DNA of 34,885 nucleotides from Desulfobulbaceae bacterium (lineage in GTDB: Bacteria > Desulfobacterota > Desulfobulbia > Desulfobulbales > Desulfobulbaceae), in assembly GCA_011391865.1 (NCBI GenBank), contig JAABPV010000028.1, forward strand, positions 1 through 34,885, written 5' to 3'. Of the stretch, positions 1-34,885 are shown one piece after another. How positions within the stretch are numbered: position 1 is the first letter of the stretch; each line of letters starts with the position of its first letter. The notes beneath the pieces are model-generated. The model worked only from the letters and a program-made list of their open reading frames with translations, was not told where the DNA came from and made no database searches. The position numbers and the translations under genes are program-made.

Positions 1-267
1 GCCGCCTTCAACGCTGAAATTGCGGCGACGCAGAATCTGCTCGACACCTACAACGCCAAGCTGGCCAAGGCCGACGCGGCGGGCAACGACTTCAAGGCGG
101 GGGAAAAGCAGCTCCGCGCCCAGTCCGCCCGGATGCTGGCCGGGGTGGGCGTGAAGTACGGCAAGGACAGTAATGAGTACGAGATGGCTGGTGGCACCCG
201 CGCCAGCGAGATTGACTATCATCCGAGCGTGCCGCCGGAAACGCCTCCGGCAGGCGGCGGAAATTAA
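1..267 (+). CDS. Hypothetical protein, C-terminal part (gene cut by window start)
   Basis: Frame 1 is open from the first base to a TAA at 265-267, giving the last 88 residues of a protein whose start lies outside the window. The visible part is Ala/Lys/Glu-rich and probably helical. It ends in a recognisable motif, GVKYGKDSNEYEMAGGTR, followed by a Pro/Gly-rich tail. Small proteins with a similar 'YGKDS.EYE.AGG.R' ending occur in many environmental bacteria without a known function, so I assign none. A gap of about 165 bases separates it from the next gene and contains a perfect inverted repeat. The frame is certain; the function is unknown. Confidence 0.6.
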   Translation, partial: AAFNAEIAATQNLLDTYNAKLAKADAAGNDFKAGEKQLRAQSARMLAGVGVKYGKDSNEYEMAGGTRASEIDYHPSVPPETPPAGGGN

Positions 268-365
268 CAGCAGGCAATGCGGGTGGTCGCAGGCCCCACC
301 CCTTTGGGTCGATTGCTCCATATTTAGTCTTAATCGTGATTGCAATCAAATAGTTTTACCATTTA

Positions 366-390
366 TTTATGTGCAATAGTTGCACATAAA
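366..390. promoter_or_regulatory. Perfect 11-bp inverted repeat, candidate operator of the secreted-protein gene
   Basis: The arms TTTATGTGCAA (366-376) and TTGCACATAAA (380-390) are exact reverse complements around a 3-base centre, TAG. The repeat ends 43 bases before the ATG at 434, in an AT-rich upstream region. The short loop and lack of a T-run argue against a terminator; the dyad shape suits a dimeric helix-turn-helix regulator. No regulator gene is adjacent, so the binding protein is unknown. Confidence 0.55.
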
Positions 391-433
391 ATACAACCGT
401 TGCTGAAATTGGCAACTAACAGGAGAATGGATT

Positions 434-1111
434 ATGAAAAGTGTTCAAAGTGCTGTGCTGATGCGAACGGTCGTGATTACTGTTGTTGCAGGTGCTGTAA
501 TGATGTCGACTTCTGCTCAGGCAGAAACTACGTCCAGAAGCAAATATACTGAGTCCGGCAAAGGCGGCTATGTTTACGAAGGAAACGGCACAGACTGTGG
601 TTGGGAATCTACAAGTCTCGATTTTTCTCAATTGCTTTCCAAAAGCGGGTATAATCGCTCAACCAGCAACAGCGGGTATTTTTATTCGTACTCATACAAT
701 TGGTGCGATGGAAGCTACAAGAGCTGCTATGGTTATATTGACCTGAGCACATTAAACATGTCAAAACAAGATGCTCAAGTGCAAGGAACAGGAGCGGTGC
801 AGTGCTATGGATCAGACTCCAGTGGGTATTGGAATTCATGGCCTGAGAACATCACTGTTGATGCCAATCTGACTTGTTTGGGAGATTACACCTCAACCAG
901 CAAGTATAAAGATCGTTCCTCTTATTCTGGGCCTTGGGGAACAGCAACCTACAACTACAGCGGCAGCGGCAGCTATTGTGATGCTAAAGCCACAGGCACA
1001 ATTACTGGCGATGGAGGCATGAATATCTCTCTTGGGCAGTCAAGCTCCAGCTCTGGCCAGCTTGGTGAGTGGAAGAATAGAACCACCACCATTGAGACGT
1101 ACACGCCGTAA
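434..1111 (+). CDS. Secreted Ser/Tyr/Gly-rich hypothetical protein
   Basis: This 225-residue protein has an N-terminal signal peptide: a basic start, then VVITVVAGAVMMSTSAQA with an AQA/E cleavage site near residue 30. It is therefore probably exported. The mature part is very rich in Ser, Tyr, Gly, Thr and Asn and has about nine Cys residues, suggesting disulfides in the periplasm or outside the cell. The start is supported by AGGAG at 420-424. Composition is clearly more AT-rich than the neighbours, and a strong terminator follows, so it forms a single-gene unit that may have been acquired. I recognise no family. Adhesin, matrix component or bacteriocin-like roles are possible but unsupported. 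Confidence 0.75.
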   Translation: MKSVQSAVLMRTVVITVVAGAVMMSTSAQAETTSRSKYTESGKGGYVYEGNGTDCGWESTSLDFSQLLSKSGYNRSTSNSGYFYSYSYNWCDGSYKSCYGYIDLSTLNMSKQDAQVQGTGAVQCYGSDSSGYWNSWPENITVDANLTCLGDYTSTSKYKDRSSYSGPWGTATYNYSGSGSYCDAKATGTITGDGGMNISLGQSSSSSGQLGEWKNRTTTIETYTP

Positions 1112-1131
1112 GCTGTCCTGCTCTATAATAT

Positions 1132-1172
1132 AATGTGCAGCCCTCTTGCAGTTGCTTAGGGCTGCACATTTT
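1132..1172 (+). terminator. Rho-independent terminator after the secreted-protein gene
   Basis: The arms AATGTGCAGCCCT (1132-1144) and AGGGCTGCACATT (1158-1170) form a perfect 13-bp stem with a 13-base loop, ending in a short run of T (1169-1172). It lies 20 bases after the stop codon at 1111 and probably ends that one-gene transcript. Confidence 0.75.
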
Positions 1173-1270
1173 AACTGAAGGCGATAGCATCAAGCAACAA
1201 GCGTCGAGGACTGCGGCACGAGTTTCTGTAGAAGCAACGTCAATGTGCGGCGGAAAGAAGTAATTGTCAA

Positions 1271-1402
1271 GCCGCGACAAACTTCCAGCCAGATTTGGGT
1301 GTGCAGCTGAAGCTGCAAGCGCACTGGCAGCCGTTCGCGCAGAATGAAGTCCGCCAGCCGCGCCGGAGCAAGCCGGTCAATGACCGGCGAGAACAGCACT
1401 GG
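1271..1402 (-). pseudogene. queE: 3' remnant of queE (7-carboxy-7-deazaguanine synthase)
   Basis: Reading the minus strand from about 1402 to 1271 gives some 44 residues that match the end of QueE, the radical-SAM enzyme of the queuosine/7-deazapurine pathway. The recognisable segments are PVLFSPV, LADFILRERLPVRLQLQLH and the closing Q.W...RG. In QueE the protein stops just after this point; here the frame runs on with unrelated residues. Upstream the similarity ends abruptly at about 1402, where plus-strand InlB-like repeat sequence begins. The radical-SAM CxxxCxxC core is absent, so this is a fragment with no activity. Identification is from motif memory, not a database search. Confidence 0.6.
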
Positions 1403-1816
1403 CCGCAGAGCGTTGAACACGGCAACACCGCCAGCTTCGAGGTCACTCCGAGCACCGGCTACGTCATCGATAAAGTTGAAGGCTGCGACGGAAGCCTGAA
1501 CGGCAGTACCTACACCACCGGGCCGATAATCCGCAATTGCAGCGTGACCGCCATGTTCAAAAGGCTTCCGAAGCATCTCGTGATTCCGTCGGCGGGCCGC
1601 CACGGCTCCATCTCGCCGCGCAGAGTGCAGAGGGTGCTGCACGGCGAGACCACGAGCTTCACCGTCACGCCGAGGCCGGGCTATGTTGTCCGCAGAGTTT
1701 ACGGCTGCGGCGACAGCCTCAGCGGCGACATCTACACCACGGGCGCAGTCACCCGTAGCTGCTGGGTGCGGGCCTCATTCATGAAGGAAGAAGATGCTCC
1801 GATGATGTCCCGCTAA
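1295..1816 (+). pseudogene. Truncated protein with two InlB-like (Bacterial repeat) units
   Basis: The open frame has only a TTG start (1295) and ends at a TAA at 1814-1816. From about nucleotide 1400 it encodes two repeats of the divergent InlB B-repeat type. Both share the pattern HG-T-SF-VTP--GYV---V-GC--SL-G--YTTG---R-C-V-A-F, at about residues 36-89 and 94-162. Such repeats are modules of large secreted or surface proteins. The first 35 residues are antisense to the queE remnant and therefore not meaningful. There is no signal peptide and no good ribosome binding site. I infer the tail of a larger repeat protein whose 5' part was lost. It could still be translated, but probably is not functional. 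Confidence 0.5.
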
Positions 1817-1833
1817 GGCGAAGGGCAAAAGCG

Positions 1834-1872
1834 AAAAAAAGGAAAGGGGCAGACTGCCGGTCTGCCCCTTTC
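1834..1872 (-). terminator. Hairpin with T-run on the minus strand
   Basis: The arms GAAAGGGGCAGAC (1842-1854) and GTCTGCCCCTTTC (1860-1872) form a 13-bp stem with a 5-base loop. On the minus strand the stem is followed by a run of seven T (complement of A at 1834-1840), the arrangement of a rho-independent terminator. The only minus-strand coding trace upstream of it is the dehydrogenase remnant at 1938-2051, so it is probably left over from that lost gene. On the plus strand no T-run follows. Confidence 0.6.
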
Positions 1873-1937
1873 GCTTAAACAGGTTCACAAACTCCCATCC
1901 GCCATGCCCATTTCCAGCACATGCTTGACATCGCCGA

Positions 1938-2051
1938 GCAGTTCTCCCTAAAGGTCAGGCCGAGAACAAGGATGCGCGAGTCAGCCACGTGAATACGCTT
2001 CCGCAGCATCAGTTTGACCACATCTAAGGCGATGTAGCGGCAAGAATCATC
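1938..2051 (-). pseudogene. Remnant of a UDP-N-acetyl-hexosamine dehydrogenase (WecC/TviB-type), C-terminal domain
   Basis: About 38 residues on the minus strand match the start of the C-terminal domain of the UDP-glucose/GDP-mannose dehydrogenase family. The pattern is VVKLMLRK--HVADSRILVLGLTF followed by RENC, where intact TviB/WecC proteins usually read KENCPD. These enzymes oxidise nucleotide sugars for polysaccharide synthesis. Similarity stops right after the ENC motif and does not extend upstream through the NAD-binding domain, so this is a relic. It lies just upstream of a minus-strand terminator-like hairpin. Identification rests on a short motif and should be checked by translated search. 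Confidence 0.5.
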
Positions 2052-2211
2052 TCCGGGTGATCCTCGGCCAAAGGCAGGCCGACTCTTCCTGTTGTGTTGG
2101 CGGATGACGGGGCGAAGTTGCGAAAAAACGCCTCTCATGAATATTCCTGCTGAAAATCTGGCCAGTTCAGTATACCTTGAGGACACAGCTTCCGTCCATC
2201 TCAACTTCTCC

Positions 2212-2742
2212 ATGCCCATGCAGCAGACTGTCTTGGAAATCATCAAAACCCGGCGCAGCGTCCGGGAGTTCACCGCCGAGCCGGTGGAGCATAGTCTGAT
2301 TGAGCAGATCATCAGCGCAGGTATCTGGGCACCCTCCGGCCTCAACAACCAGCCGTGGCGTTTCGTTGTCATCCGCGACAGCAGTCTCCGCGAGCGACTG
2401 GCGGAACTGACCAAATACGCGCACATTGTCAGAGCGGCACCGGTTCTGATTGCCGTTTACCTTGATCAGGAAAAGATGTATGATCGGGTCAAAGATCATC
2501 AGGCTGCCGGGGCCTGCATCCAGAACATGCTGCTGGCCGCTCATGCGCTGGGGCTGGGCGCGGTCTGGCTGGGGCAGATTCTGGCGAACAAAGACCGTGT
2601 CAACGAGGCTCTGGGATTGAGCGGGCAGCACGAGCTGGCCGCTGTGCTCGCCCTCGGCCATCCCCTGCACAGAAATCAGCAGTCCCTGCGGCAGCCTTTG
2701 GAAACCTTCATTTTGCACGAATTCGGAGAAAACAACCCATGA
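2212..2742 (+). CDS. Nitroreductase family protein
   Basis: The protein has about 176 residues and belongs to the FMN-dependent nitroreductase family, which reduces nitroaromatics, quinones or related substrates with NAD(P)H. Typical segments are IIKTRRSVREF near the start (the RRS/R FMN-phosphate-binding motif), APSGLNNQPWRF, and ACIQNMLLAAHALGLGAVWLG towards the C-terminus. The length suits the short branch of the family. I chose the ATG at 2212, just before the conserved IIKTRRS. Upstream ATGs at 2137 and 2092 extend into non-conserved sequence, and 2218 is an alternative; no strong ribosome binding site decides. Its stop overlaps the next start (ATGA), so it is co-translated with the lipoprotein. 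The physiological substrate is unknown. Confidence 0.85.
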   Translation: MPMQQTVLEIIKTRRSVREFTAEPVEHSLIEQIISAGIWAPSGLNNQPWRFVVIRDSSLRERLAELTKYAHIVRAAPVLIAVYLDQEKMYDRVKDHQAAGACIQNMLLAAHALGLGAVWLGQILANKDRVNEALGLSGQHELAAVLALGHPLHRNQQSLRQPLETFILHEFGENNP

Positions 2743-3242
2743 AAAAACTTCTGTTTCTCGCCTTTGCTGCCGCGTCTCTGCTGCTGTCCGGCTGCATCCT
2801 GCCCTCCTCGTCGATGCGAATGGACTACGGCGGCCTGCCGCCGATCCCCGGGTTCGCCGACGATATCCACGACATCATGCTGCCTGGTGAAATGGAATGG
2901 GACCGCGCCCGCTCGATGGCTATTAAGACCGAATCCTTTCACGGTGGGGTCTGGCATTATGCCGGCACGGTAGAGGCCATGTCCCTTAAGGACTACATGA
3001 TCAACTCCATGCAGGATGCGAAATGGAAATTAGTTGGCGAGGCTGCGTCCACCGACATCATGTTCGCCTTTGTCAAACCGCATAAAACCTGCATGGTCAT
3101 CATTTCCGAGGGCCGTTTCGGCAAAACCGGCCTCACCCTTTATGTGACCATTGACAAAACAGCGGCAGTCAAGCTGAATCCCTTTGGCGAGCCTGCGGTC
3201 AAGCAGGAGCAGGAGCAGGAGCAGGAACTGCCGGCTTTCTGA
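2739..3242 (+). CDS. Hypothetical lipoprotein
   Basis: This 167-residue protein starts with a lipoprotein signal peptide: MKK, a hydrophobic stretch, then the lipobox LLSGC with Cys19 as the lipidation site. It is therefore anchored in the inner or outer membrane facing the periplasm. The body has the pattern Y-G-V----L-DYM---M-DAKW-LV------I-F-K----C-V-I, seen in small lipoproteins of Desulfobacterota and Geobacter-like bacteria with no assigned role. The C-terminus is an unusual QEQEQEQE run encoded by a perfect hexanucleotide repeat. The start overlaps the nitroreductase stop by 4 bases and the stop shares one base with coaBC, so it is part of that operon. Confidence 0.75.
   Translation: MKKLLFLAFAAASLLLSGCILPSSSMRMDYGGLPPIPGFADDIHDIMLPGEMEWDRARSMAIKTESFHGGVWHYAGTVEAMSLKDYMINSMQDAKWKLVGEAASTDIMFAFVKPHKTCMVIISEGRFGKTGLTLYVTIDKTAAVKLNPFGEPAVKQEQEQEQELPAF
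3203..3226 (+). repeat. Hexanucleotide microsatellite (GCAGGA)x4 inside the lipoprotein gene
   Basis: Four perfect tandem copies of GCAGGA encode the QEQEQEQE tail of the lipoprotein. Because the unit is six bases, changes in copy number would keep the reading frame and only lengthen or shorten the tail. The repeat lies 16 bases before the coaBC start and is itself purine-rich. Confidence 0.85.
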
Positions 3243-4450
3243 TGCGGGGCAAAAACATCCTCTTCGGGGTCTGCGGTTCAATTGCCGCCTTCAAGGCCGC
3301 AGGCTGGGTGAGCAGTTTGGCTAAAGAGGGCGCACAGGTGCATGTGGTGATGACAGCAGCCGCGACCAGATTTGTCACCCCGCTCACCTTTGCTGCGCTT
3401 TCCGGCAATCCGGTGCATGAAAACATGTTTGCCGCAGGCATGGATCATATCAGCCTGCCTGCGGCGGCGGACGCAGTGCTGATCGCTCCGGCCACAGCCC
3501 AGACCATCGCCCGGCTGGCGCAGGGCATGGCTGACGATCTGCTCTCGGCTTCGGTTCTGGCCTGCGCCGCGCCAGTGCTGATCTGCCCGGCCATGAATTC
3601 GCGGATGCTAGCCCACCCGGCTACACAGAAAAATCTTGCCACGCTGCGCGGATACGGCTACCGGATTGCGGAGCCGGACTGCGGGCGGCTGGCCTGTGGC
3701 GAGGAGGGTGCTGGTCGGCTGGTCGAATGGGACACGGCCCGCGAGGCACTGCTCGCTCTGCTGGTCAAGCAGGATTTGACCGGCGAGCGAGTGCTGATCA
3801 CTGCCGGGCCGACCCAAGAGCCGCTGGATCCGGCCCGTTTTCTCAGCAACCGCTCCAGCGGCAAGATGGGCTACGCCTTGGCGCGAACAGCGCGGCGGCG
3901 CGGTGCCGAGGTCACGTTGGTTTCCGGCCCGGTCGCCTTGGCTCCGCCGCCTGACATGAATGTGGTTTCGGTGCGCACAGCCTTGGAAATGGCTGAGGCG
4001 GTCAGTAGTCACGCTCAGACCGCCTCCATCGTGGTCAAGGCGGCGGCAGTGGCAGATTTCCGCGCTGCTGCCTTCTCCGCCCAGAAAATCAAAAAGACCT
4101 CCGTGGAGCCGCTGCTGTCTTTAGCTGCTAACCCCGACATTCTCGCCGCCTTGGGCAGCAGACGGCGGACTGACCAACTCTTAGTAGGCTTTGCGGCGGA
4201 AAGCAGCGGTCATGAGGCAGAAGGCCGCCGCAAGCTGCTGGCCAAAAACGCCGATCTGATCGTAGTCAACGACATCCTCGGCAGCAACACCGGCTTTGAG
4301 GCGGACACCAACCAAGTCACCCTGATCACGCGAGATTCGTCGGAAACCTTGGAGCTGCTTTCCAAGGAGGAGACGGCGGACCGCATCTGGGACAAAGTGC
4401 TTTCCCTGCTGCGCGGCAGAAGGATAGAACATGGAACTGAGCAGATCTGA
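3242..4450 (+). CDS. coaBC: Bifunctional phosphopantothenoylcysteine decarboxylase / phosphopantothenate-cysteine ligase
   Basis: CoaBC carries out two consecutive steps of coenzyme A synthesis: joining cysteine to phosphopantothenate (CoaB) and FMN-dependent decarboxylation of the product (CoaC). The 402-residue length is normal for the fused enzyme. In the N-terminal CoaC domain I see GVCGSIAAFKA (flavin site), the DHISL segment carrying the catalytic His, the PAMN motif and the DCGRLACGEEGAGRL substrate clamp. The CoaB domain shows AGPTQEPLDPARFLSNRSSG-MG and, later, the KIKKT segment before the NPDIL motif. The ATG at 3242 overlaps the previous stop by one base. Its 3' end overlaps darP by 20 bases, indicating one transcript. 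Confidence 0.95.
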   Translation: MRGKNILFGVCGSIAAFKAAGWVSSLAKEGAQVHVVMTAAATRFVTPLTFAALSGNPVHENMFAAGMDHISLPAAADAVLIAPATAQTIARLAQGMADDLLSASVLACAAPVLICPAMNSRMLAHPATQKNLATLRGYGYRIAEPDCGRLACGEEGAGRLVEWDTAREALLALLVKQDLTGERVLITAGPTQEPLDPARFLSNRSSGKMGYALARTARRRGAEVTLVSGPVALAPPPDMNVVSVRTALEMAEAVSSHAQTASIVVKAAAVADFRAAAFSAQKIKKTSVEPLLSLAANPDILAALGSRRRTDQLLVGFAAESSGHEAEGRRKLLAKNADLIVVNDILGSNTGFEADTNQVTLITRDSSETLELLSKEETADRIWDKVLSLLRGRRIEHGTEQI

Positions 4451-4988
4451 ACAAAAACGCAGAGTCAAACAGCTGGAAGAGCTGGTCGAGGAGCTGGCCG
4501 CTCTGCCCGCCACTGTGCTGGACGGGCTGCCTGCCGGAGAAGAGCTGCGTGATCAGCTCAAGGAGGCAGCCGGGATGAACCACGACGGAGCGAGAAAACG
4601 GCTGCTCAAGCACATCACCAAGCTGCTGCGCGAAGAGGAGTCGCCGGAGCCGCTCTACCAGTTTCTGGCCGGGCGCAAGGGCGACGCGCTGCTGCGAAAA
4701 AAACGGCAACATGAGCTGGAGCATCTGCGCGATGCGCTGATTGAGGAGGCTTTTGCCGCCAAGCAGCGGGCCAAAGAGCGGCAGGAGGACTTCAGCGAAA
4801 ACTGGCGGTCACAGCTGGCGGCTGAGATTGCGACTAAGCTGCCCGGCGCGAACGCAGGCGAGCTGGCCCGGCTGGCCTTCTTCTTCGCTGTCAGCCGCAA
4901 TCCCCGCCACAGCCGCGAGCTGTTCCGCATGTTACGCGCCGCACAGGAGCAGCTCGGCAGAGTGCATGGGCCTTTGCCTACGTCGTAA
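4431..4988 (+). CDS. darP: DarP/YjgA family ribosome-associated protein (DUF615)
   Basis: This 185-residue, highly charged, helical protein matches the DarP (YjgA, DUF615) family. Members bind late 50S ribosomal intermediates and help in large-subunit assembly in E. coli. The family pattern is visible: S-SE-KR--K-LEEL near the N-terminus, the central GARKRLLKHITKLLR, a K--HELEHLRD-LI segment and the C-terminal RELFRMLR. The start at 4431 lies 20 bases inside coaBC, and the family-like N-terminus MELSRSEQKRR supports it. Expression is therefore coupled to coaBC. The match is from sequence pattern; function is inferred from the family. Confidence 0.8.
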   Translation: MELSRSEQKRRVKQLEELVEELAALPATVLDGLPAGEELRDQLKEAAGMNHDGARKRLLKHITKLLREEESPEPLYQFLAGRKGDALLRKKRQHELEHLRDALIEEAFAAKQRAKERQEDFSENWRSQLAAEIATKLPGANAGELARLAFFFAVSRNPRHSRELFRMLRAAQEQLGRVHGPLPTS

Positions 4989-4995
4989 ACAAATC

Positions 4996-5895
4996 ATGCT
5001 GACGGATCTTTTCTACGTCACCTTCCCAGCTTCCGGTGTGCGGACGTGGATTTTCCTGCCGCCGCTGACCGCTTTTGTCGTGTCCTTCTTCGCCTCAATG
5101 GGTGGGCTGTCCGGCGCGTTTCTGCTGCTGCCCTTCCAGATGAGCGTACTGCACTACACCGCGCCTTCGGTCAGCGGCACCAATCAGCTTTTCAACGTCA
5201 TTGCCATTCCCAGCGGCGTGTGGCGGTTCGCTAAAGAGCGGCGCATGATCTGGCCGCTGACTGGGGCAGTGGTTGTCGGCACGCTGCCGGGCGTGCTGAT
5301 CGGGGCGTGGGTGCGGCTGGAATATCTGCCTGATCCGCGCAATTTCAAGCTCTTCGCCGGACTGGTGCTCCTGAGCATCGGCGGTAAGCTGCTGGCTGAC
5401 CTCTTCAGTCGGAAGGCAGCTGCGGCGCACTCGGCAGATTTTACTGTCACAGAAAGCAGCCTCTCCCTCCGTAAAGGAGAATTCAGCTTTGCGGGCGAAA
5501 AATTTTCTTTTTCCGTGCCGTGGATCATCCTGCTCGCCTTCATTGTCGGCATCATCGGTGGCATTTACGGCATTGGCGGCGGCGCGATCATCGCTCCTTT
5601 CATGATCGCCTTTTTTCAGCTGCCGGTTCATGCCGTGGCCGGAGCCTCGCTGATGGGCACCTTTATCACCTCAGCAGCCGGAGTCGTCATCTATCAGCTG
5701 CTGGCTGGATTTTATCCCGGCATGTCGGTCGCGCCGGACTGGCGGCTTGGCTTTCTTTTTGGCATCGGCGGTTTTTGCGGCATGTATTTCGGCGCGCGCT
5801 GCCAGAAGCATCTTCCGGCAAAAGCCATTAAAGCACTGCTCTGCTTTTTTCTTATCTCTGCGGCGAGCAATTACATTTTCGATTTTCTGCGCTGA
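4996..5895 (+). CDS. TauE/SafE family sulfite/anion exporter-like permease
   Basis: This 299-residue integral membrane protein has about eight hydrophobic segments in two halves, as in the TauE/SafE family. That family exports or imports sulfite, sulfonates and similar small anions. The family's glycine-rich signatures are present in each half: ASMGGLSGAFLLLPFQ near the start and IIGGIYGIGGGAIIAPF in the second half, followed by AVAGASLMGTFITS. A loop of about 50 polar residues separates the halves. I chose the ATG at 4996, seven bases after darP; longer versions run antisense-like through darP. It ends 10 bases from the convergent hybrid-kinase stop. In a sulfur-metabolising organism sulfite is a plausible substrate, but this is inference. 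Confidence 0.85.
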   Translation: MLTDLFYVTFPASGVRTWIFLPPLTAFVVSFFASMGGLSGAFLLLPFQMSVLHYTAPSVSGTNQLFNVIAIPSGVWRFAKERRMIWPLTGAVVVGTLPGVLIGAWVRLEYLPDPRNFKLFAGLVLLSIGGKLLADLFSRKAAAAHSADFTVTESSLSLRKGEFSFAGEKFSFSVPWIILLAFIVGIIGGIYGIGGGAIIAPFMIAFFQLPVHAVAGASLMGTFITSAAGVVIYQLLAGFYPGMSVAPDWRLGFLFGIGGFCGMYFGARCQKHLPAKAIKALLCFFLISAASNYIFDFLR

Positions 5896-5905
5896 ACCGG
5901 CAGCG

Positions 5906-8900
5906 TCAGCTTTCCAGAAAAAGATCTATCCCGCGCAGCACCTCCTCCAGCTCAGCCTCTGTCTGCTGAAGCAGCTGCTCCGTGTTCCCGCCGCTATGTC
6001 GGCAGCTTTTCTCTAACTGGCCGGCAGTTTCATGCAAGGCTGCCGCGCCGATGGTGGCGGCCACGCCTTTCAAGGTGTGCGCAAGGCGGGACGCGCTGGC
6101 TGCGTCGCCATTCTGCCAAGCTGCTGCGAAACGCCCGGCGAAATCAGCCTGATCCTGCCGGAAAAGCCGCAGTATTCGGCGGTAAAATTCGGGATCGTGC
6201 ATGGTGTTAGCCAGTCCCTTTTCCGCGTCAATGCCGATCAATCCTGCAAAGCTGCCGTTCTTCTTCTGCGGCTCCTCAGGCGGGGGCGTGGCGACGCGGG
6301 GACGGTCTGGGCTAATCAAGCGGCAGAGTGCCGCCAGCAGTTCCTCCTCGCGGAAGGGCTTGCCGATGTGGCCGTTCATGCCCGCCCGCCTGCTTTTCTC
6401 CTGATCCCCGGACATGACATTGGCGGTCAGGGCGATCACCGGCAGATTTTTATGCTGCGGCTGCCGACGGATTTCCCGGCAGGCGGTGTAGCCGTCCATC
6501 ACCGGCATCTGAATGTCCATCAGGACAAAATCGAAGCTGTTTTTACGCAGCGCGTCCAAGGCTTCCGCGCCGTTGCAGGCCACAGTCACTTCGATGCCCC
6601 TGCGCCGAAGCAGGGCGATGGTCACTTCCTGATTGATCTCGTTGTCTTCAGCGAGCAGGGCTTTCAGGCCCCGTAGCTGCTCCGCGTCCGCATTCTGCTC
6701 CGGCAAAGACTCCGGCGCGGCGGTTTTGCCCAGCTCCAGCGGCAGAACAAAGGAAAAAATTGAGCCGTGGCCGTGGACGCTCTCCACGCCGATCACCCCA
6801 CCCATCAGCTCCACCAGCCGCTTGCTGATGGACAGACCAAGGCCGGTGCCGCCGTAGCGGCGGGTGATGGAGCTGTCCGCTTGGCTGAACACTTGAAAAA
6901 GATTCCGCTGCTGCTCCGGGGTCATGCCGATGCCGGTGTCGGCGACAGAGAAATGCAGAGCGGCCTTGCTGCCAGTCAGATCAGCCAGCTCGATCCGGAT
7001 GAGCACCCTGCCCTGCTGCGTGAATTTGACCGCGTTGTTGCCGAGGTTGATCAGCACTTGGCTGAGGCGGAGCGGATCGCCCCGAAAGCTGTCCGGCAGG
7101 CCGCGCTCCGTCTCAATGACCAGCTCCAGCCCCTTTTCCGCCGCCTTGAAGCCCAACACCCCGCGCAGGCTGTCCAGCGTTTCGCGCAGGCTGAAATCCA
7201 CCCGCTCAATGTCCATTTTGCCCGCCTCAATCTTGGAAAAATCGAGGATGTCGTTGATGATGCCGAGGAGCAGCTCGGCGGAGGAGCTAATTTTTTCCAG
7301 ATAGTTGCGCTGTCTGGGCGTGAGCGGCGTGGCTATGGCCAGCCGGGCCATGCCGATCACCGCGTTCATCGGGGTGCGAATTTCATGACTCATGTTGGCG
7401 AGGAACTGCGATTTAGCCTGACTGGCCGCCTCCGCCTCCTTGCGGGCCTCGACCAGCTGCCGCTCCATCCTGCGCTGCTCGGTGACATCCCTGCCGATGA
7501 CCACCAAGGCTTTGCGTCTGCCGTCCGGGTGGAAGAGCGGCATCTTGCGCACTTCAAAAAGGCGAGGTTTGCCGCTGCTGTCCACGCCCGTCTCGTCCTC
7601 AATCAGCATAGCCCCTTTGTTCCAAGTCCGCTGGTCGCTGGCTGTGCAGGCGGCAAGCACTTCCGTCAGCAGGGGCTGCGCTCTGCCGATCTCGCTGTCC
7701 GTTCTGCCCTGCCAGTCCAAACCTTCGACCTGAAAGAGCTTGCGGGCCGCCGCATTGGTCAGCCGCCAGCGGCCTGCTCCGTCCTTCAAAAAAGCCGCGT
7801 CCGGCAGCGTCTCCATGAACGTGGTTAACCGCTGATGCTGCTCGGTCAGCTCCGCCTCGGCCTCCTTGCTGCGGGTGATGTCGATGTGCACCCCCATCAG
7901 GCGCAGGGCATGGCCTTCATTGTCACGGGCCACCGTCCGGCCCAAGGACTGAATCCAGCGCCAGCCGCCGTCAGCGGCGCGCAAGCGGTATTCCACCCGG
8001 CACCGCCCGTTGTCTCGGTCAAGGAAGGGCCGCACTGCCTCGCCGATGGCGGCGAAGTCATCTGGGTGCATCAGCTCCTGCCAGAGCTGGCTGCTGCGGG
8101 GAAAGGCATCCGGCGCATGGCCGAGCATCGTGAAGAAGATGTCATTGGTGAGCAGCTCGCCGCTCTTGGGCCGCCAATCCCACATGCCCAGCCCGGCCAT
8201 CTCCAAGGCCAAAGCGAGCTGGCGGCGGCTATCCTCCAGCACTTCACCGGACTCGGTCAGCCGGTTCTCCATCCTGTGCAGAAAAACGTAATAAATCAGA
8301 AGCAGCCCGGAAGCCAGACCCAGCAGAACAAGCAGCAGCAGGCTGTTAAGCCTGCGGACGGTCATCAGCTTGTCCAGTTCATCGCGGACAAAAAGCAGGC
8401 TGCCTATTTTCCTGCCGCCTGCGTCCAGCAGCGGCAGGCTGTGCTCCATGCAGAACATGGCACTAGGCAGCAGCTTGCGCAGCAGTGTCCAAGCCAAGCT
8501 GCCGGGCTGCTGCGCTTGGCCCGGATGACCGCAGCCGACATGACGCTGCGGCAGTTGATCAAGCATGATCACCCGGTCAGGCAGAGCGTTCCAGTCCCCA
8601 GCCCGGCCCAGCATGATCATGCCCTGCTCCCAATCCAGTCGGCTAAGGAGGTGCTTTTTGAGCACCGTGAGCTGGTAGCCGTCAACGCTTTCCAGATTGT
8701 CAAAAACGCTTAGCAGAGTCGCCAGCTCCCGGCCCAGCTCCACATAGCCGATCAGCTGTCCCTGCTCGTCCTGCCACGGCATGACCGCCCGCAGGGTCAA
8801 AGTGCCCATTGGCCCCAGCTCAATCCCGGAAGCCTGCCTGTCCTGCGCGGCGGCTTGGTTCAACGTGAAGCGGTCGATCAGGTCGCTGCGCCGCTCCGGC

Positions 8901-9304
8901 TGATGCACCCGGAGAAAGCAGGTTTTGTCCGGCAGATGAAAATAAAAATGGGTGATCTTGCCGTATTGGCGGAAGTGCTCTTCAAAAGCGCGGGCGGCGC
9001 GGAGGAGCGCGTCCCGGTCGCGGGCGGCGAAAAGCTGGCGCAGCTCGCGGTTTTCGCTCAGTGTCAGGAGAAGGGTTTGCAGGGTCTGCGTTTCTTCCTC
9101 GATCCGGCGCTCATACAGGCCGCTGAGCATCGCCCGCCAATCGCTCTTACGCACGGCATCCTGCTGCTGGTACATCCAGAGGGCCGAGAGCGCGTAGGCC
9201 GCGCTCAGCAGCAGCAGGCAGGCCAGCAGGCCGCAAAAAACATGCTTTTTGCCCGCGCAGGCGGCACCGTTCCGTGCGGCGAGGATGGTGGTGTTCAGAC
9301 TCAT
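5906..9304 (-). CDS. Membrane hybrid sensor histidine kinase (dCache - PAS - PAS - HK - REC - HPt)
   Basis: This 1132-residue protein senses an extracytoplasmic signal and runs an internal His-Asp-His relay. Domains in order: membrane segment about 23-44; periplasmic double-Cache domain of the dCache_3 type about 50-310 (HFYFHLPD, RVHQPER and DLIDRFTLNQA motifs); membrane segment about 319-342; PAS 365-480; PAS 492-612; HisKA with phospho-His640 in NMSHEIRTPMN; ATPase core with N757, DTGIGM (789) and GGTGLGLSIS; receiver with Asp930 in DFVLMDIQMPVMDG; HPt with His1076 in AHTLKG. The minus-strand ATG at 9304 has GGAGG about 10 bases upstream; the longer open frame is not needed. It is transcribed divergently from the corrinoid operon, 159 bases away. 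Confidence 0.93.
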   Translation of the reverse strand: MSLNTTILAARNGAACAGKKHVFCGLLACLLLLSAAYALSALWMYQQQDAVRKSDWRAMLSGLYERRIEEETQTLQTLLLTLSENRELRQLFAARDRDALLRAARAFEEHFRQYGKITHFYFHLPDKTCFLRVHQPERRSDLIDRFTLNQAAAQDRQASGIELGPMGTLTLRAVMPWQDEQGQLIGYVELGRELATLLSVFDNLESVDGYQLTVLKKHLLSRLDWEQGMIMLGRAGDWNALPDRVIMLDQLPQRHVGCGHPGQAQQPGSLAWTLLRKLLPSAMFCMEHSLPLLDAGGRKIGSLLFVRDELDKLMTVRRLNSLLLLVLLGLASGLLLIYYVFLHRMENRLTESGEVLEDSRRQLALALEMAGLGMWDWRPKSGELLTNDIFFTMLGHAPDAFPRSSQLWQELMHPDDFAAIGEAVRPFLDRDNGRCRVEYRLRAADGGWRWIQSLGRTVARDNEGHALRLMGVHIDITRSKEAEAELTEQHQRLTTFMETLPDAAFLKDGAGRWRLTNAAARKLFQVEGLDWQGRTDSEIGRAQPLLTEVLAACTASDQRTWNKGAMLIEDETGVDSSGKPRLFEVRKMPLFHPDGRRKALVVIGRDVTEQRRMERQLVEARKEAEAASQAKSQFLANMSHEIRTPMNAVIGMARLAIATPLTPRQRNYLEKISSSAELLLGIINDILDFSKIEAGKMDIERVDFSLRETLDSLRGVLGFKAAEKGLELVIETERGLPDSFRGDPLRLSQVLINLGNNAVKFTQQGRVLIRIELADLTGSKAALHFSVADTGIGMTPEQQRNLFQVFSQADSSITRRYGGTGLGLSISKRLVELMGGVIGVESVHGHGSIFSFVLPLELGKTAAPESLPEQNADAEQLRGLKALLAEDNEINQEVTIALLRRRGIEVTVACNGAEALDALRKNSFDFVLMDIQMPVMDGYTACREIRRQPQHKNLPVIALTANVMSGDQEKSRRAGMNGHIGKPFREEELLAALCRLISPDRPRVATPPPEEPQKKNGSFAGLIGIDAEKGLANTMHDPEFYRRILRLFRQDQADFAGRFAAAWQNGDAASASRLAHTLKGVAATIGAAALHETAGQLEKSCRHSGGNTEQLLQQTEAELEEVLRGIDLFLES

Positions 9305-9380
9305 GCGCTTTCGTCCCTCCGGCCCTGCCGCCTTGTCCGGCAGAATCGTTTTGGGTTGACTCAAAAATGCAGCGGCAGGT

Positions 9381-9409
9381 TTGACCAAAGCCGCCCGGAG
9401 CGGTACAAT
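9381..9409 (+). promoter_or_regulatory. Sigma70-type promoter of the corrinoid/methyltransferase/kinase operon
   Basis: TTGACC (9381-9386) and TACAAT (9404-9409) are separated by exactly 17 bases, a near-consensus sigma70 promoter. Transcription would start near 9416, leaving a leader of about 48 bases before the ATG at 9464. The leader is too short for a cobalamin riboswitch. Confidence 0.7.
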
Positions 9410-9463
9410 AGGCCCGTGCAGCTCAAAGGCAGTCCATTGTATCTTTTCTTCAGGATTTTTGCC

Positions 9464-10102
9464 ATGACTGGAGCGGACAGCGGCGTTGATTTTTTTGCGG
9501 GCAGACTTCTCGCCCTTGACCGTCTCGGCGCGGAGCGGATGCTGCTCAAGGAGGCGCAGGGCAGTCCCTTCAGGGCGGTGGAGTGCCTGGTGGTGCCCGC
9601 CTTGGAGGAAATCGGCAGACGCTGGGAGCGGGGCGGTGTCGCCTTGGCTCAAGTGTACATGAGCAGCCGCATCTGCGAGGAGCTGATGGAGGAAATGCTG
9701 CCAGCTTCCAGCCCGGAGCGGATCCGCTGTCCGAAAATCGCCATAGCCCTGCTTGACGACTATCACGCCTTGGGCAAAATGATTGTCTGCGCCGCGCTGC
9801 GGGCCAGCGGCTGCGCTGTCCGCGACTGGGGCAGGCTGACAGCCGAGGAGCTGGCCGCGCAGGTCGTCCGCGAGCAGGTCGGCATCGTCCTCATTTCCGC
9901 GCTCATGCTCCGCTCCGCCCTGCAAGTGAGAAAAGTCCGCCAGCTGCTCGACGCTGCCGGTTCTCCGGCGAAAATTATTGTCGGCGGCGCGCCGTTCCGC
10001 TTTGACCCGGAGCTGTGGCGCGAGGTGGGCGCGGACGCGGCAGGTGGCAACGCCGCCGAGGCGGTGCGGGCAGTGGCCCGCTGCGTGGCGGAGCTGACCT
10101 GA
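9464..10102 (+). CDS. Corrinoid (B12)-binding protein, methyltransferase-associated
   Basis: The 212-residue protein has the two-domain build of methyl-carrier corrinoid proteins (MtaC/MtbC/MetH-like). A helical cap is at about residues 12-85 (LVVPALEEIGRRWERG). A Rossmann-like B12-binding domain spans 88-210, with the cobalt-ligating motif D99-Y-H101-A-L-G104, followed by the LISALM, IIVGGAPF and GADAAGGNAAEAV segments expected around the nucleotide tail. I chose the ATG at 9464, with AGGA eight bases upstream, because the cap starts there. It is the first gene of a four-gene operon and overlaps the methyltransferase start by one base. In known systems such a protein shuttles a methyl group between two methyltransferases; here its partners are one URO-D-like enzyme and two kinases. 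Confidence 0.88.
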   Translation: MTGADSGVDFFAGRLLALDRLGAERMLLKEAQGSPFRAVECLVVPALEEIGRRWERGGVALAQVYMSSRICEELMEEMLPASSPERIRCPKIAIALLDDYHALGKMIVCAALRASGCAVRDWGRLTAEELAAQVVREQVGIVLISALMLRSALQVRKVRQLLDAAGSPAKIIVGGAPFRFDPELWREVGADAAGGNAAEAVRAVARCVAELT

Positions 10103-11133
10103 TGTGTCCGACGGAAATGACTTCGATGGAGCGGGTGCTGACCGCCCTCAGCCACCGCGAGCCGGACCGTGCTCCGCTCTTTCTTTTGCTGACCATGCAC
10201 GGGGCTAAGGAACTGGATCTGAGCATCCGGGATTATTTTTCCACGGCTGAACACGTGATTGAGGGACAGCTCCGTCTGCGGGCAAGGTACGGCCACGACT
10301 GCTTTTATTCCCTCCTTTACGCTGCGGCGGAGATTGAAGCCTTTGGCGGCGAGGTGATTTGGTATGAGGACGGCCCGCCCAACAGCGGTGCGCCGTTCAT
10401 CCGCCGTCCAGAAGACATCCTTGATTTAACCGCCCCAGTGCCGGAAGACATCCCTTGTCTGCGCCGGACGCTGGAGGTGATCGCGGGCCTCAAGGAGCGG
10501 GCGGGCGGCGAGGTGCCGATCATCGGTGTGGTGATCGCGCCTTTTTCTTTGCCGGTGATGCAGATGGGCTTCCCATCCTACATTGAGCTGATCTACGAGC
10601 AGCCCGCCCTGCTCCGCCGTCTGATGGCGGTCAATCAGGAATTCTGCGTCGCTTGGGCCAATGCCCAATTCCGTGCCGGTGCCACGGCGATCTGTTATTT
10701 CGACCCGCTGGCCTCGCCGGACATGATACCGCCGGAAATTTTTTGTCAGACCGGACTGGCGGCGGCGCGGCACTGCCTGAGCCGCTTCAGCGGCCCTGCC
10801 GTCATGCACATAGGGTCAGGCCGCTGCCTGTCGATGATTAAGGAGCTGGCCGCTGTCGGCGCGGTCGCTTTGTCGGCTTCTGTTTTGGAGGACTTGACCG
10901 AGGTCAAAGCGGCCTGTAAGGGCAAAATCGCAGTGGCGGGCAATCTGAACGGCATTGAGATGCGCCGCTGGACACCAGCTCAGGCGGAGGAGAAAGTGCG
11001 GCAGGCACTTGCCGCCGCTGCCGGCGGCGGCTTCATCCTTGCTGATAACCATGGCGAAATTCCTTGGCAGGTGAGCGACGAGGTGCTGCTGGCCATCGCC
11101 GAAGCGGCGCGGCGGCTGGGCCAAAAACGGTGA
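10102..11133 (+). CDS. URO-D superfamily methyltransferase-like protein (MtaA/CmuA type) with altered metal ligands
   Basis: The 343-residue protein has the fold signature of the uroporphyrinogen-decarboxylase superfamily branch that moves methyl groups from corrinoid proteins to thiols (MtaA, MtbA). Features are MERVLTALSHREPDR near the start, IGVVIAPFSL, the IAVAGNLNG strand and a final GGFILADNHGEIP. In zinc-dependent members the ligands sit in HIC and in a later Cys of S-GC-IP. Here the first reads H236-I-G and the second D-N-H317-G-E-I-P, so both Cys are missing. The ATG at 10102 overlaps the corrinoid gene stop by one base; 10117 and 10126 are alternative starts. A true methyltransferase with other ligands, or a methyl-corrinoid binding sensor, are both possible. 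Confidence 0.8.
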   Translation: MCPTEMTSMERVLTALSHREPDRAPLFLLLTMHGAKELDLSIRDYFSTAEHVIEGQLRLRARYGHDCFYSLLYAAAEIEAFGGEVIWYEDGPPNSGAPFIRRPEDILDLTAPVPEDIPCLRRTLEVIAGLKERAGGEVPIIGVVIAPFSLPVMQMGFPSYIELIYEQPALLRRLMAVNQEFCVAWANAQFRAGATAICYFDPLASPDMIPPEIFCQTGLAAARHCLSRFSGPAVMHIGSGRCLSMIKELAAVGAVALSASVLEDLTEVKAACKGKIAVAGNLNGIEMRRWTPAQAEEKVRQALAAAAGGGFILADNHGEIPWQVSDEVLLAIAEAARRLGQKR

Positions 11134-13022
11134 AAAACCCTGCATCGCTCTGCTTTTTAGTCTGCGAGTATCTTCGGCCTGAGACTGAAGCGGCAGTGCG
11201 GACGCAGAATCTAACCGAGGCGCAGGTCAGAGACTTTCCTGCCCGCTGCGGTCGTCCGTTCGTGGACCGGAAAGAACTGGCCGCGCTGCTCCGGGAGATC
11301 AAGCCGGGTTTTGCCGAAATCATCGGCTCCCGCTGTCTCGCCCCGAACCTCTACCTCGGCGGCAGCCGGGTGCGGCGGGCCGAGCAGTGCGCCCATTTTC
11401 TGTGCAGCCCGACTATGGTCAGGCATCTCCGTCAGAGCGGCGCGGGCCTGATCCTTCCGGGCTGGCTGGCGCGCTGGCATCAGCGGCTGGCCAGCTGCGG
11501 CGAAGACCGGCTCAAAGTGCAGCACGAGCTGTTCGGCGAGGAGATCAGCCGCTTGGTGCTTTTGGACACCGGCACGGACGAGATGGCAGGTTGGCATTTG
11601 GACGAGCTGTCCGCTTTTCTCCGGCTGCCCGCCGAGGTGGTGCCGGTGGGCTTGGAATATCACGGCCTGCTGCTGACCAAAATCGCGGCGGAGCACCGGC
11701 AGCAGGAGCTGGAGCGGCAGAAGGAGCTGGCCCGGCAGCAGAACGCCCAGGCGGCCATGACCTTTGATTTGCTCGGTTTGGTGGTCAAGGCCAACTCTGA
11801 GCCGGAGGTGCTTGCCGGCATTGCCGGGCTGTTCACCATGCTCTTCGCGCCCCGGCGGATATGCTGCATTCCGGCAGGCAAAAACGGTCTGGCGGCGGAG
11901 CGGCTGGAGCTGAGCGACGAGGAGCGGCAGGCAGCGGAGCGGTTCTATTCAGATAGCCACAGGCAGCATCAGCTGAACAAGAACGGCGACAGCTTTTTCC
12001 TGCGCATTGGCGCGGACGAGCAGACCGCCGCCGTAGTGCTGGTGGAGGAGGTCGCTTTTCCCCAGCACATCCGCTCCTATCTGAACGCCGCCCTGCATCT
12101 TTCCGGGGTCTGCGCCTTGGCGGTCGAGCATGTCCGCACTCTGAAAAAGCTGCTGGACACGTCCCGGATGGCGGGCAAGGCCGAAGTGGCCACTGAGGTG
12201 CTGCACAATGTCGGCAACACTTTGAACAGCGTCTCTGTCTCGGCAGAGCGGCTGGGCGAGATGGCGCGGCAGAGCAGCTGCGCCACCCTGCCGGAGATCG
12301 TCCAGCTGATTGAGGAGCACAAAGACGATCCGGCTGTCTTTTTCAGCAGCGACCCCAGAGGCCGCAAGCTGCCGTTGTATTTCGCCAGCCTCTCCAGCCA
12401 GCTGCTCAAGGAGCAGGCCAAGATGGTGGAGGAGGCGGCCTGCCAGCTCCGACATGTCCGCCGGGCGGTGGAGATCATCCGCACTCAGCAGGACGCAGCC
12501 AGAGGTAAGGGGCTGATTGAGCAGTTCGAGCTGGCCTCGGTGATTGAGGAGAGTTTGGAGATTTTCGAGCAGAAAATCGCCGACCGGAAAATCACTGTGG
12601 AGCGGTGTTACGCGCCTCTGCCGGTCATGCGCGGCGAGCGGCACAAGATTCTTCAGATCGCAGGCAACCTGATCAGCAACGCGGCGGAATCTTTTGACGG
12701 CACCGGGCCGGACGGGCGGAAGATCATCCTCAGGCTGCTGCCCGTCAAAGGCAGGCAGGCGGCCTTGGAAGTGGAAGACAACGGCAAGGGCATCAGCAAA
12801 GCGGTGATGGAGCGGCTCTTCGCCTTCGGCTTCACGGCCAAGGAGGACGGCCACGGCTTCGGCCTGCACAACGCGGCGAACTTGGCGGCGGAGATGAGGG
12901 GGACGCTGACCGCGTTCAGTCCAGGCGAAGGCTGCGGCGCACGGTTCCGGCTGGAGCTGCCGACAGCGGCGGGAGAGGGACATGAGAAGAAACGACGGCG
13001 GCGGCAGGATACTGATAGTTGA
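11130..13022 (+). CDS. Histidine kinase with N-terminal DUF1638-like domain
   Basis: A GTG start at 11130, overlapping the preceding stop by four bases, gives a soluble 630-residue protein. Residues about 5-185 resemble DUF1638, a family of unknown function often encoded beside corrinoid methyltransferases: C-YLRPE near the start, GLILPGWLARW, RLVLLDTGTDE and a final GLLLTKI. Cys8, 12, 40, 69, 87 and 92 are candidate ligands. A Gln/Glu-rich coiled coil (185-210) and a GAF-like region (about 210-335) follow. Then comes a kinase of the 'HNVGN' type, with H359 in EVLHNVGNTLNS, and an ATPase domain with NLISNAAESF, DNGKGI and GFGLH. It overlaps the next gene by 41 bases. The DUF1638 assignment is by pattern and needs a profile search. 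Confidence 0.75.
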   Translation: MKNPASLCFLVCEYLRPETEAAVRTQNLTEAQVRDFPARCGRPFVDRKELAALLREIKPGFAEIIGSRCLAPNLYLGGSRVRRAEQCAHFLCSPTMVRHLRQSGAGLILPGWLARWHQRLASCGEDRLKVQHELFGEEISRLVLLDTGTDEMAGWHLDELSAFLRLPAEVVPVGLEYHGLLLTKIAAEHRQQELERQKELARQQNAQAAMTFDLLGLVVKANSEPEVLAGIAGLFTMLFAPRRICCIPAGKNGLAAERLELSDEERQAAERFYSDSHRQHQLNKNGDSFFLRIGADEQTAAVVLVEEVAFPQHIRSYLNAALHLSGVCALAVEHVRTLKKLLDTSRMAGKAEVATEVLHNVGNTLNSVSVSAERLGEMARQSSCATLPEIVQLIEEHKDDPAVFFSSDPRGRKLPLYFASLSSQLLKEQAKMVEEAACQLRHVRRAVEIIRTQQDAARGKGLIEQFELASVIEESLEIFEQKIADRKITVERCYAPLPVMRGERHKILQIAGNLISNAAESFDGTGPDGRKIILRLLPVKGRQAALEVEDNGKGISKAVMERLFAFGFTAKEDGHGFGLHNAANLAAEMRGTLTAFSPGEGCGARFRLELPTAAGEGHEKKRRRRQDTDS

Positions 13023-14754
13023 CGACAATCCTGAAATTCACCGCGATATCAGAAAAATACTGCTCCAGCAGAGCGAGTCGCTGGAGCTGGACAGCCTGGT
13101 CGCCGACATCATCGGCAGAAAGGCTCCGGCTGAGGAGCCGCCGCCGCTGTTGATCGACTCCGCGTTCCGGGGCGAGGAGGCGGTGGCCATGGTCCGCGCC
13201 GGGCGGCAGGAGCGGCGGCCCTACGCGCTCGCCTATGTCGACATGCGGCTTCAGCCCGGCATGGACGGCCTCAAAACCATCCGGCGGCTTCAGCAGGAGG
13301 ATTATCAGCTCCAGTTTGTGATCATCACCGCCTATTCCGACTACTCTTGGCAGGAAATCAGCTCTGTCCTCCTTTCCGCCGACAAGCTGCTGATCCTGAA
13401 AAAGCCCTTTGAGGCGATTGAAATCCGCCAGTCAGCCAGTGCCCTGCTGGAAAAATGGCGGCTGACCGTTGAGCACCGCCAAGCCATGTCCGCGATTGTC
13501 ATGCAGCGGAACATGCTGGAGGAGCACGTGCGCGAGCAGACCGCCGAGCTGCGCCACACCAACGAGCTGCTGACCAAGGAAATCAAAGAGCGGCGGCGGG
13601 CGGAGGAAAAAATTCGCCTTCACCGCGACAGCTTGGAAAAGCAAATTGAGCTGCGCAGCGCGGAAATCCTTCAGCAGAACCGCTTCCTCAGCACGGTGAT
13701 CAACTCCCTGCCGCATCCCTTCGCAGTCATCGATGCGGCCACCTGCCGCATCCTCGCCGCCAACCGGGCCGCAGGCAGCCAGGCCGCTGGCCGCGACCAT
13801 CTGAAAACCTGCTACCAGTACATGCACGGATTCAGCTGCCCCTGTTCCGAACAGGGCCTGCGCTGTCCCCTTGAGGAAGTCCTTGCCCAAGGCAAACCGG
13901 TGACTTTGGAGCATGTCTGGCCCGATCCTTGGGGCAAAGATCGGATCATGGAGATTCATGCCTGTCCGGTGACGGACCGGCAGGGCAAAATCACGCGGGT
14001 GATTGAATACTGCGTGGACATCACCCGCCGCAAGCAGATGGAGGAGGAGCTGATCCGCAGCCGGAAATTGGACACCGTCTCGCTGATGGCCGGCGGCATC
14101 GCGCATGATTTCAACAATCTGCTCATGGCCATCATCGGCGGCACTGAGCTGGCGATGATGAAGCTCCATCCGGCGCATCAGGCGTTAGAATTTCTCCGGC
14201 AGACGGTCTCCTCAGCCTCGGAGGCTAAGGAGCTGGCCCACAAGTTTCTGCTTTTCTCCAGCTTTGCGCCGCCGGAGCGGCAGGCTGTGCCGACCGCCAA
14301 GCTGCTCGCCGCCGCCTGCGAGGAGGCAGGCACCGGAGTGGATCTGCGCCTGCCGGAGGGTCTTTGGCCAGTTCATGCCGATCCCGGCCAGACTGCTCAG
14401 ATGCTGCGGGAGCTGCTCCGCAACGCCGCCGAGGCGATGGCTCCGGCAGGCGGACGGAGCACGGTCAGCGCGGAGAACATCGAGCTGGCCGGCAACGAGG
14501 CTGCCGGAGTCAAGGCTGGAAATTACGTCCGCATCACGGTCAGCGACCATGGCCGGGGCATCCGCAAGGAAGATCTGCCCAAAATTTTTGACCCCTATTT
14601 TTCCACCAAAACGCGGGGCGCGGTCAAAGGCATGGGCTTAGGGCTGACCATTGCCGCCTCAATCGTCAGTCAGCACGGCGGCTGCATCCGGGCGGAGTCT
14701 GCACCGGGAGCAGGCACTGCCGTGCATGTCGACCTGCCAGCGGCTCAGGACTGA
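12982..14754 (+). CDS. Receiver - PAS - histidine kinase protein
   Basis: This 590-residue cytoplasmic protein begins with a receiver domain (LIVDDNPEIH; phospho-acceptor Asp87 in YVDMRLQPGMDG; TAYSDYSWQE; LILKKPF). The receiver has about 30 extra residues before the Asp, a known long-REC subtype. A coiled coil (about 165-235) leads to a PAS domain (235-350) with clustered Cys (CYQYMHGFSCPC, then RCPLEE). The kinase core has H375 in GGIAHDFNNLL, then RNAAEAM, DHGRGI and KGMGLGL. It probably receives phosphate from the preceding kinase and signals onward. The start at 12982 has a purine-rich GGGAGAGGG upstream. The last 10 bases overlap the 3' end of the convergent kinase gene. Confidence 0.9.
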   Translation: MRRNDGGGRILIVDDNPEIHRDIRKILLQQSESLELDSLVADIIGRKAPAEEPPPLLIDSAFRGEEAVAMVRAGRQERRPYALAYVDMRLQPGMDGLKTIRRLQQEDYQLQFVIITAYSDYSWQEISSVLLSADKLLILKKPFEAIEIRQSASALLEKWRLTVEHRQAMSAIVMQRNMLEEHVREQTAELRHTNELLTKEIKERRRAEEKIRLHRDSLEKQIELRSAEILQQNRFLSTVINSLPHPFAVIDAATCRILAANRAAGSQAAGRDHLKTCYQYMHGFSCPCSEQGLRCPLEEVLAQGKPVTLEHVWPDPWGKDRIMEIHACPVTDRQGKITRVIEYCVDITRRKQMEEELIRSRKLDTVSLMAGGIAHDFNNLLMAIIGGTELAMMKLHPAHQALEFLRQTVSSASEAKELAHKFLLFSSFAPPERQAVPTAKLLAAACEEAGTGVDLRLPEGLWPVHADPGQTAQMLRELLRNAAEAMAPAGGRSTVSAENIELAGNEAAGVKAGNYVRITVSDHGRGIRKEDLPKIFDPYFSTKTRGAVKGMGLGLTIAASIVSQHGGCIRAESAPGAGTAVHVDLPAAQD

Positions 14755-17357
14755 ACTTTCGCCTCGTCCAGCACATCTCTGACCAAAGCGGCCAGCTTGG
14801 TCGTGTTCAGCGGCTTGATCGCATAACGGCGCACGCCCAAGGCCAGCGCGTCCTTTTCGGTCAGGGCAGTGGTATAGCCGGTGCAGAGTATCACCGGCAG
14901 ATCAGGCCGCAGCTGAAGCGCGGCTTTAACCAGCTCGCTGCCGGTCAGGCCAGGCATGGTCTGATCGCTGATCAGCAGGTCAAATGCCTCCGGCCGCGTT
15001 TGCAGCCGCTCCAAGGCCGCCGTGCTGGAAGTCTCGGCAACCACCGAGTAGCCCAGCGTGCTGAGGATGGCTTGGCTGATGTGGACGATGGACGGCTCGT
15101 CATCAACAAACAGAATGCGCTCCGTGCCGCTGGGCAGCTGCATTTCACCCGCCTCTTCCGGCGGCCCGTCTGTCTCCTCCGGCAGCGCAGGCAGATAGAC
15201 ATGGAAGACTGAGCCTTTGCCCAGCTCGCTCTCCACCTCAATGAAGCCGCCGCAGTCTTCCACCACGCCGAGCGTGACAGCCAGACCCAGGCCGGTGCCC
15301 GCGCCCGGCTCCTTGGTGGTGAAATAAGGATCGAAAATGCGGCCCTTGGTTTTTTCGTCCATGCCGCTGCCGTCATCCCGCACTGTGAGAACGATGTAAA
15401 AGCCGGACTGAAGCCACGGCCTGTCCTCCCGCTGCGCCGCCGTCAGCTCAACGCGGCGGAGGATGACCTCCAGATTCCCCTGCTTGGCACCGATGGCGTG
15501 GTAGGCGTTGGTGCAGAGGTTCAGGACAATCTGATGGATGCTGGTGGGATCGGCCAGCGCAAGGCCACTTTTTTCGTCGATCTCCGCCTTGATGCTGATC
15601 GAAGAGGGCAGCGAGGAGCGCAGCATTTTCACCGCCTCCTTGACGATCAGGTGAATCCGCAGCGGCCTTTTCTGGTGCGCGCTCTTGCGGCTGAAGGTGA
15701 GGATCTGTTTGACCAGCTCGGTGGCCCGGTTGCCGGCGATGATCACCTGCTCCAAATCGTTGAGGGCGTTGCTGCCCTCAGGCAACTCCATCCGGGCCAG
15801 CTCGGTGTAGCCGAGTATGGCGGCGAGGATATTATTGAAATCATGAGCGATACCGCCTGCTAAGGTGCCGATGGCCTCCATCTTCTGGGCTTGGAACAGC
15901 TCCTCTTCCAGCCTTTTTTTGTCCGTGACATCGTGAGCGATGTAGACAAAATAGAGAAACTCGCCTGCCGCGTTCAGCACCGGCGCGGCGCAGACATTGA
16001 AGAAGCGGCTGATGTTCTTGTGCTCGATGCCGCCGCAGTGCTTCTGAAAATCCTGCATGGCCCGCACGCCGGGACAGCCTTCGCAGGGCTGCCCGCTGCC
16101 CCGGAAAAGGCTGTGGCAGGTTCTGCCGATCAGCTTTTCCGGCGGCAGATGGAAAAACTCAAAAGCCGCCTGATTGGCGCGGATGATCCGCATGTCCTTG
16201 TCCTGCAAGGTGATGATGTCCGGGATCGCGTCAAAAGTGCTCTCCCACTCTTCAGTCTTGCGGATGAGCTGCTCTCTGGCCTTCTTCCGCGAGGTCACGT
16301 CCTCGTAGACCGCGACGATCTCGCCGGTGGGCAGTTTGTAGACATAATATTCCAGACAGGGCAAGGCAACCTCCTCTCCCTTGCCGCGTTTTCCTTGAAT
16401 GCAGGCGGAGACCGAAAGATTCTCCGGCGCGCCGCTCTGCGCCACCCGCCGGAAGACTTCCGCCAAGCCGGTCTCGGCGAAGCCGGGAAAAATCTCCTCA
16501 GGTCTGCGGCCCGCCAAATCGCTGCCCGCGTCAACATGGGCGATGCGCATTCCAGCAGGATTAACCCGCTTCAGCCGGAATCTCTCGCCGTCCTCGGTTT
16601 CATAAACCGCGATGCCGTTAGAAATGTTGTCAACAATGCCGCGTAAATATTGCTCCTGCACGGACAGCCTCCCTTCCGCCTCCGCCCGGCGGGTGAACTG
16701 CCTGCTGGTTTGAGAATAAAACAGCCACAGCCCCGCCGTGCCGATCAGGTAAATCAGCAGATGATAGAAGAGGCTGGTTTTGAACTGATCTTTGAAGAGC
16801 GTGACTGTCTCTTCCATCGGCAGGGTGACGCTGATGCCGCCCCGGATGCTGCCCGGCGGATAGCTGTTTTCAACATGGCATTTGAGGCAGGACGGATCCA
16901 TGACCGCAGGAATCATGACCCGCATGTAGGTCTGGCCGTCCTTACTGATCATCTCCGCCACATCCGCCGCTCCTTCCTCAAAGCGATGCAGCGCGGCCTC
17001 TTCCCACGGATCAGGGCGGTTGTCCTTGTCTATCAGCCGCAGGCTGGTGATGTTGCCCCGGATGCCGAAGCGTTCCTGCTCCAGCAGATACGCTTCGCGG
17101 GTCATTTTGGCCGGATTGATCAGCGTTGTGCTGTCAGTAGCAGCCAGCACACCGCCGTGGCCGGAATTCCATATCTGATAGATGTAATCCTTGCGGCTGG
17201 CGGTCAGACCGATCTCTCTGCCGATGAATTTGAGATTGTGCCATTCGCTGTACGAGAGAAAGACAAAGGAGCCGTTGAGCAGGAGCGTCCAGAAAACAAA
17301 ACCTGCCGCGCACCAGCAGCGGAGATGCTTGAGGTAGGAGTGCAGTTTTTTGTCCAT
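14745..17357 (-). CDS. Hybrid sensor kinase with periplasmic c-type haem (DUF3365/Tll0287-like) domain
   Basis: The 870-residue protein has a membrane segment at about 14-35 and a periplasmic domain at about 40-190. That domain carries one CxxCH motif, C157-L-K-C-H161, within PSCLKCH, and the RGGISVTLPM segment typical of DUF3365/Tll0287-like haem sensors. A second membrane segment is at 195-214. Cytoplasmic domains are PAS (about 230-355), PAS with a Cys cluster (370-480, CEGCP), HisKA with H505 in GGIAHDFNNIL, ATPase with DDGSGM and GTGLGLAV, and a C-terminal receiver with Asp798 in LLISDQTMPG. It probably senses redox state or a gaseous ligand through covalent haem. It is convergent with, and overlaps by 10 bases, the receiver-kinase gene. 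Confidence 0.9.
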   Translation of the reverse strand: MDKKLHSYLKHLRCWCAAGFVFWTLLLNGSFVFLSYSEWHNLKFIGREIGLTASRKDYIYQIWNSGHGGVLAATDSTTLINPAKMTREAYLLEQERFGIRGNITSLRLIDKDNRPDPWEEAALHRFEEGAADVAEMISKDGQTYMRVMIPAVMDPSCLKCHVENSYPPGSIRGGISVTLPMEETVTLFKDQFKTSLFYHLLIYLIGTAGLWLFYSQTSRQFTRRAEAEGRLSVQEQYLRGIVDNISNGIAVYETEDGERFRLKRVNPAGMRIAHVDAGSDLAGRRPEEIFPGFAETGLAEVFRRVAQSGAPENLSVSACIQGKRGKGEEVALPCLEYYVYKLPTGEIVAVYEDVTSRKKAREQLIRKTEEWESTFDAIPDIITLQDKDMRIIRANQAAFEFFHLPPEKLIGRTCHSLFRGSGQPCEGCPGVRAMQDFQKHCGGIEHKNISRFFNVCAAPVLNAAGEFLYFVYIAHDVTDKKRLEEELFQAQKMEAIGTLAGGIAHDFNNILAAILGYTELARMELPEGSNALNDLEQVIIAGNRATELVKQILTFSRKSAHQKRPLRIHLIVKEAVKMLRSSLPSSISIKAEIDEKSGLALADPTSIHQIVLNLCTNAYHAIGAKQGNLEVILRRVELTAAQREDRPWLQSGFYIVLTVRDDGSGMDEKTKGRIFDPYFTTKEPGAGTGLGLAVTLGVVEDCGGFIEVESELGKGSVFHVYLPALPEETDGPPEEAGEMQLPSGTERILFVDDEPSIVHISQAILSTLGYSVVAETSSTAALERLQTRPEAFDLLISDQTMPGLTGSELVKAALQLRPDLPVILCTGYTTALTEKDALALGVRRYAIKPLNTTKLAALVRDVLDEAKVQS

Positions 17358-17739
17358 AACCCGGCGGAAAACAAAGGAAGCGCGGACTGCGCCGCGTCAG
17401 AAGGGTGGTTTAAGCCCGCATGTCTTCACTGTATAATGACTGAAATCAGAAGTCAAACAGGATTGCCCCCGCGCTCCCTCCGGCTCCGCCCTTCTCCCCC
17501 GCATGAATCATGCTCTTTGCGCTGGCCGACCGGCTTCGGCTGCTTGTCCGCCGCGTCGGTAAAGCCTGCGTTTGGACAATTTTTTTTACGGGTAAAATTT
17601 TTTGTACTCTACGCTTGACAAGCAGGCTATTTTGCGGTATCTTAAAGGCAGAAGAGTTCAGCAGCAGCCGACGATGCCCGGAACAGCAGGGCCGCTTCCG
17701 GCTGGCACTGCATTCCTGTTTCAATCTTCGGAGATTATT
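17358..17739. other. Intergenic region (382 bases) with a divergent-promoter layout
   Basis: This gap lies between the minus-strand haem-sensor kinase and the plus-strand exported protein. I see no convincing gene: the small open frames lack a ribosome binding site and family features. The right half turns T-rich (17578-17610) and contains the promoter given separately. No RNA structure was obvious by eye. Confidence 0.6.
17615..17643 (+). promoter_or_regulatory. Sigma70-type promoter of the exported-protein gene
   Basis: A perfect TTGACA (17615-17620) is followed after 17 bases by TATCTT (17638-17643). The expected start near 17650 leaves a leader of about 90 bases before the ATG at 17740. 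The T/A-rich tract just upstream may act as an UP element. Confidence 0.7.
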
Positions 17740-18219
17740 ATGAAAGGAAAATTTCTTACTGTTGTCGGCCCGTTGCTGCTGGGCTGCACGCTGTTTGCTT
17801 CCAGTTTAGGTTCGGCGGAGGAGATCACGACCTGCGGCGGTTCCGCGCAGCAGGCTGCCGCTGCGCCGGACATCGCCATCAGCACGGCGGAGCTGGGCCA
17901 GTGCGGCGGGCAGAATGTGGAAAAAAAGAACGGCTGGGCCTACAAAGTCACTAATACCGGCAATGTGAAATTAGTCAACGTCCGGGTTGTGGATGAGCGT
18001 TTTGAGGAAGTGAGCTGTCAGAAGGCTGCTTTGGCAGCAGGCGAGTCCATGACCTGCACCGCCTACGGGCCGTCAGCTACGGCGGCGCGGGCTGCCAGTA
18101 TGATGGGCGGCTGCGCGGTAGCCGACCATGTGACAGTGAGCGAAGTCGGCGTGCTGGTGACGACCAAGGGCGATTGCACCTCAGAGCCGCCGATGCAGAC
18201 AACGGCCATGAACCACTAA
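17740..18219 (+). CDS. Exported small protein with DUF11-like beta domain
   Basis: The ATG at 17740 (GGAG eight bases upstream) gives a 159-residue protein. Its signal peptide is MKGKFLTVVGPLLLGCTLFASSLGSA, with a likely cleavage at GSA/EE near residue 26. The mature part has a pattern like the DUF11/Ig-like repeat family: YKVTNTGNVKLVNVRVVDE, then LAAGESMTCTA. Such domains are structural modules of surface proteins. Eight or so Cys in the mature region suggest disulfides. It is a monocistronic unit between its own promoter and terminator. A lipobox-like GC in the signal (LLLGC) makes lipidation a possible alternative. Function is unknown. Confidence 0.75.
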   Translation: MKGKFLTVVGPLLLGCTLFASSLGSAEEITTCGGSAQQAAAAPDIAISTAELGQCGGQNVEKKNGWAYKVTNTGNVKLVNVRVVDERFEEVSCQKAALAAGESMTCTAYGPSATAARAASMMGGCAVADHVTVSEVGVLVTTKGDCTSEPPMQTTAMNH

Positions 18220-18251
18220 GTTCCGCTGCCCGTCATTGATCTGTGGCTGAA

Positions 18252-18297
18252 GCAGGAGGCTGAGTTTCCGCAAGGACTTGGCCTCTTGCTTTTTTTT
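18252..18297 (+). terminator. Rho-independent terminator
   Basis: GCAGGAGGC (18252-18260) pairs with GCCTCTTGC (18281-18289), nine pairs with one G-T, and is followed by eight T (18290-18297). It lies 33 bases after the exported-protein stop codon. Confidence 0.65.
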
Positions 18298-18330
18298 GCG
18301 CCGTCCCCGCCCTGCCCTTTTCTCCTCCGC

Positions 18331-19101
18331 ATGAATTTCTGCGTCCTCGGCTCTGGCTCCAGAGGCAATTCCATCCTTGTTGAATCCGGCTTCACAGCGG
18401 TGCTGATTGATGCTGGCTTCTCCGGCAAGGAAATCCGCCGCCGCCTCGCGCTGATCGGACGTGTTCCCGAAGATCTCGCCGCCATCCTCCTCACTCACGA
18501 GCACGGCGACCACATCAGCGGGGCTGGCGTGCTGTCGCGGCAGCTCGGTCTGCCGGTTTATGCCAACATCGGCACCCACCGCGCCGCCGAAGCCAAGCTG
18601 CAAAGGCTGCATCAGCGGGCCGAGTTCGAGACCGGCTGTGCCTTCGCCCTGCAAGAACTGCATGTCCACCCCTTCCGCATCTCCCACGACACCGCCGACC
18701 CGGTGGGCTTCACGCTCTCCGACGGCGCAAGCTCCCTCTGTTGCTGCACCGACACCGGCAAAATCACCGCTCTGATCCGGCAGCGGGCGCGGCACTGCCA
18801 AGCCTTGATCTTGGAAGCCAATTACGATCCGCAGATGCTGGCCGACGGCCCCTATCCCCTGCCGATCAAGCAGCGGGTGCGCTCCAATCAGGGGCATTTA
18901 GCCAATGACGACGCAGCCCGCTTGCTGGCCGAGCTGACAGACACGCCGCTGCGGCAGGTCGTGCTGGCCCACCTCAGCAGCACCAACAATCTGCCGGAGC
19001 TGGCGGCGGCGCGGATGCAGGAGGAGTTCGGGCAGAATCCGCCCGCCTTCAGCGTGGAGATCGCTGGACAGGAACAGCCGACACGGCTCTTTGCGGTCTG
19101 A
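18331..19101 (+). CDS. MBL-fold metallohydrolase, YycJ/WalJ-like
   Basis: This 256-residue protein of the metallo-beta-lactamase superfamily resembles YycJ/WalJ, a putative DNA exonuclease/repair enzyme. The family start is clear: MNFCVLGSGSRGNSILVE, then LIDAGFSGKEI. The metal-binding motif is LTHEHGDH at about residues 55-62, followed later by DTGK, LEANYD and VVLAHLS motifs that supply the remaining ligands and active-site Asp/His. I chose the ATG at 18331 because the conserved 'F-VLGSGS-GNS' begins there. No strong ribosome binding site is visible. It ends nine bases from the convergent topoisomerase gene. The function is known only by family similarity. Confidence 0.87.
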   Translation: MNFCVLGSGSRGNSILVESGFTAVLIDAGFSGKEIRRRLALIGRVPEDLAAILLTHEHGDHISGAGVLSRQLGLPVYANIGTHRAAEAKLQRLHQRAEFETGCAFALQELHVHPFRISHDTADPVGFTLSDGASSLCCCTDTGKITALIRQRARHCQALILEANYDPQMLADGPYPLPIKQRVRSNQGHLANDDAARLLAELTDTPLRQVVLAHLSSTNNLPELAAARMQEEFGQNPPAFSVEIAGQEQPTRLFAV

Positions 19102-19110
19102 GCGTGTCTG

Positions 19111-21105
19111 TCAGGCCAACCCCGGCAGCACCGGCACCGTAGGCAGCTCCTGCTTCGGCTGGCCAGTGATGTCCGTCACCTTGCGCACGGCCCGCTCGCT
19201 GACCCGCTTGCCCTGCGCCGCCTCGCCTTTGATCAGGTGCTCGTCAAAGTCAATCTCCAGCGCATTACTCCGCGCCCGCGCTGAGGGCACGAGACTCACT
19301 CGCGCCCGCAAGCCCTTCTCTCCTACCAGCAGCAGCTGAATCACCGACCGCTTGTGCTCCTCAAAGAGGCGGTAGTCCTTGTTGAGGATGAACTTCGGCG
19401 TGCGGAAGCGTTTGACATAGCTGAGGTTGAGTGCACCGGCCCGGTAGATGATGTTGAAGACCAGCTCCTTGCGCACCGGCCCCATCCAGAGCAGGTCAGG
19501 GCCAACGAAGAGCTTGTCCGGTGCCGGGATGACCTTGTAGAGGCCGTCGCGGAAGATGAGGAGGATGCGGTCCAGCTCCGAGCAGGCGGCGGTCAGGCCG
19601 TCTTTGCCTTCCTCCGCGCTGACCTTGTAGCCAAGGAAGCCTGACTCGCGCTGATAGACAAGCTGCAAATTGCTCAGGGCCGCCTCACGTGCATCCACTT
19701 GGTCGAATGCCTTCAGCTCGCTGCGGCGGGGGAACATCGGCCCGTATTTGTCTAAAAGACCTTGCAGATGCTTCTTCGCATAGAGCGTCACATCCTCAAG
19801 GTGCTTATCAATAGTGACGACGCTCCGCCGCAGCTCCTCAATCTCCTTGCGCTGCTTGTTAAGGTCATAGCGAGAGATGCGCTTGATGCGGATGTCGAGC
19901 AGGCGTTCGATGTCCTCTTTGCCCGGCTTGCGGATCAGCCGCTCGGCAAACGGCTCCAGAGCCTGCCGCACCGCGTCGTTCACCGCCTTGGAGCTGCTTT
20001 CCTCCTCAATCTGCTTGTACAGCCGCTCCTCGATGAAAACCTGCTCCAGCGTGGCTGCGTGGAGCTTATCCACCAAGCGGCCACGCTCGATGCGCAACTC
20101 CTGCTCCAAGTCGCGGCGCAGCTTTTCGGTGTTGTGCCGCAGCACCTCCTCCACGCCCATGATGCAGGGCATGTTGTCCTTGATCAGCACTAAGTTAGGC
20201 GAAACACTCAGCTCGCAGTCGGTGAAGGCGTAGAGCGCGTCCAGCGCGTCTTGGGCGTACATGCCGCGCGGCAGCTTGATCTCCACCTCCACCTTTTCAG
20301 CGGTGTAGTCGCTGATCGAGGCGATCTTGATCTTGCCCGCCTTGGCCGCCCGCTCGACCGACTCAATCAGGGCCTCGGTGGTCAGGCCCGCAGGCAGCTC
20401 GGTGACGGTGATGGTCTTGTCGTCGCGCAGCTCCAGCCGCGCCCGGCAGCGCAGGCGACCATTGCCGCTCTCGTAGCTGGAAGCGTCCACAATGCCGCCG
20501 CCGGGGAAGTCCGGGTAGAGCGTGAAGTCCTTGCCATCAAGGCAGTCTATCTGCGCTTGCAGCAGCTCGCCGAAGTTGTGCGGCATGATCTTGGTGGCCA
20601 TGCCCACCGCGATGCCTTCCGCGCCCAGCAGCAGCAGCAGCGGCAGCTTGGCAGGCAGCGTCACCGGCTCCTGCATTCTGCCGTCGTAGGAATCCACAAA
20701 GGCGGTCAGGTCAGGATTGAACAGCGTCTCGCGGGCCAGCGGCGTGAGGCGGCATTCAATGTAGCGGGCCGCTGATGCCTGATCGCCGGTGAAGGTGTTG
20801 CCAAAGTTGCCCTGACGGTCTATCAGCAGCTCCTTGTTGGCCAGATTGACCAGCGCGGCGAAGATGGACTGGTCGCCGTGCGGATGCAACTTCATGGTCT
20901 CGCCGACCACGTTGGCCACCTTGTGATAGCGCCCGTCGTCCATGTTGCGCAGCGTCTGCAAGATGCGCCGCTGCACCGGCTTCAGGCCGTCGTCTATGTC
21001 CGGGATGGCCCGCTCGCGGATGACGTAGGCGGTGTAGTCAAGGAAGTTGCGGTCAAAGAGCCGGTGCAGGCGGCTTTGAGGAAGGCTTACGATATCAGTG
21101 GTCAT
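19111..21105 (-). CDS. parC: DNA topoisomerase IV subunit A (ParC-like)
   Basis: This 664-residue protein is a type IIA topoisomerase A subunit. Visible features are the N-terminal winged-helix region with AIPDIDDGLKPVQRRIL, HPHGDQSI, and GNFGNTFTGDQASAARYIE with the active-site Tyr in AARYIECRLTP. GAEGIAVGMATKI follows, then the tower and coiled-coil region. The C-terminal part is short compared with GyrA and lacks a clear GyrA box, which favours topoisomerase IV (chromosome decatenation) over gyrase. It is somewhat shorter than E. coli ParC (about 750 residues). Its partner parE is not in the window. It starts 20 bases downstream of hicA on the same strand, with no good ribosome binding site of its own. 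Confidence 0.9.
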   Translation of the reverse strand: MTTDIVSLPQSRLHRLFDRNFLDYTAYVIRERAIPDIDDGLKPVQRRILQTLRNMDDGRYHKVANVVGETMKLHPHGDQSIFAALVNLANKELLIDRQGNFGNTFTGDQASAARYIECRLTPLARETLFNPDLTAFVDSYDGRMQEPVTLPAKLPLLLLLGAEGIAVGMATKIMPHNFGELLQAQIDCLDGKDFTLYPDFPGGGIVDASSYESGNGRLRCRARLELRDDKTITVTELPAGLTTEALIESVERAAKAGKIKIASISDYTAEKVEVEIKLPRGMYAQDALDALYAFTDCELSVSPNLVLIKDNMPCIMGVEEVLRHNTEKLRRDLEQELRIERGRLVDKLHAATLEQVFIEERLYKQIEEESSSKAVNDAVRQALEPFAERLIRKPGKEDIERLLDIRIKRISRYDLNKQRKEIEELRRSVVTIDKHLEDVTLYAKKHLQGLLDKYGPMFPRRSELKAFDQVDAREAALSNLQLVYQRESGFLGYKVSAEEGKDGLTAACSELDRILLIFRDGLYKVIPAPDKLFVGPDLLWMGPVRKELVFNIIYRAGALNLSYVKRFRTPKFILNKDYRLFEEHKRSVIQLLLVGEKGLRARVSLVPSARARSNALEIDFDEHLIKGEAAQGKRVSERAVRKVTDITGQPKQELPTVPVLPGLA

Positions 21106-21125
21106 GCGTTAGTTGCAGAAGGGCA

Positions 21126-21353
21126 TTATTTTTGCGCCAGAAATTGCTCCGCATCAATCCCGGCCTGCTGCAAGATAGCCCGCAGCGTGCCTTCAGGCAT
21201 ATCGCCAGAGTGATTTGGAATGGTTGTGTAGCGGCCAGTCTCTGGGTTATGCCAGATTTCGTGGCTGCCCGCCGCCTGTCGGCTGAAAACGAAGCCGAGC
21301 CGCTTCAGTATCTTGATGATTTGCCGGTAGTTGCAGCCGGAAAGCCTGCCCAT
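21126..21353 (-). CDS. hicA: HicA-family toxin (mRNA interferase)
   Basis: The 75-residue protein matches HicA, a small double-stranded-RNA-binding-fold toxin that cleaves mRNA. The family pattern is present: SG---RQIIKILKRLGF near the start, then the catalytic-His motif GSHEIWHNP (residues about 29-37) and TTIPNHSGDMPEGTLRAILQQAGI. It starts one base after the hicB stop, so the two are translationally coupled with the antitoxin first. It lies 20 bases upstream of the topoisomerase gene on the same strand. The key His is intact, so the toxin is probably active. Confidence 0.9.
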   Translation of the reverse strand: MGRLSGCNYRQIIKILKRLGFVFSRQAAGSHEIWHNPETGRYTTIPNHSGDMPEGTLRAILQQAGIDAEQFLAQK

Positions 21354-21354
21354 G

Positions 21355-21582
21355 TCAGACTCCGATGATCAGTGGATAATCAAACGCATCATTCACTGCG
21401 GGCAAAGCGGCCAGCTCTTCCTCGTGCTGGGCCTCCATCAGCTTCCGCGCCACATCACGGGCGATTTCCAAGGTTTCGGCAACTGTCCGTCCCTGAGCGA
21501 TAAGCCCCTGCACAGACTCTGAAGTTGCCAGATAAACCCCTTCCGGCAGCTTCTCAATATGAAGATGCAGAATCTTTTCCAT
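21355..21582 (-). CDS. hicB: HicB-family antitoxin (single-domain)
   Basis: The 75-residue protein matches the partial RNase H-like fold of HicB/DUF1902 antitoxins: LHIEKLPEGVYLATSESVQG, then AQGRTVAETLEIARDVA. It neutralises the HicA encoded next to it. I chose the minus-strand ATG at 21582 because an excellent AAGGAGG lies seven bases upstream; a longer frame from 21606 would start before that site. The protein is short and shows no C-terminal DNA-binding domain, unlike larger HicB proteins. Autoregulation may therefore be weak or use another factor. Confidence 0.85.
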   Translation of the reverse strand: MEKILHLHIEKLPEGVYLATSESVQGLIAQGRTVAETLEIARDVARKLMEAQHEEELAALPAVNDAFDYPLIIGV

Positions 21583-21637
21583 GCTATTCCTCCTTCTTGT
21601 GTCCATTAGTGCCGCGCACTGTTCTCTGCTGCTTGGC

Positions 21638-22171
21638 TCATAACATCATTGACAGGTCTCTGCCCCAGAACTCAGCCTGTAGGCGCATGTGCGATTTCCA
21701 CTGTTCAACATCGCTGTTCCATAACATGTCTTGCAATTCGACACTCACGCCATTCAGTCCTAGTTTTTTGTCAGCTTTGCTCAGGATTTGCTCACGGCAG
21801 CGGAGGACAGCCTCATGATTACCCAGTGCCCCATGAAGAGAGATCATGCAGTTCAGTGTCCTCCACTCACGCTTCCTTTCGCCCAGCTCCTGACTGATGC
21901 GCAGGCTCTGCTCAAGACGCTCCAAGGCGGCAGCATAGTTGCCCTGCTGAACATGAATATAGCTGATTCTATTCAGTGTCGTCATTATCTGTTTTTTATC
22001 GCCCAGCTCCTCGCTGCTGCGTAGGCTCTGCTTAAGACGCTTCATGGAGATAATACGGTTTAGCTTCGCCTTAAGAATATAGCCGGTGCACAAGATGTTT
22101 TGATACAGGGTAAGCGAATCGTTATAATATTTCATACATACACATGTAACATCTTCTGTTGAAAAACACAA
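21638..22171 (-). pseudogene. TPR-repeat protein fragment
   Basis: The frame encodes up to 177 residues. Residues about 43-130 contain two to three tetratricopeptide repeats of the NB-ARC/kinesin-light-chain-like type (KRLKQSLRSSEELGDKKQ, GNYAAALERLEQSLRISQELGE). TPRs are protein-interaction scaffolds; this kind is usually part of much longer proteins with many units. The first 42 residues, from the minus-strand start at 22171, look unrelated and Cys-rich, and the first repeat is incomplete. I therefore think this is a 5'-truncated remnant. A start at 22045 is an alternative. It lies upstream of hicBA on the same strand without a visible terminator between them. Confidence 0.5.
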
Positions 22172-22229
22172 GCGGTTTCACTGCCAGCCAGCCTGATTTC
22201 ATCCGCCTCTCGCTGCGGCATCCAAAAAA

Positions 22230-22339
22230 GCATCGAGCGATCTTTACGGAAAGCATCGCCCGATGCTTTTTTTTCGGTCGCTCGATGCCGTATCATGAGA
22301 TCGAGCGAGGCTTTGTTACGAGGTCGGGCGATGCTTTCC
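22230..22339. repeat. Cluster of interleaved inverted repeats (GCATCG / CGAGCGA family)
   Basis: Three dyads overlap in 110 bases. GCATCGAGCGA (22230-22240) pairs perfectly with TCGCTCGATGC (22278-22288). Inside it, AAAGCATC-GCCC-GATGCTTT (about 22250-22269) forms an eight-pair hairpin followed by T, like a terminator on the plus strand. GGAAAGCATCGCCCGA (22248-22263) also pairs perfectly over 16 bases with TCGGGCGATGCTTTCC (22324-22339). ATCGAGCGA recurs at 22300-22308. These pairings exclude one another, so alternative folds are possible. It sits between the TPR fragment and the promoter of the HU-like gene. It may be a degenerate REP/MITE-like element, a bidirectional terminator or a switch-like RNA. 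Confidence 0.65.
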
Positions 22340-22375
22340 TGCGGCCACGGATTATGCGGTGGCAAGAGAAAGCTC

Positions 22376-22404
22376 TTGACAGCGAGGCCGTCTCGATTTA
22401 TGCT
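22376..22404 (+). promoter_or_regulatory. Sigma70-type promoter of the HU-like/DUF4469 gene
   Basis: TTGACA (22376-22381), a 17-base spacer and TATGCT (22399-22404) form a good promoter. The start near 22411 leaves a leader of about 53 bases before the ATG at 22464, which has AAGGA upstream. Confidence 0.7.
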
Positions 22405-22463
22405 TGATGTGATGCAGCATTCATTCCGTCATCTCAACCAGTTAAAAGATAAGGAAACAGAAC

Positions 22464-23528
22464 ATGGCAACGATTCAATGGCGGCCCACAGTCAACGCGC
22501 TCACCACGCCCATTTCCTACAAGATGCTCTTCGTGCCGAGGAATGTGCTGAACAGCGACGAGGTGGCTAAGCGCATGACTGCGGAGCTGCCCAGCTACAG
22601 TGCCGAGGAGCTGCGTACCATCTTGACTATCCGCAACAAAGTTGTCCGGCAGAGCCTGATCAATGGCGAGCAAGTGACGGAGGAGGGTTGCTTCACCTAC
22701 GGCCTTTCATTCACAGCGAGGCTGGACAGCGCGGATGACGCGCCGCCGCCGATTGACGAGTGCCTGCAAGTGCGCATTTACGCCTCGCCACCCTTTGTCG
22801 CTGAAGTCCGTCACTCGGCCCAGCTGGAACGGCTGTCGCGGGACAAGAAGCTGCCGCTGATCAACACGGCGCAAGACACGCTGCTCAAGTTAGACAACGT
22901 GCTCAACCCGGACGGCGTGCTGCGGCTCACCGGCGAAGATCTGGCCTTTGACGCGGAAAAAGGCACCGGTGAATGCGTGATCGAAGGCACGGAGAGCGGT
23001 CGCGCCGTGCAGACGCGCCTGAACTTAGTCTCGAAGAGCGCGGTCATGCTCATGCCTGATATTCCTGCGCAAAGCAATCCGTGGAACAACGAGTACACCA
23101 TCTCTGTCACCACGCGCTATACGCCGCACGGCACGCCGCGCACCGGCACCTATGAGCGGATGCTGCGCACGCCGCTGACTGTGTATGGCCTCAGCAGCTG
23201 GACCGGCATTCTCACCGGCAATGCTGCCGCCGCATATGTCAGCATCACCGGCGGCTTGACTAGCGCGGACACGCGGCTGCGCGTTCAGGCCGTTCTTGAT
23301 CTGCAAGAGGAGCGGATGCTGTTCTCCTTGCTGGACATGCAGGAAGGCGGCGCAGCAGGCGCAGCGGTAATCGTGCCGCAGAACGGGGAATACATCCTGC
23401 CGGGCTATACTGGTTCGCCGGTGTCCAGCATGGAGATCACTGTGCAGAATTACGCCGCGCTGTGGGAGATGATCCGCAACAGCTACGGCGGCAGACTGGT
23501 GGATGTGCTGGATGTGAAGGTGGTGTAA
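22464..23528 (+). CDS. HU-like DNA-binding protein with C-terminal DUF4469-like domain
   Basis: The 354-residue protein starts with a region of about 130 residues resembling the HU-like fold of Bacteroidetes-type histone-like proteins. This includes a helical segment with Y-AEEL-TILTIRNKVVRQSLINGE, then a beta arm. Residues about 150-245 match the DUF4469 pattern: LNPDGVLRLTGEDLAFD, then a strand-rich stretch ending in Y-I-V-TRYTP with RTG, which usually follows such HU-like domains. A beta-rich tail follows. I infer a nucleoid- or DNA-associated protein. The start has AAGGA and a strong promoter, so expression is probably high and independent. The assignment is by pattern and would need a profile comparison. 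Confidence 0.6.
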   Translation: MATIQWRPTVNALTTPISYKMLFVPRNVLNSDEVAKRMTAELPSYSAEELRTILTIRNKVVRQSLINGEQVTEEGCFTYGLSFTARLDSADDAPPPIDECLQVRIYASPPFVAEVRHSAQLERLSRDKKLPLINTAQDTLLKLDNVLNPDGVLRLTGEDLAFDAEKGTGECVIEGTESGRAVQTRLNLVSKSAVMLMPDIPAQSNPWNNEYTISVTTRYTPHGTPRTGTYERMLRTPLTVYGLSSWTGILTGNAAAAYVSITGGLTSADTRLRVQAVLDLQEERMLFSLLDMQEGGAAGAAVIVPQNGEYILPGYTGSPVSSMEITVQNYAALWEMIRNSYGGRLVDVLDVKVV

Positions 23529-23663
23529 GGGCGGCTGAGTTTTGCCTCTTCTGCAAAAAAATCGCCCACAGGCCACTGCGGACTTTCTTTTTCCGTCAGT
23601 TCGTATTTAAATGCAGACTCCGGCGGCAATCCTGCGCCGCAGAATCATATTGGAGCGAACCTC

Positions 23664-24662
23664 ATGAATCATCAGAACCTGCCCGGCTTTGTCGACGCGC
23701 TGCTGCGCCCAGAAGCCTATCCGCATCCTGCCGCTGATGTGCGGTTAGTGCAGACGCATATCTCCTTCGTCCTCATTGCGGGCGACTTTGTCTATAAATT
23801 CAAGAAGCCGGTCAACTTCGGCTTTCTCGACTTCTCCACCTTGCAGAAGCGGCGGCACTGCTGCGAGCAGGAGCTGCTGCTCAACCGCCGCCTTTGCCCG
23901 GAGATTTATCTTGATCTGGTCACGGTGACGGCGGAGGGCCTCAACGGTGCTGGCGAGGTGCTCGAATACGGCGTGAAGATGGCCCGGATGCCGGAAGAAG
24001 GCATGATGGGCAGTCTGATCAAAGCGGGCAAACTGGGCCGCGAGCAGGTGGACGCGGTGGTTGCGCGGCTGATTCCCTTTTATCAGCAGGCGGAGCGCAG
24101 CGTGGAGATTGACGGCTTCGGCTTGGCGGACAAGGTGGCGGTCAACATCTTGGAGAACTTCGAGCAAACGCTCGGCTTCATCGGCCAAGGCGCGCTCAGT
24201 CAAGCGCAGTTTGACCGCATCTCGGCGTGGTCGAAAGCGTTTCTTGCTGATGAGGAGCGTTTCAAGCAGCGCATTGCGGGCGGCTATATCCGCGACTGCC
24301 ACGGCGATTTGTATTCGGCCAACATCTGCTTGGCGGATAAAGTCTATATCTTCGACTGCATTGAGTTCAACCAGCGCTTCCGCTACTGCGACGTGGCCAG
24401 CGATGTGGCCTTTTTGGCTATGGACTTGGATTTTCACGGCCTGCGCGATCTGTCCGAGCACTGCATTGACCGCTTCTGCCAGCTCTCCGGCGACAGCGGC
24501 CTACGCGGAATGCTCAACTTCTATAAATGCTATAGGGCTTACGTGCGCGGCAAGATCGGTCTCTTCACCGCAGGCGACCCGGCAGTGGACGCGGCGGTGC
24601 GTACAAGCTGCACCGAGGCAGCGGCCAAGTATTTCGCCCTTGCGGAAAGCTATGCCGTCTGA
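23664..24662 (+). CDS. Aminoglycoside phosphotransferase-like kinase (COG2187 type)
   Basis: The 332-residue protein has the protein-kinase-like APH fold: GDFVYKFKKPVNFGFLDFS with the nucleotide-binding Lys near the start, the catalytic loop CHGDLYSANI (H-D---N) at about residues 212-221, and the metal-binding Asp in IFDCIEFN. In many bacteria this COG2187 module is fused to a P-loop kinase of the COG0645 type in one polypeptide of about 520 residues. Here the P-loop part is a separate gene that starts 11 bases before this one stops, in the +1 frame. The substrate is unknown; aminoglycoside resistance should not be assumed. Confidence 0.8.
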   Translation: MNHQNLPGFVDALLRPEAYPHPAADVRLVQTHISFVLIAGDFVYKFKKPVNFGFLDFSTLQKRRHCCEQELLLNRRLCPEIYLDLVTVTAEGLNGAGEVLEYGVKMARMPEEGMMGSLIKAGKLGREQVDAVVARLIPFYQQAERSVEIDGFGLADKVAVNILENFEQTLGFIGQGALSQAQFDRISAWSKAFLADEERFKQRIAGGYIRDCHGDLYSANICLADKVYIFDCIEFNQRFRYCDVASDVAFLAMDLDFHGLRDLSEHCIDRFCQLSGDSGLRGMLNFYKCYRAYVRGKIGLFTAGDPAVDAAVRTSCTEAAAKYFALAESYAV

Positions 24663-25230
24663 GCGGACGATTTATATCTTCTTCGGCCTGATCGCGTCGG
24701 GAAAATCCTTTCTGGCCGAACGCTTCGCCGCTGAACGTGGCCTACCGTACTTCAACTCCGACCGGGTGCGCAAGGAGCTGGCAGGCATCGCTCCGACCGA
24801 ACGCCGCCCGGACGGAATCGGGCAGGGCATTTACACGCCGGAACTGAGCAGCAAAACCTATCAGACCATGCTGGCGCGGGCCGAAGAATCACTGCAAAAC
24901 GGCGCGGCAGGCGTGATCGTGGACGGCTCTTACAGCATCGCCGCAGGCCGCAGCGAGGTCATCCGGCTGGCGGAGAGAGTGGGAGCAAGGCCGCTCTTCA
25001 TCCTCTGCGCCTGCTCGGAAGCGGAGACCAAACGCCGCCTTGAGCTGCGGGCTAAAGACCCCAACGCGGTCTCTGATGGCCGCTGGGAGATATTTGTCCG
25101 CCAGCGCGAGAGCTTTACCCAGCCGGATGAGCTGCCGCCGGAGTTGCTGCTCCGGCTGGATACGGAAGCAGAGCCGGAGGCTTTGCTCAGGCAGATCAAC
25201 CTTCACCACCAAGGAATCAGAAATGACTAA
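24652..25230 (+). CDS. P-loop kinase-like protein (COG0645 type)
   Basis: The ATG at 24652 lies inside the end of the preceding gene and gives a 192-residue protein with Walker A FFGLIASGKS at about residues 9-18. FNSDRVRKELAG follows, then a central GVIVDGSY (Walker B-like), LFILCACSEAETKRRL and a late Arg-rich lid region. This is the zeta-toxin/gluconate-kinase-like module normally fused behind COG2187. The partner suggests that both proteins act together on an unknown small molecule. It overlaps the NIL/ferredoxin gene by eight bases, so all three are probably one transcript. The split could be natural or a frameshift in the sequence. Confidence 0.78.
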   Translation: MPSERTIYIFFGLIASGKSFLAERFAAERGLPYFNSDRVRKELAGIAPTERRPDGIGQGIYTPELSSKTYQTMLARAEESLQNGAAGVIVDGSYSIAAGRSEVIRLAERVGARPLFILCACSEAETKRRLELRAKDPNAVSDGRWEIFVRQRESFTQPDELPPELLLRLDTEAEPEALLRQINLHHQGIRND

Positions 25231-25660
25231 GATATTCCTCCTCAGCTACCCGAAAGAGAACTCCAGCCAGCCGGTGATCTGCCAGCTCGTCAAGCACTAC
25301 GATGTGGAGTTCAACATCCTCAAGGCGGAAATCCTGCCCCAGCGCGACGGCTACCTGATTCTGGAAATGAAGGGCCTCAAGGAGAACATCAATTCCGCCC
25401 TTGAATACCTCAGGAGCTTGGGGGTCAAGGCGGAGCGCATTGCCGGGCGGGTGCATCGTGATGAGAAAAAATGCTTTCAGTGCGGGGCCTGCACCGGCAT
25501 TTGTCCGGTCGGCGCACTGCATATTCAGCAGCCTGAAATGACGGTTGTTTTCGAGCCGGAGAAATGCACAGCCTGCGGTCTCTGTGTCACCGGCTGTCCG
25601 GTGCGGGCAATGGCGGTTTCCTTTGACCCGGCCACCGAAGAAAGCTGCGTCATGGCTTAA
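25223..25660 (+). CDS. NIL domain / 2[4Fe-4S] ferredoxin-type protein
   Basis: The 145-residue protein has an N-terminal NIL-like domain (about residues 1-75: YP--NSSQPVICQLVKHYDVEFNILKAEI). The C-terminal half has two four-Cys cluster motifs, CFQCGACTGICP and CTACGLCVTGCP, for two [4Fe-4S] clusters. NIL domains are known from methionine-transporter ATPases, where they bind methionine. NIL-ferredoxin proteins of anaerobes are linked to sulfur-amino-acid metabolism, including homocysteine synthesis in sulfate reducers and methanogens. The start at 25223 is supported by AAGGAATCAG upstream and by the family-like MTKIFLLSYP. It is a probable electron-transfer protein of the cytoplasm. Confidence 0.85.
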   Translation: MTKIFLLSYPKENSSQPVICQLVKHYDVEFNILKAEILPQRDGYLILEMKGLKENINSALEYLRSLGVKAERIAGRVHRDEKKCFQCGACTGICPVGALHIQQPEMTVVFEPEKCTACGLCVTGCPVRAMAVSFDPATEESCVMA

Positions 25661-25700
25661 TCAGTTCACCACAGCAACAACGCACGACAAGGAAGGCTTT

Positions 25701-26087
25701 ATGAATTCCAGCAGCGGCTCGGCATCTTTTTTCAACAAAGTTCCTTGGACCTTTTTCGTCATCATTTATCTCGTGGTGACGCAGGTTATGGAGATTCCTT
25801 TAGACGGCGTGCCGGGCTTTGTCCTGATCGGCCTCGGCGTGTTCGTGCTTTTTGCGGAATTTTTCAAATCCGGCGACATTGGCTTGGCGGTTTTCATGCT
25901 GGACGTGATCACGTCCGTGATCGGGCTGGTGGCCGCCACTGTCCTGCTCTGTTATTTGGTCTGGGTGATGGGCCAGCCGCTGACCTTCTACCACTGGTTC
26001 GGCTACACCATCCTGCTCGGCGACGCTATTTTCAGCCCGCTCAACTCGTTCCGCACGGCATTGCGGAATTTCGGCGTGGGAGCGTGA
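25701..26087 (+). CDS. Small membrane protein, hypothetical
   Basis: The 128-residue protein has three to four hydrophobic segments (about 16-30, 38-54, 63-90 and 98-112), so it is an inner-membrane protein. The ATG at 25701 has AAGGAAGG upstream. There is no family signature that I recognise. The polar N-terminus (NSSSGSASFF) and the conserved-looking SGDIG between segments two and three are the only notable points. It follows the ferredoxin gene by 40 bases and precedes the AAA ATPase gene by nine. Confidence 0.65.
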   Translation: MNSSSGSASFFNKVPWTFFVIIYLVVTQVMEIPLDGVPGFVLIGLGVFVLFAEFFKSGDIGLAVFMLDVITSVIGLVAATVLLCYLVWVMGQPLTFYHWFGYTILLGDAIFSPLNSFRTALRNFGVGA

Positions 26088-26096
26088 AGGATTCTT

Positions 26097-27227
26097 ATGC
26101 CGCAATCGTTAGACAAGCTGACCATCAAAGGCTTCAAGTCCATTCAGTCGCTGGAGAATTTTGAACTGCGGAAACTGAATGTGCTGATTGGCGGCAACGG
26201 GGCGGGGAAAAGCAATTTCATTGATTTTTTCCGCCTGCTGCGTGCCATGATGGAACTGCCGCTGCCCGGCCTTACCAATACAAGCCTGCACTCTTATGTT
26301 GTTACCGAAGGCCATGGCAGTGATGCTTTTTTGTTCAATGGGCCGAAGGTTACGCCTCAGATAGAGGTAGAAACAATGTTTGGACAAAATGGTTATCGCT
26401 TCAAATTAGTTCACACCACAGAAGAACTATTTATTATCAATGAAGAGGAAAGATATTATTCAGGAGGATATAAGCCATGGAGAAGGATTGGTGATTGGAG
26501 CAATGCTCCTGTCTTGCTTATAGATAAAGATAACGCCGGGTTTTATGGAATACGCAACGCATCTTCCTATGTTTATGAAGCGATATCTTCTTGGAAAATT
26601 TATCACTTTCATGACACCAGCAAAAACGCGCCGATGCGCCGTTCGGAGACCGTTGACGACACGGAATATCTCCGATTCGACGCAGCAAATATCGCTCCAT
26701 TTTTATATCATTTAAAAGAAAATAACGCTGATTCCTATCGGCAAATCGTTGATGCTGTGCGGCTGGTTGCGCCATTCTTTGGTGATTTTATTCTCAAACC
26801 AGCGCAGGATAAGGTGCGGCTGAACTGGCATCAAAAAGGCTCTGATTATCCGCTGCGGCCAATCCATCTTTCTGACGGCACTCTGCGTTTTATGTGCCTT
26901 GCCACAGCATTGCTTCAGCCGAATCCGCCGTCAACGATGATCATTGATGAGCCGGAATTGGGGCTGCATCCTTACGCCATCGAAATATTGGCGGAACTGA
27001 TTCAAGCAGCGGCAGAAAGAACACAGCTAATTGTTTCAACGCAGTCTCCATCCTTGGTTGACTGTTTCCAGCCGGAAGATGTGGTGGTGGTCACAAGAGA
27101 AAAAGGCGCATCCATCTTCAAGCGGCTGAATGTGCAAGAGCTTTCCGCTTGGCTTGAAGAGTATTCTTTGGGCGACCTTTGGCGCAGAGGCATTGTTGCA
27201 GGAGGCCCTGCGCATGAGACGGATTGA
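26097..27227 (+). CDS. AAA family ATPase (COG4637-like, OLD/ABC-type), probable defence ATPase
   Basis: The 376-residue protein has the SMC/ABC-like ATPase layout of OLD-family and related defence ATPases. It begins with DKLTIKGFKSI, and Walker A is GGNGAGKSNF at about 33-42. A central insert with low conservation follows (about 90-215). The signature LSDGTLRFM comes before Walker B MIIDEPELGLHP, then the STQSP segment. It overlaps by 14 bases a DUF4276 gene with Toprim-like residues. ATPase + Toprim-like pairs of this kind (PARIS, RloA/B, AbiL) act in phage defence; a similar role here is inference. The middle of the gene is more AT-rich than its neighbours, suggesting transfer. Confidence 0.82.
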   Translation: MPQSLDKLTIKGFKSIQSLENFELRKLNVLIGGNGAGKSNFIDFFRLLRAMMELPLPGLTNTSLHSYVVTEGHGSDAFLFNGPKVTPQIEVETMFGQNGYRFKLVHTTEELFIINEEERYYSGGYKPWRRIGDWSNAPVLLIDKDNAGFYGIRNASSYVYEAISSWKIYHFHDTSKNAPMRRSETVDDTEYLRFDAANIAPFLYHLKENNADSYRQIVDAVRLVAPFFGDFILKPAQDKVRLNWHQKGSDYPLRPIHLSDGTLRFMCLATALLQPNPPSTMIIDEPELGLHPYAIEILAELIQAAAERTQLIVSTQSPSLVDCFQPEDVVVVTREKGASIFKRLNVQELSAWLEEYSLGDLWRRGIVAGGPAHETD

Positions 27228-27909
27228 GGTTGTCATCATCGCGGAAGGGCCAGCCGAGCAGACCTTTGTGCGTGATATTCTTGCGCCGAACATGGCGATG
27301 AAAGGCATTTTTCTACATGCTTCATTGATTGGCAAAAGCGGACATAAAGGCGGCGACATCCGCTTTGAGCGGGCAAAGAGCTATATCGGCAATTTCCTCA
27401 AGCAGCGGCCTGATATTTACGTGTCAACGATGCTTGATTACTTCAGAATTGATTCTGATTGGCCGGGAAAAGAGCAAGTCAGCAGGCAAGTAAAGAGCGG
27501 AGCTGTGCTTTCCGCCGCCAAGAAAGCCGAGCTGTTGGAAGAGGCAACGCGGCAAAAAGTTGTTGAGAGCTTCGGCGGCAATAATGCAAACCGTCGCTTC
27601 ATTCCGTACATTTCCATGCACGAATTTGAAGCTCTGCTCTTCAGCAATCCCGTTGTGCTGGCAAAAGAACTCAGTGTTGATCCGAAGATTATTCAAAAAA
27701 TTCTTGCCGAATGCGGCAGCCCGGAAGAAATCAATGACCGCCCGGAAACTGCGCCTTCCAAGAGAATAGCCGTTTTGACGAACGGATACCGGAAGATTGC
27801 AATGGGCAAGACGATTGCTGAAAGCATAGGAATTCCAGTCATGCGGCGGAACTGCCCTCATTTTGACCAATGGCTGACCACTATCGAGCAGCTTCAGAAA
27901 GAGCCATAA
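27214..27909 (+). CDS. DUF4276 family protein (Toprim-like), partner of the AAA ATPase
   Basis: The ATG at 27214 inside the end of the ATPase gene gives a 231-residue protein. It begins RRIEVVIIAEGPAEQTFV, with the acidic residue placed as in Toprim motif I. At about 68-80 it has MLDYFRIDSDWPG, which supplies a D...DxD pattern. The later segments NRRFIPYISMHEFEALLFS and KRIAVLTNGYRKIAMG are hallmarks of DUF4276. Members are usually encoded next to COG4637-like ATPases. A nuclease or effector role triggered by the ATPase is plausible by analogy with PARIS/OLD systems but is not shown. A gap of 22 bases separates it from the DAHP synthase gene. Confidence 0.8.
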   Translation: MRRIEVVIIAEGPAEQTFVRDILAPNMAMKGIFLHASLIGKSGHKGGDIRFERAKSYIGNFLKQRPDIYVSTMLDYFRIDSDWPGKEQVSRQVKSGAVLSAAKKAELLEEATRQKVVESFGGNNANRRFIPYISMHEFEALLFSNPVVLAKELSVDPKIIQKILAECGSPEEINDRPETAPSKRIAVLTNGYRKIAMGKTIAESIGIPVMRRNCPHFDQWLTTIEQLQKEP

Positions 27910-27931
27910 ATTTCAACCATTATAAATAGAT

Positions 27932-29296
27932 ATGACTACGTGGAACAAATCATCCTGGAAAAGCAAAACCGCCCTTCAGCAGCCTGAATGGCCTGCGTCG
28001 GAGTTGCGTGAAGCCACAGAACTGCTCTCGCATCTGCCGCCGTTAGTGGCTGCGGGCGAAATCCGCGACCTGAAAGCGCACTTGGCCAAGGCGGCCAAGG
28101 GCCAAGCCTTTCTGCTCCAAGGCGGCGACTGCTCGGAGGAATTCGCCCGCTGCTCCGCGCCGAACATCAAAAGCACCCTCAAGGTGCTGCTGCAAATGGC
28201 CGCAATTCTGACCTACGGCGGCGGCAGGCCGGTGATCAAAGTGGGCCGCATGGCTGGCCAGTACGCCAAGCCGCGCTCCAGCCCGACCGAGATGGTCAAC
28301 GGCATGGAGCTGCCCAGCTACCGGGGCGACATGTGCAACTCGGTGGACGGCACGCCGGAGGCCCGCAAGGCCGATCCGCAGCGGATGCTCAAGGGCTATT
28401 ATCTCTCCGCCGCGACCCTGAACCTGCTCCGCGCCTTTGCCCAAGGCGGCTTCAGCTCGCTGCACAACGTGCATAAGTGGAATCAGGAGTTTGTCAAAAA
28501 TTCACCGGTCGGCGGTTCCTACGAGCAGAGCGTGGCCCGGCAGATCGAGCGGACGCTGACCTTCATGGAGAACATCGGCATCCACACCGACATGCCGCAG
28601 ATCAAGGAAGTGGAGTTCTTCACCTCGCACGAGGCCTTGTTCTTGGATTACGAGGAGTCGCTCGCCCGCGAGGACTCTGAGGACGAGGTGCGGGGCCGCT
28701 GGTACGGCTGCTCTGGCCACATGCTCTGGATCGGCGATCGCACCCGCCAGCTTGAGGGCGCCCATGTCGAATTTCTGCGCGGCGTGCGCAATCCGCTAGG
28801 CATGAAGGTCGGGCCGGGCCACAACCCGGAAGAGATCGTCAAGGTGGTGCAGCGGCTAAACCCGGACAACGAGGAAGGCCGGATGACCCTGATCACCCGC
28901 TTTGGCGCGGGCAAGGTGGAGCAGTATCTGCCGCCGCTGATTCGGGCGGTGCAGGGCGAGGGCTTGAATGTGCTCTGGTGCTGCGACCCGATGCACGGCA
29001 ATATCCGCAAGGCCCTGAGCGGCTGCAAGACCCGCAGCTTCGAGGACATCCTCGCCGAACTGAAAAGCTTCTTCGCGGTCTGCGGCAGCGAGGGCGCGAT
29101 TCCCGGCGGCGTGCATTTTGAGCTGACCGGCAAAGACGAGCAGACCGGCGACGTGACCGAATGCACCGGCGGCGCGTCTGGCCTGAGCGACGAGGGCCTG
29201 CGCCGCAACTACTGCACCGCCTGCGACCCCCGCCTGAACGCCGAGCAGTCTCTGGAGATGGCTTTCAGAATTGCGGAGATGCTGAAGGCGAGCTGA
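27932..29296 (+). CDS. Class II 3-deoxy-7-phosphoheptulonate (DAHP) synthase
   Basis: The 454-residue enzyme condenses phosphoenolpyruvate with erythrose 4-phosphate, the first step of the shikimate pathway. The plant/actinobacterial class II type is clear: FLLQGGDCSEEF, GRMAGQYAKPRS, LPSYRGDMCN, TSHEALFLDYEE, RGVRNPLGMKVGP, WCCDPMHGNI and the C-terminal TECTGGASGL--EGL. Cys and His/Glu in GGDC, CDPMHG and TECTGG segments are those expected for metal and substrate binding. The length is normal. No strong ribosome binding site precedes the ATG. A large terminator follows, so its transcript ends before groES. Confidence 0.95.
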   Translation: MTTWNKSSWKSKTALQQPEWPASELREATELLSHLPPLVAAGEIRDLKAHLAKAAKGQAFLLQGGDCSEEFARCSAPNIKSTLKVLLQMAAILTYGGGRPVIKVGRMAGQYAKPRSSPTEMVNGMELPSYRGDMCNSVDGTPEARKADPQRMLKGYYLSAATLNLLRAFAQGGFSSLHNVHKWNQEFVKNSPVGGSYEQSVARQIERTLTFMENIGIHTDMPQIKEVEFFTSHEALFLDYEESLAREDSEDEVRGRWYGCSGHMLWIGDRTRQLEGAHVEFLRGVRNPLGMKVGPGHNPEEIVKVVQRLNPDNEEGRMTLITRFGAGKVEQYLPPLIRAVQGEGLNVLWCCDPMHGNIRKALSGCKTRSFEDILAELKSFFAVCGSEGAIPGGVHFELTGKDEQTGDVTECTGGASGLSDEGLRRNYCTACDPRLNAEQSLEMAFRIAEMLKAS

Positions 29297-29323
29297 GGGG
29301 GAACTCTCAGTGCTCTTGATTCG

Positions 29324-29371
29324 CGCTTCCGCAGTCCGCTGCCGCTTGGCGGCGGACTGCGGAAGCGTTTT
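29324..29371 (+). terminator. Strong rho-independent terminator after DAHP synthase
   Basis: CGCTTCCGCAGTCCGC (29324-29339) and GCGGACTGCGGAAGCG (29352-29367) form a perfect 16-bp stem with a 12-base loop, followed by TTTT. It lies 27 bases after the stop codon at 29296 and insulates groES from upstream transcription. Confidence 0.85.
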
Positions 29372-29702
29372 CTGCTGAATTTCTGAGTTGATCAATCTGC
29401 CTGCCGCAGGACGGTTCAAAAAATCGTCCCTGCCCCCTTCTTGCTGTGAAATTGAGACAAAACGGTAGTTTTCCGCCGGAGGGCCTTCTCGCTTTTTTTG
29501 TGTAATTGCAACATTTAAAGAGAAAAGTGTATTTTTCCTCCCCCGCCCCCTTGATTTTCTCCGCCCCATCCCTATTGTTTCGCGCAGTCAAGATGACAGG
29601 AACAAGTCCTGTCCAAGCAAGTGAACTTGAGCCGATGCCACGCAGCAGCGCGTCGGCCTGAAAGTCCCTATCAAAAAACATTTGCATCAGGAGGAATTGT
29701 CC
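29372..29702. other. groESL upstream region (331 bases)
   Basis: No gene is seen. The region contains an AT-rich part (29500-29540), the heat-shock-type promoter listed separately, and a leader of about 115 bases. I searched by eye for the CIRCE element (TTAGCACTC-N9-GAGTGCTAA) and did not find it. Confidence 0.6.
29550..29577 (+). promoter_or_regulatory. Heat-shock sigma factor (RpoH)-type promoter of groES-groEL
   Basis: CTTG (29550-29553), 17 bases, then CCTATTG (29571-29577) matches the proteobacterial sigma32 consensus CTTG-N17/18-CYTATNT except at the last base. It is the expected class of promoter for groESL, and the spacing is exact. The start would be near 29585, about 118 bases before the groES ATG. 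Confidence 0.6.
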
Positions 29703-29993
29703 ATGAATATCCGTCCGCTGAATGACCGCATTCTGGTCCAGAGATTGGAAGAAGAAGAGAAAACCGCAGGCGGCATCATTATCCCCGACTCTGCCAAAGA
29801 GAAGCCCGCCGAGGGCAAAGTGATTGCTGTCGGCGCAGGCAAGCGGAATGACGCAGGCGAGCGCGTCGCTGTGGATGTCAAAGCAGGAGACCGCGTACTG
29901 TTCTCCAAGTACGGCGGCACCGATGTGAAGATAGACGGCCAGAAATACCTGATCATGCGCGAGGAAGACATCCTCGGCGTGATTGAGGGATAA
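29703..29993 (+). CDS. groES: Co-chaperonin GroES
   Basis: The 96-residue protein is the normal size for GroES, the seven-membered lid of the GroEL folding chamber. Typical segments are [21 protein letters not shown], the mobile-loop [38 protein letters not shown] and the end REEDILGVI. The ATG at 29703 has AGGAGGA nine bases upstream; an upstream in-frame ATG at 29682 lies before that site and is rejected. groEL follows after 66 bases on the same transcript. Confidence 0.97.
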
Positions 29994-30053
29994 AAGCGCG
30001 TCCAGCCTGCTGTTCAACCAAACGTCATCAACGCAACGCTATACAAGGAGTGA

Positions 30054-31721
<1,668 letters not shown>

Positions 31722-31764
31722 GCAAGCCGTCTGCCTCTGCGCAGCACTGTCTGAACAAGAAAGC

Positions 31765-31803
31765 GGCAGGCTCTCCGGCAACGGGGAGCCTGCCCTTTTT
31801 TTT
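31765..31803 (+). terminator. Rho-independent terminator after groEL
   Basis: GGCAGGCTCTCC (31765-31776) pairs with GGGGAGCCTGCC (31783-31794), one G-T pair, followed by eight T (31796-31803). Confidence 0.85.
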
Positions 31804-31824
31804 GCCGACTCTGCTAATTGCCGC

Positions 31825-31853
31825 TTGACATCAGACCTGATCAAGTATATCAT
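31825..31853 (+). promoter_or_regulatory. Sigma70-type promoter of the tRNA-Ala gene
   Basis: A perfect TTGACA (31825-31830), a 17-base spacer and TATCAT (31848-31853) end 14 bases before the mature tRNA 5' end. The GC-rich stretch just after it may act as a stringent-response discriminator. Confidence 0.75.
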
Positions 31854-31867
31854 AGTCCCCGTTTGGA

Positions 31868-31943
<76 letters not shown>

Positions 31944-32027
31944 AAGATTCCGCAGTATCCCGCCGCAACTTCCGCAGTACGTTTGTTCCCGTTTCACCTC
32001 TTGCAGCATCTTCTTCACCCTTGAGCC

Positions 32028-33509
32028 ATGCTCCGCACCGCGCTGAACAGTTCTGACGATTTCTCCTTCACCTATGAGCTGGTTCCAGGTCAAGGCTGCT
32101 GCGGCAAAAAGGTTGAGCGTTTGCTGGATTTCGCCCGCGCTGTTAAGGCGGACGGAAGAATTAAGGCCCTGTCCGTCACAGACAATCCGGGCGGCAATGC
32201 TGCCTTGGCTCCAGCGGCCATTGGCACCGAGCTACTCCGATTGAACATCGAGCCTCTGATCCACTTTTCTCTCAAGGATAAGAACCGCAGTCAAATAGTC
32301 AGCCACATCTACCTCTACCAGCGTCTGGGCCTGCGTTCTCTCTTGGTGATGGGCGGCGATTTCCCCAGACCCGGCTACTGCGGCCAAGCGCGTCCGGTCT
32401 TTGATCTTGACAGCATTCAGACCCTGCAACTCATGCGTGAGATGGAGAGCGGCCAGCAGCCTGGCTGCATCCTAAGTCACGAGCTGCCGCAGCTCCGCCT
32501 CTTCAAGGGCTGCGTGGTTTCTCCCTTCAAGGCAACAGAGGCCGAACAGGTTTGGCAGTTTGCCAACTTACTCCGCAAGGTCCGGGCTGGAGCCGACTTC
32601 ATTGTCAGCCAACTGGGCTTTGATCTGCGCAAGCTGGAAGAGCTGATGACCCTGCTCCGGCGCGAGCATGTCCGCCTGCCGGTACTGGCCAATGTCTTCA
32701 TTCCTTCCTTGGCAACAGCGCGGGCTATGGCCGCAGGCAAGGTGCCCGGCGTGCTGCTTCCCCCGGAACTGCTCAAACAGATAGAACGGGAGGAAGCAAC
32801 TGGTGACAAGCAGGCCCGCCTTGACCGTGCTGCGGCGATGATTGTCCGTTGCAAACGCGGCGGCTGTCGAGGTGTGCATCTCGGCGGCAGCGGGTTGCGT
32901 TTCGAGGAAGTCAGCTATATGTTGGACCGCTTTGAGCAGTGGGACAAGGAAGCAGCGCCCTCTTTGCCGCCCTGCGATTTCCCTCTGCACAAGACCTGGT
33001 ACTTCTACCAAGACAAGGCGGGCCGCAGCGGGGAAGCTGTCCCGCTCACGCCCGGTAGCAAGCGCGGCTTGGTCAAGCTGCGTTCCCTCAGTCATCACCT
33101 CTTATTTCAGCAGCAACTCACCAGTAGGCTCTTTGGCCGCATCTGCTTGTTTTGCGCCCAAGGAAGCCGCAGGGCCGCTGCCTTGACCCAAGTTGAACGC
33201 TGCATTAAAAGGCTGCTGTTCAACTGCCGCATGTGCGGTGACTGCACCCTGTCCAGCTCGGCCTTTCTCTGTCCGCAAGCCGGGTGTCCTAAGCGGCTGA
33301 CCAATGGCCCTTGCGGCGGTAGTCACTTAGGATTTTGCGAGGTGCATCCTGAACGCCGCTGCTTCTGGGTGCGGGTGTATGAGCGGCTTGATCAGCAGAC
33401 TGCTTTGCAGCATCTGGCTGCGCTGCCGCATCTGCCGCCCAAGGACTGGGCCTTGGAGCATAGCTCGTTCTGGATCAGCTTCTTCACCAAACAGCAGAGG
33501 GGTAAATGA
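32028..33509 (+). CDS. Methylenetetrahydrofolate reductase with C-terminal MetV-like Cys-rich domain
   Basis: The 493-residue protein joins a MetF-like TIM barrel (about residues 10-310) to a C-terminal Cys-rich domain like MetV (MTHFR_C type). The barrel has FTYELVPGQGC near the start, ALSVTDNPGGNAAL, PLIHFSLKDKNRSQI, LLVMGGDFPRPG and GADFIVSQLGFDL. The tail includes CRMCGDC, LCPQAGCPK and NGPCGGS. MetF reduces methylene- to methyl-tetrahydrofolate. In anaerobes with the Wood-Ljungdahl pathway, MetV helps couple this reaction and may hold an Fe-S or zinc site. A single fused gene is less common than separate metV and metF. It overlaps rsmI by four bases. Confidence 0.85.
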   Translation: MLRTALNSSDDFSFTYELVPGQGCCGKKVERLLDFARAVKADGRIKALSVTDNPGGNAALAPAAIGTELLRLNIEPLIHFSLKDKNRSQIVSHIYLYQRLGLRSLLVMGGDFPRPGYCGQARPVFDLDSIQTLQLMREMESGQQPGCILSHELPQLRLFKGCVVSPFKATEAEQVWQFANLLRKVRAGADFIVSQLGFDLRKLEELMTLLRREHVRLPVLANVFIPSLATARAMAAGKVPGVLLPPELLKQIEREEATGDKQARLDRAAAMIVRCKRGGCRGVHLGGSGLRFEEVSYMLDRFEQWDKEAAPSLPPCDFPLHKTWYFYQDKAGRSGEAVPLTPGSKRGLVKLRSLSHHLLFQQQLTSRLFGRICLFCAQGSRRAAALTQVERCIKRLLFNCRMCGDCTLSSSAFLCPQAGCPKRLTNGPCGGSHLGFCEVHPERRCFWVRVYERLDQQTALQHLAALPHLPPKDWALEHSSFWISFFTKQQRGK

Positions 33510-34348
33510 CGAAAGAGCACGGCACGCTGCACGTGGTGGCCACGCCCATTGGTAACTTGGGAGATGTCAGCCAGCGCATGAGAGAGACGCTGGCCGCAGC
33601 CGACGTGATTGCCTGCGAAGATACCAGGCACACGCGCAAGCTCCTCTCTCACATGAACATCAGAGCCAAGCTGGTAAGCTGCCGCCGAGAGAACGAGCAG
33701 GAGCAGGCCGCCACACTGGTTGCGCGGCTGCTCGCAGGAGAAGATGTGGCCTTCGTCTCTGACGCTGGCACCCCCGGACTTTCCGACCCTGGAGCAGCGG
33801 TGGTGCGGGCTGCGAGGGCCGCAGGACTCAGCGTACTACCGGTGGCCGGCCCCTCGGCCTTGGCTACCGCCCTCTCTGTGGCGGGCTTGGACAGCACCTC
33901 CTTCTATTTCGGCGGCTTTCCAGCAGCAAAGCCAAGCACACGGCGGAAGCAGTTCGCCGCACTCAAGCTGCTGCCCTGCCCTTTAGTCTTCTATGAGGCC
34001 CCACACCGCATCGAGGCTGCTTTGGAGGATTGTCTGGAGGTCTTTGGCGACCGCCCAGCCCAAGTGTTCCGCGAGCTGACCAAGCTGCATGAGGAGCATC
34101 TCTCCGGGCTGCTGTCCGAGCTGCTCGCTGCCTTGCGGGGCAGAGCTAAGGGCGAGATGGTACTGATCGTCACCGGCTGTGAGCCTGCTACAGGGGAGAA
34201 AGAAAAGCCGGACAACTTAGATGAGCTGATCCTCTGGCACCGGGAGCAAGGCAGCTCACTCAAGGACGCTGCTCGCCAGATCGCAGCTGACCTTGACCTG
34301 CCCAAATCACAGGTTTATCAGCAGGCACTGAAGCTGTGGAGCGCGTAA
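33506..34348 (+). CDS. rsmI: 16S rRNA (cytidine1402-2'-O)-methyltransferase RsmI
   Basis: RsmI uses S-adenosylmethionine to methylate the ribose of C1402 in the decoding centre of 16S rRNA. The 280-residue length is normal. Family motifs are LHVVATPIGNLGD at the start, IACEDTRHTRKLL, VAFVSDAGTPGLSDPG, FYFGGFPA, LVFYEAPHRI and the C-terminal helix bundle with KGEMVLIV. The start overlaps the MetF/MetV gene stop as ATGA, so the two are co-translated. Confidence 0.96.
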   Translation: MTKEHGTLHVVATPIGNLGDVSQRMRETLAAADVIACEDTRHTRKLLSHMNIRAKLVSCRRENEQEQAATLVARLLAGEDVAFVSDAGTPGLSDPGAAVVRAARAAGLSVLPVAGPSALATALSVAGLDSTSFYFGGFPAAKPSTRRKQFAALKLLPCPLVFYEAPHRIEAALEDCLEVFGDRPAQVFRELTKLHEEHLSGLLSELLAALRGRAKGEMVLIVTGCEPATGEKEKPDNLDELILWHREQGSSLKDAARQIAADLDLPKSQVYQQALKLWSA

Positions 34349-34435
34349 GGTCCTCCTATTTTACCCCTGCCGACCCAGCCCCGCAGCAGCCCCGCCCGCC
34401 TTCCGTCTTCTGTGGCCAGCAAGCCCAGCATTTCC

Positions 34436-34464
34436 TTGACAAAGACAGCAGAGCTTTTTAGGAT
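34436..34464 (+). promoter_or_regulatory. Sigma70-type promoter upstream of the palindrome array
   Basis: TTGACA (34436-34441), a 17-base spacer and TAGGAT (34459-34464) give a start near 34471. The transcript would then run through the palindrome array before reaching the ATG at 34678. Confidence 0.6.
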
Positions 34465-34510
34465 GAGCAACAGCGGCGGACAGACAGCCCGCCGTGCCTG
34501 ACAGCAGGCA

Positions 34511-34641
34511 AACTCACCGGTGCGTTCAGCAGGAACACACTGGTGTGTTACCTGGGAACTGACTGGTGTCTTCCTTGGTAACTCACTGGTGAGTTGCCTG
34601 ACAACTCACCAGTGACATCCAACCGACATAACCAGTATGGA
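34511..34641. repeat. Tandem array of 16-bp palindromes on an exact 23-bp period
   Basis: Five clear units start at 34511, 34534, 34557, 34580 and 34603, and a sixth degenerate one at 34626; every step is 23 bases. Each has a 16-base dyad and a 7-base spacer. The best dyads are AACACACTGGTGTGTT (unit 2) and AACTCACTGGTGAGTT (unit 4), both perfect except for the two central bases. Unit 1 has one mismatch; units 3 and 5 keep the core CACYGGTG or CACCAGTG with weaker ends; unit 6 keeps ACCAGT at the right place. The spacers CAGCAGG, ACCTGGG, CCTTGGT and GCCTGAC are only loosely alike. The array looks like an iterated operator or iteron. Confidence 0.88.
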
Positions 34642-34677
34642 ACTTTCAAACAGCGATGACAGGAAGCAAGGAGACAA

Positions 34678-34885
34678 ATGGAAACTGTAGCCTTTGCAAC
34701 CGTGGCGCGCAATGGCATCATCGCCATTCCCGAAGAGTATCGGACGCTCTTTCCTGAGACAGTTCATGTGGTCGTTCATATTGAGCCGATAGCCAGACAG
34801 GAAGGAGCGAGCGCACAGTTCAGGGCGGTCAGAATTTCTACCAAAGGATTCAAGCTCAACCGGGAAGAGGCGAATGAACGGCAGG
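34678..34885 (+). CDS. AbrB/MazE-like antitoxin or DNA-binding protein, N-terminal part (gene cut by window end)
   Basis: The ATG at 34678, with AAGGAG seven bases upstream, opens a frame to the window end, 69 complete codons. The start METVAFATVARNGIIAIPEEY resembles the swapped-hairpin (AbrB/SpoVT/MazE-like) proteins and small uncharacterised antitoxins that precede VapC-type toxins. The rest (VHVVVHIEPI, then a basic TKGFKLNREEANER) would suit a toxin-binding tail. Such proteins bind palindromes in their own promoters, and the 23-bp array lies directly upstream, which supports but does not prove an autoregulator. The downstream gene is outside the window. Confidence 0.55.
   Translation, partial: METVAFATVARNGIIAIPEEYRTLFPETVHVVVHIEPIARQEGASAQFRAVRISTKGFKLNREEANERQ

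Follow-up and report, generated by a model that had tools for sequence, protein, structure and literature searches.

The window analysed here, 34,885 nucleotides of contig JAABPV010000028.1, belongs to a 2.8-Mb, 95%-complete genome (G000) of a cable-bacterium relative that is related to Candidatus Electronema. Four overlapping genes on the plus strand, P1, P2, P3 and P4, form an operon at positions 9464-14754. Gene calls confirmed the overlaps of 1 base (P1/P2), 4 bases (P2/P3) and 41 bases (P3/P4) reported in the initial annotation of this DNA. The near-consensus promoter described there is also present: a sigma-70-like sequence, TTGACC-17-TACAAT, lies at 9381..9409 on the same strand with 10/12 matches. 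Since three promoter-like sites in the region pass the cut-off against 0.6 expected, its assignment as the operon promoter is suggestive only. Similar hexamers (TTTAAC/TAAAAT) are found at the matching position in two of three same-genus relatives and are missing from the third.

P1 (9464..10102) encodes a corrinoid-binding protein with full cap and Rossmann domains, in which B12-binding_2 (PF02607, E 4.7e-10) and B12-binding (PF02310, E 2.2e-18) are both above the Pfam cut-off. The DxHxxG motif (9758-9775; D99, H101 and G104) is intact, as had been noticed earlier, and is invariant in nine aligned sequences. With B12-binding_2 next to a B12-binding domain that carries DxHxxG, P1 has the domain make-up of an MtxC-type corrinoid protein; its scores lie under the cut-offs of the named subfamilies MtbC, pyl_corrinoid and MtgC (56.3 vs 350, 55.8 vs 215.3 and 44.6 vs 370 bits, respectively). 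No other PF02310/PF02607 protein, and hence no MetH-type or other MtxC-type protein, was detected in the source genome, nor was the MttB family (PF06253); with the genome 95% complete, a gene could have been missed. A methionine synthase and a classic MttB-type demethylation system were therefore dropped as readings of the locus. Because the genome encodes members of the CobS, CFeSP and RACo families, the organism probably makes a cobamide, and the presence of RACo can be explained by CFeSP.

P2 (10102..11133) matches PF01208 with an E-value of 5e-49, in agreement with its earlier description as a URO-D-type protein. The best fold match of its structure model (pLDDT 92.8) is MtaA 4ay8 (Z 40.7, rmsd 2.2, 333 aligned residues), followed by HemE structures with Z 34-38. 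Its scores against the MtaA/MtbA NCBIfam models are below the cut-offs (105.5 vs 244 bits and 97.6 vs 235.4 bits).

P3 (11130..13022, GTG start) is a probable DUF1638-GAF-histidine kinase. Its N-terminal domain (11130..11654) has no Pfam match at E <= 0.1; homologues with the same N-terminus match PF07796 above the cut-off (E 3e-7 to 1e-10), and the assignment of this region as DUF1638-like goes through them. The GAF domain, at about residues 207-343 (11748..12158), resembles the KdpD GAF domain in fold (Z 13.9, rmsd 2.5, 132 aligned residues). The kinase part (12162..12965) has the H-box LHNVGN with H359 and a HATPase_c domain (PF02518, E 6e-16), the two features of a histidine kinase. P3 has no receiver domain of its own. 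P4 (12982..14754) is a receiver-PAS-HisKA-HATPase kinase, in which the receiver, PAS and HATPase_c domains are above the Pfam cut-off and HisKA is below it; the residues expected of a receiver (D14, D87 and K141) and the kinase histidine (H375) are in place. Outside the operon, a convergent hybrid kinase with a Tll0287 sensor domain and a CLKCH haem motif is encoded on the minus strand (14745..17357). Such a CxxCH hybrid kinase adjoins P4 in 11/11 family loci examined besides the window, with Pfam confirming the Tll0287 domain in just two cases, the window and L034. This neighbour and the GAF domain of P3 had been overlooked in the initial annotation.

Relatives searched with P3 as the query yielded homologues over its full length, and the DNA surrounding these was inspected. 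The four-gene order recurs in further genomes of the genus and in further genera of its family (L031-L037; the contig of L036 breaks off immediately ahead of P3), as well as in two additional families (L177; L184-L185). An extra URO-D gene lies upstream in some genomes of one genus, and in L189 and L190 no URO-D gene lies between the corrinoid gene and P3. A three-gene core of corrinoid, URO-D and DUF1638 genes is more widespread in the phylum and is all that is kept in more distant loci (L038, L039, L140, L141, L178, L179, L181 and L201). In clade B (L142, L144, L145 and L192-L194), DUF1638 comes after a related corrinoid/URO-D pair and is in most cases a gene of its own. When the URO-D proteins are placed in a maximum-likelihood tree, clade A forms one group (99/100) and clade B another (100/99), and corrinoid and/or URO-D genes lie directly upstream of all examined DUF1638-GAF proteins of clade A except L183. 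Distances among the corrinoid, URO-D and DUF1638-GAF proteins co-vary (rho 0.62-0.78), which shared descent alone would also yield. Conservation is highest in the URO-D protein, with a mean identity of 57% vs 47% and 32% for the other two. A chance gene cluster was rejected because the order is conserved across families; the gene neighbourhood is thus not unique to this genome and extends deep into the phylum, which supports the view that the genes form a system.

The output joined to this front end varies. On DUF1638-GAF proteins, Pfam identifies an HNVGN-type kinase in the window, L031-L037, L177 and L184-L191, a HisKA kinase in L038, L141 and L179, a hybrid kinase in L181 and L201, and a GGDEF domain (diguanylate cyclase) in L039 and L178. 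The two GGDEF cases do not group together as sisters in the URO-D tree, where some branches between them lack strong support. In clade B, the DUF1638 domain of L142 carries a PAS-HD-GYP output, and the separate DUF1638 gene is directly followed by one for a hybrid-type kinase in L145, L192, L193 and L194 (the calls for L192 and L193 being based on a custom kinase profile and length, not on Pfam). Since one front end carries interchangeable outputs, the corrinoid/URO-D/DUF1638 cassette probably serves as a sensory input, a reading that the comparison of loci supports well. The putative two-kinase phosphorelay proposed earlier is one version among several, as other loci have one kinase alone, a diguanylate cyclase or HD-GYP in its place. 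Among sensor loci, P4 co-occurs only with an HNVGN-type P3. Because of this, and because the receiver residues of P4 are intact while P3 is without a receiver, phosphotransfer from H359 of P3 to D87 of P4 is likely. No final output is encoded within the operon, in line with the earlier suggestion that it lies elsewhere.

In MtaA, zinc is bound through an H-x-C motif and a second cysteine. P2 retains the histidine (H236, codon 10807-10809), and both MtaA cysteine positions are substituted. Both cysteines are missing in 30/31 sensor-operon URO-D proteins and one in the remaining protein (L193), which keeps the first Cys only (HHC). The second Cys is replaced by a DN(H)GEIP loop in clade A (DNHGEIP in P2, 11044-11064) and by other residues in clade B; within clade A, H236 is invariant and the loop nearly so. 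Most URO-D proteins from catalytic operons of relatives retain the zinc cysteines: HIC and the second Cys are kept in L202_3727, L202_5724, their L203 counterparts and two L205 proteins, the exceptions being L202_6695 and L203_6095, which do not keep them, and L205_14118, which has FVC for HIC. An MtaA-type enzyme was therefore dropped as a candidate for P2. O-demethylases have the zinc motif E-x14-E-x20-H, which is also not present in P2. Judged from the lost MtaA ligands, P2 may not be catalytic. However, the UroD superfamily includes substrate-specific MT I enzymes such as CdmB, MtvB, OdmB and MtoB, of which CdmB is an active zinc-free methyltransferase (PMC13222342). By analogy with CdmB, P2 itself may be a UroD-type substrate-specific methyltransferase. 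This bears on the initial argument that the operon holds an MtaA-like protein without its MtxB. Its factual part stands, as no MttB-type gene was found in the genome and no MtxB-type gene among the annotated flanking genes; as an argument it is weak, because P2 is without the zinc cysteines and may be the substrate-specific partner itself. The sensor idea is unharmed by this weakness.

The DUF1638 domain of P3 has four metal-ligand-like cysteines, C12, C40, C69 and C87. C12 and C87 never vary among 32 sequences and C69 is largely retained; at the C40 position, clade A has Cys and the other sequences mostly His. In the model of this domain (pLDDT 93.5) the four come after successive strands, a placement that fits a metal site. 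The structure match list of the P3 model is filled by GAF matches, and fold relatives of DUF1638 are barely represented in it. In Phaeobacter inhibens, methionine synthesis requires a DUF1638 gene that adjoins the gene for the B12-binding portion of a split methionine synthase, and the occurrence of DUF1638 in alpha-proteobacteria tracks that of a RamA-like (reductive) activator (PMC5764234). The authors reported this phenotype without a specific functional proposal for DUF1638 (PMC5764234). Since DUF1638 is needed together with the RamA-like protein for the split B12-dependent methionine synthase, it is linked to corrinoid proteins.

Taken as a whole, the locus may encode a multi-protein chemical sensor, for which we propose the following mechanism with a probability of about 0.5. 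P2 would bind a methylated small molecule and transfer the methyl group to cobalt in P1. Docking on P1, a contact that is assumed here, the DUF1638 domain of P3 would distinguish methyl-Co(III) from Co(I)/Co(II), possibly via the four-Cys metal site, one position of which is mostly His in clade B. The change would then pass from DUF1638 through GAF to the P3 kinase (H359) and on to the P4 receiver (D87), and P4 would signal to a response regulator encoded elsewhere. That methyl transfer or the methyl-corrinoid state is the signal itself is plausible, at slightly less than even odds. No RACo gene was seen in the sensor loci, among annotated flanking genes that make up part of all neighbours; an enzyme turning over through Co(I) would need a RACo encoded elsewhere.

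The main rival to the methyl-corrinoid signal is redox or oxygen sensing, in which the cobalt redox state of P1 and/or the DUF1638 metal site would be the signal and P2 a scaffold or ligand gate. The missing zinc cysteines of P2 and of nearly all its sensor-operon relatives would suit such a role, and the invariant or well-kept cysteines of DUF1638 (Cys/His at one position), the CxxCH haem hybrid kinase that adjoins the operon in all family loci examined and the association of DUF1638 with a reductive activator (PMC5764234) point in the same direction. However, it is the URO-D protein that is best conserved, and in clade A its invariant H236, together with a DN(H)GEIP loop that hardly varies, suggests a specific ligand or reaction; the activity of zinc-free CdmB (PMC13222342) likewise weakens the case from the lost cysteines. 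We consider redox sensing rather unlikely as the explanation of the locus.

It is less probable still that P1 and P2 are a demethylation enzyme system that feeds methyl groups into metabolism and is merely regulated by the kinases. The enzyme folds are intact and the CFeSP and RACo families are encoded in the genome, but the sensor loci showed neither a methyl-accepting MT II nor a RACo. In relatives, the corrinoid operons L202 and L203 contain URO-D genes and a gene for an approximately 615-residue protein; in the catalytic operon L202 this protein is a RACo, and URO-D proteins with zinc cysteines are encoded there as well. The front end of the sensor loci, moreover, is wired to GGDEF and HD-GYP besides kinases, and its annotated neighbours are unrelated housekeeping genes, with no common metabolic neighbour among them that would name a substrate. 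A light sensor, in which photolysis of an alkyl-corrinoid in P1 would be the signal as in CarH and photocobilins, is very improbable. The weaker matches to the P1 family do include the entries 8j2y, from a GGDEF-domain protein, and 8j2w and 8j2x, from cobalamin-binding proteins, which we take to be photocobilins, but the closest are the methylamine-type corrinoid proteins 7xcn and 3ezx. CarH-type photoreceptors are marked by a W-x9-EH motif in the cap domain, and P1 has W54-x9-V64-Y65 instead. Cable bacteria, in addition, live mostly in dark sediment.

If the chemical-sensor reading is true, chemical demethylation of a methylated compound would be the way in which bacteria measure it, and a methyltransferase system would be the receptor that feeds kinases and cyclic-di-GMP enzymes. 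This receptor would include P1, the sole MtxC/MetH-type corrinoid protein detected in this cable-bacterium relative. A DUF1638 that is linked with a corrinoid protein and behaves as an input domain would also offer a direct way to test what DUF1638 reads. B12-based sensing and two-component signalling are each already known separately. No published description of this cassette, or of DUF1638 as an input domain, was found in the open-access literature searched, and within the scope of that literature and of loci from this phylum we provisionally regard the cassette as an undescribed sensor type. Tentatively, and at somewhat less than even odds, it may represent a sensor class in which a complete corrinoid methyltransferase pair is the receptor, DUF1638 is the reader and two-component or cyclic-di-GMP proteins are the outputs.

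Several known systems resemble parts of the cassette. Like the UroD-superfamily MT I systems (CdmBC, MtvB, OdmB and MtoB), it pairs a URO-D-fold protein with a corrinoid protein encoded by a gene of its own, and CdmB is zinc-free; unlike them, its operon is without MT II and has a DUF1638 signalling protein in that place. The methylcobamide:coenzyme M methyltransferases MtaA/MtbA include the best fold match of P2 (Z 40.7), whereas P2 lacks both zinc cysteines and does not reach the cut-offs of these families. The cobalamin sensors CarH, AerR and photocobilins likewise use a B12-binding domain for regulation, one of them with GGDEF, but the cassette consists of three separate proteins, includes a methyltransferase-fold partner and has no CarH motif. 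Finally, the DUF1638 proteins of split MetH and of glycine betaine systems are also linked with a corrinoid protein, whereas the DUF1638 of the cassette is fused to, or encoded beside, signalling outputs.

The operon is flanked by kinase genes on both sides. Convergent with P4, the receiver-PAS-kinase gene, lies a minus-strand gene (14745-17357) encoding a hybrid kinase with a Tll0287 sensor domain and a CLKCH haem motif, and a CxxCH hybrid kinase was found at the equivalent position in all 11 family loci examined. The divergent gene (5906-9301, minus strand) encodes a hybrid kinase composed of dCache_3, PAS, HisKA, receiver and Hpt domains. Comparable divergent kinases of about 1140-1190 aa are present in three loci of the same genus (L031, L032 and L033).

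Elsewhere in the window, an AAA_21 ATPase gene and the overlapping DUF4276 gene that follows it (26097-27909) are possibly a defence-type pair. A gene for methylenetetrahydrofolate reductase with DUF5981 is followed, with a 4-base overlap, by a tetrapyrrole methylase gene (32028-34348).

Five sensor loci (L034, L035, L187, L188 and L191) carry a second URO-D gene 5' of the corrinoid gene, and in these loci the URO-D copy adjacent to P3, the DUF1638-GAF histidine kinase, has a DNHGEIP loop without the His. In L182 (7109-9270), URO-D and DUF1638 fragments are spread across several frames, presumably through frameshifts or assembly errors. In L143 (5738-9559), a stand-alone DUF1638 gene precedes a PAS kinase gene and a gene for a sigma-54 response regulator, and no corrinoid or URO-D gene was recognised nearby.

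The corrinoid operons with a catalytic context in relatives, L202 (3083-9456) and L203 (3419-8859), contain three URO-D genes each. The zinc cysteines, which are the zinc ligands of MtaA, are missing from one of the three URO-D proteins, and the L202 operon also holds a cobW gene and RACo, of the re-activating protein family for corrinoid enzymes.
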